This document shows, in pieces, positions 1 through 64,000 of a stretch of 64,000 nt of DNA. The notes under the pieces are model-generated. The model worked only from the letters and a program-made list of their open reading frames with translations, ran no database searches and was not told the DNA's origin. Source of the DNA: Oceanospirillaceae bacterium (GTDB lineage: Bacteria > Pseudomonadota > Gammaproteobacteria > Pseudomonadales > Balneatricaceae); contig JABSRA010000017.1 in assembly GCA_013215445.1 (NCBI GenBank), forward strand, positions 1 to 64,000, read 5' to 3'. Position 1 is the stretch's first letter; each line of letters begins with the position of its first letter. Made by a program: the position numbers and the translations under genes.

Positions 1-564
1 ATGCCGTTTAGCTTTAGGCCTGATGTCTACCCAAGCAGTAGTTTTACCTGGTTGTTATTGGCACATATCGGCGGGGCTATGCTCGCGGCACTTGCCGGGC
101 CACTACAGTTTTGGGGTGGTTTTCGTCGAAAATATAAAAAAGTGCATCGTATAATAGGACTGAGTTATCTGGCAGGGGTGTGCATTTCTGCGCCGGCAGC
201 GCTGATAATTTCGCCGATTTCACAGGGGGGGTTAACCACCCATATAGGTTTTGCGATGTTAGCTATTCTCTGGGCTGGGGCTACTTTTATTGCCTATTAC
301 CACATTATTAGCAAAGACTGGCGTGCACATCAGCGGTGGATGATTCGCTCTTTCGCACTGACCTTTGCCTTTGTTACGTTAAGATTATGGTTGGGTGGAT
401 TGGCACTGACAGGTGCGCCCTTTGACGAAGTCTATCAAACCACCGCCTGGTTGTGCTGGGTGCCAAATTTAATTATTGTCGAGCTGTATCTTGGCATGCG
501 GGCCAATAAATTTGCCGTCTCCAGTGTTAGTGAGAAAAGTACCGGCCTAGGCAGTGGCGTATAA
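1..564 (+). CDS. DUF2306-family integral membrane protein (5' end may lie outside the window)
   Basis: This 187-residue protein is almost entirely hydrophobic, with about five predicted membrane segments near residues 15-38, 50-72, 78-100, 112-135 and 143-165. The histidines and arginines between helices (a KVHR segment near residue 48 and a DWRAHQRWM segment near 107) match my recollection of the DUF2306 family, whose function is unknown. The frame opens with ATG at the first base of the window, so the true start could be further upstream. It is convergent with the next gene. Nothing in the sequence indicates a substrate. Family assignment is fairly sure; function is unknown. Confidence 0.7.
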   Translation: MPFSFRPDVYPSSSFTWLLLAHIGGAMLAALAGPLQFWGGFRRKYKKVHRIIGLSYLAGVCISAPAALIISPISQGGLTTHIGFAMLAILWAGATFIAYYHIISKDWRAHQRWMIRSFALTFAFVTLRLWLGGLALTGAPFDEVYQTTAWLCWVPNLIIVELYLGMRANKFAVSSVSEKSTGLGSGV

Positions 565-629
565 TGGTGAATATCTTAAGTGATATTGACGATACTCGCG
601 GTGTTAGTGAGACGCCTGACTAGGCATCC

Positions 630-1760
630 TCAAGGTTTTTCCTTGGCCTGATGTAGCAACAAGGTGGAAAAAGAAAAATTATATTTTTTAATAGCTGGCT
701 GGTAAACCTTAGAGTATTTTCTGAAATTAACTGCTTGCCAATTTTGCTGAATAAGAAAATCATAGTATTGATGAATGTTAGTACTATGTAATAACGCTAG
801 ACTAGAATCGCTGGTGAGGCCCGGGTCTTGTTTAAAATCAATGCCGTTAAAATAGTCGTAGAGCATCACCAATGCAAAACCGCCATCGGTAAAATGGCCA
901 CCTATTGAAGCTGCCAGCCGACCACGATTTACTGCAAAAATGGCTTCCTTGGTCCAGTCAACACCACCACTGAGGATGTTTTTATCGGGGCTTTGACGGA
1001 TTGCCTGGGCTGTGGATAGCGCCATTAAATCGCTAGCATTCCAGATTATCGCTAGATTTACGTACCTATCCATCAATAATCGCGCCTTGCGGTAGGCATT
1101 TTCTGCTTCCCAATGGCCGAAGACAATTTGCTTTAGTGACACATTATCTTGTTCTGCCGTTGCGGCGCGAAGACCTGCATTGCGTTGTCGGGCTGCTGTA
1201 GAGTCTCTGGTGCCGGATATGCCCACAACTTCTATGACTTGGGATGGCTTGTTGGCTTTTGCCACTTGTATCAAGTGCTTCGCCAGCAAGTAGCCAACTT
1301 TTTTTTCATTCGGGGCTAAGAGACCGAGATAATTTTTAAAGTACTGTCTGGGTAATCCTATAGTGGCCGCGCTATCCTCTGGGGGTGGGGAGTTAATGAT
1401 GAAGATAGGTACATTGTATTCGTTGGATAATTGTAAAATATTTGCTGAGATACCACGGTACAGTATCGCCAATACGGCTTCGGGCTTTGGTTGGGCGGAC
1501 ATCACCTTTTTGATCAATGCCAAGTAGGAATACCTACTACCTACTTCATTGAGTACCACGGTTAGATCAATACCCAGGTCTTCGGCGCTGGCTTTGGCAA
1601 AATTGTGTACTTGCCCCCAGAAGTCCTCATTATTATTATTTGGTGAAATAAGGACTATTCTTAGCGGTATTCGCTGCTGCTCTTGGGCGGTGACAGATTG
1701 ACCGACGTTAAAAATCAACAGGCAGAATAATGATGTTATCCATGCAAACTTGGTTATCAT
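630..1760 (-). CDS. Periplasmic sugar-type substrate-binding protein (Peripla_BP_4/LuxP-like), orphan
   Basis: The product (376 residues from ATG 1760) has an N-terminal signal peptide (MITKFAWITSLFCLLIFNVG, cleavage near AQ). The mature part reads like a type I periplasmic binding protein of the ribose/LuxP class: an IVLISPNN opening strand, a PEAVLAILYR strand, PIFIINSPPP, and a GVDWTKEAI segment late in the protein. An in-frame ATG lies at 1778, but AAGGAT about 10 bases upstream of 1760 favours the inner start. No ABC permease or ATPase lies beside it, so it may feed a membrane sensor rather than a transporter. That role is inference. Ligand unknown. Confidence 0.72.
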   Translation of the reverse strand: MITKFAWITSLFCLLIFNVGQSVTAQEQQRIPLRIVLISPNNNNEDFWGQVHNFAKASAEDLGIDLTVVLNEVGSRYSYLALIKKVMSAQPKPEAVLAILYRGISANILQLSNEYNVPIFIINSPPPEDSAATIGLPRQYFKNYLGLLAPNEKKVGYLLAKHLIQVAKANKPSQVIEVVGISGTRDSTAARQRNAGLRAATAEQDNVSLKQIVFGHWEAENAYRKARLLMDRYVNLAIIWNASDLMALSTAQAIRQSPDKNILSGGVDWTKEAIFAVNRGRLAASIGGHFTDGGFALVMLYDYFNGIDFKQDPGLTSDSSLALLHSTNIHQYYDFLIQQNWQAVNFRKYSKVYQPAIKKYNFSFSTLLLHQAKEKP

Positions 1761-1778
1761 CGCTAGGTTATCCTTCAT

Positions 1779-2157
1779 AAGCGACTAACATCTAGTGTGT
1801 TAGTCGTGCAAATTAGTCACTTAAGGCCTTCATTAAAATTTTACTCTAGCAGCTATCAATATAAGATTATTTCGTAATTTGCTAGCAAGTGGTTCGCCAT
1901 CAAGATGTTTAAGTGACGATAAATTGTGGCTAAATTATTGGTGTGATCTTTATATGCAAGCGATTGAACGGCCAACGGGTGTGCCTTATTGAAAGAAAAA
2001 ACACAAAAGCCAGGATAAACTAGGTAATGAATGATGCAGGGAAATATTGACTGGATCATTAAAAGCGAGAAATCTAGTCACCACTTCACACTAGTGTTTG
2101 CATCTTGCTGTACAATGAGTTTAATGCAAACCATTTTATATAAACTTAAGGCTGACA
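1779..2157. other. Intergenic region between divergent genes
   Basis: About 380 bases separate the divergently transcribed binding protein and the DUF1456 gene. A 67-codon minus-strand frame runs through it, but it has no ribosome-binding site and no recognisable protein features, so I do not call it. AAGG (in TTAAGGCTGACA) sits about 9 bases ahead of the DUF1456 start. No clear hairpin or repeat was seen. Confidence 0.4.
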
Positions 2158-2643
2158 ATGACCAATAATGACGTAATGCGCCGCATGCGCTATATCTTTG
2201 ACATAAATGATTCAAAAATGATCGATATTTTCGCACAGGCCTTGGTAGAGGTCAGTCGCGAGCAAATTAGTCAGTGGTTAAAAAAAGATGATGACAGTGA
2301 TTTTATACGCTGTAAAGATATCGATCTGGCCGCTTTTTTAAATGGTTTCATCTCTTTTAAGCGTGGCAAGAAAGAGGGGCCTGCGGTTGAAAATGAGCAG
2401 CGTCTTAATAATAATGCGGTATTGAGAAAAATTAAAATAGCGCTTAATTTACAGGGCGATGATATTGAAAGTTTACTAGAATTAGCCGGAATGCCTTTGA
2501 GTAAGCACGAGATAACGGCATTTTTCCGCAAGAAGGGTCATAAAAACTACCGTGAATGTAAAGACCAAGTATTACGTAACTTTTTACAGGGGCTGTTATT
2601 GAAAACGCGCCCTACAGAACCTGCCTTTAGCTGGGATAAATAA
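2158..2643 (+). CDS. DUF1456 family protein (YehS-like)
   Basis: The 161-residue protein has two copies of an approximately 65-residue helical repeat. The first starts NNDVMRRMRYIF and the second starts NNAVLRKIKIAL near residue 87; each ends in a short segment with a conserved C-K-D motif (IRCKDIDLAAFLNGF and YRECKDQVLRNFLQG). This duplicated layout is typical of DUF1456, represented by E. coli YehS, whose function is unsettled. Length fits the family. The ATG at 2158 is preceded by AAGG at suitable spacing. It is a single gene, ended by the hairpin that follows. Confidence 0.85.
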   Translation: MTNNDVMRRMRYIFDINDSKMIDIFAQALVEVSREQISQWLKKDDDSDFIRCKDIDLAAFLNGFISFKRGKKEGPAVENEQRLNNNAVLRKIKIALNLQGDDIESLLELAGMPLSKHEITAFFRKKGHKNYRECKDQVLRNFLQGLLLKTRPTEPAFSWDK

Positions 2644-2682
2644 TCACAGCCACAGGCTAGTTTTGCTGGTTGGATAGTTGGA

Positions 2683-2719
2683 CTGCTGATCACTGTTAGC
2701 CAATAACAGTGATCAGCAG
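2683..2719. terminator. Bidirectional hairpin terminator between convergent genes
   Basis: A perfect 16-bp stem (2683-2698 with 2704-2719, beginning CTGCTGATCACTG) with a 5-base loop lies between the DUF1456 gene and the TRAP permease gene, which converge. T-rich sequence follows on the plus side, and A/T-rich sequence flanks the other side. Its position and strength suit termination in both directions. Confidence 0.7.
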
Positions 2720-2775
2720 AGTCTTTACTTTAGATAAACCTCAAGGTCTGTCCATGGAGGATAGGCTTGCTACCA

Positions 2776-4182
2776 TCAGCTATTAATTAGTGATGGCAAC
2801 CACAGTACTATACTCGGGAAGGCAATTAATACGGCGATGGTGACGACATCGGCGGCGAAGAACGGGGTGACTCCCTTGAACACATCCTGTACTGAAATGT
2901 CTTTGCGTACCCCAGCCACCACAAAACAATTGAGGCCTATAGGTGGAGTGATGAGACAGAGCTCACACATTTTAACCGCAATGATGCCAAACCAAATAGC
3001 ACAGCCCACCCCCGAGACACCGAAGGCTGAATCTGCCGCTGTGACATCTTCTCCCCCGTTTAAAGCAATCACTGCAGGATAGGTGATGGGTAGGGTCAGC
3101 AGTAACATTCCTATCGCATCCATAAACATGCCCAGTACCGCATAGGCTAATAAGATGCAGATTAGGGTGATCATCGGGGTTTGATCTAAACCGGTAATCC
3201 AGTCGGAAAAGGCGGTCGGTAAATCGGCAAAACCCAAAAAGCGCACGTAGAGCAGGACTCCCCAGATGATGGTGAAAATCATCACGGTGAGCTTAGCGGA
3301 TTCAATCAGTGCATCTTTTAGGCTATTCCAGCGCATGCCTTTATACAGCGCCATAATCAGGATCACAAATGCACCGAGGGCACCGGCTTCTGTGGGGGTG
3401 CCAACACCTCCATAGATACAGATAATGATGATGCCGACCACAAAGAATATCGGGAAGGTACCCGGCAGAGATTCAAAGCGTTGTTTCCAGCTAAAGCCGG
3501 TCACCGGAGGTCCCAAGTCTTTGTTGAGCGTCGCCAGTAAAATTACCAGTCCCGCATAGATAAACGCTGAGAATATCCCCGGTAGAAAACCAGCCATCAG
3601 TAGTACCCCCACGTCTTGTTCGACGATGATCGCATAGATGACTAAAATTGCCGAGGGTGGAATAAGAGAGGCCAGTGTTCCACCCGCCGCTACAACACCG
3701 GCGGCAAAACTCTTTTGATAGCCCACTTTTAACATTTCGGGGATGGCGATTCTGGCAAACACTGCCGCAGTGGCGACAGAGGCGCCGGAGACGGCGGCAA
3801 AGCCTGCAGTGGAAAACACCGTGGCAACGCCCAACCCACCGGGTAACCAGCCAACCCAGCGTTTAGCTGCGGTAAACAGCGCCTGAGTCAAACCAGCATG
3901 ATAGGCAAGATAACCGATTAAGATGAAGGTGGGGATCAGTGAGAGGGATAAGGTGGTTACTTTTGAATGCGGAATAGTGCCGGCCATTTTCATGGCGACC
4001 AATACCCCTTTTTCAAAACCTAATTTCGCACTAAATATCCAGACCAGGCCTAAAAATCCACAGGTGGCAGCGGCAAAGGCCACGCGTACCCCGATAATGA
4101 CTAAAAACAGCATAAATCCGGAGACAATTAAACCAATGTTAATGGAATCAACAGTGGCAAACCAAGTTGCGACAGCGCTCAT
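2776..4182 (-). CDS. dctM: TRAP transporter large permease (DctM type)
   Basis: The 468-residue protein is the 12-helix transport subunit of a tripartite ATP-independent periplasmic (TRAP) transporter, which moves an organic acid or similar solute using a sodium gradient. The sequence shows dense hydrophobic helices, a Gly/Ala-rich GAAVSGASVATAAVFARIAIPEM-type region around residues 130-150 (shown here only as a landmark), TLASLIPPSA near 172 and CLITPPIGLNCFVVAG late in the protein, all characteristic of DctM. Its ATG overlaps the dctQ stop by four bases (ATGA), a sign of translational coupling. Length is slightly above the usual 425-430. Substrate cannot be read from sequence. Confidence 0.93.
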   Translation of the reverse strand: MSAVATWFATVDSINIGLIVSGFMLFLVIIGVRVAFAAATCGFLGLVWIFSAKLGFEKGVLVAMKMAGTIPHSKVTTLSLSLIPTFILIGYLAYHAGLTQALFTAAKRWVGWLPGGLGVATVFSTAGFAAVSGASVATAAVFARIAIPEMLKVGYQKSFAAGVVAAGGTLASLIPPSAILVIYAIIVEQDVGVLLMAGFLPGIFSAFIYAGLVILLATLNKDLGPPVTGFSWKQRFESLPGTFPIFFVVGIIIICIYGGVGTPTEAGALGAFVILIMALYKGMRWNSLKDALIESAKLTVMIFTIIWGVLLYVRFLGFADLPTAFSDWITGLDQTPMITLICILLAYAVLGMFMDAIGMLLLTLPITYPAVIALNGGEDVTAADSAFGVSGVGCAIWFGIIAVKMCELCLITPPIGLNCFVVAGVRKDISVQDVFKGVTPFFAADVVTIAVLIAFPSIVLWLPSLINS

Positions 4183-4802
4183 GCGTTTGGCTCCTGCGAG
4201 TTGGAGACAGTGGCCGCTTCATTGGCCGCTTGGGTCGCGGCATCTTCAACGAGGGGGACCGCGACAGGTGCAGTACTGTTATGGTAAAAAGCGCGGCCAT
4301 AGCCCCATAGTTGCAGCACTAGGCGCAGCGCTAGTACACTTAAGGCGAAAGGTACCACTAGTTTTGCGGGCCAAATTTGTAAACTTATATCCATGGAACT
4401 GTCACCGTTGATAAAGGCGCGTAAAAAATGTAAATAGGAGCCGTAAATAAGTACCATGGTGATCATTAACATCACCGCTGTTGAGATGAATTCGCTCAGC
4501 CAGAGGATTCTTCCGCTCAGGCGTAATACTAATATGTCCATGCGAATATGGCCGCCTAATCGCTGACAATAAGCGATACCTAAGAAGGCAAAGACAGCCA
4601 TAAATTGTTCTACCCAATCGATGTAACCACTCACCGGTAATGAAAATACCCAGCGCCCTAGTACATTGACGACTGCTAGTATGACTAACAAAAATATGGT
4701 GATACCACCGAGCAGCGCTAACAGTGTTTCGAGTTTAAAATAGAGTCGATCGAGCTTACTTAATAAGCTGTTATCTTGGAGTATATCGCTACCACTAGAC
4801 AT
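4179..4802 (-). CDS. dctQ: TRAP transporter small permease (DctQ type)
   Basis: This 207-residue protein has four predicted membrane segments (about residues 33-52, 64-84, 103-125 and 145-165), and a central WVEQFMAVFAFLGIAYCQRLGGHIRMDIL stretch is typical of DctQ (key features: Trp-Val-Glu, Gly-Gly-His-Ile-Arg). It forms the membrane complex with DctM. GAGG precedes the ATG at 4802. It overlaps dctM by four bases and follows dctP after a hairpin. The C-terminal 40 residues are Ala/Thr/Glu-rich and probably cytoplasmic and disordered. Confidence 0.9.
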   Translation of the reverse strand: MSSGSDILQDNSLLSKLDRLYFKLETLLALLGGITIFLLVILAVVNVLGRWVFSLPVSGYIDWVEQFMAVFAFLGIAYCQRLGGHIRMDILVLRLSGRILWLSEFISTAVMLMITMVLIYGSYLHFLRAFINGDSSMDISLQIWPAKLVVPFALSVLALRLVLQLWGYGRAFYHNSTAPVAVPLVEDAATQAANEAATVSNSQEPNA

Positions 4803-4835
4803 AGTGACCTCGTTGAATAAGGAGGGGTATAGAAG

Positions 4836-4871
4836 ACTAGCCTTTTAAAAAGTTGCTTTTAAAAGGCTAGT
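4836..4871 (-). terminator. Intra-operon hairpin between dctP and dctQM
   Basis: A perfect 15-bp stem (4836-4850 with 4857-4871, arms ACTAGCCTTTTAAAA and its complement) with a 6-base loop lies a few bases after the dctP stop and before dctQ. On the transcribed strand the arm is A/U-rich. Such hairpins in solute-binding-protein operons usually stabilise the upstream mRNA or partly terminate transcription, so that binding protein exceeds membrane subunits. That role here is inference. Confidence 0.6.
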
Positions 4872-4876
4872 GGAGA

Positions 4877-5884
4877 TTATTTACCAATCATTGAACTGAC
4901 TAAATCGTACAATTCTTGAGCGGGTAATCCCTTGTCGGTCATGGTGGCTATCCACTCATCGCGAATCGGAACAGCGGCAATTTTCTTGAATTCTGCTAAT
5001 TCAGCAGTGCTAAAAGAGATTTTTTTAATGTTCTTCTCAGCGAGCAGTGGCGCCCACTTGTCCATAGTTTTGCCCTGGTAATTGGCAATGTAATGGTCAA
5101 TAGATTCTTCCACAGAACCGAGTAAGGCTTCTCTATTGGTATCACTAAGCGCGGCTAGTGAATCAGAGTTGACCACCACTGGGCAGTTAACGGTTCCGGG
5201 GTTTAAATTCTCTGTCCACCATTTTGCTGCTGCCGTAGTACCAAAGGCCATATGTGCATGGGGTGCAAAGGCGACCGCTGAAACCACGCCTGAATCAAGT
5301 GCCATGCGCACTTCAGTCGCCGTTACTGACGTCGGTACGGCTTTAATACTGGCCAGTGCTTGACCGATACCGCCTGTGGCGCGAATGCGCATTCCGGCAA
5401 AGTCAGTTACTTTGGAGGGGGCTGTTCCGACACCAATGATGTTGTACTGGGGTAGGGGGGTGGGCATTAATAAAGTGGCATTCCAGCGCTGTAAGTCTTT
5501 GATGACTGCTGGGTGTTGGTAGAGTGCCATCGAAATTTTAGCTTCTTCAACTAAGCTAGATATACCTAAAAATGGTAGTTCCATGACCGTGATGCTGGGA
5601 TTTTTGTCGCGATGATAGCCCGCGCAAAACTGTGCCATTTCAAAAGCGCCGATTGAAATACCATCGAGGTTTTCTTTGTTTTTTGAAAGACCGCCATAGG
5701 AGAGCTTGAGAGTGAAATCACCCTTGGTTTTGGCTTCTACCAGTTCGGCAAGTTTTTCTACATGTACGGTGAAAGCACGAGGCTTGCCCCAAAGTGATAC
5801 ATTCCATTGCGTGGCTGCAGCGGCCTGCAGGGAGAGTGAACCGAGAATGACGGCGGAGGCCATCGCTAATTTGTTGAACTTCAT
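4877..5884 (-). CDS. dctP: TRAP transporter solute-binding protein (DctP type)
   Basis: The product (335 residues) is the periplasmic receptor of the DctPQM transporter. A Sec signal peptide (MKFNKLAMASAVILGSLSLQ, then AAAATQW) is followed by the DctP fold: WGKPRAFTVHVEKLAELVE, the MRIRATGG segment with the Arg that usually clamps the substrate carboxylate, and ALDSGVVSAVAF. I choose ATG 5884 because AGAGGAA lies just upstream and the signal peptide starts there; an in-frame codon at 5938 would put 18 charged residues ahead of the signal. It heads the operon. The retained Arg suggests a carboxylate ligand, which is family knowledge. Confidence 0.92.
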   Translation of the reverse strand: MKFNKLAMASAVILGSLSLQAAAATQWNVSLWGKPRAFTVHVEKLAELVEAKTKGDFTLKLSYGGLSKNKENLDGISIGAFEMAQFCAGYHRDKNPSITVMELPFLGISSLVEEAKISMALYQHPAVIKDLQRWNATLLMPTPLPQYNIIGVGTAPSKVTDFAGMRIRATGGIGQALASIKAVPTSVTATEVRMALDSGVVSAVAFAPHAHMAFGTTAAAKWWTENLNPGTVNCPVVVNSDSLAALSDTNREALLGSVEESIDHYIANYQGKTMDKWAPLLAEKNIKKISFSTAELAEFKKIAAVPIRDEWIATMTDKGLPAQELYDLVSSMIGK

Positions 5885-5938
5885 TATAATTTCCTCTTTT
5901 ATTGTTTTAGGGGTTGATTCTACGCAAAGGTTTTTCAA

Positions 5939-6580
5939 TGTCCAGTATATTAAGGAAGAGAAAATGCTCTGAGCCCGAATCTTGCACCCAATCGCTGCTG
6001 CTCTAGCTTGCTCCTTGTTTTTACGGACTTTTCTTGCTCAATCAAGCGGACACTCTGTGCGGAGTTCAATCTAAAAAAAGCCTGTAAAAACAACTAGCGG
6101 TGCTATCATCACGGCATTACAGACAATATTAGGGTCAGCAGCTTTTCCATACAATAATGAGATAGTGTATGTAGATGCGGTTTGCGATACTCGTGTTTAG
6201 TTGATAAAAGCGGATTTGAGTCGATAGTTCACAAACGTTGTATAGTTGCGTAGCTCAGTCTGAATCAGAGGAGTATAGTGAGGTCGATTTCCCCCGAATG
6301 TTACATACAACCGCTTGCTTGATCAATTTACGGCTTTTATTGCTCGATAGACAGTGCTCGCCCGTTAGGAGGCTTAATGAAAAAATCCTGTAAAAACAAT
6401 CAACCGCGTTATAATCAATGTATTGAATATGACATTCAAGCGTGAATAGGTGAGTGAATACTGTTGAGCTATTTTTAGCAACATCAGTAACAGCTGCAGT
6501 AGGCAATCGCAGCTGATTTTAGCTTGATCATACTGGCGCAATCGCCGCAATTTTAAAGAATTAATTTCAACGAGATATGA
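5939..6580. other. Long intergenic region with two related promoter-like segments
   Basis: About 640-690 bases separate the divergent dctP and RND adaptor genes. Two similar segments occur at 6061-6132 and 6374-6435: each has an A-run, then CCTGTAAAAACAA, then a TATCAT or TATAAT box. The first closely resembles a segment at 46551-46620. An 83-codon minus-strand frame here has no supporting features and is not called. Confidence 0.4.
6061..6132 (+). repeat. Recurrent promoter-like segment, copy 1
   Basis: The segment contains an A-run, CCTGTAAAAAC, and GCTATCATCACGGCATTAC followed by CAATATTAG. The same order of words, with a few substitutions, occurs at 46551-46620 (GCTATCATCGCGGCATTGC, CAATATCCG), and a shorter match occurs at 10891-10918 (GCTATCACGGCATTGCAGG). 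A looser copy lies at 6374-6435. It may be a shared promoter or leader, or an interspersed repeat. Confidence 0.4.
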
Positions 6581-6583
6581 GTG

Positions 6584-7699
6584 ATGAATAAATCAGTTTT
6601 ATTAGCTTTAAGTTTGGTAGTGGCGCTTGGATTATGGATGTCATCTGGTGGAGAAGGTAAAGCTGATGAGCAGGATAACTCAGCCAAAGAGGAGCCTGTT
6701 AAACCGTTAATGAAAGTGACGGTCGTTGAATCTAACATTGAATCGGTGCAGCGCTTCGTCATAGTGCAGGGCCAGGTCGAGGCTAATCGCTCAGTCGATA
6801 TAAAGGTGGAAGTCGAGGGGCGTGTGGTCGAGATTGCGGTCAATGAGGGGCAGAGAATTCTGAGCAATACCTCAATACTAACCTTATCAGCGGATTACCG
6901 TTTAAAGCAACTAGCTGAGGCCAAGGCAATTCTCAGACAGAGAAACAGTACTTTATCCGCGAGTTATAAGTTGAAAAAACGTGGCCTATTGGCCAAAAAT
7001 AAACTAATAGCAGACCAAGCGGACGTCCAGAGTGCGAAGGCAAAGTTGGCGGTTATTCAACACGCTGTCAACAGCACTAATATTGTTGCTCCCTTTGCTG
7101 GCGTATTGAATTCAAGAGTGGTTGAAATTGGTGATTACCTGCAAAAAGGCAATCCTATCGGCACCTTAATTGATGATAGTATCCTCAAGGTTACCGGACA
7201 AGTTCCCCAGCGAAACGTCGGTGATTTACAACTTAATCAAGCAGTGGCAATAGAATTGAGTAATGGTCTAAATGCTTTTGGTAACTTGGCTTTTATCTCG
7301 CGAGTTGCCGATCCTGTCACCCGCAGTTACCGGGTCGAAGTTACCCTAGAAAACGCACAACTAAAACGATTGATTGGACTTACCGCCTCGCTTAAATTAC
7401 CGCTGGGAACCGAACGGGGTCACCTGTTGCCGAGTTCAGCACTTGGGTTGAGTACTACCGGAGACTTAGAGGTGAAATTGATCGATGCTAAAAATCAAGT
7501 TAGCAGCGCAATTGTTAATATTATTCGCACCGATAAAGAGGGTTTTTGGCTCAGTGGCTTAAATTCTAAAATAACGGTTATTACTGAAGGCAAAGACTTT
7601 GTTACCGAGCGTGAAATTGTCGAGCCAGTGATGCAAGCAGTCACGGCAATTTCGGCTAAAAGTAATACCAACAACAATCAACTTGCCATTAAGGAGTAA
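6584..7699 (+). CDS. RND efflux periplasmic adaptor (HlyD/MFP family)
   Basis: This 371-residue membrane-fusion protein links an inner-membrane RND pump to the outer membrane. It has an uncleaved anchor or signal segment at the N-terminus (MNKSVLLALSLVVALGLWMS), no lipobox, the first half of a lipoyl domain (VEVEGRVVEIAVNEGQRI), a short helical hairpin (about residues 95-150), the second lipoyl half (IVAPFAGVLNSRVVEIGDYL) and a beta-barrel domain. ATG at 6584 is preferred over GTG 6581. It ends six bases before the RND permease gene, so the two form an operon. Confidence 0.9.
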   Translation: MNKSVLLALSLVVALGLWMSSGGEGKADEQDNSAKEEPVKPLMKVTVVESNIESVQRFVIVQGQVEANRSVDIKVEVEGRVVEIAVNEGQRILSNTSILTLSADYRLKQLAEAKAILRQRNSTLSASYKLKKRGLLAKNKLIADQADVQSAKAKLAVIQHAVNSTNIVAPFAGVLNSRVVEIGDYLQKGNPIGTLIDDSILKVTGQVPQRNVGDLQLNQAVAIELSNGLNAFGNLAFISRVADPVTRSYRVEVTLENAQLKRLIGLTASLKLPLGTERGHLLPSSALGLSTTGDLEVKLIDAKNQVSSAIVNIIRTDKEGFWLSGLNSKITVITEGKDFVTEREIVEPVMQAVTAISAKSNTNNNQLAIKE

Positions 7700-7704
7700 C
7701 GGTA

Positions 7705-10700
7705 ATGGTGAGTGCAATTATTGGTGCGGCGATAGATAGATCACGCACGGTAGTACTGGTTTTACTGTTTATTTTGATCAGTGGTTACGCAGCTTATAAA
7801 GCGATTCCTAAAGAAGCGGATCCCGATGTGGCTATCCCGATCATTTATGTCTCAATTTCCTATAGTGGTATTTCCCCAGATGATGCGGTGCGCCTGTTGG
7901 TGCGTCCGATGGAAAAAGAACTTAAGACTATCGAGGGCATCAAAGAACTGAGATCTACCGGTTCTGAGGGGCACGCCTCGGTGGTTTTAGAATTCGAAGC
8001 CGGCTTTGACAGTGAAAGAGCTATGGTTGATGTACGTGAAAAAGTTGATATAGCCAAATCAAAGTTACCGGAGGGCGCGGATGAGCCCTCGATCAATGAA
8101 GTTAATGTGGCCTTGTTCCCCGTACTGAATATTTCTCTCTCGGGTAATGTTTCCGAGCGAGTGAAACTCAAAGCGGCAAAAGATCTCAAAGAGCAAATTG
8201 AAGGCGTTGAAGGTGTTCTGAAAGTTGAAATCGGTGGTGAACGTGAGGAGCTGATGGAAATTATAGTGGAGCCACAAGCGCTGGAAACCTACCACTTAGA
8301 CTTTTCCTCGATTATCAATATCGTCTCTTTAAACAACCGCCTAGTAGCTGCGGGAGCCGTGGATACAGGTAATGGACGCCAGGTATTGAAAGTGCCGGGA
8401 GTGGTGGAAAATATCGATGATATGCTGGCGATGCCGATCAAGAGCTCCCAGGGTACTGTGGTGACATTGGGGGATGTGGCTACGATACGACTGACTTACA
8501 AAGATTCAGAGGGCTACGCCCGCGTTAACGGTGAATCCGCGCTAGTGCTAGAGATCACTAAGCAGGTCGGTGCCAATATTATTGATACTATTGAAGAAGT
8601 GCAAAAGATTGTCGAAGAGCGACAAAAAGCTTGGCCGAGTGCGTTGAAATATGACTACATATTGGATCAATCGATCCAAATTCGTACTATGTTAAACGAC
8701 CTAATGAATAACGTGCTCAGCGGTATTATCTTAGTAATGCTGGTGGTCCTCGCCGCCATGGGGATGCGGGCATCACTGTTAGTTGGACTGGCTATACCGG
8801 GCTCTTTTCTCGCCAGTATTATGATTTTGAATGCCATTGGCTTTACCCTAAATGTGGTGGTTTTATTCAGTTTGATCTTAGTTGTCGGCATGTTAGTGGA
8901 TGGGGCCATTGTGATAACGGAGCTAGCCGAACGTCGCCAGAAACAAGGTCTATCGGCAAAAGATGCCTTTAAATACGCAGCCTCGCGAATGGCGTGGCCG
9001 GTAATAGCGGGTACGGCAACTACCTTAGTGGTCTTTATGCCGTTGATGTTTTGGCCGGGTGTGATAGGTCAATTTATGAAATATTTACCGGCGACGGTAT
9101 TGGTCTGTCTAACGGCGTCACTGTTTATGGCGTTAATTTTTATCCCGGTTCTGGGTTCAATTACCGGTTTTAAAAAGCAGCGTGGTGAGGTGGTGCTTGA
9201 GGGTGAGTTTGACCTGCCTAAAGGGCGTTTTAACCAAGGTTATCGGGTGGTTTTAGGCGCGGCCTTACGCTTCCCTATTATTACCTTATTATTGACCTTG
9301 ATTTTTATCGGCTGCACGGGTTTCGCCTATTCAAAATTTGGCAAAGGGGTCGAATTTTTTCCCGATGTCGAGCCTGATATGGTGCTGATTAATCTGCATG
9401 CCAGGGGGGAACTTTCGGTCGATGATAAAGATAGACTGTTACGCAAGGTCGAGGCAAAAGTAGCGGATATTAAAGGTTATAAATCCATTTATGCGAAGAG
9501 CTTTAACAAGAACAGCAGTGAAGATGTGGTCGGCGTCATCCAGTTTCAATTAGATGATTGGGATAAGCGCTTATCGGCCACTGAAATATTACAGCAGATG
9601 AGTGATGCTACTAAAGATATCCCCGGTATCATTGTTGAAACCCGCAAAGCAGAGGGTGGCCCGTCTTCCGGCAAGCCTTTTCAGTTGCATGTATCGGGCA
9701 TACACGGTGATGAGATTTTTAAAGCAGTTGCAGATATCCGAGCGGCGATGGAGCAAGCAGGGGGTTTTGTCGGTGTAGAAGATGATCGGCCGCTACCTGG
9801 TATTGAGTGGCGGATCATTGTCGATCGCGAAGAGGCAGCCCGCTATGGGGCTAGTGTTGCCGCGGTTGGTGAGGCGGTTAAAATGATTACCACCGGGATT
9901 AAATTAACCGATTATCGCCCTGAAACCGCCGATGACGAGGTGGATATAAGATTACGTTTTCCCAAGGATAAGCGTAATTTGGATCAATTGATGCAAATGC
10001 AGCTATTGACCTCTGATGGTTTAGTGCCGCTAAGTAATTTCGTCACCCTAGAGCCAGGCGCTAAAACCGGTGCGATTAATCGCACTGATTCGCGCCGTGT
10101 GATTACGATTCAGGCCGAGGTGGAAGAGGGGGTGTTAATGAATGATAAAGTGCTGCAAATGCAGGACATGCTGGCTGAAATAAAATTTGATCCACAGATA
10201 CGCCTTGAATTTAAAGGCGAGGATGAGCAGCAAAAAGAGACCGGTGAGTTTTTAGCCAGTGCCTTTTCAATTGCTATATTTATGATGTTTCTGATTTTAG
10301 TAACGCAGTTTAATAGTATTTATCAGGCGCTTTTGGTTTTATCTGCGATTGTGTTTTCAACCGCGGGAGTGCTGTTGGGATTAATGATTACCGCTCAACC
10401 TTTCGGTATTGTGATGGGCGGGGTTGGTATCATTGCGTTGGCGGGTATTGTGGTCAATAACAATATAGTGTTGATAGATTGTTATAATGAGCTGCGTAAA
10501 AACGGTTTCAATGCTTATGATGCGGCACTGCATACCGGTAGTATCCGTATGCGCCCCGTGTTATTGACCGCCATTACTACCGTGTTGGGCTTGATACCCA
10601 TGGTATTGGCGATGAATATCGATCTCATAGATCGCAATATAAGTTTTGGTGCTCCCTCGACGCAATGGTGGACGCAATTGTCGAGCACCATTGCAGGGGG

Positions 10701-10842
10701 ACTTACTTTTGCCACGGTACTGACCTTATTTTTAACCCCCTGTTTGTTGGTGCTAGGTGAAAGGCAATGGTTTAGCTTTCTGCGTAGAAAAAAGAAGCAG
10801 CAGCTAGTGCCTCCCGCAGTGGCTGCAGAGCCCACAGTTTAG
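7705..10842 (+). CDS. RND family efflux permease (AcrB-like)
   Basis: The 1045-residue inner-membrane pump shows the classic RND arrangement: one N-terminal helix, a large periplasmic loop (about residues 35-330), a block of helices with VVLFSLILVVGMLVDGAI (residues ~390-410, the motif-A region with the proton-relay acid), then a second N-like helix, loop and helical block (GIIALAGIVVNNNIVLID, ~910-930). The proton-motive drive and drug or lipid export are family knowledge. AAGGAG lies eight bases upstream of the ATG. No TolC-like gene adjoins, so the outer-membrane channel must be encoded elsewhere. Substrate unknown. Confidence 0.93.
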   Translation: MVSAIIGAAIDRSRTVVLVLLFILISGYAAYKAIPKEADPDVAIPIIYVSISYSGISPDDAVRLLVRPMEKELKTIEGIKELRSTGSEGHASVVLEFEAGFDSERAMVDVREKVDIAKSKLPEGADEPSINEVNVALFPVLNISLSGNVSERVKLKAAKDLKEQIEGVEGVLKVEIGGEREELMEIIVEPQALETYHLDFSSIINIVSLNNRLVAAGAVDTGNGRQVLKVPGVVENIDDMLAMPIKSSQGTVVTLGDVATIRLTYKDSEGYARVNGESALVLEITKQVGANIIDTIEEVQKIVEERQKAWPSALKYDYILDQSIQIRTMLNDLMNNVLSGIILVMLVVLAAMGMRASLLVGLAIPGSFLASIMILNAIGFTLNVVVLFSLILVVGMLVDGAIVITELAERRQKQGLSAKDAFKYAASRMAWPVIAGTATTLVVFMPLMFWPGVIGQFMKYLPATVLVCLTASLFMALIFIPVLGSITGFKKQRGEVVLEGEFDLPKGRFNQGYRVVLGAALRFPIITLLLTLIFIGCTGFAYSKFGKGVEFFPDVEPDMVLINLHARGELSVDDKDRLLRKVEAKVADIKGYKSIYAKSFNKNSSEDVVGVIQFQLDDWDKRLSATEILQQMSDATKDIPGIIVETRKAEGGPSSGKPFQLHVSGIHGDEIFKAVADIRAAMEQAGGFVGVEDDRPLPGIEWRIIVDREEAARYGASVAAVGEAVKMITTGIKLTDYRPETADDEVDIRLRFPKDKRNLDQLMQMQLLTSDGLVPLSNFVTLEPGAKTGAINRTDSRRVITIQAEVEEGVLMNDKVLQMQDMLAEIKFDPQIRLEFKGEDEQQKETGEFLASAFSIAIFMMFLILVTQFNSIYQALLVLSAIVFSTAGVLLGLMITAQPFGIVMGGVGIIALAGIVVNNNIVLIDCYNELRKNGFNAYDAALHTGSIRMRPVLLTAITTVLGLIPMVLAMNIDLIDRNISFGAPSTQWWTQLSSTIAGGLTFATVLTLFLTPCLLVLGERQWFSFLRRKKKQQLVPPAVAAEPTV

Positions 10843-10938
10843 GGGTCGCAGTACAGCCCGGATATTGCAGCCAAAAGTTCTTCTCCTAACTTGCTATCAC
10901 GGCATTGCAGGCATTATCCAAGTTAGCGATAGCACTCT

Positions 10939-10970
10939 AAAAATCCTCGATGTCGAGGATTTTTTATTTT
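10939..10970 (+). terminator. Rho-independent terminator after the RND operon
   Basis: A stem AAAAATCCTCG paired with its complement around a 4-base loop (10939-10964) runs straight into TTTTTATTTTTT. It lies about 100 bases after the RND permease stop and before the next gene on the same strand. This is a textbook intrinsic terminator. Confidence 0.85.
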
Positions 10971-11137
10971 TTGAAGCGCGCTAGTTTCACTCTGCCTTTG
11001 CCAATTTGTCCACAGCAGGGCAATTCAGGTCGATTTTTTAAGGAATTAGCAGAAAATCCTGCCTCGCTAAGCGTGAAATTCGCTATAATGGCGGTCTTTT
11101 AATATCCTCACTCTTTTTTGCAGGTAGTCACAATTCA

Positions 11138-12595
11138 ATGATGAAAAATTTTTTAGCACTGGTATTGATAATCGTCAGCGGTGCTGTGCATGCGGGGATA
11201 AGTGATTTATTTAAAGATGAGAATGGCAGTACTAATTGGCAACATTTAGCCAATTGGACCAGCGGCAGCCTAATCATCATTTTGGCAATAGTGATTATTA
11301 GCTTAATTGTCGCTCACCGACATTTACGGAAATCTAATCGACAGCTACAGAATATTCGCGATCAGCTTGAAGACCGAGTGATAGAGCGTACTGCTAACCT
11401 CGATAGAGCCAATCAAAATTTGACCGATTCAAATCAGTTGCTGGGGGTTGAAGTCAAACAACATCTTGAAACCGGCTTACGCTTGCGCAGTTCTGAGTCA
11501 TACATTAATAATATTTTGGCATCAATGCCGCTAGTGCTGGTAAGTCTTGATGACAAGGGTCTGGTCACTCATTGGAATCCAAAAGCTGAGGAGCTATCAG
11601 GTATCGCTGCAACCTCGGCAATCGGTAAGAATCTATGGTCAGTCTATCCTGAAATAGTATTAACGTGGGAGCAAGTGACCAAGGTGATAGACGAGGGGGA
11701 GACGTACACTTATCCCCATCGGCAACGAGGTATCCATTTTTACGATGTGACCTTGTTTCCACTGCGAGGGGATGAAAAGCAGGGAGTAGTTATTTTGGTT
11801 AATGATGTCTCCAAGCAAAAACAAGCCGAAAATATGCTGGTGCACAATGAAAAGATAGCATCAATGACTGAATTAGCCTCGGCAATGGCGCACGATATCA
11901 ATACTCCTCTTCAGGGAATGTTACTGGATCTGCAAAGTTTTCAGCAATTATTATCCAAGCAAGCTGACAGTGAGGTTGTCGGTCAGCAAGCGGTGAAAAT
12001 GCTGAAAAATCTATTGTCTGATGCTTCCAAAAGAGCGGAAACGGTTGCCTCTATCGTTAAGAATTTACTCAGTTTTTCACGGGGGCGGCATGAGCAGCAA
12101 CAACTGCAACAAATTACAGTGTTGCTCGATAACGCGATTATGTTGGCCACGGACATGTTGGTGCTTCCCGGTGCTTTACAGTTTAATAAAATTGCCATCG
12201 TCAAAAATTATCAGCCAAACTTACCACTGTTAAATTGTTATCCGATAGAGTTACAACAAGTGTTTTTGAATATAATTCGCCATGCTTGTTATGCATTAGA
12301 AGAGGTTTCGGATCTTCAGTCGCCACAAATATCGATTAGCGTCTCTCTTGAAGTCGATAGTTTGTGGGTAACTCTGGCGCATAACGGTGCTGTTTTATCG
12401 GATGAAGAACAGACCACTATTTTCGAACCCTCTTTAAGTGTCATCTTGCCACAGCGAGATGTTGACTCGCAAAAACGGCTTTCATTTTCAAACTTTATTA
12501 TTACCGATCAGCACCAGGGGCAGATGGCGGTCACTTCTGATGCAAAACAAGGTACAAAATTTCACATTCAGCTGATGTTAGACAGCGTTAGCTGA
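11138..12595 (+). CDS. PAS-containing histidine-kinase-like protein with degenerate ATP-binding domain
   Basis: The 485-residue protein has a signal peptide (cleavage near AVHA-G), one membrane helix (about 42-62), a coiled coil (65-115), a PAS domain (about 118-225) and a DHp-like helix with His252 in an MAHDINTPL H-box. The C-terminal region is laid out like a HATPase domain but its motifs are changed: the N-box has His382 where the Mg-binding Asn should be (LNIIRHACYAL), the DxGxG box reads AHNGAVL, and no GxGLGL box is present. I infer that it does not bind ATP normally. It ends 12 bases before tmcA and is probably co-transcribed with it. No partner regulator adjoins. Confidence 0.75.
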   Translation: MMKNFLALVLIIVSGAVHAGISDLFKDENGSTNWQHLANWTSGSLIIILAIVIISLIVAHRHLRKSNRQLQNIRDQLEDRVIERTANLDRANQNLTDSNQLLGVEVKQHLETGLRLRSSESYINNILASMPLVLVSLDDKGLVTHWNPKAEELSGIAATSAIGKNLWSVYPEIVLTWEQVTKVIDEGETYTYPHRQRGIHFYDVTLFPLRGDEKQGVVILVNDVSKQKQAENMLVHNEKIASMTELASAMAHDINTPLQGMLLDLQSFQQLLSKQADSEVVGQQAVKMLKNLLSDASKRAETVASIVKNLLSFSRGRHEQQQLQQITVLLDNAIMLATDMLVLPGALQFNKIAIVKNYQPNLPLLNCYPIELQQVFLNIIRHACYALEEVSDLQSPQISISVSLEVDSLWVTLAHNGAVLSDEEQTTIFEPSLSVILPQRDVDSQKRLSFSNFIITDQHQGQMAVTSDAKQGTKFHIQLMLDSVS

Positions 12596-12607
12596 TCACT
12601 GACAGCG

Positions 12608-14815
12608 ATGATGTGCTTTGAAGATCTATATCGGCAATCTCAACGGCTCGCTCAACTCCAGGCGCATCGTCAATTACTCTGGCTCAGTGGTGAGCAAGAG
12701 TGGTGCTATCGGCAATTGCAGTCTATTCGGCCGCTATTACTGGCCCAGAACTCTGTCGCCGTGCTTAATAAAAAGGTTATTAAACAGCACTTCGATACCG
12801 GGCTGCAGCGCAATATCTGTCAATCGCAGGTTACCGCTAGCCAGTGTTCAGGCTTTTTAGGGCAAGAGTTAGAGAGTATCGTGTTTGATGGCTACAGTGG
12901 TTTTCATCCGGATAGCTTGGCAATTATTAGCGGTACTTTAGTGGCCGGCGGGGTCTTGGTACTGATCACTCCGCAACAGCATGATTGGCAGGGTTGGCAG
13001 GAACCAGAGTTAGATAATCTCTGGGCGCAACCTTTTACTGTGCAGGATGTGAAGCGTAATTTCTTGACCTGGTTAAAACAAATACTGCGCCAAGATAACG
13101 CGCTTAGTCGATACTCGCAAAATGGCACAGCAGAAGTGCCTAAGTTGGCCTATGACCTGGATATCTCCAATTTTGCTACTCAGGCACTGCTCGAACAAAC
13201 ACGATTTGTAGAGGGTTGTGCTGAGTACCTACTCTCTAATGATACTGCCTCTGCGGTATTAGCCGCTGCCAGAGGGCGGGGCAAATCTGTGGCTTTAGGG
13301 CTGCTAGCGAATGCTTTAGCTCAACATCGAACCTTGTATTTAAGTGCCTGTGATGTGCAAGCGGTACAGCAAGTTAATCACTTTGCCAGCTCAGCTCTGC
13401 CCTATTTTTCACCCTCTCAACTGCTGGCCGATAACTTCCAGCCGGCGGCTAATGCACTGTTGCTTGTCGATGAAGCGGCGGCAATTAGCGTGGATGTATT
13501 GTACCAACTGTCTGTGAAGTTTCCACAATGTGTGTATAGCACAACCACGCAAGGCTATGAGGGAACGGGGCAGGGTTTTGAACTACGTTTTTTACAAAAA
13601 CTATCCCGTGCTGATATACCTTATCGTTGCTATGAATTATTACTACCGATGCGCTGGGCGGCTAATGATCCCGTGGAAAATTGGCTAAATCAATTATTAT
13701 TACTCGATCTGTCACCCGTGCAGTCTGCTGTTGCTCGATTAACCGTGCAGGAGAGTACGAGTGATTACTGCATCGATAAGATTGAGCCGCAGCAATTGAT
13801 CGAAAACCCTAAGCTATTGCGCCAATTATATACTTTATTAACCCAGGCGCATTATCGTACTAAACCCAGTGATCTGAGAATTATATTAGACAGCCCCAAT
13901 ATGCATCTTTGGTTAGTGCGTGTTGAAGGCAGTATCGTTGCCGCCTGTTTAGTGGCCCAAGAGGGGCCACTGCAGAGTTTTACAGAGGATGGGCAAGGCA
14001 TGAACGGTGAGCAGTTATCCCTCGCTGTTTTTCGAGGGTTGCGGCGTCCTCGGGGGAATTTAATCCCACAAATTTTAATCGCTCAAGAGGGTGAACTCGG
14101 CGCAAAAGCCTTTAAAATAGCCAGGGTAGTTCGCATCGCGACGGCGTTTTCTCAGCGGCGAAAATCCTTGGCGAGCGCATTACTTGATGAAGTAACGCAC
14201 TGGGCTAAAGCGCAGCAGTTTAACTACATAGGAGCCAATTTTTCGATCCAAGATGATTTACTTAAATTTTGGCAGCAAGCGGGCTTTACTCTCTTGCGAA
14301 TTGGCAGTCAGCTAGATAAAGTGACGGCCAGTTATAGCGCTTTAGTACTTAAAAATCTGGCCGGTGATGATGAGCTTATTAGGCGTTTATCCCGACAGTT
14401 TTATTATAAATTTACCTATCAAAATGAACAATCGATGCTAATGACGCATTCGGACACCAAGCTATTTCTACAGCAGCCAGCAGTTAACCATCTACAGTAT
14501 TTGCAGGCTCAGCCTGGTTATCAGTTGTGGTGTAAACAGCAATTAGAAAGTTTTGCATTTTACTATCGACCGTTAGAATCTATCGCTTATCTTTTGCACT
14601 TGTTACTGACTGCCTATCCAGGATGCTGGAGCAGTGCTGCGATAGGTACTGTGTATGCGCGAGTCTTTTCGCTGTGTATTATTGAGCAAGTAGCCTACGA
14701 GGCGATATATAGTCAGTGTCAATTGAGTGGTTATCGCTCGCTCGTGAAAGAACTTAGAGCGGCAACCAGTGGGTTTCTTAGAGAATTAGACAGAGAAAAG
14801 CCCCATGCCAGGTGA
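12608..14815 (+). CDS. tmcA: tRNA(Met) cytidine acetyltransferase TmcA
   Basis: The enzyme makes N4-acetylcytidine at the wobble base of elongator tRNA-Met, using ATP or GTP and acetyl-CoA in the cytoplasm. The 735-residue product has the family order: an N-terminal DUF1726-like domain, a RecD-like helicase core with the P-loop AAARGRGKSVALG (about residue 220) and VDEAAAI Walker B, a GNAT acetyltransferase domain (RVVRIATAFSQRRKSLASALLDE region, about 495-550), and a C-terminal tRNA-binding domain. It is longer than E. coli TmcA (671 residues). ATG 12608 follows the kinase-like gene by 12 bases with no strong ribosome-binding site, suggesting translational coupling. Confidence 0.93.
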   Translation: MMCFEDLYRQSQRLAQLQAHRQLLWLSGEQEWCYRQLQSIRPLLLAQNSVAVLNKKVIKQHFDTGLQRNICQSQVTASQCSGFLGQELESIVFDGYSGFHPDSLAIISGTLVAGGVLVLITPQQHDWQGWQEPELDNLWAQPFTVQDVKRNFLTWLKQILRQDNALSRYSQNGTAEVPKLAYDLDISNFATQALLEQTRFVEGCAEYLLSNDTASAVLAAARGRGKSVALGLLANALAQHRTLYLSACDVQAVQQVNHFASSALPYFSPSQLLADNFQPAANALLLVDEAAAISVDVLYQLSVKFPQCVYSTTTQGYEGTGQGFELRFLQKLSRADIPYRCYELLLPMRWAANDPVENWLNQLLLLDLSPVQSAVARLTVQESTSDYCIDKIEPQQLIENPKLLRQLYTLLTQAHYRTKPSDLRIILDSPNMHLWLVRVEGSIVAACLVAQEGPLQSFTEDGQGMNGEQLSLAVFRGLRRPRGNLIPQILIAQEGELGAKAFKIARVVRIATAFSQRRKSLASALLDEVTHWAKAQQFNYIGANFSIQDDLLKFWQQAGFTLLRIGSQLDKVTASYSALVLKNLAGDDELIRRLSRQFYYKFTYQNEQSMLMTHSDTKLFLQQPAVNHLQYLQAQPGYQLWCKQQLESFAFYYRPLESIAYLLHLLLTAYPGCWSSAAIGTVYARVFSLCIIEQVAYEAIYSQCQLSGYRSLVKELRAATSGFLRELDREKPHAR

Positions 14816-14890
14816 CGGGAAAGGTAACACAGGGCAGTAGCAGCGAAGGTTTTTATTAAGAGTATTAAACAGTGACAATAGAGGCTTATC

Positions 14891-15103
14891 ATGGATTTAA
14901 AACCTGAACATCTGAAAAAAATAGCAACGATGAAGATGCCGTTTGGAAAATATGCCGGAAGGGTGTTAATTGATTTACCTGAGCCCTATGTCTGTTGGTT
15001 TGAGCGCAAAGGTTTCCCTAAGGGAGAATTGGGAGAGTTGTTGGCGACTTTGTACATAGTGAAGCTCAACGGCTTAGAGTCTCTGTTTAAGCCGTTTCGT
15101 TAA
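14891..15103 (+). CDS. DUF3820 family small protein
   Basis: The 70-residue protein has the DUF3820 signature MPFGKYAGRVLIDLPEPYVCWFERKGFPKG-like core (key residues: MPFGKYxG, LPxxYxxWF, GFPxGxLG). The family is described in databases as putative quorum-sensing-regulated virulence factor, a label carrying little functional evidence. GAGG precedes the ATG. It lies 75 bases after tmcA on the same strand and converges with the NtrC-like gene. Function unknown. Confidence 0.82.
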   Translation: MDLKPEHLKKIATMKMPFGKYAGRVLIDLPEPYVCWFERKGFPKGELGELLATLYIVKLNGLESLFKPFR

Positions 15104-15172
15104 GCCCTGTCGCTAGGTGAGATAGTGGCTGTGACTGGCCATTTTTAAGCTACTAATGATCGAGATGCCGTT

Positions 15173-16504
15173 TTACCCCAACAGTTTTTGCTCTAATTTG
15201 TTGTTTCTCGAACGACGATTTTTCTGCTTGAAATCTACAGGACTGAGACCATGCTTGTTTAATAGCTTATAAAAGTCAGTACGATTGCGCTCGGCAATTC
15301 TGGCGGCGTGCGTAACGTTACCTTCTGTTACTTGTAACACCTTGGTCAAATAATCCCTTTCAAAATTGGCGCGTGCCTGATTAAACGATAGCATTGCGGT
15401 GTTATCATCACAGATAATAGAGGCGATTAACTTCTCTGAAATTACCGGGCTCGTGCTGTCGATAACCACTTGTTTGACGACTTCTCCGAGCTGTTGTACA
15501 TTGTTAGGCCAAGTGGCTTTTGCTAATAAATGTAAAGCCCCTGGCGAAATATTACGTACTTTTCTATTGTGCTTTAAACTGTGTTCCGCAAGGAAGTGTC
15601 TGGTTAAAAGAGGAATGTCTTCTACTCTGTCGCGCAGTGCAGGAATGCTCAAGGTGATAATGTTAAGTAGGTAAAATAGTTCTTTATCAAAATAGCCCTG
15701 CAACATGATTTGTTCTAAGTTAATTTTGCACGAGCAAATTATACGTAAATCGCTGTCAGAGTTAGGCGCAGCGGCAATAGCACGTTGACAGCTCTGTAAG
15801 CTAGTGAGTAGTGAAAGTTGTAAGGGTGCTGCTAATTTATTGATGTTGTCTAAGAAAATAGTCGCTTTGGTGTCTTTGTTGAGGTTGTTGAGAAGCTGCT
15901 CATTTAATTGGTCTTCATCCAGTTTTGCGCAATCTATATAGATAAATGGTTTTTTATCGTTAGCTGCCACTGAGTGGATTGCCTTCGCCAGAAGTTTTTT
16001 ACCACATCCCTTAGCGCCTTGGATTACCACGTTGATATTAGATTCTGCGACATGGTGTGCCTGGTCTAATAATTTTTCCATTTCTTTGGTGCAGGTTAAA
16101 ATTCCGCTTTTCCAATCAGTATTATTGCGTCTCTTGGTCGACCTTAAAGCATTGCGGGTAATTTCGGTTAAATGGACAGGTTGCACAGGTTTAGCGATAA
16201 AAGCATAAATGCCCCTTTGGGATGCGACTAGCGTTTCTGCTAAAGCGGTACTATTAGTGGTGATTAATATAGGCAGCAACTGGTGTTGAGCTTGGGCTAA
16301 TTTATACAGTTTGTTGCCATTAACCAAACTTAATTGGAAATTAGTGATGAGTAAATCGATTTTATTTTGTTGTAATATAAACAGTGCTTGGTCGCCATCT
16401 ACAGTACAAAAAATCTCATAGTTTTGCTCTAGTAATAAATGCTTAACATGCTCTAAGTGCTCTCGATCCTCATCGGCAATCAGAATAGCTGTTTTAGTCA
16501 TCAT
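15173..16504 (-). CDS. Degenerate NtrC-like regulator: receiver, AAA+ domain without GAFTGA, Fis-type HTH
   Basis: The 443-residue protein keeps the three-domain order of sigma-54 activators: receiver (1-120), AAA+ (about 138-365) and Fis-type helix-turn-helix (378-420, GNVTHAARIAERNRTDFYKLL). Several defining residues are lost. The phosphoacceptor Asp is Asn55 (LLITNFQLS), while Lys105 remains. The P-loop GAKGCGKK (163-170) is present, but Walker B reads IFLDN instead of LFLDE. The whole L1 loop carrying GAFTGA is missing: only about seven residues link LNEQLLNN to TIFLDN. Sigma-54 contact therefore looks impossible. TyrR- and HupR-like proteins without GAFTGA act at sigma-70 promoters, so this may be a plain DNA-binding regulator. 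Confidence 0.85.
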   Translation of the reverse strand: MMTKTAILIADEDREHLEHVKHLLLEQNYEIFCTVDGDQALFILQQNKIDLLITNFQLSLVNGNKLYKLAQAQHQLLPILITTNSTALAETLVASQRGIYAFIAKPVQPVHLTEITRNALRSTKRRNNTDWKSGILTCTKEMEKLLDQAHHVAESNINVVIQGAKGCGKKLLAKAIHSVAANDKKPFIYIDCAKLDEDQLNEQLLNNLNKDTKATIFLDNINKLAAPLQLSLLTSLQSCQRAIAAAPNSDSDLRIICSCKINLEQIMLQGYFDKELFYLLNIITLSIPALRDRVEDIPLLTRHFLAEHSLKHNRKVRNISPGALHLLAKATWPNNVQQLGEVVKQVVIDSTSPVISEKLIASIICDDNTAMLSFNQARANFERDYLTKVLQVTEGNVTHAARIAERNRTDFYKLLNKHGLSPVDFKQKNRRSRNNKLEQKLLG

Positions 16505-16958
16505 TCCCTAACCGCTCCGTGTGAAATAAGCTTATTCATTAGATCCATCTTTCTATAATAAGGTGAGTATATTAAACAGTGTTACAATTGAACGTAAAGA
16601 AGCTTAATACTAGCTGTCTGTTGATTAATATATACTGAACAAGAGAGCTTTATTGTATTTTCAATTGCATCTTTAATCTGACGAATTCGTTATTAAAGAG
16701 TAAAAAAAAAGAATATATTATATTGTTGATAAGACGACTTGATTTTTTGTGAAAGACAACGTTATCTTTTTAGATTTTTAGTATACAAATATGTTATCCC
16801 TACTAATAGATTGTTGCTAGGGTTGGCTTACCATGACGGTTACTGTAAATGGTTAAATTCACCACCAAGAGTATTTCATAAAATAATTTTTAAACCAATT
16901 TAGTTTTAACATATTGTTTTTAAAATGTAAATTAGTTTTCATGACTTGAGTAATAGCA
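16505..16958. other. AT-rich intergenic region between divergent genes
   Basis: About 450 strongly AT-rich bases separate the NtrC-like regulator gene and the lipoprotein gene. Long A/T runs (around 16690-16760 and 16870-16930) are present. It probably holds both promoters and could be a nucleoid-protein binding region. I see no gene, convincing hairpin or clear operator. Confidence 0.4.
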
Positions 16959-17921
16959 GTGAATTTATTTTCGAGTAAGTATTTGTACGTACTGGGTGTG
17001 GTGGTTTTATTAATAGGCTGTGTTGATACCGTTAAGCCTCAGTCGGCGAATAATCAGCAAAACTTCATAAAATATTTAAGAGGTACTGTGTACCTAGAAA
17101 ATTCGCAGTACGAATTACGCCTTTGTGGGTCGAGTAGTATCGTCAAATTATTGGACCCTAATAATAAATTAATTTCACATATATATGAAAATAATGAAAT
17201 TATCCCGTCGATGTATGTGGAGTTCAAAGCAAAGGCAGTAAATATACTCGATTGGCAGCTAGAGCAATTGTTTTTCATCTCCAAGAAACCCAAGAAATGC
17301 TCTGACAAGGTGCTAACGCTTGAGTATTTGGTCAGTGCTGTTGAAGGTGATTGGCAAGCTGAAATTAAAGGTAATCAAGTTAATATAAATAAACGTAATA
17401 TATTTACTCAGCTGGCGTTTGTATCCAGTGAGGATAAGTGGGGCCGTTGGTCGGGAGAAATGCTCTTACCCAAGGGGATTCGCTTTAACATGGAGATAGT
17501 GCTGCGTGATAAAGATTGTATCGATGCTCTTGATCAATGGTACAGTTTAAGTGCCACGCTAAAGATCAACCGCGAGGTGCTAGAGGGTTGTGCGCGCACT
17601 GGAGGACGCGTTGAAAGTTTTGTCAGTGGTAAATACAGTAATTTACTGACGGTAGATGATGCTTTTATCGTGCTTAACCTCAATGAGGATAATTCAGCGG
17701 CATTGATTTTAGATTATAGAAGTGGTCATCCGCTGGTGGTTAATCGCGGACACTGGAAAATGCTAGAGAACCAAGTCATTGCCCTAAACTTGCCGGCAGC
17801 GAGTCATCAGCTGCAAGGCAGTGCTATGTTATTTCAAGTTTTTGATAATAAAGAATTACGCCTAAAGGGCTTCTCAGAGCTGTTAGGTGGGGCGGGCTTA
17901 AGGTTGCTGCCCCTAGAGTGA
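16959..17921 (+). CDS. Putative lipoprotein, function unknown
   Basis: The 320-residue product starts with GTG and has a lipoprotein signal ending in the lipobox LIGC (Cys21). Residues about 40-95 (RGTVYLENSQYELRLCGS, then YVEFKAKA) recall the small beta-rich N-terminal domain of NlpE/copper-type lipoproteins: an oxidoreductase-free OB-like fold with a CG motif. The rest has beta-strand alternation, paired Cys residues (about 187 and 212, an ALDQWYSL...EGCARTGG segment) and no catalytic motif I recognise. The start has a weak ribosome-binding site. It is convergent with the J-domain-like gene. Envelope location is well supported; function is not. Confidence 0.7.
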   Translation: MNLFSSKYLYVLGVVVLLIGCVDTVKPQSANNQQNFIKYLRGTVYLENSQYELRLCGSSSIVKLLDPNNKLISHIYENNEIIPSMYVEFKAKAVNILDWQLEQLFFISKKPKKCSDKVLTLEYLVSAVEGDWQAEIKGNQVNINKRNIFTQLAFVSSEDKWGRWSGEMLLPKGIRFNMEIVLRDKDCIDALDQWYSLSATLKINREVLEGCARTGGRVESFVSGKYSNLLTVDDAFIVLNLNEDNSAALILDYRSGHPLVVNRGHWKMLENQVIALNLPAASHQLQGSAMLFQVFDNKELRLKGFSELLGGAGLRLLPLE

Positions 17922-17945
17922 TACCTCAGTCCTAAGCACTGTTAC

Positions 17946-18407
17946 TTAATCAGAATTCTCACTTTGTTGAATCAGTAGCTCTCGAGCTGCATCTATCTGG
18001 GCTAACCTGTGTTTGCTAATACTATGGTTAGTGTTGTTATCGCGCATGATTCTTCGGTGGGCTTGGACAATTTCTTCCCGGCTAGGGCTATCTTTTAAGT
18101 GCAGTGCTGCTAGTGCCTGCTCCCTGTTTAAAATTAAGTCAGGCTGACTGACTGGGCCCGCCAGTAAGCGAATAAAGGGTATCAGCAACTTAGTCAGTGC
18201 TATTTTTCTATAGAGGGCCATTAGTAGCAGGGGAATGCCTGTGAGTAGGGGGAGTCTACCGGTGACTAGAAGAATGATAAATAGGCAGCCCAGGCAGATG
18301 AATAATCCTTTCAGTGCGGTGATTCCTTGTTTAGTTGTCGCATTTCTAAACCAATAGACGATGGCAACAATAGTGCAGACTAACAAAAAAATAAAAAAAG
18401 GATTCAT
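17946..18407 (-). CDS. Membrane-anchored J-domain-like protein lacking the HPD motif
   Basis: The 153-residue protein has two membrane segments (about 3-20 and 31-58), a short hydrophobic region (60-85), and a C-terminal approximately 60-residue segment that aligns with the J-domain of small membrane co-chaperones: ALAALHLKDSPSREEIVQAHRRIM, then QIDAARELLIQ. In genuine J-domains the loop between the two helices contains His-Pro-Asp, which stimulates DnaK ATPase. Here that loop reads RDNNTNHSISK, without HPD. I infer it cannot activate DnaK in the usual way. It converges with the lipoprotein gene, 24 bases apart. Confidence 0.7.
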   Translation of the reverse strand: MNPFFIFLLVCTIVAIVYWFRNATTKQGITALKGLFICLGCLFIILLVTGRLPLLTGIPLLLMALYRKIALTKLLIPFIRLLAGPVSQPDLILNREQALAALHLKDSPSREEIVQAHRRIMRDNNTNHSISKHRLAQIDAARELLIQQSENSD

Positions 18408-18543
18408 AGTTTACTCGGCTAAGCTGATTTATAGTTTAGAAATTGTAACGTATCATCCGGCATTAGGTATATTTATTAATGGTTAATCTGTTCTTTTATT
18501 TGCTGTTTTTAGGTGTGACTCTCACAAATTAAGGTTTTAAATT

Positions 18544-19530
18544 TTGAAAAAAATAAGATTAGTTGGTCTGTTGTTGGCGATTATTTATACCTCCTTTTGT
18601 CATGCACAAAAACAAATAATTACCTTAGGTTCCGGCGTTGAAACAGGCGTTTATTATCCTACTGGTGGCGGGATATGTCGGATAGTCAATAAACTCAAGC
18701 GAAAACCTAAGATTCGCTGCATATTGGAGGCAACCAACGGATCTGTATCCAATATTGCGCGAGTGCTAAATCATAGCTTGGATGTGGGAATCGCGCAATC
18801 TAATTGGATTTACAAGAGCTATCATCAAGAGCAACAAAATGACTCGAAAATAACCAGCGCTGGTGCTGATCAAGGTGCAGAGTTGCGTACGCTGTTGATG
18901 CTATACCCTGAGTACTTTACGGTGATAGTCCCCAAAAGCTCTGATGTCTACAGTTTTGATGATATTAAGGGTAAACGAGTGAGTATCGGTACACCGGGGT
19001 CTAGTCTCAGAGCGACGATGAACGATTTGCTGGAGAAAAAGGGCTGGCACTATCAAGATTTTATGCAAGTGCTCAGCTTAGATGCCACAGATCAGGCGAG
19101 CGCTCTGTGTCAGGGGCGCATCGATGTTATGATTTATATCGTCGGGCATCCATCGGGTATGGCCAGAGAGGCGACAGATGATTGTGATTCTCGCTTGGTT
19201 AGTGTCCGAGGGGCAGCAGTAGACCAGCTGCTGATAGAAAATAGCTATTATCGGAGGGCGATGATTCCGGGGGCAATCTATCGCGGCAATATTAAATCGG
19301 TAGCTACTTTTGGTGTCAGTGCTTCTCTATTTGCCAGTACTGCGCTCAGTGAGCAAACGGCATACTCTTTAGTGAAGGTGATCATGGAGCAGTTGAATGA
19401 GTTTAGAGGATTGCATCCCGCCTTTGCTCGCTTAGATCCTGAGCAGATGGTAAAAGGACCCTTTGCGGCCCCTTTGCACAAAGGGGCGTTGCGCTACTTT
19501 AAAGAAGTAGGGCTAATAGAAGATAATTAA
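18544..19530 (+). CDS. TAXI-family TRAP solute-binding protein (copy 1)
   Basis: This 328-residue periplasmic protein starts with TTG (AAGG about 10 bases upstream) and has a signal peptide ending near CHA-Q. It shows TAXI-family marks: LGSGVETGVYYPTGGGICRIVN near the mature N-terminus (landmark residues G-S-G-x-x-T-G-x-Y-Y-P-x-G-G), GIAQSNW, KGKRVSIGTPGSS and LDATDQASALCQGRIDVMIYIVGHP. It is a paralogue of the product of 21719-22717. No permease lies beside it; instead it converges tail to tail with a histidine kinase gene 16 bases away. It may deliver its ligand to that kinase, which is inference. TAXI ligands such as glutamate or ketoacids are known only for a few members. Confidence 0.88.
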   Translation: MKKIRLVGLLLAIIYTSFCHAQKQIITLGSGVETGVYYPTGGGICRIVNKLKRKPKIRCILEATNGSVSNIARVLNHSLDVGIAQSNWIYKSYHQEQQNDSKITSAGADQGAELRTLLMLYPEYFTVIVPKSSDVYSFDDIKGKRVSIGTPGSSLRATMNDLLEKKGWHYQDFMQVLSLDATDQASALCQGRIDVMIYIVGHPSGMAREATDDCDSRLVSVRGAAVDQLLIENSYYRRAMIPGAIYRGNIKSVATFGVSASLFASTALSEQTAYSLVKVIMEQLNEFRGLHPAFARLDPEQMVKGPFAAPLHKGALRYFKEVGLIEDN

Positions 19531-19546
19531 CACTGTTATCTTGGGG

Positions 19547-21121
19547 TTATGCGTTACTGGTGAGTTGTTGTGGTAGGACGGTAGCTGTGTTTAAGGTTAT
19601 TTGAAAATGCGCCCCTTTGATGCTTGGCAGGCAGTGTATTTCTCCCTTTAGTAAATGATGTACCAAATTGTAACAAATATGCATGCCCAGTCCGCTGCAG
19701 CCAATATTCCTTTTGCTGGTCGCGAAAGGCTCAAATACCTTGCTCTCCCATTCATTATTTAAGCCAACGCCGCTATCGGTGTAATCAATAATAATGCTCT
19801 GCTCTTTTTGGGTTATAGTGATTTTAATCGAAATTTTATCTCCAGCTTTGCCAGGTCCGTGAATAATGGAGTTAATGATCAAATTATTGAATATTTGATA
19901 GAAACTCCCAGGATAGCTGTCAAGCTCAATACGAGGGTCGCAGTCGATTGTAACGGTGGTTTTGCTTTTTCGCAGTTTAGGTTTAAGTGAAAGTAAAACT
20001 TCATTTATATAGTTTTGCAGATTAAAGACTCTGCGCTTTTCAGTCGATTGATCGACAGAGACTTGCTTAAAGGCGGTAATTAAGCTGGCGGCGCGCTGTA
20101 AATTATTACTGATCATTGCACTGCTTTCTGCGGTTATGTCAGCCAGCGCACCAGTGTATTGTGAAGTCTGTTGTTGTAAGTAAGATACGGCAGTATAAGC
20201 GATGCCAATCGGCGTGCTGATCTCATGTGCAACACCTGCTACCAAATTACCAAGAGAGGCCATTTTCTGGGACTCTAACAATTGTCTCTGGGTCTTCTGT
20301 AAATTGTCTAAACTCAGTTGCAGTTCTAGGTTGGATGATTGCAATTGTGCGGTACGCTCTTGAACTCGTATTTCCAGCTCTAGGTTGAGTAATGAAAGCT
20401 GCTGCTCGGCAGTTATTCTCTTTTGCATGTCGGTGTGCATACCAAATTGCATTTTATTAATAGAGTCGACTACGTTGGTTAGCTCGTCAGGGCCACAGTT
20501 GTCTCCTCTATGTAATTGTAGCTCAGAGTTGGGTTTTTCCAGTTGAATACTGCGGGCATGACTGGCCATTTTTATCAAATGCTGGGTGACCAGATGATGA
20601 AAAATAGAGAGGATAAAGAGCGACACAAGGAAGGTCTTGATGCTTTGGGAAAGCAATATAAGCAGCGCCTTGTCCCACAATCTGTGGTGTAAGTTATCTA
20701 GGGTGATGACAAGTTGTAAAGTCCCTAACAAGTATTCTTTATCAATATCTGAGTAGGTCAGTTTATATTCTTTTTCCAGCACTGATGCGTTTGATCGTTC
20801 GCCACTTGAATAGCGCTCATGAAACGGCGTTGTTAATAATACAAACTCTACGTCCCGCAGTTTTTTAATGCCATCTAATTGCAATTGAATTTGTTCCGGG
20901 CTTATTTCCCAAAGGCTGTTCTCTAAACTAGCGAGGGAGCTGGATTCAATTTGCTTTATTTGCTCATCGATAGCTGAGCGCTCGTATGTGTAGTCAAAAT
21001 AAAGCTGTGATCCGGTTGCTAGCAAGGTGATTAATGAGCTGCATAGAATGATCGACGTTAATATTTTAAGTGCCAGTGGATTTTCGGTTTTGTAGTGATT
21101 AAACAGGCGTCTAATGGACAT
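19547..21121 (-). CDS. Transmembrane sensor histidine kinase
   Basis: From ATG 21121 (GGAA eight bases upstream) the product has 524 residues: a membrane helix (about 15-38), a periplasmic sensor of about 120 residues (WEISPEQIQLQLDGIKKL is typical of sensors in this class), a second helix (about 155-180), a HAMP-like linker, a coiled coil and an intact kinase core. His299 lies in VAHEISTPIG; the N-box is FNNLIINSIIHG, followed by DSGVGLNN and GLGMHICYNLVHHLLKG. Thus autophosphorylation is expected. It lies between two TAXI binding-protein genes, so control of TAXI uptake is a reasonable inference. No receiver gene is adjacent; the nearest is at 26364. Confidence 0.9.
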   Translation of the reverse strand: MSIRRLFNHYKTENPLALKILTSIILCSSLITLLATGSQLYFDYTYERSAIDEQIKQIESSSLASLENSLWEISPEQIQLQLDGIKKLRDVEFVLLTTPFHERYSSGERSNASVLEKEYKLTYSDIDKEYLLGTLQLVITLDNLHHRLWDKALLILLSQSIKTFLVSLFILSIFHHLVTQHLIKMASHARSIQLEKPNSELQLHRGDNCGPDELTNVVDSINKMQFGMHTDMQKRITAEQQLSLLNLELEIRVQERTAQLQSSNLELQLSLDNLQKTQRQLLESQKMASLGNLVAGVAHEISTPIGIAYTAVSYLQQQTSQYTGALADITAESSAMISNNLQRAASLITAFKQVSVDQSTEKRRVFNLQNYINEVLLSLKPKLRKSKTTVTIDCDPRIELDSYPGSFYQIFNNLIINSIIHGPGKAGDKISIKITITQKEQSIIIDYTDSGVGLNNEWESKVFEPFATSKRNIGCSGLGMHICYNLVHHLLKGEIHCLPSIKGAHFQITLNTATVLPQQLTSNA

Positions 21122-21718
21122 TTTAAATTCCAAGGTAAAGAAAATCATTGCTAAGTTATCGAAGCTAATAAAAAGATTAAATCCCATCCGTTCTATTTTT
21201 TCTAAAAGTATTATATACAAGCATGGTCAATCTGGAAGAGTAGGCCTGCATATTAGTGCATTTATAGCTGGGTGGGAGGGGTGGTTGACTGGCTTTAAGG
21301 CATGACGTTGTTTTTCAGTCAGCTGTATATTGGTTTAAGGCGTTGCTAGTAAAAATTATTAAAAATGACCAGGCAGGAAGAGGCTAAAAGAGAGGGTAAC
21401 AGTGATTTTAGCTGAATTGGCACGGAAGGATGCTTAATTGGCGCGGCAGATAGTAAGAGTGAAGTTTTTTATAGGTATTGTTGTACCATGATTGATCACT
21501 ACTGAATCATAGCTTAAAAGCATGCGCTGTCTGTGCTTTATACGGCACAGTCAAATTGTTTTTAGGGAACAATATCAGCCATTATCAGTAATGTTTCTAT
21601 AAATAGCACTTTGATAATAGCAGGGCTCTCTCCGTATTGGCGAATAGGTATCACTGACCGATGAGGTAAAGCCTGTTCACCAATTTATAACTTTCACATA
21701 AAAATAATAAGGGTTCTT
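21122..21718. other. Intergenic region between sensor kinase and TAXI gene
   Basis: About 600 bases separate these divergent genes. The half near the kinase has a plus-strand frame of 63 codons that looks like a shadow. The half near the TAXI gene should hold its promoter. AAGG (AATAAGGGTTCTT) precedes the TAXI ATG. I see no clear hairpin. Confidence 0.4.
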
Positions 21719-22717
21719 ATGTCTCTTAATAAAAAATCAATAAAAAATCAATTAGCAGCTGCAATTTTTTCCGGCAGTATTGCTATTGCAGCATCTTTCT
21801 CAGGTGCTCTCTCAGCAGCAGAAACTTTCGTTACTATAGGGACTGGTGGTCAAACTGGCGTTTATTATGTGGTAGGTGGCTCTATTTGCCGTTTAGTGAA
21901 TAAAAAAACCAAAGAGCACGGTATCAAATGTACCCATACTACAGGTGGCTCCGTTAAGAATATCAATGGCATTAAAAACGGTGACCTAGATATGGGTGTT
22001 GCTCAATCTGATTGGCAGTTCCATGCGTACAATGGAACATCACCAGAGGAGTTTCCCGAGGGAGCGTTTAAAGAGTTGCGTGCTGTGTTCTCTGTTCACG
22101 GCGAGCCCTTCACCGTTGTTGCCCGTAAAGATTCAGGTATCAAAACTTTTGCTGATTTAAAAGGTAAGCGTGTAAACGTGGGAGCTCCAGGTTCAGGACA
22201 ACTAGGCACAATGAAAGTTGTGATGAAAGAGCTAGGTTGGACGATGGATGATTTCGCACTGGCTGCACAGTTAAAATCTTCTGAGCAAGCACAGGCACTA
22301 TGTGATAACAACGTAGATGCAATTATATTCACAGCGGGTCATCCTAATGGCTCTATCAAAGAGGCAAGCACATCATGTGATGTGACGCTGATACCTGTTG
22401 AGGGACCAGTATTTGATAAGCTTATTACCGATAATGCTTATTATGCAAAAGCTACTGTACCTGCGGGCATGTACGAGGGGACTGATGTTGACGTCACTAC
22501 GTTTGGAGTAGGTGCAACTTTCGTAAGTTCTACTGCTACAAGCGAAGAAACGATGTACCACATCGTTAAATCAGTATTTGAGAACTTCAAGCGTTTTAAG
22601 AAGCTGCACCCAGCATTTAAGAACTTGAAGAAAGAAGACATGATAGTTGATAATCTATCAGCACCGTTACACGCCGGTGCGATTAAGTACTACAAAGAAG
22701 TAGGGTTAATTAAATAA
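21719..22717 (+). CDS. TAXI-family TRAP solute-binding protein (copy 2)
   Basis: This 332-residue receptor has a long signal peptide (cleavage near SAAE) and the TAXI core: IGTGGQTGVYYVVGGSICRLVN-type opening (landmarks G-T-G-G-Q-T-G-x-Y-Y), MGVAQSDWQFH, GKRVNVGAPGSGQ, QAQALCDNNVDAIIFTAGHPNG and a C-terminal LHAGAIKYYKEVGLI. It is followed after a hairpin by the fused TRAP permease, so it is the transport receptor of the system. It is a clear paralogue of the 18544-19530 product: the N-terminal GVYY, ICR(I/L)VN and C-terminal G(A)(L/I)(R/K)Y(F/Y)KEVGLI match position by position. Confidence 0.93.
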   Translation: MSLNKKSIKNQLAAAIFSGSIAIAASFSGALSAAETFVTIGTGGQTGVYYVVGGSICRLVNKKTKEHGIKCTHTTGGSVKNINGIKNGDLDMGVAQSDWQFHAYNGTSPEEFPEGAFKELRAVFSVHGEPFTVVARKDSGIKTFADLKGKRVNVGAPGSGQLGTMKVVMKELGWTMDDFALAAQLKSSEQAQALCDNNVDAIIFTAGHPNGSIKEASTSCDVTLIPVEGPVFDKLITDNAYYAKATVPAGMYEGTDVDVTTFGVGATFVSSTATSEETMYHIVKSVFENFKRFKKLHPAFKNLKKEDMIVDNLSAPLHAGAIKYYKEVGLIK

Positions 22718-22732
22718 ACCTCAGTACTTTAT

Positions 22733-22757
22733 AAGCGGCAGTAATGCCGCTTTGTTG
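22733..22757 (+). terminator. Hairpin between TAXI binding protein and permease genes
   Basis: An 8-bp stem (AAGCGGCA at 22733-22740 with its complement at 22745-22752) and a GTAA tetraloop are followed by a broken T-run (TTTGTTGTTTT). It lies just after the TAXI stop and about 235 bases before the permease gene. It may terminate most transcripts, raising binding protein over permease, or end a separate transcript. Confidence 0.65.
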
Positions 22758-22986
22758 TTTTAGAAAGACTGTACCTGTCTCACAGCGACAGTAAATCACA
22801 AATATTAAATGTTAAATAATTATAAGAAACCTGCTGTAAATCAGATATCGACATGGGCACTCTGTGTGATGTCAATGCGGGCAACATTTAATGACGTCGA
22901 ATCAATAAAGCCTTACGCGTGTATCTATCAGCACCTAAAATAAGACGTGTAGGTCAGTTTTCATTCTCTATAAATGAGGCACTTTC

Positions 22987-25611
22987 ATGAGTGAATCAAT
23001 TCAAAACCAACAAACCAGTAGCGCTGAATTAGACGCGTTAGTGGCCTCTTCAGACACTGGAGGGCGCAACCCTACCGGTCCAGTAGGTAAATTTTTAACC
23101 GGTGTCGCCTTAGTATGGGCGCTCTTCCAAATATGGATAGCTTCACCACTGCCCTACATAATTGGCATAGGTGTTTTTAATAATACAGAGGCCAGATCAA
23201 TTCACTTGGCTTTCGCCATTTTCTTAGCTTTTACTGCATTCCCTGCTGGAAAAAAATCTCCACGAGATTATGTGCCGGCCGTAGACTGGTTACTGGCGAT
23301 TGTGGCAGCCGGTACGTCTGCATACCTGTATGTTTTTTATGAATCTATATCCTCTCGACCCGGTAATCCTAACACTGTTGATATTACCATTGCCTGTATT
23401 GGTATTGTCATGTTACTGCTGGCCACTGTGCGTGCTCTAGGTGCTCCTTTGGCGATAGTTGCAGGGGTGTTTTTACTCTACTGTTTTGGTGGTCAAAGCA
23501 TGCCGGGCATCTTGGCGTGGAAAGGAGCATCCTTTGGAGCGGTCGCTGACAACCAGTGGCTGTCGACAGATGGTGTGTTTGGGGTACCGCTCGGTGTCTC
23601 CACCAAATTTGTCTTTTTGTTTGTATTGTTTGGTGCCTTGTTAGACAAAGCAGGCGCTGGTAACTATTTCATTAAAATAGCTTTTGCCAGCTTAGGTCAC
23701 TTAAGAGGAGGTCCTGCTAAAGCGGCTGTCGTGGCGTCGGCAATGACCGGTTTAATCTCAGGCTCATCTATTGCCAATGTGGTTACTACCGGCACTTTTA
23801 CTATTCCAATGATGAAACGTGTTGGTTTCTCTGCTGAGAAGGCAGGGGCTGTAGAGGTGGCTTCATCAGTGAATGGCCAGCTTATGCCACCGGTAATGGG
23901 TGCTGCCGCCTTTTTGATGGCGACCTCTTTGGATATGGCGTACTTTGAAGTGGTAACGCACGCTTTTTTACCGGCAATTATCTCCTATATAGCGCTTGTT
24001 TACATTGTGCATTTAGAGGCAATGAAGGCTGATCTCAAAGGTTTACCGCGTCGTAGTAAGCCCAGCCCACTACTGGTTTTTGTGTTTAAATTTTTAGCCG
24101 GTTTTGGGGCTATTTCTGCCGTTGGTTTCGTGGTGTATTACGGTTTGGGCTGGTTAAAACCTGTTGCTGGAGATGGCGCAAGTTGGATAATTGGCTTGTT
24201 GCTGGCGGGTGTTTATATCTGGCTAGCTAAAAGCTGCTCACAGTACCCAGATTTAGAAATTGATGATCCGAATGCGCCAATTGTAGAGTTGCCTGAGTTG
24301 GGCCCTACGGTAAAATCCGGATTACATTATATTTTACCGGTAGTCGTATTGGTATGGTGCTTGATGGTTGAGCGGTTGAGTCCTGCGCTTTCTGCTTTTT
24401 GGGCGACTGCACTTATGATCGTCATCTTGCTCACCCAGCGTCCGCTGTTCGCTTATTTTAGAGAGGGCAGTGATGTCAAAGAGAAGCTTGCTCAAGGATT
24501 TTACGAGCTGATCGATGGCTTGATCTCTGGTGCGCGCAATATGATTGGTATTGGTATTGCAACAGCGGCGGCGGGCATTATTGTCGGTGCAGTTTCTCTA
24601 ACAGGTGTCGGGCTAGTATTAGCTGAACTAGTAGAGATTATGTCGATGGGCAATGTGCTGCTGATGTTGATGCTGACCGCAGTATTGAGTTTGATCTTGG
24701 GCATGGGTTTGCCCACTACGGCAAACTACATCGTAGTGTCGTCGTTACTGGCGCCAGTGATTGTTGAGCTTGGGCAGCAAAATGGCTTGATCGTGCCATT
24801 GATCGCGGTGCACTTGTTTGTCTTTTACTTCGGCATCATGGCGGATGTAACACCCCCAGTAGGACTGGCATCCTTTGCGGCGGCGGCCGTCTCTGGTGGC
24901 GATCCGATCAAGACCGGTTTTGTGGCGTTTTTCTATTGCCTGCGAACGGCTGCGCTACCGTTTTTGTTTATCTTCAATACAGATCTATTGCTGATTGATG
25001 TCACTTGGATGCAGGGCATCTTTGTCTTTATTATGGCGACTATTGCCATCTTAGTCTTTGCCGCGGCCACGCAAGGGTATTTCTTTGCCCGCAGTCGCTG
25101 GTATGAATCTGCCCTGTTGCTAGTCATTGCGTTTACTTTGTTTAGACCTGGGTTTTGGATGGACATGGTTTCACCGCGTTATGATGTCGTGAGTCCTGCC
25201 TATATTGAGCAGTTAAAAGACGTGCCAGTAGGGCAAGAGATGCGGATGACCATACTCGGGGAAAATGAAGCAGGTAGCGAGCGAGAATTCGTCATTCTTT
25301 TGCCGGTCGGTGAAGGGGTTACTGGGATCGAGAAGTTAGCAAGTAGCGGTTTGACTATCATTAAAGATGAAGATGGAAGTTATATTGTCGATGATGTGGG
25401 TTATGACAGTGTCGCTCAAAACGCAGGCCTTGATTTTGATCAGAAAATCTTAAAGTTATGGGTGCCAGCGGAGCATCTGCCTAAAGAGTTGATGTATATT
25501 CCAGCATTTTTGCTACTTGGGCTTATCATAGTGTTACAGCGACGCAGGCTTAATGTAGACAGTGATAAAGACAAAAATGCGCTCAATACTGCAGCCACTA
25601 GTAATGCTTAA
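22987..25611 (+). CDS. TRAP transporter fused permease (4TM-12TM), TAXI type
   Basis: The 874-residue membrane protein fuses the small and large TRAP permease units, as is usual for TAXI systems. Residues about 35-180 hold the four helices of the DctQ-like part. The rest is the DctM-like part: FVLFGALLDKAGAGNYFI near 218, AVVASAMTGLISGSSIANVVTTG near 256-278 (Gly/Ser-rich substrate path), SVNGQLMPPVMGAAAF, and LGMGLPTTANYIV with ADVTPPVGLASFAAAA near 575-640. About 150 extra residues at the C-terminus (from 740) contain a soluble acidic segment (YVDDVGYDSVAQNAGLDFDQ-like, PDZ-like in character) before a last helix. GAGG precedes ATG 22987. Confidence 0.93.
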   Translation: MSESIQNQQTSSAELDALVASSDTGGRNPTGPVGKFLTGVALVWALFQIWIASPLPYIIGIGVFNNTEARSIHLAFAIFLAFTAFPAGKKSPRDYVPAVDWLLAIVAAGTSAYLYVFYESISSRPGNPNTVDITIACIGIVMLLLATVRALGAPLAIVAGVFLLYCFGGQSMPGILAWKGASFGAVADNQWLSTDGVFGVPLGVSTKFVFLFVLFGALLDKAGAGNYFIKIAFASLGHLRGGPAKAAVVASAMTGLISGSSIANVVTTGTFTIPMMKRVGFSAEKAGAVEVASSVNGQLMPPVMGAAAFLMATSLDMAYFEVVTHAFLPAIISYIALVYIVHLEAMKADLKGLPRRSKPSPLLVFVFKFLAGFGAISAVGFVVYYGLGWLKPVAGDGASWIIGLLLAGVYIWLAKSCSQYPDLEIDDPNAPIVELPELGPTVKSGLHYILPVVVLVWCLMVERLSPALSAFWATALMIVILLTQRPLFAYFREGSDVKEKLAQGFYELIDGLISGARNMIGIGIATAAAGIIVGAVSLTGVGLVLAELVEIMSMGNVLLMLMLTAVLSLILGMGLPTTANYIVVSSLLAPVIVELGQQNGLIVPLIAVHLFVFYFGIMADVTPPVGLASFAAAAVSGGDPIKTGFVAFFYCLRTAALPFLFIFNTDLLLIDVTWMQGIFVFIMATIAILVFAAATQGYFFARSRWYESALLLVIAFTLFRPGFWMDMVSPRYDVVSPAYIEQLKDVPVGQEMRMTILGENEAGSEREFVILLPVGEGVTGIEKLASSGLTIIKDEDGSYIVDDVGYDSVAQNAGLDFDQKILKLWVPAEHLPKELMYIPAFLLLGLIIVLQRRRLNVDSDKDKNALNTAATSNA

Positions 25612-25773
25612 CAAGTCCTTATCTAGAGGGGCATTTGCAGTAGACAGCTATTTCTAGAGGGGAGCTATTTAGGCTCTATTAGTTTCGTTTTTGTTAATCT
25701 ATCTAGTGGGGTAGGGTTATCTAAGCTGGCGAAAGTTGTCGGAGATGGCCCAGCCCTATTATTGGAGGTGGCG

Positions 25774-26205
25774 ATGTTTAAGAAAGTATTAGTACCTGTT
25801 GATTTGCAAGATACACAGTTTTGTTTAACGGCGTTAAAGCTTGCCTTGCGTGAAGTTCACGGCAATGGTGCACAGCTGCATATAATTGCGGTAGTGCCGG
25901 GTTATAACAATTCAATAGTGTCTTCATTTTTTAGTGAAAAAGAGCATCAAGAGTCGCTGAAACGCTTCTCTGAGTTGTTGGTGAGTTTTGCCAATGAGCA
26001 TGTAGACGAGCAGATTAAGTCAGAGCTAAAAGTGTTCGAGGGATCGGCATCTGAAGAAATAAATCGTTATGTACGTAACAATGGTATTGATCTAGTCGTG
26101 ATGCGAGCACATCAGCGCAGTAAGATTGATGCGTTCTTATTGGGCTCGGTATCTGCGAGAGTTGTTGAGCGTGCATTTTGCTCTGTGTTTGTATTAAGAA
26201 GCTAG
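25774..26205 (+). CDS. Universal-stress-protein (UspA) family protein without canonical ATP loop
   Basis: The 143-residue product has the UspA fold: MFKKVLVPVDL opening strand, QLHIIAVVPG, and a C-terminal LLGSVSARVVERAFCSVFVLRS. The start at ATG 25774 is set by GGAGG seven bases upstream. In ATP-binding members the loop before LLGS reads G-x-x-G-R-x-G; here it reads MRAHQRSKIDAF, so both loop glycines are replaced and ATP binding is doubtful. It lies about 160 bases after the TAXI permease gene on the same strand. In the ectoine TRAP system TeaABCD a UspA protein (TeaD) modulates transport, so a similar role is a reasonable inference. Confidence 0.85.
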   Translation: MFKKVLVPVDLQDTQFCLTALKLALREVHGNGAQLHIIAVVPGYNNSIVSSFFSEKEHQESLKRFSELLVSFANEHVDEQIKSELKVFEGSASEEINRYVRNNGIDLVVMRAHQRSKIDAFLLGSVSARVVERAFCSVFVLRS

Positions 26206-26268
26206 CAGTCAAAGAGATGTATTGGAGGGAAGGCTGTATTCTGTTACTCACAGCTCACAGCTCACAGG

Positions 26269-26300
26269 AAACTGATAATCCCGTTATCAGTTTTCATTTT
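26269..26300. terminator. Bidirectional terminator between convergent genes
   Basis: A 10-bp stem (AAACTGATAA at 26269-26278 with its complement at 26284-26293) and loop TCCCG are followed by T-rich sequence on the plus strand. It lies between uspA and the convergent receiver gene. Just upstream, CAGCTCA is repeated in tandem. Confidence 0.75.
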
Positions 26301-26363
26301 CTTATTTTTCAACTGCCGCTATGTTGAGGGTGATCAAGTTTAATGACTTGATTTGAATGCTTT

Positions 26364-27491
26364 TTAATCAGCTGGTAGGTTAAATGAATAGCTTATCAAT
26401 ATTTGGCCGCTACTTTCTACGGTATTTTCTACCGCACTTTTTATTTGGCTAGGTAGCTCTTGTATAGTCCCCCCGTAAAACTTGGATAGCTCGCTGAGTT
26501 TGTTTAATAAAATCTCTTGCCAGGGCGTCATTGTGTTCACTGTCTTTAATTTCCCCGTCACGCTTATGCTCATAATGGATAGATCGGTGTTGCTAGGTTC
26601 GATATTAATGAATAGCTCTGTCGCTTGCTGTGTGTTTGATCGACAGATTGATATTTCAAATAAAGTCATTAATAAGGCGTTAAACCAAGGGAGGTCTAAG
26701 TTGATTTTTCGGCTCAATTGCGAGCTGATTTCGTAGTCGATTATCCAGTTATGCTGTCTTGTTTGTGCCAGATAGTTATGGATTAATTGATTAATTGCAT
26801 CGCTAATATCTGTGTTGCTGATGTTATTGGTATGAATAGGTTGTAATAATTGATTGGTTTTAGATAGGTGAGAGCAGTGATTGTGTATTTCATCGATTAA
26901 ATCGTCAACCAAAGGCTTGTGGCTAAAGTGCTGCAGTTTTGCTATTGCCGCCAATAAAGGTTGTATTTTTAGCTCTAAATGTCGCGAGTATCCATCGAGT
27001 AATGACTGCTTGGCCGTCGTCTCAGTGACGTTGTTTTGATTGGCAAAGTTATTGTTCAGGGATGGTTTGGCGTTTTGTATATCTGCGTATGAGCGCAGTG
27101 CTACCACGACCGAAGTCAGTAATCTGGAGGCGGATAATTCAACTTTACTCAAGTAGTCGTTAATATCGTAATCAATAATCACTTTAGTTTCGGGGGCGAA
27201 TCCTGGATGCCCTGTCCGTAAAATAATTCGGATGTCGCGGTTTTTTAACTCTTTGCGAATATGATCGACAAGGTGTAATCCCGCATTGTCTGTCTCCATA
27301 ACCACGTCTAGCAAAGTAACGGCAATGTCTGGTTGCTCTGCAAGGATCTGTTTAGCTTGGATGCTACTAGAGGCGTTGATTAGTGTAATAGGCCTGTTTT
27401 CAAACTCGTAGCCTCTAAACACCATGCGGGTGATGCTGTGTATACCTTCATCGTCGTCTACGACTAATACTTTCCAGGGGGTAGGGCTCAT
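26364..27491 (-). CDS. Receiver-domain protein with a degenerate histidine-kinase-like C-terminal half
   Basis: The 375-residue protein begins with a complete receiver domain (about 5-140): acidic triad at VVDDDEG, phosphoacceptor Asp in VTLLDVVMET, Thr in LRTGHPG and Lys in YLSKVEL. This receiver belongs to the type found with DUF3369-like effectors. Residues about 160-375 have an HATPase-like layout: helical dimer-like region, then WFNALLMTLFEISI at the N-box place and ILISYSFNL as last strand, but no Asn-box, DxGxG or GxGLG motifs. The output is therefore not a normal kinase or DNA-binding domain. It could receive phosphate from the 19547-21121 kinase, which is inference. Confidence 0.72.
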   Translation of the reverse strand: MSPTPWKVLVVDDDEGIHSITRMVFRGYEFENRPITLINASSSIQAKQILAEQPDIAVTLLDVVMETDNAGLHLVDHIRKELKNRDIRIILRTGHPGFAPETKVIIDYDINDYLSKVELSASRLLTSVVVALRSYADIQNAKPSLNNNFANQNNVTETTAKQSLLDGYSRHLELKIQPLLAAIAKLQHFSHKPLVDDLIDEIHNHCSHLSKTNQLLQPIHTNNISNTDISDAINQLIHNYLAQTRQHNWIIDYEISSQLSRKINLDLPWFNALLMTLFEISICRSNTQQATELFINIEPSNTDLSIMSISVTGKLKTVNTMTPWQEILLNKLSELSKFYGGTIQELPSQIKSAVENTVESSGQILISYSFNLPAD

Positions 27492-27711
27492 AGTTTACTC
27501 TTTATCTAGTGTGAAGCCTCAGCTGACTAGCCCAAAGGCATGTTAGCTGCACTTGATAATACGGCGTGAGTCATCGGCTAAGTATGCTGATAGATTTGGG
27601 CAATACCCAGTGAAAGGGGCACACCGGCTTTTGTCTTTTATTATCTTCGTTAACTATATCCAGCAGCGGTCTACGCGTATTGTTATTGGTCATTTAGAAT
27701 TTATGTAAAGC

Positions 27712-30700
27712 TTAATCAATAAGGTGTTTTTGACCTGCCCACTGTATGATTAGTCGCTGTTTTTTCTCTTCGCACAGAGCCTGTAAAGCTGAGGATTGTG
27801 TGCGTAAAATTCTAGCATAATAATGATAGTACAGTATTTTATGCTGCGGGTGAGCGTTAATTTCTATCTCGGTATAAATGCTTTCAAAATGATCAGCTGC
27901 CTTTTTAGCGCCAAAGAAAATTAACAGATATACGCCGTACGCTATTTGGTATTGCGCTTTAAAATTTTCAGGGCATAACTGCGACCAAAATTCTAAACGA
28001 GAAATTTGGCCCTCAAACCTAGGACGCTCTAAAGTGAGCTCGTCGTCATTATTATTAGTATGCTCTAGGTATCGCAGGCGCATTAAAGTGCAGATAAAAA
28101 AGGCTTCTGTTACTAAGTGCTCACCGATCATTTCGTTTTCAATACGAGCGTCCCAATGTTGCATTTGCTGCCAGTGAGTGACATCAAAGTTATAGAAATG
28201 ACTAAATAACTGACAAAAGGCGCTGTGACTGTTGGTGTACTTAGGTTGGGGAGAATTTGCTGTTGGTGACATAAGTTGCTGGCTGCAGGTTAAGACGTGT
28301 TCTATATGTCTGTAGGGGTGTCGCAGGGATGTGCTAGAACCTACTTCTAGTGCCTTATGACAGAGGCTTTCGATCTGACTCAAAGTTACCCCAGAGCATA
28401 GAGCGAGATAATGAGGCAGGCTATTGGGGTTGGTTAAGTTGGCTAGTTGTGATCTCTGGAGGTTGTCTACAGTGTTCTTGGTCGCGCTAAGGGGGTGAAT
28501 CCAATGGTAAAACTTGTGTTGTAGTATCACCTCACACTCTTGTTGGTGTAATAAGCTATGTCTGCTCGCAAGAGTGATGGCGTGCTGTGCGCAAATTTTT
28601 GCGGTGTTGATATCACCACTGAACCAGCAGCATATCCAAGAAAAATGCGCGTTGGCAAAGGCGGCGTAATAGTCATCAACTTGCTTAAGACATAACTTGA
28701 ACATGTAAGTGATGGCGCCAGCTGCTTTAATGGGTTGTTGGGCATGTAAATAAGTATTAATTAAGCTCTTTAGAACTCTGCGTTTGTTCTTTTCCAGGTC
28801 GGTTAATTTTAGGCGGCTTGCGGATTTTAAAATGTTCTTACTGTTGTTATTAGCCAGTACACTAGTCTGTTCTAGCGCGCTGGCAATATTGAGTAATATT
28901 TGGCTCTGTGCTGTCTCTAATGTATATATTTGGCAGTTCTGCTGTGCTGTTTTGAGAAGCAGTATTTGCGCTTGCTCGATTTGATTCATCTCAATTAACA
29001 GTTTAGTCGCTATAACGGCTAGATCGACTGTTTGATTATTGGTGAGCTGAATGTTGTTTAGCTTGTTGACTTGCAAGTGGGCAGCATCGAAAAAGGAAAG
29101 CCTGATCCAGTTATCTAATTGGGCAATGTACAAATCGTTGAGCGCATATATGTCGTCATCAAGGGTTACTTTGCAATTAATAGTCAAGGTGAAAAGGCTG
29201 TTGATTAAAGAAGCTTCGTTTATCGTAGAGCCCGTGTTGAGTATGTGTTTGCAATAATGATAAAGGGTGGATAGCTGACTGTGTTCCAGTTTTGGGATAT
29301 CGCACAGTAGGTAATGTTTGATGGCAAGCAGGTGATCGCCTTGTGATTGGTGGTGGCGGGCGATGGAAAAATGCAGCTCAGTTAGTTGTAGTGGGCTTAA
29401 AATATTAGATATTTCTGGAATGGCTTCAAGTACAGTGAATTGTATCGATATTAACGTGCTGTCGCATTGATCGGTGGAGTCGATTAATTGCTGCTGCTGT
29501 GCCGGCCATAAATAAATGCTCAATCTCGCAATCGTATTGCCGCTGATGCTGGCGAGAGTTTCTATAGAGAGTTGCCGATGGCTAATCTGTTGACTCAGTG
29601 CACACAGCGCAAGTAACTGTTGGGTGAAGTGGCTCAAGCAGGAAAATTTTTCAGCGATAGCGATATTGAGTTCTTGGTTGGAGAGTGTTGAGTACCAAAG
29701 TTGATCGGCAGGTTTTACTGCACTGATGGCGCTCGATATCTCTTGGGGAATTAGGCTATTGCGATACTGGCTGGGTGAGAGTTGCATCCAGCGTTTAAAG
29801 GCTTTCTGGAAGGCTGAGAGATTAGAAAAGCCGAGCTTATAGGCTATTTGGCCAAAATTTAATTGCGGTTTGGATATTAGTTGAATGCAAATCTCTTGGC
29901 GAACAGTATCGTGAATTTGCTGAAAACTGGTATTTAGCGCGCTGAGTTTTCGCTGGAAAGTCCGCAAGCTCATGTTTAATTCTGCGGCCACTTGCTCACG
30001 CCGTATGGCAAGGTTATCAGTCGCCTTAGGTTGTTGGATTAGTAGCCGTATTTGGTGTTTAGCCTGAGCGATAATAGCCTGTTTGTGTGAGCTTTGAAGT
30101 TGTAGTGAATTCGCGTAATCACAGTGCAATTGATGCATTTCTGGATTGGCTTCTAGGCAGGCTAGGCTCATATGTTGGCTGTTTATGATCAGTTGATTGT
30201 GGTTTTGCGAGAAATTAACTTGAGTGGCTAGTTGGTTGTAGTGTCGTAAATTCCCATCGCCTTTAAAACTAAAATTTACGCACTGCGCGGGTATGGCTCT
30301 GCCGGTCAACCAGCGGGGCCAATTAAGTAAGCAGGCGATAAAAAACTCAATGACATGTGGATTGCTGTCATTGAACTTTAAGTTAAGGGTGCACTCTTGT
30401 TGGTGGTAGGTGATCTCTAAACTTATGCCCTCATAGATTAGCGAAAAATAATCCGCGAGCATTTGATAGGCATCTTGTAGTGTATTGGCCGTGGTCATGA
30501 TAAAACCCAGTGAGCCAAGCATTCTAGGTTGAGTGGCTTTAGCGGCGGTAATGGCCAGTTTAGGGTTGTTAGTGTGGTTGATTAAATGCGAGAGTAATGC
30601 TGCAAACTCCTCGGTGGGGTAGCGCTGACCTGGAATGTCAATTAATGCTTGCTTGATATTGCTTTGACTGAGCGCGGCGGCTGTATCAACGCCTTGATGC

Positions 30701-30771
30701 TGCACTAGTTGTAGTAATGCATGGATCAATTTTAGATTAAAGCTTGGAGCTGATTCTCTGGTCATTGGCAT
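27712..30771 (-). CDS. Giant AraC-family regulator with a long TPR-like C-terminal half
   Basis: At 1019 residues this is about three times the usual AraC length. Residues 1-215 resemble the Arabinose_bd effector domain of OruR/ArgR-type regulators (YPTEEFAALLSHL, GSLGFIMTTANTLQDA, YHQQECTLNL). Residues 255-340 are an AraC helix-turn-helix pair (LNMSLRTFQRKLS, IAYKLGFSNLSAFQKAFKRW). Residues 370-1019 are helical. Their start (LLALCALSQQISHRQLSIETLASISG) and FSIARHHQSQGDHLLAIKHYLL recall the winged-helix and TPR region after the NTPase in MalT/PknK-type STAND proteins, but no P-loop is visible. No ribosome-binding site is evident. Divergent from the family-3 binding protein, which it may control. 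Confidence 0.8.
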   Translation of the reverse strand: MPMTRESAPSFNLKLIHALLQLVQHQGVDTAAALSQSNIKQALIDIPGQRYPTEEFAALLSHLINHTNNPKLAITAAKATQPRMLGSLGFIMTTANTLQDAYQMLADYFSLIYEGISLEITYHQQECTLNLKFNDSNPHVIEFFIACLLNWPRWLTGRAIPAQCVNFSFKGDGNLRHYNQLATQVNFSQNHNQLIINSQHMSLACLEANPEMHQLHCDYANSLQLQSSHKQAIIAQAKHQIRLLIQQPKATDNLAIRREQVAAELNMSLRTFQRKLSALNTSFQQIHDTVRQEICIQLISKPQLNFGQIAYKLGFSNLSAFQKAFKRWMQLSPSQYRNSLIPQEISSAISAVKPADQLWYSTLSNQELNIAIAEKFSCLSHFTQQLLALCALSQQISHRQLSIETLASISGNTIARLSIYLWPAQQQQLIDSTDQCDSTLISIQFTVLEAIPEISNILSPLQLTELHFSIARHHQSQGDHLLAIKHYLLCDIPKLEHSQLSTLYHYCKHILNTGSTINEASLINSLFTLTINCKVTLDDDIYALNDLYIAQLDNWIRLSFFDAAHLQVNKLNNIQLTNNQTVDLAVIATKLLIEMNQIEQAQILLLKTAQQNCQIYTLETAQSQILLNIASALEQTSVLANNNSKNILKSASRLKLTDLEKNKRRVLKSLINTYLHAQQPIKAAGAITYMFKLCLKQVDDYYAAFANAHFSWICCWFSGDINTAKICAQHAITLASRHSLLHQQECEVILQHKFYHWIHPLSATKNTVDNLQRSQLANLTNPNSLPHYLALCSGVTLSQIESLCHKALEVGSSTSLRHPYRHIEHVLTCSQQLMSPTANSPQPKYTNSHSAFCQLFSHFYNFDVTHWQQMQHWDARIENEMIGEHLVTEAFFICTLMRLRYLEHTNNNDDELTLERPRFEGQISRLEFWSQLCPENFKAQYQIAYGVYLLIFFGAKKAADHFESIYTEIEINAHPQHKILYYHYYARILRTQSSALQALCEEKKQRLIIQWAGQKHLID

Positions 30772-30957
30772 AGGAGGAGGTGTGCTGGTGGGTTGAAAGC
30801 TTACATCTTAGTATTTATAGTTTCAAATAACATTATAATGTGCCACTGCTGAGGTCTTTCATAGAATAGAGTGGGTAAGGGGGAACGATGTTCGAAGTTG
30901 TGAGGACTAAAAACTCCAATTTAATAAAAATATGTGGTGATTGGGGATGAAAATACC

Positions 30958-31683
30958 ATGGTAGTGTTTAGCAAATGGTTGTCGTTGTTGTGTGTGCTGT
31001 GCTCTTGTTCGTCCCTGATGGCGGGTGCTCTGCGAGTGGGGATGCCGGTGCCGGGTCAAGTGCCGTTCTTGTGGGTAGATGATACGGGGGCTGTCACTGG
31101 GATTTATGCGGACACTTTGAGAGCAGTTGCCAGTGATTTGAAGCTGCAGTTTAAATTTGTGCCACTGTCGCAGGCGAGGCTGAACCGACATTTCCTCGGC
31201 GGCGAAATTGACTTGGAGCTAGGCGTGTCAGATAGCGCTGATGAGCCTCAGGCAATAAGGGTGCTCTCAGTATTTAGCAGGCCTTTTGGTTTCGCTAACG
31301 AGGTCGTCGTGTTTAATCCAAAACTGCGTTTTCCCGCTTTTATCCTCAAGGATTTGAAAAATATCAAAGTAGCGGTCGTCAGGGGGGCTAGTACGCCTGA
31401 TTATATTATACGTGAAGATTATGCCTCGCCTTTACAGATTGCTATGCGCGTAGATAGAGGCTGGAGTGAGGTGGGATTGATGCGTGAGGCAACGGCTGTT
31501 CACTATCAGACTAATCAGGCAATGAGTTATAAAATATCTCTTCCCTATGCCAGTAATCCTATCAGTATTCGCTTGCATCGCCAGCACCAATATTTGCTGG
31601 AAAAAATTAATAACAGTATTGAAAAATTAGAAAGACAAGGGGTTCTAGAAGATATTATTTGCAAATATTTATGTGGAAATTAG
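30958..31683 (+). CDS. Periplasmic amino-acid-type binding protein (SBP_bac_3)
   Basis: This 241-residue protein has a signal peptide (MVVFSKWLSLLCVLCSCSSLMAG) and the family-3 solute-binding fold: LRVGMPVPGQVPFLWVDDTG opening, GIYADTLRAVASDLKLQFKFVPLSQARL, and ISIRLHRQHQYLLEKINNSIEKL at the end, where genuine receptors of this type also end. ATG 30958 is preferred to GTG 30934 because it starts the signal peptide and has GGGGAT upstream. No ABC partners adjoin. It lies next to the divergent AraC regulator gene. An orphan receptor or sensor role is likely, by inference. Confidence 0.8.
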   Translation: MVVFSKWLSLLCVLCSCSSLMAGALRVGMPVPGQVPFLWVDDTGAVTGIYADTLRAVASDLKLQFKFVPLSQARLNRHFLGGEIDLELGVSDSADEPQAIRVLSVFSRPFGFANEVVVFNPKLRFPAFILKDLKNIKVAVVRGASTPDYIIREDYASPLQIAMRVDRGWSEVGLMREATAVHYQTNQAMSYKISLPYASNPISIRLHRQHQYLLEKINNSIEKLERQGVLEDIICKYLCGN

Positions 31684-32189
31684 CCAGCAAATCATCATTT
31701 GCAATAGGTTGAGCTGAATAGCAGCACACCCGGTGGTTGTATAAATGGATAGGTGAGAAAGCGAGTTAATAGCTAGCCCACCAATCTACTTTTTTTGCCA
31801 AGTGCTAGCATTGGTTTAAGGGGCTATTTCGGCTGCGAAGCATGGCGTTCTACAGCTCATAGGATATAAGGGTTTATCGCGATATTCGTATTGGCGCTAT
31901 ACTGTTTGATTCATTTTTTTCTGTTTTGCCCGGGGGAAAATTATTGGGAATATTTGGCACAAATGGTATGATTCTTAAACAATTTTCGGGCATCACCGTT
32001 GCTTTCTTGAGCATAGACATAACACTGGCGGGGTGAGTGGAATCTAGGGGTTAAATCTGCCTAAGCGCTAAGGGCTAACCATAGCTCAGACTACCACGGC
32101 TCGTTATAAATTTTGTAGCTTCAGACCGGTAAATAACGGTTGACTAAGCTAGACCACTCTCCCCTACATACTACTCGACTGAATTTAAT
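31684..32189. other. Intergenic region upstream of the parvulin-HupE genes
   Basis: About 505 bases without a credible gene. The region around 31910-31960 has a T-run followed by CCCGGGGGAAAATT. The promoter of the ppiC-hupE pair should lie in the last 200 bases, but I cannot single out -35 and -10 boxes. No ribosome-binding site of note and no hairpin was recognised. Confidence 0.35.
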
Positions 32190-33017
32190 ATGATAAAACT
32201 ACTGAAAGAACCGCTTCTGCACTTTTTACTCTTGGGTGGTTTGTTATTTGTCGGCTTCCAAATGGTGGCGAAAGATAGCACCGATGCTTTGATCGTGAGT
32301 CAACAGCGGATTATGCACTTATCTGTACTGTTCGAAAAGACCTGGAAACGCCCGCCGACTACCGCAGAACTGGAGGTCTTGATAGAAAAGTATGTGGTGG
32401 AAGAGATGTATTATCGTGAAGCGTTAAGTCTCGGTCTAGAGCAAGATGACGGGGTTATCAGAAGACGTTTACAGCAAAAAATGGAATTTATCATTTTGGA
32501 TTTAAGTGAGTTAATGGATCCCAGCGATGAGGAATTAACCGCTTACCTGCAGAGCAACCAGCATAACTATCAAACCCCCGCTACTTTTAGTTTTAAACAG
32601 GTTTATATCAATCCCGCGAAACATGCTTCAGCCCAACAGAGCGCTTTGTTACTCCTTGAAAATTCTCGGCGAGTTGAGCCTGTGGGCGATAGTACTTTAT
32701 TACCCGCTCAGTTTAATCTCACCTCAGCCGATCGGATAGATAATACCTTTGGTGATGGTTTCGCACAGGCCTTGAATGATGCAGAAATAGGCCAATGGCA
32801 TGGCACCATCGTCTCTAGTTATGGCTTGCATCTAGTCTTTGTCAGTGAAAAACAGCAGCCAAGAATGCCAGCCCTTAGCGAGATTAAATCCATGATAGTC
32901 CGAGATTGGCTGCATGAAAAACAATTAGCGATGAAAAAAAAGCTTGATGAGAATTTAAGAATTAAGTATCAAGTGATTATTGAATCGGTCAATACTGATG
33001 CTGTGAACAAGGGTTAA
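32190..33017 (+). CDS. Membrane-anchored peptidyl-prolyl cis-trans isomerase (parvulin/PpiC type)
   Basis: The 275-residue protein has an N-terminal anchor (about 10-28, LLHFLLLGGLLFVGF), a SurA-like helical N-domain (KRPPTTAELEVLIEKYVVEEMYYREAL, about 54-80) and a parvulin domain from about 130 to 230. The parvulin part shows ATFSFKQVYI and FGDGFAQALNDAEIGQWHGTIVSSYGLHLVFV-type closure (landmarks F-x-x-A-L, G-x-W-x-x-x-x-x-S-x-Y-G-x-H-L-V). It should assist folding of exported proteins at the inner membrane. It ends three bases before hupE, so the two are co-transcribed. Its proximity to the secreted DUF3604 proteins suggests they could be clients. Confidence 0.85.
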   Translation: MIKLLKEPLLHFLLLGGLLFVGFQMVAKDSTDALIVSQQRIMHLSVLFEKTWKRPPTTAELEVLIEKYVVEEMYYREALSLGLEQDDGVIRRRLQQKMEFIILDLSELMDPSDEELTAYLQSNQHNYQTPATFSFKQVYINPAKHASAQQSALLLLENSRRVEPVGDSTLLPAQFNLTSADRIDNTFGDGFAQALNDAEIGQWHGTIVSSYGLHLVFVSEKQQPRMPALSEIKSMIVRDWLHEKQLAMKKKLDENLRIKYQVIIESVNTDAVNKG

Positions 33018-33020
33018 ATT

Positions 33021-33989
33021 ATGCGGTTTGCAGTATTAATCTTTAGTTTCATTTGTTCGATGGCTGCTTTGGCAGATGAAATTCGACCGGCACTGTTACA
33101 GATTCAACAAATCGATCAATCGCGGTACGAGATACTCTGGAAGGTTCCCGCGAGGGAAGATAGACGCTTGAGGTTAGATTTGATCTTAGATGGAGAATTG
33201 CCGCCAGCTAATCGCAAGGCTCATTTTATTGCGGGTAGTTATCTTGAGCGCTGGCAGATAACCCGACCACAGGGCATACAGGGATTGAGGGTATCCGTCG
33301 CACAGCTTAAAACCACCCTAACAGACGTTATTATTCGCTACGAAAGTTTAGCCGGTGAATTATTAACGGCACGCTTGAGTGCCAACACACCCGCGTATCA
33401 ATTTTCGGAAACTCCCAGCTTTGAAAGCGTGATAACCACCTATACCGAATTAGGTATCGAGCATATATTAAGAGGTACAGACCATCTGCTGTTTGTGGCT
33501 TGTTTGGTCTTGATTGCGGGTTTCACTCGAAAGTTGTTTTGGGCAATCAGTGGGTTTACCTTGGCTCACTCTATTACTCTCGCCCTGTCATCATTAGATC
33601 TGATCGTCTTGCCTATAGCTCCCCTTGAAGCCGTGATTGCTTTGAGTATTGTCTTTCTCGCGGTTGAAATAGCCAAAAAGCAACAGCACAGCCTGACTTA
33701 TCGCTACCCTGTGGTGGTGTCTGCTAGTTTCGGTTTATTACATGGTTTTGGTTTTGCCGCGGTCTTGGCTGAGATTGGTTTGCCGAAAAGTGATCTCATC
33801 GCAGGCTTGCTGTTTTTTAATGTCGGTGTTGAAATCGGCCAGCTGTTATTTATTGCCGCTATGTTGTTGGTCTTAACGTTGCTAAATAAAATAAAAAACT
33901 TGCCACTGTTGAAGCTAGAAAAAATATCGAGTTATATAATCGGTAGTATTGCCATGATGTGGTGTATTGAACGGGTATTAGTGTTTTAA
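33021..33989 (+). CDS. HupE/UreJ-type membrane protein
   Basis: The 322-residue protein has a signal peptide (about 1-18), an exported beta-rich domain (about 20-130) and six or seven membrane helices (about 150-320). The membrane half has the HupE/UreJ-2 marks: LGIEHILRGTDHLLFVACLVL near 150, FTLAHSITLALS near 187 and FGLLHGFGFAAVLAEIGLP near 237, with His residues that could bind metal. HupE proteins are thought to move nickel or cobalt, but members of this larger subgroup are uncharacterised. It is the second gene of the ppiC operon. A metal-supply role for the DUF3604 proteins is a hypothesis only. Confidence 0.85.
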   Translation: MRFAVLIFSFICSMAALADEIRPALLQIQQIDQSRYEILWKVPAREDRRLRLDLILDGELPPANRKAHFIAGSYLERWQITRPQGIQGLRVSVAQLKTTLTDVIIRYESLAGELLTARLSANTPAYQFSETPSFESVITTYTELGIEHILRGTDHLLFVACLVLIAGFTRKLFWAISGFTLAHSITLALSSLDLIVLPIAPLEAVIALSIVFLAVEIAKKQQHSLTYRYPVVVSASFGLLHGFGFAAVLAEIGLPKSDLIAGLLFFNVGVEIGQLLFIAAMLLVLTLLNKIKNLPLLKLEKISSYIIGSIAMMWCIERVLVF

Positions 33990-34246
33990 ATTAACGGTAG
34001 GGCCTTGCTTCATATGAAACTACAGTATCACCATAACCGAGCGCGTTATGATGGTCTCTGGATAAGTTATGCTGAACCCTCACTAGCATCGTAATTGATT
34101 TGAGGGTTAGAGAGGAAAAATAAATTTGGCGGTTAGAGGTAAAGTATTTTTCGGGCTGCCCAGTTATCATCGGCAAAATTGTGATTATATTGGGCGGTAA
34201 CTGGTACCGGCATTTTGTCAATTATGTTTTAAAAGAAAGCTAAGTG

Positions 34247-34283
34247 GTAAACAGAGATGAAATCTTGTTTCATCTCTGTTTAC
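34247..34283. terminator. Strong hairpin between convergent hupE and hdeD
   Basis: A perfect 16-bp stem (GTAAACAGAGATGAAA at 34247-34262 with its complement at 34268-34283) and loop TCTTG. It sits about 260 bases after hupE. No long T-run follows, so termination is uncertain; it might instead be the end of a mobile repeat, since its right edge touches the repeat copy at 34283. Confidence 0.5.
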
Positions 34284-34359
34284 TTTGTCAGAACGCTGGC
34301 CAAGGACTCGCCATTCGCGTTCATTGTTCCGCGGACCAGATGGGTATTAACCGCTTAGC
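34283..34359 (+). repeat. Interspersed repeat, partial copy
   Basis: This stretch matches, in reverse orientation, the internal part of the MITE-like element at 59656-59722: CTTTGTCAGAACGCT, then AAGGACT-GCCATTC, then TTCCGCGGA, then TTAACCGCTTAG, in the same order. About four in five bases agree by eye. It has neither terminal repeat of the larger copy. Confidence 0.6.
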
Positions 34360-34535
34360 TCTAGTAAGAACAGCGGCTACAGAAAAATTCCTAAGTGGCT
34401 CACTTTTATGTTGTTTAATCAATCTATCCGCAAACAAATGCTTTCGACGAATGCCTGTCTGGCTCAATTTATGTACCACTAGCTAGTCTTATGTAGATCA
34501 CTAAACGACCACTATTTAGTGGTGCCTATCTTGAC

Positions 34536-35108
34536 TCATTTAATAGTAAGTATTTTTTGATTATTTCGTGCCGCCGTTCCAAACATGATTAAGGTCCAGC
34601 CACTGCATAACAAATTAATCCCGAGGAGAGTGCCCATTGCCCATTCGCCAGACAGTGGAAATTGATTCCAAATCATCGCCCCCAGTAATACCGAAATGAA
34701 ACCATTGAATAACGCCCAGCCCCATCCTTTAACCGGTCGCACCTGCAAGGCCATCACTGCGTGGGCGAGTCCAGAAACAATTAAATACGCCGCCAAAAAG
34801 AGCGTTAATGACGCTAAAGTAGCATTTGGATTGCCGAGCATATAACCACCGATAAGCACGGTTAAGACTCCCGTCAGAAAAGTAAGCACGCCCTTGCCTG
34901 ATTTGAAGGCAAAAACCAGTTGACCCACACCACCAATGATAAAAATGATGCCGACCATTATTGCCAGTGAAAGACCGGTGACGTGGGGCGCAGCAATGGC
35001 AAATATGCCCATTAACAAAATAATGAAGCCCATAAACATGACTGAAGTGGTGTTCTTGTTCAGCTCTTGCCAGAATTGTGTTTGCTTCGCTGGTATTTGT
35101 GGTGACAT
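34536..35108 (-). CDS. HdeD family acid-resistance membrane protein (DUF308)
   Basis: The 190-residue protein has six membrane helices in three pairs with repeated Gly motifs (IILLMGIFAIAAP, IIFIIGGVGQLVF, VLTVLIGGYMLGNP, FNGFISVLLGAMIWN), the pattern of DUF308/HdeD. In E. coli HdeD contributes to acid resistance at high cell density; the mechanism is not known. ATG 35108 has AGGAT nine bases upstream and is preferred over a TTG at 35147. It lies just after the DUF3604 genes on the same strand and may be the last gene of that operon. Confidence 0.88.
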   Translation of the reverse strand: MSPQIPAKQTQFWQELNKNTTSVMFMGFIILLMGIFAIAAPHVTGLSLAIMVGIIFIIGGVGQLVFAFKSGKGVLTFLTGVLTVLIGGYMLGNPNATLASLTLFLAAYLIVSGLAHAVMALQVRPVKGWGWALFNGFISVLLGAMIWNQFPLSGEWAMGTLLGINLLCSGWTLIMFGTAARNNQKILTIK

Positions 35109-35186
35109 GGGTGGTTTTATCCTTTCGTTAGTGATTAGAGCAGACAATGTTTAATTGTCCTAAGTCGTTTTTGTGAGCGCGCTAGA

Positions 35187-37058
35187 TTATGGGGTATACC
35201 AGATTGGCGAAGACCAGGCACGCTCTTGAATCGTTGCAGGGAAATCTTTGGGCGGTGCTATACCCAATGCCTTGGCATCATATGTGGACCACCTAGGTGT
35301 TGGAATTTCTAACACCCTTAAATAATAAAATGCCGCGAGAGATGCATTAAAATCCGGATCGGTCCAAGTCGTTCTAAGTTCAGCACTACCGATGGTATTG
35401 GTGTAGCTCGCATTGGGGATATCGACGGTCGTGCCAACACTGGGTAAAAGCCCCTTGTCATCTAGCTTGCGATCACCTGACCAGGCGACGTTATAAATTT
35501 TCTCATGACTTTTACCCGAGGTATCCACCCAGCCCTTGATCACTTGAACGCGGTCTAGGTTGCCACTGTTTGGTCCCTTGAGACTGGCAATCATAAAAGT
35601 AGGGGGTTTTCCCGGTGGGGCCGATGATAAATCGCCGCCCATTGGCACCCCTTGGTTATAACCAACGTCGATCCAATCGGAAGAGTCTGTGGTCACCCCG
35701 CCAAAATCGAAACCGGCAAAGACGCGAACCATAATTCTAGGCCCGCTGGTGCCCCATGTTTCTTTGCGTGCCATGGCATCATAAATAGCTTCGCGGGTAT
35801 TTTCATCAGCCCAGACATTGGATAATCCAGCGGTACCTTGCTCAATTTTTGATGGCTCGCCAGGGATCCCTTGCAGTAGACGCTCCTCAGGTGTTCCTGA
35901 TTTTAAGTTGTGCTCACCGCTGTGTTGGTACTCTTCATGAGAAACAATCGAGGTATGTATATCGCCGCCACCAACAATGCCGAATTTAAAGGGGTTTACG
36001 CCAATTTTTTGTTTAATAACCAGGCCATTGCGAAAAGCATTTCGAATATAATTAGTCTCTAGGACTTTAACTACGCCGGGACCTGCCACGGGTTTGGTCC
36101 AAATTTCGAAATTAAAAGCAAACTCATCATTGGGTGCAATGAGTGGATGGGTCTCTGATTGCCCCTTGGTTTGGATGATTTCAGTGAGTAGTTCATTACG
36201 CTGTCGCGATTCTGCGTAGTCGCGGTTAATGGGGTTGCCATCACTATCTTCAAGTGCGTACATCAAACCATTACTCAGGTTGCCATTATGTGGGATAGCA
36301 AAAAGTGTATGCCCATTGTCCCGTTGGTTATCCATCCACTGCCATAAGTCTTCCGGCTTTTGAGAGTCAAAATAACTAAAGGGAACCGGTAAGTTTTTAC
36401 TAGACCTGAAAATTATATTGCGGTGCAAATTCGACATATTGGGTTGCGATGACCATTCATAGCCGACCAGCGTGGTGAAAGTGCCTGGATTATTAAAATC
36501 ATCGGTAATTTTGATATATTCATCCCAGATGGTGCGTGTTAACTCTGGGGTGGTCAGCGTAGGATCGGGCTTAGTCGAGCCGTCTGGCTGTATGGTTTTT
36601 TTAACCAGACCATAAAAGCCAGCAGTCGATTTTTTAATATCGCTACCAGATTCTATCAATGTTTTGGCCAGGGGGTTCTCTGAAAGGGGGTCTTTCTTAT
36701 CATACATACGGATAAGCACACCGAGATATTCAGAATGGTCTGTGACGATCATAAAATCCAAGGGGATTTTTAATTGCACATCAAAGCCACTGGGGTGTTT
36801 TACCTTGTCTCCCCGAGCATGCCGATAGGTATTGTCTGGGCCTAGTCGCGTATTATAAAATGCCTCATCGAATGACCATCCGGTGTGTAAATGGGTTTGA
36901 CCAAAGTAGGGGTTACGCAGTGGGTTATAGCCCGAGGTCTTGCCCCCGTCGACAGCAGATATTGGTGCTTTATCTGTTTTCGTTTGAGCCCCTGCTACGC
37001 TTGATAAGATCAGCGCTGCGCTGATGGTAAAAATGCTGAGTCGTTGCTGAGAATACAT
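35187..37058 (-). CDS. DUF3604 secreted PHP-like protein (copy 1)
   Basis: The 623-residue protein has a signal peptide (MYSQQRLSIFTISAALILSS, cleavage near AGA-Q). DUF3604 proteins are related to PHP metal-dependent phosphoesterases, but their reaction is not known to me. Likely metal ligands are visible in order: FGQTHLHTGWS (about 50), VTDHSEY (about 110), IPHNGNLSNGL (about 265) and GGGDIHTS (about 365). The start at 37058 has AAGGATC upstream; a longer frame would begin inside the preceding gene. It shares long colinear similarity with its upstream neighbour, for example the IPTPRWSTYDA and ATIQERAWSSPIWY-type endings. Confidence 0.9.
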   Translation of the reverse strand: MYSQQRLSIFTISAALILSSVAGAQTKTDKAPISAVDGGKTSGYNPLRNPYFGQTHLHTGWSFDEAFYNTRLGPDNTYRHARGDKVKHPSGFDVQLKIPLDFMIVTDHSEYLGVLIRMYDKKDPLSENPLAKTLIESGSDIKKSTAGFYGLVKKTIQPDGSTKPDPTLTTPELTRTIWDEYIKITDDFNNPGTFTTLVGYEWSSQPNMSNLHRNIIFRSSKNLPVPFSYFDSQKPEDLWQWMDNQRDNGHTLFAIPHNGNLSNGLMYALEDSDGNPINRDYAESRQRNELLTEIIQTKGQSETHPLIAPNDEFAFNFEIWTKPVAGPGVVKVLETNYIRNAFRNGLVIKQKIGVNPFKFGIVGGGDIHTSIVSHEEYQHSGEHNLKSGTPEERLLQGIPGEPSKIEQGTAGLSNVWADENTREAIYDAMARKETWGTSGPRIMVRVFAGFDFGGVTTDSSDWIDVGYNQGVPMGGDLSSAPPGKPPTFMIASLKGPNSGNLDRVQVIKGWVDTSGKSHEKIYNVAWSGDRKLDDKGLLPSVGTTVDIPNASYTNTIGSAELRTTWTDPDFNASLAAFYYLRVLEIPTPRWSTYDAKALGIAPPKDFPATIQERAWSSPIWYTP

Positions 37059-37095
37059 TCTATGATCCTTTTCTGCAATTATGCTAACGCTGTAT

Positions 37096-38985
37096 TTACT
37101 TGGGGTAAAACCAAATGGGTGAGCTCCAAGCGCGTTCTTGTATGGTGGCGGCAACATCAGTTAACAGCGGTAAATTATTGCGCACTGCATCATAGGTGCT
37201 CCAGCGGGGTGTAGGTATTTCTAGGACGCGGGCGTAGTATAAAGTCGCTAGTGAGGGATCAAATTCTTGATCTGTAAAGCTGCCCATTAAGGTGCTATCA
37301 CCAATGGTATTGGTGTAAAACGCCGTTTTTAAATCGACACTATTACCGACACTTGCCAGCTTACCTTTACTATCAAGGATGCGATCACCCGACCAAACCA
37401 CCTCAATTATTTTTTCATGATGCTCGCCGTTCAAATCAACCCAGCCTTTAATTATTTGGATACGATCCAAGTTGGCACCGTTCGCATCTTTCGCCGCCCA
37501 GACATTGAATACCGGAGCCGTTTGAGCAGCGGTAATCGTGCCACCCATTGGAACGCCGTTGGCATAACCTTCTTTGACCATCTCGACTACATCTTGATGG
37601 GTATCCTTTAGCTGTTGACCGGCAAAGATACGCACTTGAATCCTGGGGCCTGAAGTAACAAACGTTTCGCGGTTATACATAGCATCCCAAATTTGACCGC
37701 GAGTATTTTTTTCTGCCCAGACACCGGTAATAGACCCCGGGTTTTCATCGCGAGCCATTAACCAAGCGGGGACTTCTTCGGTTCTTCTTTTTTCGACCGT
37801 ATTGTCTGCGGGGCCATGCCCGCCGATGAAATCATCTTCCGCAACATCACTCATGGCACCATTGTGACTATCGGTGCCCCCATTAAATCCAAGTTGGAAG
37901 GGGTTGATGCCATATTGCATTTGATATTTCAGGCCTTCAATGACACCCCAGCGGACAAAGTTATTTTTCATCGGTTTGCGCTCGGCATAATTCACCATAC
38001 TGGGCGCATTTTCAAAACCGGCCATTTCATCATTTGGCCAAAATTGTGCTAATACTTCTGAATTGCCTTTTATTTGCATAATCTCAACCGACCGCTCATA
38101 TTTATTGCGTAACCTGAGATAGGCTTCATCAATGGGCCGGCCATCGGGATAAGTGCTGGGAAACATCAAGCCCTTACTTGCATTCGAGTTGTGGGGGATG
38201 GCAAATACAGTACTGCCGTTTTCTTCCTGCTCTGCCATCCATGCCCATAGTTTGGTTTCATCTGTCGATTCAATGGCGCTAAAAGGTTGCAGAGGTAAAA
38301 TCATATCTCTAAAAAATACATTTCTATGTTGATTGCCACCACCTACTACCGCCGTCCATTCATAGGCGGCAAGGGTGGTGAATGTGCCTGGCTGGTAGTG
38401 ATCGTTGACCGCGTCAATGGCCATTTGCCAAGCGCTCTGGGTGGTTTTAGGTCCGGCGTAATAACTGGGATGGGTAGGCCCAGCAGCGGAACGCTGATTT
38501 TCAGAGAAACTGCCGTACCATGTCATCTGTTGTTTAAAGGTGAGAGCCGCTCTTAAATCAGTCAGTTCCTTTGAATCATAACCGGGCGCCCCAGGGGTGA
38601 TAGTGGAATAGGACTCACCAATATACTCAGCATGATCGGTAACCGCTGCGAAATCTAAAGGTCGGCTAAGCTTATGTTTATAACCACTTATTTCGATTGT
38701 TTCGCCCTTTGCAAAACGATAGGCGTCGTCAGGTACCCTAGGTCCTGTTGCCGTCATGCCAAAGAGAGCGTCAAGAGAGAGACCGGTGTGCATATGGGTC
38801 TCGCCAAAATAAGCATTCTTAAGTGGATTTGATGACAAGCTCTCTTCAAGCTGCTTAAGTTGACTGACGCTCAATTTACTTGCTGCTGGTGGCTGTTCAG
38901 AGGCTTCGTTGTTTGGCTCTGACGCTGTATATGCAGTAAAAGTGACAGCAATTAATAGGGTTAAAGCGGTGAGTCTGGTCTTCAT
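37096..38985 (-). CDS. DUF3604 secreted PHP-like protein (copy 2)
   Basis: The 629-residue protein has a signal peptide (MKTRLTALTLLIAVTFTAYT) and the same architecture as copy 1. Putative metal ligands: FGETHMHTGLS, VTDHAEYIGE, IPHNSNASKGLMF and NGGTDSHNG. A C-terminal beta-rich segment (from about 480) contains IQIIKGWVDLNGEHHEKI, matched in copy 1 by VQVIKGWVDTSGKSHEKI, and both end in ERAWSSPIWY/F. AAGGA lies ahead of ATG 38985. The 37-base gap to copy 1 implies a common transcript. The duplication is old, since many positions differ. Confidence 0.9.
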   Translation of the reverse strand: MKTRLTALTLLIAVTFTAYTASEPNNEASEQPPAASKLSVSQLKQLEESLSSNPLKNAYFGETHMHTGLSLDALFGMTATGPRVPDDAYRFAKGETIEISGYKHKLSRPLDFAAVTDHAEYIGESYSTITPGAPGYDSKELTDLRAALTFKQQMTWYGSFSENQRSAAGPTHPSYYAGPKTTQSAWQMAIDAVNDHYQPGTFTTLAAYEWTAVVGGGNQHRNVFFRDMILPLQPFSAIESTDETKLWAWMAEQEENGSTVFAIPHNSNASKGLMFPSTYPDGRPIDEAYLRLRNKYERSVEIMQIKGNSEVLAQFWPNDEMAGFENAPSMVNYAERKPMKNNFVRWGVIEGLKYQMQYGINPFQLGFNGGTDSHNGAMSDVAEDDFIGGHGPADNTVEKRRTEEVPAWLMARDENPGSITGVWAEKNTRGQIWDAMYNRETFVTSGPRIQVRIFAGQQLKDTHQDVVEMVKEGYANGVPMGGTITAAQTAPVFNVWAAKDANGANLDRIQIIKGWVDLNGEHHEKIIEVVWSGDRILDSKGKLASVGNSVDLKTAFYTNTIGDSTLMGSFTDQEFDPSLATLYYARVLEIPTPRWSTYDAVRNNLPLLTDVAATIQERAWSSPIWFYPK

Positions 38986-39042
38986 CAAAAGTCCTTTTTG
39001 TTTTTGTTTTAAGCCGCGTTATGGATAAATTCGTATCTGGAT

Positions 39043-39615
39043 TTAAGTTAACGACTCGCTTGGTGCGCTAAGTCTATATGGCCAAAGTGTCTTGCTGTGT
39101 TGATGTCCGGCGATCAACGGGCAATGTCCTGAGGTAGAAAAACGATGACCGATGACAATATGTTGTTTAAACCGCGTATCCCGCTCTGTAATTTTATTTA
39201 ATCTCAACAGTTGTCGGGCCATCTCGTGATTATGTCCTGGTGCATCAATAATAATTGACGAATACCTTTCACCGCTATATTCCCAGTGATCAGCCAGTGT
39301 CATAAAATCTAGAAGCTCAAAACTGTTGCGATCAACGCTGCCGATTTTAATGGTTTGCCGGTTGGCAAAGCGATAGGTTTGATCGAGAGATAGGGCTGAA
39401 TCGCCAAGAAGCACATTGGGCGAAGCGGATGAATGAACAGCGAGTTGATCAAAATAGGCATTTTTAGGGGGGGTAATCGCGATGTTTAAATCACTAAGTT
39501 GGATGTTGCCTGCCATTTCTTTTGGTGTGTTAGCAGTCGTGTTGTTATCGATTATAATCGTTAACATGAACGCGGCAAGAATAGAGAAAAGAGCGCGTCG
39601 TTTTGTGCTATTCAT
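39043..39615 (-). pseudogene. Truncated, degenerate DUF3604 relative
   Basis: The 190-residue product matches only the first ~130 residues of the DUF3604 neighbours, colinearly: PPKNAYFDQLAVHSS against NPLKNAYFGETHMHT, TYRFANRQTIKIGS against AYRFAKGETIEISG, and LADHWEYSGERYSSI against VTDHAEYIGESYSTI. It has a signal peptide. The HxHTG ligands are replaced by VHSS and the TDH Thr by Ala; everything after the first quarter is lost, with an unrelated tail (about 140-190). I read it as a decaying third paralogue. ATG 39615 with GGAT upstream is used. A shortened functional protein is the alternative. Confidence 0.65.
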
Positions 39616-39871
39616 TGCTGAATCCAATCCTTTGGGGGGTGTTTTTCAATAAATCAATCTATGCAAATATATTATACTGTGCTGATATTACAGAATAATT
39701 TAATTGAAATATAGAGTTATTAATGTCGCCTTTTGCGGACAAACATCACTTGGCGCGCCACTATATACATGCATCGTGACTGCGCCTCGAATTTTTGCCA
39801 GCTACTTCTCGACCTCAAGCGAATAGTCTTTTAGTATGACATTTTGAAATTTGATTAAAAGGAATTTACCG

Positions 39872-40114
39872 ATGAGTAAAAAAATATTTTTAGTGTTGTT
39901 TATGGTTTTATCCCCACTGGCATGTACCACTGTCGATTATGATGGCCTAGCCGATTCTGTTGATTCGACAAAAGCGATTGATTCCGTCGATAAACAGAAG
40001 GCCATGGAAGCAGCGGCAACCACCGATTATAAGAAAGCCTATGATTCTGTGGACAAGACCAAAGCGATTGAATCTATCGATACCGAAAAAGCCCTTAAAG
40101 CTTTAAGTAATTAA
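39872..40114 (+). CDS. Small repeat-containing lipoprotein
   Basis: The 80-residue product has a lipoprotein signal ending in LSPLAC and a mature part made of an approximately 11-residue repeat: DSVDSTKAI, DSVDKQKAM, DSVDKTKAI, ESIDTEKAL. The repeats are amphipathic and acidic/basic alternating, and probably form a helix or coiled coil on the periplasmic face. ATG 39872 has AAGGAA eight bases upstream. It is divergent from the DUF3604 cluster, with about 250 bases between. No family recognised; function unknown. Confidence 0.75.
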   Translation: MSKKIFLVLFMVLSPLACTTVDYDGLADSVDSTKAIDSVDKQKAMEAAATTDYKKAYDSVDKTKAIESIDTEKALKALSN

Positions 40115-40427
40115 CTAAGGAAAGCTCTTTTTAGTTAGTGATTTAACACTGAAGGTGGGCGGTGTTGGCAAAGACAATCAACGAGCAATCTATATACTAT
40201 AAAGTATTATGAGGCTGTTGCGGATGTCCTGCTGAGACTAGCATAGCTGCAATAATCAAAAGATAGATAACTTTTACAGATTATCTGCATATTACTCGTA
40301 CCAGCTTTAGTGCTGTCTTTGATATCAATATAACCAATAGATGTGCTGGGGGAGGGTGGAGCAGAACAGTGACGGTTGAAAAATAAAATTACTCTGGCAC
40401 CGCAGAGATTAGGGGGAATTATTGCGA
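40115..40427. other. Intergenic region between small lipoprotein gene and tRNA
   Basis: About 310 bases with no credible reading frame. The last 50 bases hold the likely tRNA-Thr terminator. Nothing else was recognised. Confidence 0.4.
40375..40407 (-). terminator. Probable terminator of tRNA-Thr
   Basis: On the minus strand, a short stem CTCTG/CAGAG (40403-40407 with 40392-40396) is followed by TAATTTTATTTTT. It begins about 20 bases past the 3' end of the tRNA. The stem is short but the U-rich tail is good. Confidence 0.5.
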
Positions 40428-40503
<76 letters not shown>

Positions 40504-40647
40504 ATTTCAAATAGATATTGATTAAAAACCCGTAAAACGTATTTTGCGAGTACTCAATCGAGGGCGCAAATGATAATGGTGAAGCGGTTAGCATGCAAGA
40601 AAAATAAGCGATAAATTCAACTAAGTTGCTGTTTCGACGCAGCTTGC

Positions 40648-42230
<1,583 letters not shown>

Positions 42231-42231
<1 letters not shown>

Positions 42232-43262
42232 TAATAATTACTCCTTGGGTCAAAGGCATCGCGTACCGCTTCCCCGATGAACACCAATAGTGACAACATG
42301 ATGGCAAGCACAAAGAAAGCGGAGAGGCCCAGCCAGGGTGCGTGTAAATTAGCCTTGCCCTGGGCGAGTAAATCTCCAAGCGATGCAGAGCCCGGTGGCA
42401 GTCCAAAACCTAAAAAGTCGAGTGAAGTCAAAATAGTCACTGAGCCCGATAAGGTGAAGGGCATAAAGGTCAGTGTGGCGACCATGGCGTTAGGCAGTAT
42501 GTGTTTGAACATCAGGCGAGCATCACTCATGCCGAGGGCGCGGGCGGCTTGTACGTACTCTAAGTTACGACCGCGTAAAAACTCGGCCCTGACCACCCCG
42601 ACAAATCCCATCCAGGAAAATAACAGCACAAAGAGCAGTAGCCAGCCGATGCTCGGGGTGATGACACTGAGCATAATAATCAGGATAAAGAGCGAGGGCA
42701 TACTGCTCCATATTTCGATGATGCGCTGAAAAACCAAGTCGATTTTTCCCCCATAAAAACCCTGCACTGCACCGGCCGCCACCCCTATAATCGCCGAGAT
42801 GATAGTGACTGCAAAACCAAACAATATCGATACCCGAAAACCGTACATAATGCCGGCTAATACGTCGCGTGCCTTGTCATCTGTCCCCAGCCAATTATCG
42901 CGGCTGGGGGGGCTGGGGGCAGGTGAGGGCAAGTCGTAAATGATGGTGTCAAAGCTGTAGCGAATGATGGGCCAGAGCATCCAGCCCTGCTGGTCGGTGA
43001 TTAGTTGTTGAATGTAGGGGTCAGAGTAGTCGGCTGCAATGGCTAAGTCGCCACCAAAATCGGATTCGGTATACTGGGTGAAAATAGGGAAATGCAAACT
43101 ATCCTGATAGTGAATAACCAGCGGTTTATCATTGGCGATAAACTCGGAGAACAAGGTGATAATAAAAAACACTGAGAAAAACCAAAAACTGTAATATCCG
43201 CGTCTATTGGCTTTAAATTTCAACCAGCGTTTTTGATTGAGGCTAATGCTAGTATTACTCAT
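42231..43262 (-). CDS. yejE: Peptide ABC transporter permease YejE
   Basis: The 343-residue inner-membrane protein has an N-terminal helix (about 22-42), a periplasmic segment (about 45-125) and five further helices. The EAA loop that contacts the ATPase reads ARALGMSDARLMFKHILPNAM near 240-260. Long YejE-type N-terminal domains (NDKPLVIHYQDSLHFPIFT) distinguish it from DppC/OppC. It abuts yejB with no gap, and its stop overlaps the yejF start. Confidence 0.92.
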
Positions 43263-44345
43263 TTAACTGGCCTCAAAATTGATGCGTGGATCGACGATGC
43301 TGTACATCACATCTGAGAGAATACTCATCAGTAATCCCATCAGGCCAAATATATACAAGGTGGCGAAAATGACCGGATAGTCACGACCCAGAGTGGCCTC
43401 ATAGCCGAGTAAGCCCAAGCCATCCAGTGAGAAGATGACTTCAATCAACAGCGATCCGGTAAAAAAAATACCGATAAAAGCGGCGGGGAAACCGGCGATA
43501 ATGATGAGCATGGCGTTGCGAAATACATGCCCGTAGAGCACCCCGTTTTCAGTGAGACCCTTGGCTTTGGCGGTAATCACATACTGTTTATGGATTTCAT
43601 CTAAAAAGCTGTTTTTGGTGAGCATGGTCAGGCTGGCGAAACCGCCGATGGTCATCGCCACGACGGGTAAGAACATATGATGGAAATAATCCAAGATTTT
43701 ATCGAAGGTGGATAACTGTTCAAAATTGTTCGAGACCAAGCCGCGCAGTGGAAATAGGTCCCAGTAATTTCCCCCGGCGAAGAGGATGATCAGCAGTACT
43801 GCAAACAGGAACGAGGGTATGGCATTCGCCGCTAATACAATCGAGGTCGTCCAAATATCAAAGCGACTACTGTGTTTAATGGCCTTGCGAATCCCCAGTG
43901 GTATCGATATTAAGTAAACCAGTAAGGTGGTCCAAAGTCCCAGAGAAATCGAGACTGGCAAGCGTTCTACGATGAGCTCGCCAACACTTCTACCGCGAAA
44001 TAAACTGTCGCCAAAATCAAAAAATAGGTAATCTTTCAACATCCTAAAGTAACGTTCATGCAGCGGTTTATCAAAGCCGAATTGTTTTTTTATCGCCTCG
44101 ATATCCGCATCTGTCAGCCCCACTGAAGCTCGATAGTTACTGCCACTTTTTTCGGTGTTTAAGGTCTCGTTGGCATTATTGCCGGTCACTCGGTCAAGCA
44201 TGGAGGCATTGAGACCAATTTGGGCGGCTATCATTTGATCGACAGGGCCACCCGGGGCCGCTTGAATTAAAAAGAAGTTAATGGTGATGATCGCCAATAA
44301 AGTGGGGATAACCAGCAGTAGCCTGCGAACGATATAAGCTCTCAT
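43263..44345 (-). CDS. yejB: Peptide ABC transporter permease YejB
   Basis: The 360-residue protein is the OppB/DppB-type permease: an N-terminal helix [35 protein letters not shown], a periplasmic insert of about 60 residues, five more helices and the EAA loop [23 protein letters not shown] (landmarks A-K-G-L, H-V-F-R-N-A). It precedes yejE directly and follows yejA by about 80 bases. YejABEF imports oligopeptides, and microcin C in E. coli. Confidence 0.93.
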
Positions 44346-44426
44346 GAATGTATAATCCTCGCTAGGGCTGTCGACTCTAGGAAAATACCTTGCGCAGCCC
44401 TATCAGTTCGCCTCAGCGAGCCCCGA

Positions 44427-46235
44427 TTAATCAAGGGCGTTGCGCTTAGGCAAGAGCGCTGCCTTTTTTTCGTCGAACCACCAAGTGGTTAAACCTGAAG
44501 CGTAGCGTGGTTTGATAGCGGGGCGGGAAAATTTATCCCAAGAGGCGATCCGGTAACTATTTGAATGGTAGTGTGGGATCACTAGATACTGCCAGAGTAA
44601 GACTCTATCCAGCGCCATACCATAAGCTTTTAGCTGGTCTAAGTTCTGTTGATGCTCGATGATTTTATTGATCAGCAGGTCGGTTAGCTCACTGCTGTAG
44701 CCGGTATTGTTGTAGGTGCTGTCTTTGTATTGAGATTGGAAAGAGAGCCTTAACTCGCTGCTGGGGTGTACTCCACCACCCAGGCTGTGGACAATCATAT
44801 CGTATTTTCGATCGCGCAACCGGTTGGTGGCTTGAGCGATGTCAACGGTACGCAATTCAAGCTCTACCCCAATTTTGGCCAGATTCTCTTTAAAGGGTAT
44901 CGCGATGCGCTCCATCGAGGCCTGCCACATCATCAATTCAAACTTGAAGGGCTCGCCCTGAGCGTTGAGCATTTTTCCTTGGTTGAGGTTCCACCCGGCG
45001 CTTTTGAACAGTTTTATCGCCTGGCGGATTTGCTGGCGAATGCGCCCTGAACCATTGGTCTTGGGTGGATTGTACTCGGTGGTAAATAACTCAGGGGGCA
45101 ATTGATCCTTGTAGGGCATTAAAATTTCTAGCTCACGACCTTGGGGGATACCACGCGCCATGTAATCAGAGTTTTGAAAATATGAATAACTGCGCTTATA
45201 AGCCCCGTAAAAAAGGGTCTTATTGGTCCATTCAAAATCGAATAATAGCCCCAGCGCTTGCCTGACTCTTCTATCGCTTAATTGGGCTTGGGTGGTGTTA
45301 AAGATGAAGGCTTGCATAGGCTGTGGGTTTTGGTTGGGTATTTCTTCTAAATTAATAAATTTTTTATCGATGTTCTTGCCGGTGTAGGCGGTTTTCCATA
45401 ACTTTGAGACGTATTCGACCTTGATATCAAATTCACCTTTTTTAAAGGCTTCGAGCATCACTGTATTATCTTTGTAGATGTCAAAACGCTTAAAATTAAA
45501 ATTGTGTAGCCCCACTTGGGTTGGATGATCTTTGGCCCAATAGTTTTCATCGCGCTGATAGATGAGGTATTGGCCCATTTTGAAATCTTTGACAGTATAG
45601 GCACCGCTGCCTAAGGGCGGGGTATTGATTGGTTCTGATAAATCCAGTTCAAGCCAAAAATGCTCGGCAAATACCGGCATTGAAAGCAAGTCCATTAATA
45701 GCGCTTTATCGGGTTTGGCAAAGCTGAATGTTACTTGCGAAGGACTATTCACCTGGACGCTGACGTGCTTAAACTTTTTGGCAAAAAAAGGCACGCCCTG
45801 GGTGATCAGTTTGTTAAAGGTAAAGGCGATATCAGTGGCGAGCACTGGCTGGTTATCTTGAAAGCGGGCACTGGCATTTAGCTTGATTTCAACCCAGGAA
45901 AAGTCATCGCTGTAGCGAATGCTTTCACAGACAAGGCAGTATAAAACATTGTCCTCGTCCAGGTTGTCGACCATGATTGTATCGTAGAGGATTTCTATGT
46001 CGGGAGCGGATAGGCCCCGCTGTGCATGTCGATTAAAATTATCGAAGCTGATAGTAGTGGCTGAATTTAAATGGCCGTTCTTGACGGCGTTGGGATTGAC
46101 ATAATCCCAGTGTTTAAAGTCCGCTGAATATTTAGCCTCACCACGCAGGGCGATGGCATGGGAAGTGATAATGTTTTGCGCCAAACTCAATTGACTGAAT
46201 AACATGATGGCGCATAAAAGTAATTTAGTTAGCAT
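44427..46235 (-). CDS. yejA: Peptide ABC transporter substrate-binding protein YejA
   Basis: The 602-residue periplasmic receptor has a signal peptide (MLTKLLLCAIMLFSQLSLA-Q) and the SBP_bac_5 fold: HAIALRGEAKYSADFKHWDYVNPNA-type start (landmarks GEAKY, FxHxDYVNPxAxKGG; here KNGHLN replaces the usual KGG), FTFNKLITQGVPFF, GSGAYTVKDFKMGQYLIYQRDENYW-type loop and a C-terminal PHYH-type WQYLVIPHYHSNSYRIASWDKF. ATG 46235 has AGGGA eight bases upstream and is preferred over TTG 46241. First gene of the yejABEF operon, divergent from sbmA. Confidence 0.92.
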   Translation of the reverse strand: MLTKLLLCAIMLFSQLSLAQNIITSHAIALRGEAKYSADFKHWDYVNPNAVKNGHLNSATTISFDNFNRHAQRGLSAPDIEILYDTIMVDNLDEDNVLYCLVCESIRYSDDFSWVEIKLNASARFQDNQPVLATDIAFTFNKLITQGVPFFAKKFKHVSVQVNSPSQVTFSFAKPDKALLMDLLSMPVFAEHFWLELDLSEPINTPPLGSGAYTVKDFKMGQYLIYQRDENYWAKDHPTQVGLHNFNFKRFDIYKDNTVMLEAFKKGEFDIKVEYVSKLWKTAYTGKNIDKKFINLEEIPNQNPQPMQAFIFNTTQAQLSDRRVRQALGLLFDFEWTNKTLFYGAYKRSYSYFQNSDYMARGIPQGRELEILMPYKDQLPPELFTTEYNPPKTNGSGRIRQQIRQAIKLFKSAGWNLNQGKMLNAQGEPFKFELMMWQASMERIAIPFKENLAKIGVELELRTVDIAQATNRLRDRKYDMIVHSLGGGVHPSSELRLSFQSQYKDSTYNNTGYSSELTDLLINKIIEHQQNLDQLKAYGMALDRVLLWQYLVIPHYHSNSYRIASWDKFSRPAIKPRYASGLTTWWFDEKKAALLPKRNALD

Positions 46236-46818
46236 GAGCAATCCCTTTGTTTGTTCCTATACACAATATAACTTGTTGATTCTAATTTGTAAAAAATTGT
46301 TCGATCAATAGCTAGCGATTGGTCGGTGATTAAATGGCACGGATTCTCCCGCTTTGTCCCCAACTTGAATGACCCTAGCTTGTTGTTTGTTTTACAGGCG
46401 CGCTTTTACCATCCGCCGGACGCGCTCGTAAAGTGTTCAATAGAGATGAATTAGCCGGAGCCTAAATCATCAATGATTTTTGCTTTTCAAACTTCAGCAT
46501 ACTTAGCTTTAAGTAGTGAAGGCTCGCAACGCGAGGTAGCTTGCTACGGGCAGTTGATTCAAAAAATCCGGTACACACATTTAACGGGCTATCATCGCGG
46601 CATTGCATGCAATATCCGAGATAATTCTGGTTTTATTGACCGCCTGTCTATAATAGTAGCGAATTATGATTAAATATCAGTATTTATAGGTAGTTATCCT
46701 AATAAATATTTCTCGTTTAACTCGCAGTTGCTATAGTTTGCTGAGAAATATTGATGGAATTTAAAATTGACACTGATGTCTATTTTGTTCATCCGATAAA
46801 ATGGCGAGAAATTAGCTT
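46236..46818. other. Control region between divergent yejA and sbmA
   Basis: About 580 bases. Present are an imperfect inverted repeat around 46390-46436 (TTTTACAGGCGCGC against CGCGCTCGTAAAG) and a promoter-like segment at 46551-46620. The region just before sbmA has TTGACA (about 46765) and an AT-rich stretch. A shared control region for two peptide importers is plausible. The 66-codon plus-strand frame here is not called. Confidence 0.45.
46551..46620 (+). repeat. Recurrent promoter-like segment, copy 2
   Basis: It matches the segment at 6061-6132 in word order: AGTTGATTC, A-run, CCGGTACACAC, then GGGCTATCATCGCGGCATTGC and CAATATCCG. It lies upstream of sbmA on the same strand. Confidence 0.4.
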
Positions 46819-48099
46819 ATGTTTAAATCCTTTTTTCCAAATCCAAAATGGTTTTTTTTATCAGTGGTAGTGTTTACCGCTATCGCCTGCACTGTTTGGT
46901 ATAATTTTAATGTAGAAATGGGCAATTTAATTGGTCTTGATATTGAAAACGAATCAACAGTAATAGGTTTAGGTTATTTTGTTAGCCAGTCCTTTTTACT
47001 TTTCTACGGTTACTATTTTATCTGTACCATAGTGTTCGCTGCTTTCTGGTTCCAAGTGTCCAATCACAAGTGGCAGTGGTGGTCTATTATCGGCTCTTCA
47101 GCCATTATATTTTCTACCTATTTTTCGGTGCAAATTTCAGTGGCGATCAACCACTGGCGAAGACCCTTTTTTGATATGGTCCAGTCTTTACTTAAATCCA
47201 CCGATGAAGATGCCGAGGTAAAGGTTGTATCGGCTGAAAAAGTGACAACAGCGACCAATGAATTATTAGATTTAATTTTCATTTTTATGGAAATTGCATT
47301 TCTTGCAATTTTTATCTATGTAGCCACCCGCTTCTTAGTGAGTCATTTTATATTCCGCTGGCGTACCGCGATGAATGACTATTACACCCAAGAATGGAGT
47401 AAATTGCGTAAAATAGAGGGGGCATCCCAGCGAGTGCAGGAAGATACTATGAGGTTTGCCGCTATCATGGAAAGCTTAGGTGTTGCGCTGATTGATGCAG
47501 TTATGACCTTGTTTGCGTTTTTACCATTGTTATGGACACTGTCGGAATATGTCTCTGAATTACCAGTGGTAGGGGCAATCGCACATCCACTTTTTTATGC
47601 AGCACTGTTTTGGTCTCTTTTTGGTACGGGTTTATTAGCGCTAGTGGGTATAAAACTACCGGGATTAGAGTTTAAAAATCAAAAGGTAGAGGCTGCTTTT
47701 CGTAAAGAGCTAGTTTATGGCGAAGATGACGAACAGCGGGCACAGCCTCTGACGCTAAGGGAGTTATTCGCCAATGTGCGCAAAAATTACTTTAGACTGT
47801 ATTTTCATTATATGTATTTCAATATTGCGCGTATGTTGTATTTACAGACGGATAATTTGTTCGTGTTAATTCTGCTGATCCCAACCATTGCGGTCGGTGC
47901 CATTACTTTCGGTGTGTTACAACAAATAATGAGTGCCTTTAACCAGGTGAGTAATTCTTTTCAGTATTTGGTGAACTCCTGGACAACGATCGTTGATCTG
48001 CTCTCTGTCTACAAACGCTTGTCTTCATTTGAGGCGGCGATTGTGGATCAGCCATTACCTGAAATTGATCGGGAAAACCAGCGGGGAAAAATAGCATAA
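46819..48099 (+). CDS. sbmA: SbmA/BacA-family peptide antibiotic importer
   Basis: The 426-residue inner-membrane protein matches SbmA/BacA along its length. It has eight or so hydrophobic segments and the marks FFPNPKWFFLS at the start, NHWRRPFFDMVQ (about 113), WRTAMNDYYTQEW (about 186), EGASQRVQEDTMRFA (about 206) and FNQVSNSFQYLVNSWTTIVDLLSVYKRL near the end (landmarks FxxxxxSFQYLVxSWTTIVELxSIYKRL). SbmA imports microcins B17 and J25, bleomycin and proline-rich peptides, driven by proton gradient. It is divergent from yejABEF. Assignment is very secure. Confidence 0.95.
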   Translation: MFKSFFPNPKWFFLSVVVFTAIACTVWYNFNVEMGNLIGLDIENESTVIGLGYFVSQSFLLFYGYYFICTIVFAAFWFQVSNHKWQWWSIIGSSAIIFSTYFSVQISVAINHWRRPFFDMVQSLLKSTDEDAEVKVVSAEKVTTATNELLDLIFIFMEIAFLAIFIYVATRFLVSHFIFRWRTAMNDYYTQEWSKLRKIEGASQRVQEDTMRFAAIMESLGVALIDAVMTLFAFLPLLWTLSEYVSELPVVGAIAHPLFYAALFWSLFGTGLLALVGIKLPGLEFKNQKVEAAFRKELVYGEDDEQRAQPLTLRELFANVRKNYFRLYFHYMYFNIARMLYLQTDNLFVLILLIPTIAVGAITFGVLQQIMSAFNQVSNSFQYLVNSWTTIVDLLSVYKRLSSFEAAIVDQPLPEIDRENQRGKIA

Positions 48100-48106
48100 A
48101 CGCGCT

Positions 48107-48138
48107 AGGGTTACCTGCCAGTATGGCAAGGTAATCCT
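48107..48138 (+). terminator. Probable terminator after sbmA
   Basis: A stem of about 14 bp with one bulge (AGGGTTACCTGCCA, loop GTA, TGGCAAGGTAATCCT) begins about eight bases after the sbmA stop. The downstream T-tract is weak (TGTTAGTTTG). Placement makes termination likely. Confidence 0.55.
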
Positions 48139-48370
48139 GTTAGTTTGAGGCTGGGTATTATTGAAGTCTGTTAATTAAATATCACACTTACTTGCTGGGG
48201 CAGTCTCTATATCGCTAGCCTTTGTAGGGTGAGTTTCTGATGGCCATATCATCAATACTTTCTACTGAGCAAAAGGGCTTTAGCACCGATAGATGCTAAA
48301 GCATGGGCGTAAAAGAGACGGCAGGTAGGTGGTTGCTTTTATCAAAGCAAGGCTAAAGGCCAATAAGCTT

Positions 48371-49675
48371 TTAACCTCGTGGTATCTTAATTGAACTGCC
48401 TATTCTCAGCGTACTACTTTTTGATAAGCCATTAAACGCTAGGATCTCATTGACACTGAGCTTATGCTTTTTGGCTATATCCCACACGGTGTCGCCATCA
48501 TTTATCTGATGAGTTTTATGGCTTTTAGCGACTTGTTGTTGAGTTTTGCTCGATGCGTAGCTTGGAATCAAGAGTGTTGCACCGATTTTGATCCGTGAAC
48601 TGGTTAAAGCGTTAGCCGATTTTATCACCGCTGTAGAAACGCCGTATTGCTGGGCAATTTTTCCTAAGCTATCCCCCGCTACGACTCGGTATTGACTCCA
48701 GTTTAAACGTTCTGTTTTCTTTAAATTATTGATCGCTAACTGCAATTTGTCTGCTTTATGAATAGGCACCAAAATTCTATGGGGGCCAGAGGGCGCGGTA
48801 ACATTACGATTGAAGCCTGGATTGAGCTGTTGTATAACTTCGTTACTGATGCTGGCTAGCGCTGCTATCTTATTTAGGTCTGTCTGCCCCTTGAGCTTTA
48901 CCTCTTTAAAATATGGCTCGTTGGCAATGCTCGGCAGCTTTATATTGAATTGAGTTGGCGTGTTGATGAGCGCGGCAATCGCCAAAATTCGCGGTACATA
49001 TTTAGTCGTTTCTTTAGGGAGCTTAAGCGACCAATAATCGGTTGGTAATCCCTTTTCTCTGTTTTTACGAATGGCTTTAGAGACAGTGCCACCCCCAGAA
49101 TTGTAGGCTGCAAAGGTCAGCATCCAATCGCCGTCAAAGCGCTTGTTTAACTGGCTCAAATAGTCTAAAGCTGTATTGGTCGAAGTAATAACATCACGGC
49201 GTCCATCATACCAATCATTGATTTCTATGCCTAGATAGGTAGCAGTGCTGGGGATAAATTGCCAGATGCCTGAGGCCTTGCCTTGCGAGTAGGCTGTTGG
49301 GTCATAGAGACTTTCAATAATAGGCACCAATGCCACTTCGCTAGGGAGATCACGCTTCAGTACTTCTTGTAATACAAAGTAGTAGTAGGGCAATGCCTGT
49401 TGGCTGACCTTGGTCATGTGTAACGGGTAACGGTTGAAATAGTTTATTTCGTTAACCACCCGAGCCTTATTGTAACTATCGGTGAATTTTAAATGACGAC
49501 GGGTGAGTTCCCACAGATCATTATTTGCTGACTGGTCACTTGCATTGGGATTTATAGGTAAACCATTTTTGTCATAGTGTTGGTAGTTACTATTAAAACT
49601 AGTGTTAACAGCGGTGGTTTGGCAGCCTGTGATTAGCCCAAACAATAATAAACTGACAGAAATCTTACCTAACAT
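48371..49675 (-). CDS. mltD: Membrane-bound lytic murein transglycosylase D (MltD)
   Basis: The 434-residue lipoprotein (lipobox LITGC) cleaves peptidoglycan glycan strands. After the signal comes an SLT domain (about 95-230): catalytic Glu in VPIIESLYDPTAYS, then GIWQFIPSTATYLGI and FAAYNSGGGTVSKAI. Two LysM repeats follow: YRVVAGDSLGKIAQQYGV (about 330) and HQINDGDTVWDIAKKHKL (about 385), each closing with LLIPS or IKIPRG. It is tandem with gloB, as in E. coli. The shorter LysM number matches E. coli MltD (two). Confidence 0.95.
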   Translation of the reverse strand: MLGKISVSLLLFGLITGCQTTAVNTSFNSNYQHYDKNGLPINPNASDQSANNDLWELTRRHLKFTDSYNKARVVNEINYFNRYPLHMTKVSQQALPYYYFVLQEVLKRDLPSEVALVPIIESLYDPTAYSQGKASGIWQFIPSTATYLGIEINDWYDGRRDVITSTNTALDYLSQLNKRFDGDWMLTFAAYNSGGGTVSKAIRKNREKGLPTDYWSLKLPKETTKYVPRILAIAALINTPTQFNIKLPSIANEPYFKEVKLKGQTDLNKIAALASISNEVIQQLNPGFNRNVTAPSGPHRILVPIHKADKLQLAINNLKKTERLNWSQYRVVAGDSLGKIAQQYGVSTAVIKSANALTSSRIKIGATLLIPSYASSKTQQQVAKSHKTHQINDGDTVWDIAKKHKLSVNEILAFNGLSKSSTLRIGSSIKIPRG

Positions 49676-49928
49676 TCAATATTACATCCAAAAAAATAAT
49701 TCAGCCGCGCATTGTATCAGGGTTGGCGATAAGGTCAACTTTGGCTGTAAACAGCTGTTTGGAATTTTTGCTGAGGAAATGGTAAAAAACGACGGTCAGG
49801 TATCGGGTTCGACACATTGACTGCATTGAGCATAGCCTATGCCACGGTCCTGTTGGTGATGATAAAAACAGTATAAAAAAAGCAGAGTTATGGGTGTCGA
49901 AAGAGAAATTATATTATCAATGAGAGCT

Positions 49929-50702
49929 TCAAAAAACGTTTTTCCAGTTTCGCAGTACCGTAAATACTTCAAGCTCGGTGGCAAGGGCGCTGCTAGCATA
50001 CGCAGCAGCGTTTTGCTGAACCGTTGATGTATCGCATCTGAGGAAAGGGTTAACTAACAACTCAGCTGCTATTGAACTAGGCAGAGTTGGCTGTTGATTT
50101 AGTCTTAAAGCATGACATTGGTTAATTTTAGCTACGATATCGAGGTTATTGGGCTCAATGGCCTTAGCGAAGGCCAAATTACTCAGTGAGTATTCATGAG
50201 TACAATAAATTAACGTTTTTGCCGGTAGTTGTTTGAAGTAATGCATAGCCTCAAGCATCTGTTGCATGCTGCCTTCAAAGACCCGACCACAACCCGCTAA
50301 AAATAAACTATCACCGCAAAATAACTGTGGAGTATCTGGATGATCGTAAAAATAGGTAATGTGATCTAGCGTATGCCCTGGAACTGCTTTTACCAAAAGA
50401 GGGTGGCCTAATATGTTAATACTATCGCCATCGTTAAGCACATGGCTGATGCCGGAAAATTTACAATTGTTAGGGCCATAGATAGGAACAGAGAATTTAT
50501 CGCTAAGTGCTAACGCCCCCCCAGTGTGATCGCTGTGGTGGTGAGTGATAAGAATGGCTGTGAGCTGCTGTTGGGTTTTTTCTAGGGTGGCGATTACCGC
50601 TTGCGCATCACCTGGGTCAACGACTACCACTTGATTGTCTGCCCCTTGAAGCAGCCAAATATAATTGTCGGAGAAGGCGCTAATAGGGGTGACGATAAAC
50701 AT
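49929..50702 (-). CDS. gloB: Hydroxyacylglutathione hydrolase (glyoxalase II)
   Basis: The 257-residue cytosolic enzyme hydrolyses S-lactoylglutathione to lactate and glutathione. The metallo-beta-lactamase motif THHHSDHTGG (about 53) is intact, with GHTLDHITYF (about 109), FCGDSLFLAGCGRVFEGS (landmarks C-G-D-x-L-F, C-G-R-x-F-E-G) and YCTHEYSLSNLAFA. The C-terminal HAGH segment ending NPFLRCD is typical. It precedes mltD in the same direction. Confidence 0.95.
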   Translation of the reverse strand: MFIVTPISAFSDNYIWLLQGADNQVVVVDPGDAQAVIATLEKTQQQLTAILITHHHSDHTGGALALSDKFSVPIYGPNNCKFSGISHVLNDGDSINILGHPLLVKAVPGHTLDHITYFYDHPDTPQLFCGDSLFLAGCGRVFEGSMQQMLEAMHYFKQLPAKTLIYCTHEYSLSNLAFAKAIEPNNLDIVAKINQCHALRLNQQPTLPSSIAAELLVNPFLRCDTSTVQQNAAAYASSALATELEVFTVLRNWKNVF

Positions 50703-51005
50703 ACAAAAAACCTTTCAATAAATATTTAGACTAGCACTGGAGAGGAAAAAGGTACAGTACGACAGGGCTAGTTTATGGGTGTTGGACCTTGAGTATAGCG
50801 ACATAACAGCTATCATTGCAGCGGTTTTATTTAGGGAAAATAAAAACTTTAGCTTTAAGAATTCAAATTGGTAAAGAGTAAAGATATACTGTTAGTATAA
50901 GGGAAGCCAAGAACATCTGGGGACTTATTCGCTGCTTCCTAAGCTTCAACCTAAATTCGACAGTCTAATCAAAAAATCTGCTCCAAGGATAATATACGTT
51001 TATCA
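50703..51005. other. Control region between gloB and the methyltransferase gene
   Basis: About 300 bases between divergent genes. It contains GCTATCATTGCAGCGG near 50810 (a promoter-like word shared with other regions) and a solo copy of the interspersed repeat at 50911-50945. Confidence 0.5.
50911..50945 (+). repeat. Interspersed repeat, solo terminal copy
   Basis: GAACATCTGGGGACTTATTC followed by GCTGCTTCCTAAGCT matches the reverse complement of 59609-59644 with three differences, and partly matches 59857-59882. It lies between gloB and the methyltransferase gene and is not associated with any larger element here. Confidence 0.7.
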
Positions 51006-51782
51006 ATGACTATAAAAGTTAAAGTATCGCAGCACGGTAGGGTACTTGAAAATATTCAAAAATGGTTCGAGAGCGAATTAGGTGATGAAATATTGAGTGC
51101 CCAGAAACAGGTGATCAATCGGTTATTGCCTAATTTATTCGGCTACCATTTGGTTGAAATTGCCATCAACCCAAACATGGGGCTTGCCTGCGAAAGTTTA
51201 ATTGGCCATAAAATTGTGGTTAGTGACAGATTTCAACTGGGTCTCTCTGATAATTGTATTCTCTGCCAACCGACCGAATTGCCTTTTGAGCATAATAGCG
51301 TCGATGTGATGTTGTTGCATCATTCTCTGGATTTTACGGATAACCCCCACCAAGTGTTACGAGAGGCGATTCGAGTACTTAGACCTGGTGGACACATACT
51401 GGTGGTAGGGTTTAATCCTTCTTCATGGTGGGGAGTACACCGCTTTTGCACAAAAACATCGCAAGCTCCCTGGCAGCAAGGACAGTTTATTTCACAATCT
51501 AGACTCGCCGACTGGATGAGTCTACTCGGTCTTACGCAGCTGCAACTGTTAACCGACTATTATCTACCGCCATTCGAATCTTATAAGTGGCGTAATCGTT
51601 TCGAAAAAATACAGTCCTATGGACGCAGATCACTACCGAAGAGAGGTGCTTTTACGGTGACCCTAGCGCGAAAAGATATAGAGGGCTTCACACCGGTGAA
51701 ACAAGTTAAGGTGAGTAGAAAGTTTTACACCTTGCCTGTCACTAAACCGGCAACCAGGGAGTTAATTCGTGAAAGAAGTTAG
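51006..51782 (+). CDS. SAM-dependent methyltransferase (YafS-like)
   Basis: The 258-residue protein has a class I methyltransferase core: [15 protein letters not shown] (weak motif I region), [27 protein letters not shown] (motif near 95-120) and [20 protein letters not shown] (about 127-145). It stands in the position of E. coli yafS between gloB and rnhA. The substrate is not known. Its last 14 bases overlap rnhA, so they are cotranscribed. Confidence 0.88.
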
Positions 51783-52203
51783 AATATTCACCGATGGAGC
51801 TTGTAAGGGCAACCCAGGTCCTGGTGGATGGGGGGCTGTACTCTATTACGGCGATAAACAGAAACAAATATTTGGTGGTGAAAAAAACACCACAAATAAT
51901 CGTATGGAATTAATGGCTGCTATTGAATCGCTGGCAATATTAAACAAGCCCTGTACGGTTGTTTTGACCACCGACTCCCAATATGTCCGCAAGGGGATCA
52001 GTGAATGGATCAGTGGCTGGAAGCGAAATGGCTGGAAAACGGCGGCGAAAAAACCGGTCAAAAATGCTGATCTATGGCAGTTACTTGATCAACAAAGAGA
52101 CCAGCATACAATAGATTGGCGTTGGGTAAAGGGTCACAGTGGTCACCCGGATAACGATTTAGCGGATGAATTGGCCAATCGTGGCGTAGCGTCACTAAAG
52201 TAA
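51769..52203 (+). CDS. rnhA: Ribonuclease HI
   Basis: The 144-residue enzyme cuts RNA in RNA-DNA hybrids. Catalytic residues are all seen: Asp in [15 protein letters not shown], Glu in [11 protein letters not shown], Asp in [11 protein letters not shown] and Asp in [12 protein letters not shown]. The basic handle [20 protein letters not shown] (about 83-102) is present. The start is GTG 51769, inside the end of the preceding gene. Confidence 0.96.
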
Positions 52204-52224
52204 CAGAGTTGAGTGAATAGAAAT

Positions 52225-52941
52225 ATGAGACAGATTATATTAGATACCGAGACCACAGGTCTTGAACCTTCCCAAGGGCACAACGTTATAGAAATAGGTT
52301 GTGTAGAAATGATAAAGCGTCGTTTGACAGGTAATAATTATCATCAATATATTAAACCTGACAGAGACTCTGATGAAGAAGCTATCAGGATTCACGGTAT
52401 CACCAATGAGTTCCTAGCGGATAAACCAAAGTTTCGTGATATAACCGCTGATTTTCTAGAGTATATTCGCGGTGCCGAGCTCATTATTCACAATGCCCCC
52501 TTCGATATAGGTTTTTTAAATGCAGAGCTGAAGCGTAATGGCTGTGATGAAAAAGTAGAAGATATCTGCTCTATTGTTGATTCTTTAGCGTTGGCAAGAC
52601 GCAAGCACCCAGGGCAAAAGAACAATTTGAATGCCCTTTGTCGACGTTATGGGATAGATAATTCCCACCGAGAATTACATGGTGCATTATTAGACTCAGA
52701 AATTTTAGCGGATGTCTATTTGTTGCTAACTGGCGGCCAGACTAATCTGCTGCTGGCGGAAGAGACTGGCAGTGATAATGGCGATATATCGATTCGAAAA
52801 TTAACCAATACTGCGAGTCATTTAGCAGTGATTATGCCCAGCGAGCAAGAGTCTGCAGCGCATGCAGATTTTGTGGTTTTACTGGATAAAAAAACCGAGG
52901 GGGGATCTCTGTATACCCAGCAAGGTGCCGATCTTTCTTGA
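52225..52941 (+). CDS. dnaQ: DNA polymerase III epsilon subunit (proofreading exonuclease)
   Basis: The 238-residue 3'-5' exonuclease shows all three Exo motifs: LDTETTG (I), HNAPFDIGFL (II) and HRELHGALLDSEILADVYL (III, with the catalytic His and Asp). The C-terminal portion should tether it to the alpha subunit. ATG 52225 gives the usual start just before RQIILDTETTG; an in-frame GTG lies at 52213. It follows rnhA by about 20 bases. It converges with comFB four bases after its stop. Confidence 0.95.
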   Translation: MRQIILDTETTGLEPSQGHNVIEIGCVEMIKRRLTGNNYHQYIKPDRDSDEEAIRIHGITNEFLADKPKFRDITADFLEYIRGAELIIHNAPFDIGFLNAELKRNGCDEKVEDICSIVDSLALARRKHPGQKNNLNALCRRYGIDNSHRELHGALLDSEILADVYLLLTGGQTNLLLAEETGSDNGDISIRKLTNTASHLAVIMPSEQESAAHADFVVLLDKKTEGGSLYTQQGADLS

Positions 52942-52945
52942 TTGG

Positions 52946-53224
52946 CTAGCGCGTTGCGTTTTCTTGGGTTTTGGTTTTTAAATAAGCGATGGCCAAATCA
53001 ATAGCATTATCAACCTCTAGGCGCATTTTTTCTCTTTCGACGCGGCCTAAGTAAAAAGCCATATCAATATCATGGCGAATATAGCGCGCAGGTAATTGGG
53101 TTAATGCTAAACAGCATATATCAGCGATTAGTTCTGGATCAAATTGCTCTTCTAAATTGTTTTCCTCTAAATGTTCGACCACTAAATGCTCGTAAAAGTT
53201 ATGAATATCTAAATTGAGATGCAT
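52946..53224 (-). CDS. ComFB-family protein (possible cyclic-di-nucleotide receptor)
   Basis: The 92-residue protein has the ComFB pattern: NFYEHLVVEHLEE, DICCLALTQLPARYIRHDIDMAFYL (landmarks C-L-A-L-x-x-L-P-x-x-Y-x-x-x-x-x-D-M-x-F) and VDNAIDLAIAYLK. ComFB was named from Bacillus competence loci, and recent work in cyanobacteria and Bacillus shows members binding c-di-GMP or c-di-AMP. AAGG precedes ATG 53224. It lies close to the unknown 134-residue gene on the same strand. Confidence 0.8.
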   Translation of the reverse strand: MHLNLDIHNFYEHLVVEHLEENNLEEQFDPELIADICCLALTQLPARYIRHDIDMAFYLGRVEREKMRLEVDNAIDLAIAYLKTKTQENATR

Positions 53225-53355
53225 GTTATTTACCTTTTACTTTATAGAGTGTTTACTTAAACTGATTAGTGCCATTTAATAAATACGAAAAAGTAGTAAT
53301 TGTAGAAAATGGTGCATCAGAGACAGGTTTTATAGTTGGAAAACCGGTGGCAAAG

Positions 53356-53760
53356 CTAGCAACCGCTGTTATGTTGTTCACTAAGTTTAGACATTATAAA
53401 CAGAAATTTCTCATCGATAGCTTTCGCTGGAGATAAATCCAACTTGTTTTTGTTAAGCGACACTTTATAGCGATACATAGCGACCAAGTCTAACGGCAAC
53501 TCCGGGCTAAGCACTTTACTGAAGCTATCTTGGATGCTCTGCAGAGGTAAGCTTAAAATGGCATGTTCGATCGCGTTGATGATATGAGCGTCAAACAACT
53601 CTTTAGACAATGCGGTTTTTTGTTTTTCACTAATGCAAGTAACATCATAGTGTTGAGAAATTTGGCAGATGCTTTTCTTTATCGACGTTTTACTGTAGCT
53701 AAAATTGTTTGCGATTAAAGGACCACTTTGACGATTAGAAGATGCGGTTGAATTTTGCAT
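53356..53760 (-). CDS. Hypothetical protein
   Basis: The 134-residue protein has GGAAGG ten bases ahead of its ATG, which supports it as a real gene. It has no signal peptide or membrane segment. The first 30 residues are Ser/Asn-rich; the rest is predicted helical with ELFDAHIINAIEHAILSLPLQSIQDSF and KAIDEKFLFIMSKL (short landmarks). I recognise no family. It lies 130 bases upstream of comFB on the same strand, so both might be transcribed together. Confidence 0.6.
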   Translation of the reverse strand: MQNSTASSNRQSGPLIANNFSYSKTSIKKSICQISQHYDVTCISEKQKTALSKELFDAHIINAIEHAILSLPLQSIQDSFSKVLSPELPLDLVAMYRYKVSLNKNKLDLSPAKAIDEKFLFIMSKLSEQHNSGC

Positions 53761-53965
53761 GATAACCTTCCCTGACTTTTATGAATTAAAAATGAACAGT
53801 TGTGTGAGTGCTTGCATGCTATGTGCCATAATATATTATTTCGTATGTTTTCCTGATAACTGTTTGATTCTATTATTGGTGATTTTGATCTTAGTAAATA
53901 ATGGTGCATTTAATTAAGCGACAACTGTGATATGAGGTGCTATTTCAGATAAAGAGCGGCAATAC

Positions 53966-54206
53966 ATTACCGCAATGTTAGAAGCAGATAATAATGCAGA
54001 GAATGACAGCGATAGGCTTTAACAATAATTTTGATGGTGATAGCTGATAGCTGATAGCTGATAGCTGATAGATGTGAGGAGTATTTAATGGAATCGGCGG
54101 CAATAAAGACATCACTGATGCATAGTTTCGGTTTTAAGCATTTTAGATCAGGTCAGCTTGAGACTATTTAACTGCTATTGGCGGGTAAATCAGCACTCGT
54201 TATTAA
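53966..54206 (+). pseudogene. Duplicated, broken copy of the recQ promoter and 5' end
   Basis: This 241-base stretch is a diverged tandem copy of 54207-54419, which is the recQ upstream region plus the first ~40 codons. It retains GAGGAG and an ATG (54088) but reads only 27 codons (MESAAIKTSLMHSFGFKHFR...) before TAA at 54169. The copy then ends at CAACGTTA-type joint sequence with the second copy. It is 28 bases longer than the intact copy because of four extra 7-base repeats (54038-54071). Confidence 0.85.
54038..54071 (+). repeat. 7-base tandem repeat (TGATAGC)
   Basis: TGATAGC is present four times in full and once in part. The equivalent site in the neighbouring copy has none of the extra units (GATGGCGATAGGTGTGAGG). 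The array lies about 15 bases ahead of the GAGGAG site in front of the broken recQ copy. Confidence 0.9.
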
Positions 54207-54300
54207 ATTACCGCAACGTTAGAACCAGATATTAATGCAGAGAATGGCAGCGATAGGCCTTAACAATAATTTTGATGGCGATAGGTGTGAGGAGTATTTA

Positions 54301-56280
54301 ATGGAATCGGCGGAAATAAAGGCATCACTGATGCATATTTTTGGTTTTAAGCATTTTAGATCAGGTCAGCTTGAGGCTATTCAACAGCTATTGGCGGGTA
54401 AATCAACACTGGCTATTTTTCCTACGGGCTCTGGTAAGTCTCTGTGTTATCAATTTAGCGCAACTGCGTTACCGCATTTAACGTTGGTGGTCTCGCCATT
54501 GTTAGCATTGATGCAAGATCAGTTAAGTTTTCTAGCCAGCCATAATATTAAAGCGGCGAGCATCGATTCGACGGCCAGTGCTGACCAGACTCAGCAAGTG
54601 ATGAAAGATATTCGCGCAGGAGAAACTAAAATATTAATGGTTTCGGTAGAGCGGTTTAAAAATGAACGATTTAGGCAGTTTATAGCGAATGTCCCTATCT
54701 CTATGCTGGTCATCGATGAAGCTCATTGTATCTCAGAATGGGGCCACAATTTTCGACCGGACTATTTAAAGTTGCCCAGCTATCAGCAACAATTAAAGAT
54801 ACCGCTAGTCTTATTATTGACTGCCACTGCGACAGCTGCGGTGAAAAGCGATATGGCTGAAAAGTTCAATATCGATAACAGCGCCATCGTGCAGACTGGC
54901 TTTTATCGCAGTAATTTAGATTTATCGGTAGTGGGTGTGACAAGTGGTGAGAAAACGTCCTATCTTATTGCATTAATAAAGGCGCAGCAATCCTCTGCAA
55001 GAGCCTCGGGTATTGTCTATGTAACTCTGCAGAAAACAGCGGAGCAAGTGGCGTTAGAGCTAGCTCGCTCTGGTTTGAATTGTAGTGCTTATCATGCGGG
55101 TTTAGGAGATGACAAACGCAAAATAATTCAACACTCTTTCATGAACTCTACGATTGATATCGTGGTTGCAACCATTGCATTTGGGATGGGAATTGATAAG
55201 GCGGACGTTAGATTCGTGATTCATTATGACTTGCCCAAGTCTATTGAAAATTATTCTCAAGAAATTGGTCGAGCTGGTCGAGATGGGCAGCAGGCCAATT
55301 GTTATACTCTGGCTAATTTGGATAATATCAATACGCTAGAAAACTTCGTTTACGGGGATACCCCCGCGCTATCATCGATTCAATATTTGATAGATGATAT
55401 TAAACACTCTACTGAAAACCGACAGTGGGAAATGCAGCTGTACAGCCTGTCGTTGGCCAGTAATATTCGTCAACTGACGTTAAAAACCTTACTGGTGCAG
55501 TTGGAGTTACTTGGGGTTTTAACGGCGAAATACAGTTATTTTGCTGAATTTAAGATTAAGTTCAGCAGCTCTGAATCCGCGCTGCTGGAGAATTTTAATC
55601 CCCAGAGACAAGTTTTTTTGCGCCAACTGTTTAGTCATATTAACTTCAAGCGGGTGTGGGGTACATTGAATTTTGCTGCGTTATATGAGCAACATAATAT
55701 TGAGCGCTCTAAAGTAATAGCCACCCTTGAGTATCTTGCAGAAAAAAATCTTATTGAATTACAAACATCCCAGATTACCGAGGTATTTCAAGTTAATGAT
55801 GCACAATTACAGATCCCTGATCTGGCCTTGAGACTTTCTGAATACTTTAATGGGAAAGAGCGAAAAGAAATTCAGCGAATACAGGCGCTGGTCGAGTTTT
55901 TTGAGAGAGATAGTTGCCTTAGTTTTAATCTTGCCAGCTATTTTGATGATCGAAAAGTGCTAGAACATGGATTTGAGGCCAGTCAGGGCACACAGAACTG
56001 TGGGCACTGTAGTGCATGTCGCGGACAAGTTGCAAAGTTAGAGTACAGTATCGTTCACCCTTGGCCGAGCACAGAGCAGCTGCACAGCTATTTACAGGGT
56101 TTTACTGCGACACTTCAAGGGCAGGGCATAAGTGATGTTTCTCAGCAGCTGTATTGTCGTTTTTTGGCGGGTATTACGCTACCCATATTCACCAAGATAA
56201 AGGCCCGTAAATTGGCGGGTTTTGGCAGCTGCGACAAGCAGCGATATCAACAAATTCTCGAGCGAGTGGCAGATTTATAA
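54301..56280 (+). CDS. recQ: RecQ-family ATP-dependent DNA helicase
   Basis: The 659-residue protein has the SF2 helicase motifs in order: FPTGSGKS (Walker A, about 41-47), LVVSPLLALMQDQ (Ia), VIDEAHCISEWGHNFRPDY (DEAH 139-142), LTATATAAV (III), YVTLQKTAEQVA (IV), TIAFGMGIDKADVRFVIHYDLPKS and QEIGRAGRDGQ (V-VI). A zinc-binding region with C-x(n)-C-G-H-C-S-A-C lies near residue 565. No HRDC domain is visible. ATG 54301 has GAGGAG eight bases upstream. A longer in-frame start at 54235 lies in duplicated DNA and is unlikely. It may be a second RecQ rather than the housekeeping one. Confidence 0.9.
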   Translation: MESAEIKASLMHIFGFKHFRSGQLEAIQQLLAGKSTLAIFPTGSGKSLCYQFSATALPHLTLVVSPLLALMQDQLSFLASHNIKAASIDSTASADQTQQVMKDIRAGETKILMVSVERFKNERFRQFIANVPISMLVIDEAHCISEWGHNFRPDYLKLPSYQQQLKIPLVLLLTATATAAVKSDMAEKFNIDNSAIVQTGFYRSNLDLSVVGVTSGEKTSYLIALIKAQQSSARASGIVYVTLQKTAEQVALELARSGLNCSAYHAGLGDDKRKIIQHSFMNSTIDIVVATIAFGMGIDKADVRFVIHYDLPKSIENYSQEIGRAGRDGQQANCYTLANLDNINTLENFVYGDTPALSSIQYLIDDIKHSTENRQWEMQLYSLSLASNIRQLTLKTLLVQLELLGVLTAKYSYFAEFKIKFSSSESALLENFNPQRQVFLRQLFSHINFKRVWGTLNFAALYEQHNIERSKVIATLEYLAEKNLIELQTSQITEVFQVNDAQLQIPDLALRLSEYFNGKERKEIQRIQALVEFFERDSCLSFNLASYFDDRKVLEHGFEASQGTQNCGHCSACRGQVAKLEYSIVHPWPSTEQLHSYLQGFTATLQGQGISDVSQQLYCRFLAGITLPIFTKIKARKLAGFGSCDKQRYQQILERVADL

Positions 56281-56376
56281 ATAGCAGAGTCAGAAACGTT
56301 GCTAGAATGCAGTGGTCGGCGGCGGTGTTTAAAGGTTGTATTGGCCAGGTTTTAGAGTAATAGAGCAGAATAAGGG

Positions 56377-57045
56377 TCAGGGCTTTGCTTTAGTGGTCAA
56401 TATAGGAGCACTAAAGAAAAAATTTTTGTACCAGCCGGTCGCTTGTTGTGAGCTGTTATCGGTGTCTGTCATAATCGCAATTACATCAATTTTATGGTAT
56501 TTTTTGCCGAAGGCTCGCTCTAGGTCTTGTTGCACATTGCGCCGATGATGCTGCCAAGTGCCGACTAGATCAGTACCGCTGTCGACCGCTATCATCACCA
56601 CTTTATCAGTGTAGGGATTAAGCCAGCGTTGCTCTATTGGCTGGTTATTAGACCAGACGTAGGCCAAGGTATGCTTTTGCCAGGGTAGAAATCCTGTTGA
56701 AGTTAATACATAGACACGGGCTGCAAAATCATCACCTGCCTTAGTGCGCTCATCCACCGATTGTAATATATTACTTATTTTCCATGACCAGTTTAAAAAA
56801 GGGGTTTTATTAAGATCAACCTGTTGCTCCAAAAAGAGCCCTGAAGCTGTTTTGTCTGAGTCTACGCGCACCATAGAAACCTGATCTTGGTGGTTATATC
56901 GATAGAGATTGGCACCCTTAAAATCTTTCTGTTGCCAATTATTAAAGGCACTGAGAGGGGCTGTAGTTGCCACTGTTGAAAAGAGTACGAAAGTGCATGC
57001 ACTCGCGAGAATTAGACATTTATAAAAGCCCTTGGTGTCTTTCAT
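56377..57045 (-). CDS. DUF3047 family exported protein
   Basis: The 222-residue protein has a signal peptide (about 1-30, ending TTA-PL). The mature part is beta-rich with the DUF3047 pattern: LNWSWKISNILQSVDERTKAGDDFAARVYVL-like core (key residues W-x-W, D-F-A-A-R-V-Y-V), TLAYVWSN and ERAFG...IDVIAIMTDTDNS. GGAGG lies ahead of ATG 57045. DUF3047 proteins are carbohydrate-module-like in fold but no function is assigned. It converges with recQ and has no operon partner. Confidence 0.85.
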   Translation of the reverse strand: MKDTKGFYKCLILASACTFVLFSTVATTAPLSAFNNWQQKDFKGANLYRYNHQDQVSMVRVDSDKTASGLFLEQQVDLNKTPFLNWSWKISNILQSVDERTKAGDDFAARVYVLTSTGFLPWQKHTLAYVWSNNQPIEQRWLNPYTDKVVMIAVDSGTDLVGTWQHHRRNVQQDLERAFGKKYHKIDVIAIMTDTDNSSQQATGWYKNFFFSAPILTTKAKP

Positions 57046-57254
57046 GGATAATCCTCCCCAGGGTAGGTAGTTTAATTAACCTCTGGAAACCTCAGCATAA
57101 CGAGGTTCGATAATACCGGGTTAAACGTGCCCCAACATGGCCATTTACACTAGTTGTATTTTAAGAGGCGGCATTGTAGCCAAAGAGAGGGGCATACTAA
57201 CTCCACTATTTTGTCAAATTCTGCCTGGTCGACTATGGTTCCAGTCTTCTCATA

Positions 57255-57773
57255 CTAACCTTTGTTATACAGGGCGCCTAGTTCTTGCAAATGCGTCAAA
57301 TAGAGGCGTAAATCTAGTTCTACCTGGTGGTAATCATCTTGCATATAGCAACATAATTGATAGAAAGCACGGTTGTGCTCGCGTTCTTTTAAATGTGCTA
57401 ATTCGTGCACAACAATCATTTTCAAAAAGCTCTCTGGTGATTTTTTAAACACAGAGGCAATTTTTATCTCTCTTTTTGCTTTTAATTTATTACCTTGTAC
57501 TCTGGATATTTGGGTGTGTAGTCCCAGTGCGTTGTGAATAACATCGATTTTGTCGTCATAGCGGACTTTACTTAATGGCGGTGATTTACGTAAATATTGG
57601 TTTTTTAGGTCGATTGTGTATCGGTATAACTGTTTTTCTGAATTGTAAACATGGCAAATAGGGTATTTATCGAGTAAATATTTTCCTAACTGATTGTTTT
57701 TAATAAGAGCTTTAACCTGAGTTTTAATATTGTCCGGATAGCCAGCCAAAAAGTAGAGAGGATCTCTTTCCAT
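57255..57773 (-). CDS. YgjP-like metallopeptidase-domain protein (DUF45)
   Basis: The 172-residue cytosolic protein has a zinc-binding HELAHLKEREHNRAFYQLC motif near residue 122 (HExxH with a third His eight residues on), preceded by the family's VIHNALGLHTQISRVQGNKL. This matches the YgjP/DUF45 family. Family activity is not proven; SprT-like and WLM proteases share the fold. The gene starts at ATG 57773 without a clear ribosome-binding site. Confidence 0.82.
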   Translation of the reverse strand: MERDPLYFLAGYPDNIKTQVKALIKNNQLGKYLLDKYPICHVYNSEKQLYRYTIDLKNQYLRKSPPLSKVRYDDKIDVIHNALGLHTQISRVQGNKLKAKREIKIASVFKKSPESFLKMIVVHELAHLKEREHNRAFYQLCCYMQDDYHQVELDLRLYLTHLQELGALYNKG

Positions 57774-58091
57774 AATAATTGCAATATACCTACTGGTAAA
57801 TGGACATTTCTAATTTCTAACTAAACAACATTTTTCAGCGCTAAAATCAAACAATAAATATTATATTTTTTATCTTAGCGTTAGTGCTGGTGTTTTTTTG
57901 TCAGTCAATTAAAATATATAGCTGGTGAATAAACTATGCTGTTTAGCAACGCGTTTGAAATGGGATGGATCCTGTGTAGGCTGCAATTAATAGGAAGGAA
58001 CTCCGCTGTGGTGAATTTTTGAAGTGTTGACTAAAATGCGACATTTATTCAGCAACGTATTAATCGTTTATCTAGTTATAAGAGAAATATT
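57774..58091. other. Intergenic region upstream of the GIY-YIG-like gene
   Basis: About 320 AT-rich bases between divergent genes. Nothing was recognised beyond A/T-rich runs (57840-57900). Confidence 0.35.
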
Positions 58092-58712
58092 TTGATCGTT
58101 TTTACCATAAAAAATTCCCGAACCGATAGTGTTTACGTAGGTACCACTAAAGACAATATCGATGAGCGTTGGGCAATGTACCAACTGGCTAAAGATTTAC
58201 CCCTAGATGCACCGCTTTACAGTGATATGCGTAAGTATGGTGTCGTTTGCTTTACCATTGAAGAATATGATTTTGCAGATAGTCGTGAAGAGCTTGCTGA
58301 ATTATTTAAAGAGGCAATGGAACAGTTTGACGGTATCAGTTTAAAGGGAATGAAAACATCGCTACCACGCACCGCTGTGTATCCCACTAGTGGAGGAGCT
58401 TTGCCAAAGGCGAAACCTGCAGCGAAAGCAGCTACCAAGTCTAAAACTGCCAGTAGTGCAAAAACTAAGTCTAAAAGTAAAGCTGCCGTTAAAGCCGATG
58501 GCGCTAAAGCCAAGCCTAAACCTAAACCTAAGCTTTCATCGGGCCGCACCGGATCTGCCATCAAAGAAAAGCGGATAAAGGAAGCGATCGCTCTAGAAAA
58601 AGAGCAGCGTAGTTTATTAAAGTTACAGCAGATAGAAGAGCAGTCTTTACAGATGAAAGTTATCTTGGGAAATCTGGATGCAAGAGGCTCTACACTTAGA
58701 GACCGCTCTTAA
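58092..58712 (+). CDS. GIY-YIG-like domain protein with a lysine/alanine-rich tail
   Basis: The 206-residue protein starts at TTG 58092. Residues 1-95 resemble the GIY-YIG nuclease fold: VFTIKNSRTDSVYVGTT, DERWAMYQL with the Arg of the active site, LYSDMRKYGVVCFTIEEYDF. The first GIY is altered to VFT. Residues 105-155 are almost wholly Lys, Ala, Pro and Ser (KAKPAAKAATKSK), like DNA-binding tails of histone H1-type proteins. Residues 160-200 form a helix (EKEQRSLLKLQQIEEQ). A DNA-associated protein is the best guess. It precedes the methyltransferase gene. Confidence 0.7.
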   Translation: MIVFTIKNSRTDSVYVGTTKDNIDERWAMYQLAKDLPLDAPLYSDMRKYGVVCFTIEEYDFADSREELAELFKEAMEQFDGISLKGMKTSLPRTAVYPTSGGALPKAKPAAKAATKSKTASSAKTKSKSKAAVKADGAKAKPKPKPKLSSGRTGSAIKEKRIKEAIALEKEQRSLLKLQQIEEQSLQMKVILGNLDARGSTLRDRS

Positions 58713-58737
58713 AAAGAGTGGAGTGTGGCCTGAATAA

Positions 58738-59310
58738 ATGCGCTCAGATAGAGATAAATGGAACTGCCGCTACCAGCAATCTGACCTGGTAATGCCTACT
58801 CCTCCCCCGGCCTTAATTGATAACTTACACCAGCTTCAGCCGGGTAATGTATTAGATGTTGCCAGTGGCGAGGGGGCGGTCGCCCTCTATGTGGCCGCTA
58901 ACCCTAGTTTTAAAGTGACGGCATTGGATATCTCTGATGTCGGTTTAAAAAATTTAAAAAAAATTGCAAATGACCTGCAACTCGATTTAAAGACCCTCTG
59001 CCTAGACCTCGATAATAGCACTCGCATGGCGCAATTATCCGATTATGACTGTATCACCCTGTTCAGGTACAAGCCGACAGTCAAACAAGTTAAACAATTA
59101 ATCTCGGCATTGGCTGTTAATGGGCGGTTTATTCTCAGTACTTTCAACTTACAGCAGCATAGAGTCAATGGTTTTTCAGAGCGGTTTTGCCTTGAAGATG
59201 AGGAGTTTCTCAATGTTGATACAAGGGTAGAACTGCTCAGTTTGAGTCGATCGAGTCAGTCTCCATACACCGATACCTACATTTTTCAGCGGGTCTCTGC
59301 TGATCAATAG
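58738..59310 (+). CDS. SAM-dependent methyltransferase (TehB-like/class I)
   Basis: The 190-residue protein has a class I core: NVLDVASGEGAVALYVA (motif I, about 39-55), VTALDISDVGLKNL (motif II), LSDYDCITLFRYKPT and NGRFILSTFN. RDKWNCRYQQ at the N-terminus is typical of TehB/UbiE-like small methyltransferases. The substrate is unknown. It begins 25 bases after the GIY-YIG-like gene. Confidence 0.85.
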   Translation: MRSDRDKWNCRYQQSDLVMPTPPPALIDNLHQLQPGNVLDVASGEGAVALYVAANPSFKVTALDISDVGLKNLKKIANDLQLDLKTLCLDLDNSTRMAQLSDYDCITLFRYKPTVKQVKQLISALAVNGRFILSTFNLQQHRVNGFSERFCLEDEEFLNVDTRVELLSLSRSSQSPYTDTYIFQRVSADQ

Positions 59311-59608
59311 TCAAAAGTTATCCGTAATAGCTTGTTTCAGAACAAACTATATAACAGCTTGGTCCAGCCAAAAAATCATGCATCAGCACACAAGCTAACC
59401 GAAGATTGTCGGCAATTCGCTGCTGATAGCACCGCTAATATCTTTACATGCTTTTCCGGTTGAATGTCGTACTGGTGCGTCCGCTCGACTGAGCAAGAAC
59501 AGTCTATAAAATCATGCGGCAAGCTAGCACAAGTGATGGTAAACAATGTTCTGGCTAAGTAATTGCCGCTGGGTATATCGCAAGACAATGCCGATTAAAG
59601 GGTGGTTT

Positions 59609-59882
59609 AGCTTAGGGAAGTAGCGAATAAGTCCCCAAATGTTCCCTGTGGATAACTAAGCGGTTAAATCCGCGGAAGAATGCGATGTGAATGGCTAGTC
59701 CTTTACAAGCGTTCTGACAAAGGAGTTGACCGCTTAGAGATCCACCCTGCGGGGCGTACAGGATAGTTCGTGCTCTTTGTTAATGGCTTTCGCCGGGCAA
59801 CCAGCCCGCCTATAGCCATTGCCTCAATCACAAACAATCCTGTACGCCAGGGGCGTCTGGGACTTGTTCGCTGCTTCCTTAG
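59609..59882. mobile_element. MITE-like element with terminal inverted repeats and internal hairpin
   Basis: About 274 bases bounded by near-inverted sequences: left CTTAGGGAAGTAGCG (59611-59625) with AATAAGTCCC, right GGGACTTGTTCGCTGCTTCC (59859-59878) then TTAG. The inverted pair differs at about five of 24 positions. No transposase is encoded. Parts of it recur: its left end at 50911-50945, its interior at 34283-34359. An internal palindrome at 59753-59848 is listed separately. Confidence 0.65.
59753..59848. repeat. Large nested palindrome
   Basis: Outer arms are GGCGTACAGGAT (59753-59764) and its perfect complement (59837-59848), extended by a looser pair (GTTCGTG/CACAAAC). Nested inside are AATGGCT/AGCCATT (59782-59788 with 59814-59820) and CGGGC/GCCCG (59794-59798 with 59804-59808) around loop AACCA. 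The transcript could fold into one long hairpin. Confidence 0.8.
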
Positions 59883-60027
59883 TTCTTGAGTGTTTGTCTG
59901 CCCCTATAGCAGCCAGTGCTTTTAATCGGTTTTAGGCAGGTATACCAAGCGCTTTGCGGCTAACAACGCTTTAATCTCGTTAGTATTTCCCCTAGAATAC
60001 GGTTTTATTTCTGTCAGAGGATGAATC

Positions 60028-60804
60028 TTGGAATACCTAAATCTATCGGTTGAGTTAATGGCGTTTTTGTTTTTAGTAGCGGTCGCTGCAGGTCTAATTG
60101 ATACGTTAGCAGGTGGTGGTGGTTTGATTGTTATACCCGCCTTAATAATGAGTGGTATACCGCCTTTGCAGGCCCTTGGCACTAATAAATTGCAGGGGAC
60201 TATGGGGACTGCCACTGCCACTTATATGATGTTTAAGAATAAAAAAGTAGCTTGGCCACAAGTGAAGTACTTGATGCTCTCAGCCTTTATTGGCTCAGTT
60301 GTTGGATCTATCATTATCCAGTTTATAGACACTGCGCTACTCTCTTTTATTATTCCAGTGGTGCTGTTGCTAATTGGCGTTTATTTTTTGTTTTCTCCGA
60401 CACCGAGTGAGCAGCAGCGTAAGCCAAAAACGTCCGACAAGACATATCGATCAATCGTGGTACCCTTGATTGGTGGGTACGATGGTATGTTTGGGCCTGG
60501 GACCGGATCTTTTCTTGCGCTTGCGGGTGTCTCCTGTAAAGGCCTGGGATTAATAGGAGCGACGGCGGAAGCTAAGCCGTTGAATTTTTCGACTAATATT
60601 GCGTCCTTAATGGTTTTCTTAATCGTGGGGCAAGTGGCTTGGGCAGTCGGCTTTTTGATGATGTTTGGACAGCTGTTAGGTGCTTGGTTAGGATCGCACT
60701 GCCTATTTATGGTTAAGCCAAAATACATTAAAATGATCGTGGTCATTATGTGTTTTTCTATGTTGACTAAATACGGATTTTCAATGGGCTGGATAAATGT
60801 TTAA
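60028..60804 (+). CDS. TSUP (TauE/SafE) family membrane transporter (YfcA-like)
   Basis: The 258-residue protein has eight membrane segments and two copies of the family motif: AGLIDTLAGGGGLIVIPALI (about 21-40) and IGGYDGMFGPGTGSFLALAG (about 148-167). The second is the FGPGTG signature of YfcA-type members. TSUP proteins export or import small sulfur-containing or organic anions. TTG 60028 is the start, with AGAGG seven bases upstream. It lies 150 bases before the CHASE2 gene. Confidence 0.9.
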   Translation: MEYLNLSVELMAFLFLVAVAAGLIDTLAGGGGLIVIPALIMSGIPPLQALGTNKLQGTMGTATATYMMFKNKKVAWPQVKYLMLSAFIGSVVGSIIIQFIDTALLSFIIPVVLLLIGVYFLFSPTPSEQQRKPKTSDKTYRSIVVPLIGGYDGMFGPGTGSFLALAGVSCKGLGLIGATAEAKPLNFSTNIASLMVFLIVGQVAWAVGFLMMFGQLLGAWLGSHCLFMVKPKYIKMIVVIMCFSMLTKYGFSMGWINV

Positions 60805-60950
60805 ATAATAGTAATGCTATCTCCACGGTTTGTGGTGGTAGCCATTTTGTCCATAAAGGCCGAAAGGATTCGCTACTGCTTCTGTTACAGTAAATGGGAC
60901 TAGTGTCACTAAAATATAGAACGCTAATTTTACGGCACTTGAGAGAGAAA

Positions 60951-63734
60951 ATGAATGAACTGAGCTCTGTGAATAAGTTCCTGTCTGCACTGGTTCTGTT
61001 ACTGCTAGTGATATTCAGTCATCAATTCTTGGATTTGTCGGCCTATGACCGAGCAAATTTAGTGAGCAAGTTCGAGCGTAATGATAGTCCCGTCTCCGGT
61101 GATTTGGTGATTATCGACATAGATGATCAAAGTATTAAGTATTTTCAACAATGGCCTTGGCCGCGTAGTTTGTACGCCACACTATTACAGCAATTGGCAT
61201 CTGCTAATCCTGAGTTAGTGGTGTTCGATATAGATTTCAGCTCAACATCTTTCGCCGATCAAGATCAACTGTTTGCGCAACAACTGACCAAGACCCATTT
61301 TAAGGTAGCGCTGTCGACAGTTTTGATCAGTCAGAGCCCTTTAGATTTTACCTTTATTGAAAACATACCTATTGATCTATTCCTAGAAAATACAGTGTTG
61401 GCCAGCGCCAATGCGCTGATAGACCCTTCGGGTCTGGTTTTCCACTACCCCATTTACGCAGCGAATCGTAGAGTTAGTATTGGGGGTATGCTCGCCGGTA
61501 TCAGTGATAATCGAGATCGTGTAGTGCTGCTCGATTATTCAATAGACCTGAGTACTATCGTCAGAATTTCTTTTAAAAATATAGTACTAGGAAACTTTGA
61601 CCCGCAACTGTTACTCGGTAAGAAAATATTGGTAGGGGCGACTGCAATTGAGCTAGGCGACAAGTTTGCCGTGCCTAAATACGGGCGTTTGCCGGGGGTG
61701 TTAGTCCATGCGTTAGGCTTTGAAACTATTATTGCTGAACAGCTATTCTATGAGTTGAGTGCTGGGGTTATATTGATATGCGCAATTTTGATGTTGCTGT
61801 TAAGTCTATTGTTATTTAAAAACCAAAAAATACTCTCTGTGCTGGTCATTAATGCTGCTCTGCTGACCTTCATCTATCTGATCAGCTCTCTATTGCATTA
61901 TCAATTTAGGATAGTGCTACCTGTAACGCTGCTTTATATCACGGTTTTAATGAGTTTTGTTTGGCAACTATTGGTGATTCTTCGTTATAGAACCATGAGA
62001 CTATTCAAGCAAATTAATAGAAATAACTATCAAAGCGCCTTAATTCATCAGGTTATCAGAGATAGTTCTAATGCCATCGTCATTACCGATAGCGAAGGTA
62101 GGATTAAAGTGGCTAATGAAAAAGCCAAATTTATGCTAGATTTTACTGAAGAAACCATTGAATCTAATCACAAAGTTTTTGATTATTTACCACACAGCGA
62201 AACGATGATTGCAAACTTAAGTGGTTCAACGGCTCTAGATCATAACCAAACTGACTTCGTTGAATTTTTGTTGGTAAATGGCGCAAATCAGGAATTTTAT
62301 ATTGAATTATTGATTAGTAAAACTTATTTTGAACAGTCAAATGCTCTCGGTGCTAATTATCATAAGCAGCGAATGTACGATATTACGATCACTGATTTAA
62401 CCGAAAAAAGGCGAATTATTTCGCAGAGAAAACAATCCGAAATTGAATTAATCGATTTGAGGAATAATGATCCGCTGACGAAACTCGCTAACAAAAATAG
62501 TCTTAATCGGTATTTAAAGGGGCTTATAGGGGCGAAAAATCCTCTTCATTGTATGCTGATTTTAATAAATTTAGATACTTTGAAAGAAATAAATCAAATT
62601 TATGGATTGGTGTCGGCAGATAGCGTCATTTGCCAAGTTGCGCTTGAGTTAACTAACTTCTTAGCCGGTAAAGGAGAAATCTTTAGGTTTTCAGAACGTA
62701 TTTTTGCGGTTGTCTATACCCGGGCAAAAGTACCGACGCTGCAACAAAAAGAGGCCTGTTTACAAGCAATTTATAGGCTGTTCAGCAAGGCCATCAATAT
62801 ACAAGGTCAGCAACTTTTAATGTCAGTGTCGCTGGCGTTGTCACAGAACAGCCAAGGTGATAGTAGCGTGGAAACCATGGTCAATAATGCTGTTCAAACC
62901 TTAGATTATGTAAAGCAGAATAAGAATATTGATTTTTTCATTCACGAGCGACATTTCGCTAGAAAAATACGGCTCAAAGCCCTGTTGAGAACTGAGATTT
63001 CACGGGCGATAGAGCAGCATGAATTCGTTTTATACTATCAATCACAACATGAATTAACCGATGGAAAACTGGTGGCTTTTGAAGCATTGATCAGATGGAA
63101 AGATCCCATTAAAGGTCTGCGTTTTCCGGATGAGTTTATCCCAGCCGCAGAAGAATTTGGCCTGATAGATAGAATTGGCGAGATAGTGTTAGAGATGAGT
63201 TGCAGGGACGCCTCGAAATTACCTGAACATATCTCAGTTTCTGTCAATGTGTCACCCTCTCAGTTTGCGCGCTCAGACATACCGGCATTATGTGAAAGGT
63301 ATTTAACCCAATATGGGTTAAACCCCCAGAGGCTAGAGCTCGAAATCACCGAAAGCATGATGATGCACGATATTGAATATGTTTGTGAAACATTAATTGC
63401 GATTAAGAAAATGGGCATTAATATTGCGATGGATGATTTTGGAACCGGTTATTCAAGCTTGCAATACCTCACAAAATTACCCTTTGATAAATTAAAAATT
63501 GACCGAAGTTTTCTGACTAATATCACCCAGATTGAACAGGATAAAGCGCTATTAAAATCCATTATTTCTCTAGGACACTCGGCCAATAAGCTGGTTTTGG
63601 CTGAGGGGGTAGAAGACTTGGAGACACTCACTATTTTAAGGGAAATAGGCTGTGAATTAGGACAGGGGTATTATTATAGTAAGCCACTGCCTCTAGCGGA
63701 TATTTTATATAATCTAGAGGATGACCGCGAATAA
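60951..63734 (+). CDS. CHASE2-PAS-GGDEF(degenerate)-EAL protein, predicted c-di-GMP phosphodiesterase
   Basis: From ATG 60951 (GAGAGAG upstream) the 927-residue membrane protein has an N-terminal helix (about 7-25), a CHASE2 periplasmic sensor (about 35-275, with DIDDQSIKYFQQWPWPRSLYA-type start landmarks D-D-x-S, W-P-W-P-R), three helices (about 275-360), a PAS domain (about 375-490), a GGDEF-like domain (about 500-660) and an EAL domain (about 670-925). The GGDEF motif reads SERIF (581-585), so cyclase activity is lost. EAL residues are intact: EALIRW (711), NVSPSQF, ESMMM, DDFGTGYSS (828) and KIDRSF. It should hydrolyse c-di-GMP in response to an envelope signal. Confidence 0.93.
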   Translation: MNELSSVNKFLSALVLLLLVIFSHQFLDLSAYDRANLVSKFERNDSPVSGDLVIIDIDDQSIKYFQQWPWPRSLYATLLQQLASANPELVVFDIDFSSTSFADQDQLFAQQLTKTHFKVALSTVLISQSPLDFTFIENIPIDLFLENTVLASANALIDPSGLVFHYPIYAANRRVSIGGMLAGISDNRDRVVLLDYSIDLSTIVRISFKNIVLGNFDPQLLLGKKILVGATAIELGDKFAVPKYGRLPGVLVHALGFETIIAEQLFYELSAGVILICAILMLLLSLLLFKNQKILSVLVINAALLTFIYLISSLLHYQFRIVLPVTLLYITVLMSFVWQLLVILRYRTMRLFKQINRNNYQSALIHQVIRDSSNAIVITDSEGRIKVANEKAKFMLDFTEETIESNHKVFDYLPHSETMIANLSGSTALDHNQTDFVEFLLVNGANQEFYIELLISKTYFEQSNALGANYHKQRMYDITITDLTEKRRIISQRKQSEIELIDLRNNDPLTKLANKNSLNRYLKGLIGAKNPLHCMLILINLDTLKEINQIYGLVSADSVICQVALELTNFLAGKGEIFRFSERIFAVVYTRAKVPTLQQKEACLQAIYRLFSKAINIQGQQLLMSVSLALSQNSQGDSSVETMVNNAVQTLDYVKQNKNIDFFIHERHFARKIRLKALLRTEISRAIEQHEFVLYYQSQHELTDGKLVAFEALIRWKDPIKGLRFPDEFIPAAEEFGLIDRIGEIVLEMSCRDASKLPEHISVSVNVSPSQFARSDIPALCERYLTQYGLNPQRLELEITESMMMHDIEYVCETLIAIKKMGINIAMDDFGTGYSSLQYLTKLPFDKLKIDRSFLTNITQIEQDKALLKSIISLGHSANKLVLAEGVEDLETLTILREIGCELGQGYYYSKPLPLADILYNLEDDRE

Positions 63735-63877
63735 ATGCATGGCTGACACTGAATTGATTGCCTAGCAGCCGTAGTATTCGCCTGGCTAGATAATCACTCG
63801 ACGCTATTTTCGAATTAATACCCGACTCTCGCTCTTGGCTCGAGGGTTATAATGGCGGTGTTAGCTCTTTAATCCTG

Positions 63878-64000
63878 TTATTTCGATGATTTCCCGTTGC
63901 CTCTGCTGGATGATGCCTTTGAATTGCTGTTAGCGGAAGCATTAGCGCTGCTGTTATTAGCAGATGCATTAGAACTGTTATTAGAGGATGCATTAGAACT
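63878..64000 (-). CDS. C-terminal end of a Ser/Asn/Ala-rich protein (cut by window edge)
   Basis: Only 40 residues lie in the window, ending SSSRGNGKSSK and stop (63878-63880). They are almost wholly Ser, Asn and Ala (SSNASSNNSSNASANN), coded by a 24-base imperfect tandem repeat (GCATTAGAACTGTTATTAG on the plus strand). A clean open frame to the edge and a low-complexity tail are consistent with the linker or tail of an exported or DNA/RNA-binding protein. The rest cannot be judged. Confidence 0.55.
   Translation of the reverse strand, partial: SSNASSNNSSNASANNSSANASANSNSKASSSRGNGKSSK

Follow-up and report, generated by a model that had tools for sequence, protein, structure and literature searches.

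What can an NtrC-type response regulator still do once it has lost its phosphoacceptor, its GAFTGA loop, its catalytic residues and its kinase? The question is raised by one gene in the 64,000-nucleotide stretch of DNA from an Oceanospirillaceae bacterium analysed here (the window; Table 1). A first-pass annotation of the letters alone had reported an Asn55 in place of the receiver aspartate, an LDN Walker B motif and the loss of L1 with GAFTGA, next to a retained P-loop and Fis-type helix-turn-helix (HTH), and all of these were borne out by Pfam matches and by alignment with orthologs. The protein matches Response_reg (residues 7-115, 58 bits), AAA_lid_14 and HTH_8, and it matches Sigma54_activat in two pieces (profile positions 3-70 and 91-167), with profile positions 71-90 missing; in the alignment the GAFTGA region is a gap of about 15 columns. 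The phosphoacceptor Asp is replaced by Asn55, the second acidic residue of the receiver has changed from D to E, and Walker B has changed from DE to DN. The list of losses was nevertheless an understatement. At the positions that in the NtrC family form the arginine fingers, the glutamate switch and sensor II, both arginine fingers are replaced (R to Asp273 and R to Leu279), the glutamate-switch N has become Asp191 and the sensor-II R has become Gln337; the residue after the P-loop lysine has changed from E to Lys170. The lysine itself, Lys169, is present in 103 of 103 aligned rows, and the recognition helix, RNRTDFYKLL, is identical to that of intact orthologs.

Table 1 Features of the locus, in window coordinates
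Feature	Position	Strand	Description	Basis
Degenerate GlrR (QseF) ortholog	15173..16504	-	REC-AAA+-Fis HTH, 443 aa, ATG start	Profile matches and ortholog alignment
Pseudo-receiver domain	16160..16486	-	Residues 7-115; Asn55 at 16340-16342	
P-loop	15995..16018	-	GAKGCGKK, residues 163-170; Lys169 retained	
L1/GAFTGA deletion site	15881..15886	-	About residues 207-208	
Walker B	15845..15850	-	Asp219-Asn220 (DE in intact orthologs)	
Lost arginine-finger positions (two)	15668..15688	-	Asp273 to Leu279	
Fis-type HTH	15251..15388	-	Residues 373-418; 0 of 23 invariant positions lost	
Conserved footprint upstream of the gene	16577..16619	-	Candidate promoter or operator	Six aligned species
Divergent predicted lipoprotein gene (cluster c2)	16959..17921	+	Conserved glrR neighbour in much of the family	

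By profile match and gene order, the gene is the ortholog of GlrR (QseF), the response regulator of the GlrK-QseG-GlrR system. GlrR is its best NCBIfam match at 344 bits, the next model reaching 190; the curated cut-off of the GlrR model, 763, lies above both the window protein and the intact orthologs tested from other genera of the family (685-695). In intact loci glrK stands directly upstream of glrR, mostly together with a small QseG-like lipoprotein gene, which is the arrangement of the published qseEGF operon (PMC6075780). Every intact locus scanned has a glrK match upstream of glrR, one contig ending inside glrK. The window gene holds the same syntenic position, adjoining c2 and near c4, c6 and TmcA, with glrK and qseG, which sit between c2 and glrR in intact loci such as L061, missing. 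Throughout the window genus, glrR has neither GlrK nor QseG beside it, and whole-genome searches for a GlrK ortholog returned generic kinases only, apart from genome G002, in which the kinase belongs to a separate GlrKR-like pair. The c2 lipoprotein itself has no Pfam match. Just upstream of glrK, nine intact loci (L062, L063, L064, L066, L067, L068, L069, L070 and L071) encode a small secreted protein whose motifs resemble EF hands.

The first-pass annotation had allowed for a gene broken only recently, to be recognized by loop-bearing homologues at the same locus, or for an error in sequencing. Six further species of this marine genus (Nitrincolaceae/Oceanospirillaceae; among the records, those with names are Oceanospirillaceae MAGs and the bone-worm symbiont Osedax symbiont Rs1) carry the same degenerate form, open over its full length and 84-91% identical, which argues against both. 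Homologues with the loop intact do exist, but in other genera. In 7 of 7 species Asn55 replaces the phosphoacceptor, and the GAFTGA loop, the Walker B DE and the two arginine fingers are absent. Pairwise pN/pS in the genus is 0.085 overall, 0.036 in the HTH and 0.097 in the receiver, values that are rough given that synonymous sites are near saturation. Between the window and its nearest species the degenerate GlrR is 91% identical, compared with 56-57% for TmcA and the c2 lipoprotein (57% for TmcA, the tRNA-Met cytidine acetyltransferase at 12608-14815). On these comparisons, the degenerate form has become fixed in the genus and is under purifying selection. A pseudogene in decay, or an artefact of assembly, would suit the many missing catalytic residues and the great length of the stem branch leading to the genus in the GlrR tree (1.98 changes per column). 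We rejected this explanation on the low overall pN/pS, the better conservation of GlrR than of its neighbour genes and the recurrence of the same full-length form in seven assemblies, and consider it very unlikely.

To locate the losses we took the 169 columns that are at least 97% invariant across 82 intact rows, some of which share a genome. In all genus members the receiver has lost 20 of its 38 such columns, the AAA+ core 47 of 85 and the lid 6 of 19; the HTH has lost none of its 23. Around the P-loop three of the seven invariant positions have drifted; ATP binding without hydrolysis is plausible from the kept Lys169, and with this drift it may be weak. An AlphaFold model of the window protein keeps the REC, AAA+ and HTH folds (mean pLDDT 80), with low confidence at residues 58-63 and 88-97. 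The retained receiver fold, together with a receiver pN/pS that is low despite its lost invariant positions, lends some weight to the idea that the pseudo-receiver works as a switch by binding a ligand or another protein and that the regulator still responds to a signal instead of acting constitutively, as does the fact that VpsR and FleQ, both structural neighbours, have been solved with c-di-GMP. However, neither a partner gene nor a ligand motif was identified and the model is weak in the two receiver stretches named above, and we regard such a switch as unlikely. In one survey, pseudo-receivers accounted for about 6% of the receiver domains of bacteria (PMC12632262).

Several known regulators share part of this pattern. 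GlrR/QseF, which regulates glmY and rpoE in E. coli (PMC6075780), is the closest by family match, domain order, an HTH like that of the intact family orthologs and the locus beside the c2 lipoprotein, but the window protein lacks the phosphoacceptor, GAFTGA, the arginine fingers, GlrK and QseG. The NtrC proteins of Caulobacter and Rhodobacter capsulatus are likewise NtrC-type response regulators with an L1/GAFTGA deletion, and they act at sigma-70 promoters; in both, however, the phosphorylation site is kept and important, and Caulobacter NtrC has its kinase NtrB (PMC10274813). HupR, TyrR, DhaR and VpsR are described as homologs with a defective GAFTGA, as in the window protein, and TyrR, DhaR and HupR are reported to be sigma-70 dependent (PMC3162934). 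These belong to other families, none is a GlrR without its kinase, and VpsR retains its phosphoacceptor Asp (PMC10274813). A structure search with the window protein gave no new relative; the closest solved full-length structure is NtrX of Brucella abortus (5m7n, 5m7o, 5m7p), which also lacks GAFTGA in the aligned stretch but is of another family and retains the arginine-finger stretch FREDLFHRL. The P-loop lysine expected of a GAFTGA-less NtrC-type sigma-70 regulator is present in the window protein. Titles, abstracts and passages of the literature on QseF/GAFTGA and on HupR/NtrC/TyrR, a search with subscription papers mostly outside it, contained no report of a degenerate GlrR. The first-pass annotation had called the combined loss unusual. 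GAFTGA-less regulators at sigma-70 promoters, and hence the loss of GAFTGA alone, were already known (PMC3162934, PMC10274813); what is new is the combination in GlrR, apparently arisen twice.

For a protein with no phosphoacceptor, kinase, sigma-54 loop or catalytic set, constitutive binding to DNA at sigma-70 promoters, perhaps with ATP still in the P-loop, is the simplest interpretation, and published regulators that lack GAFTGA set a precedent for it (PMC10274813, PMC3162934). The earlier proposal of a phosphorylation- and sigma-54-independent regulator is a natural one given that the phosphoacceptor, loop and catalytic residues are gone and the P-loop and HTH are kept, and judged by its sequence the protein is most likely a DNA-binding protein of that kind; the proposal had missed the GlrR identity, the loss of GlrK and QseG, the fixation in the genus and the second lineage described below. 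We think it reasonably probable that kinase loss was followed by erosion of the catalytic parts under continued selection for DNA binding, and that the protein is now a constitutive regulator at sigma-70-type promoters. GlrR itself would have been inherited vertically, in a lineage from which its cognate kinase, GlrK, and the QseG lipoprotein disappeared. Selection on phosphorylation, ATP hydrolysis and sigma-54 contact would then have been relaxed and those parts would have eroded, with DNA binding remaining under strong selection. The degenerate GlrR would act constitutively by occupancy, as a repressor or a simple activator, and the P-loop AAA+ domain, with or without bound ATP, would serve assembly and not as a motor.

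Which sites such a protein might bind was approached through the intact loci. Within 1200 bases before glrK we looked for a TGTC-N10-GACA site lying 80-200 bases before a TGGCAC-N5-TTGC-like promoter with up to two mismatches. Both elements occur in 10 of 28 intact Nitrincolaceae-type loci, compared with a mean of 0.02 loci and a maximum of 1 in 100 dinucleotide shuffles, and in 2 of 9 Halomonadaceae loci, compared with 0 in shuffles; the spacing from site to promoter is mostly 106-126 bases, and the remaining intact loci lack one or both elements under these criteria. The site is presumably that of GlrR, judging by its location and by the E. coli motif. These counts speak for a sigma-54 promoter of the glrK operon under GlrR control in some members of the family. 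The first-pass annotation had pointed to 16505-16958 as a region to which the regulator might bind; binding there through the ancestral operator is unsupported, since no TGTC-N10-GACA site occurs in window positions 12000-22000. The conserved footprint upstream of the gene (Table 1) has other matches across the genus, which are not at corresponding genes. The upstream regions of rpoE in 11 genomes, intact and degenerate, contain neither an exact operator nor a sigma-54 box, and an Rfam search of seven loci for a GlmY-like RNA gave nothing at the gathering threshold. Neither the rpoE regions nor the seven genus genomes, in which the GlrR-type operator pattern is no commoner than its reversed control, yielded a target for the regulator, which counts against the constitutive reading. 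At locus L182 a perfect palindrome, TGTCTCTAAAAAGAGACA, lies at about 4994-5011 (G000:C138:134493-134510) upstream of a small gene; it is identical to a site upstream of glrK in L140 and may be an unrelated operator.

Besides the window protein, the window's genome has 15 full-length Sigma54_activat matches, 13 of them at loci with an exact GAFTGA in a motif scan. Two loci, L006 (G000:C13:12772-13275) and L011 (G000:C154:9805-10302), read GAFTDA and GAFTSA, respectively, in translation. With so many such activators and an unchanged HTH, the protein could conceivably be an antagonist that occupies former GlrR activating sites or joins mixed oligomers and so keeps a different enhancer-binding protein from working at sigma-54 promoters, and G002 does carry a second GlrKR-like pair with GAFTGA intact. 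No second GlrR-like pair was found in the other genus genomes, the window's own included, and the operator pattern TGTCKCN7MGACA is not enriched in the seven genus genomes (3-6 matches per genome versus 7-24 for the reversed control); we judge an antagonist improbable. The retention of many sigma-54 activator genes could also be read as favouring activation of sigma-54 promoters by a GAFTGA-free route. However, the protein has lost the L1 loop, the Glu of Walker B and the two arginine fingers, and GAFTGA is described as necessary for the interaction with sigma-54 (PMC10274813), and we find this route scarcely credible.

A second degenerate clade was found in seven rows: Marinobacterium litorale, M. 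ramblicola, M. mangrovicola and M. lutimaris, two Marinobacterium MAGs and genome G010. It keeps the phosphoacceptor Asp and most of the GAFTGA loop; the second acidic residue is Gln, the receiver Thr and Lys are lost, and there are changes in Walker B and at the two arginine fingers. These loci are also without glrK and qseG, and G010 has a GlrK-like kinase elsewhere in its genome, beside a separate GlrR-like gene. The GlrR tree, built with the catalytic columns removed, joins the two degenerate clades (98/97) on long branches, which by itself favours a single loss, although constraining the second clade to group with relatives that have the kinase gives a tree that is not rejected (p-AU 0.088). 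In the c2 tree (100/99), the TmcA tree (99/98) and the RpoB tree (99/98 for G010 with G012) alike, the second clade groups with Marinobacterium that carry the kinase and is separate from the window genus. Since these three trees separate the clades, two independent losses of the kinase and catalytic parts are favoured, but not proven, despite the GlrR tree. Loss of GlrK and QseG might repeatedly convert GlrR, its signal input, motor and sigma contact gone and its DNA-binding domain kept, into a pseudo-enzyme that either regulates sigma-70 promoters in a fixed manner or blocks the sites from which GlrR once activated, a reading to which we give slightly less than an even chance. If true, the two lineages would amount to natural replicates of the conversion within a single family. 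The family would also present a series, from intact GlrR with its kinase through a partly degenerate kinase-less form to a fully stripped form, with members that share nearly the same DNA-binding domain, and it would become testable what an enhancer-binding protein does after kinase loss and whether there is any benefit in retaining ATP binding by itself. Separately, loci L055 (G002:C7), L054 (G010:C39) and L056 (G018:C38) each contain a second, more distant GlrR-like gene with an intact GAFTGA and an adjacent GlrK-like kinase.
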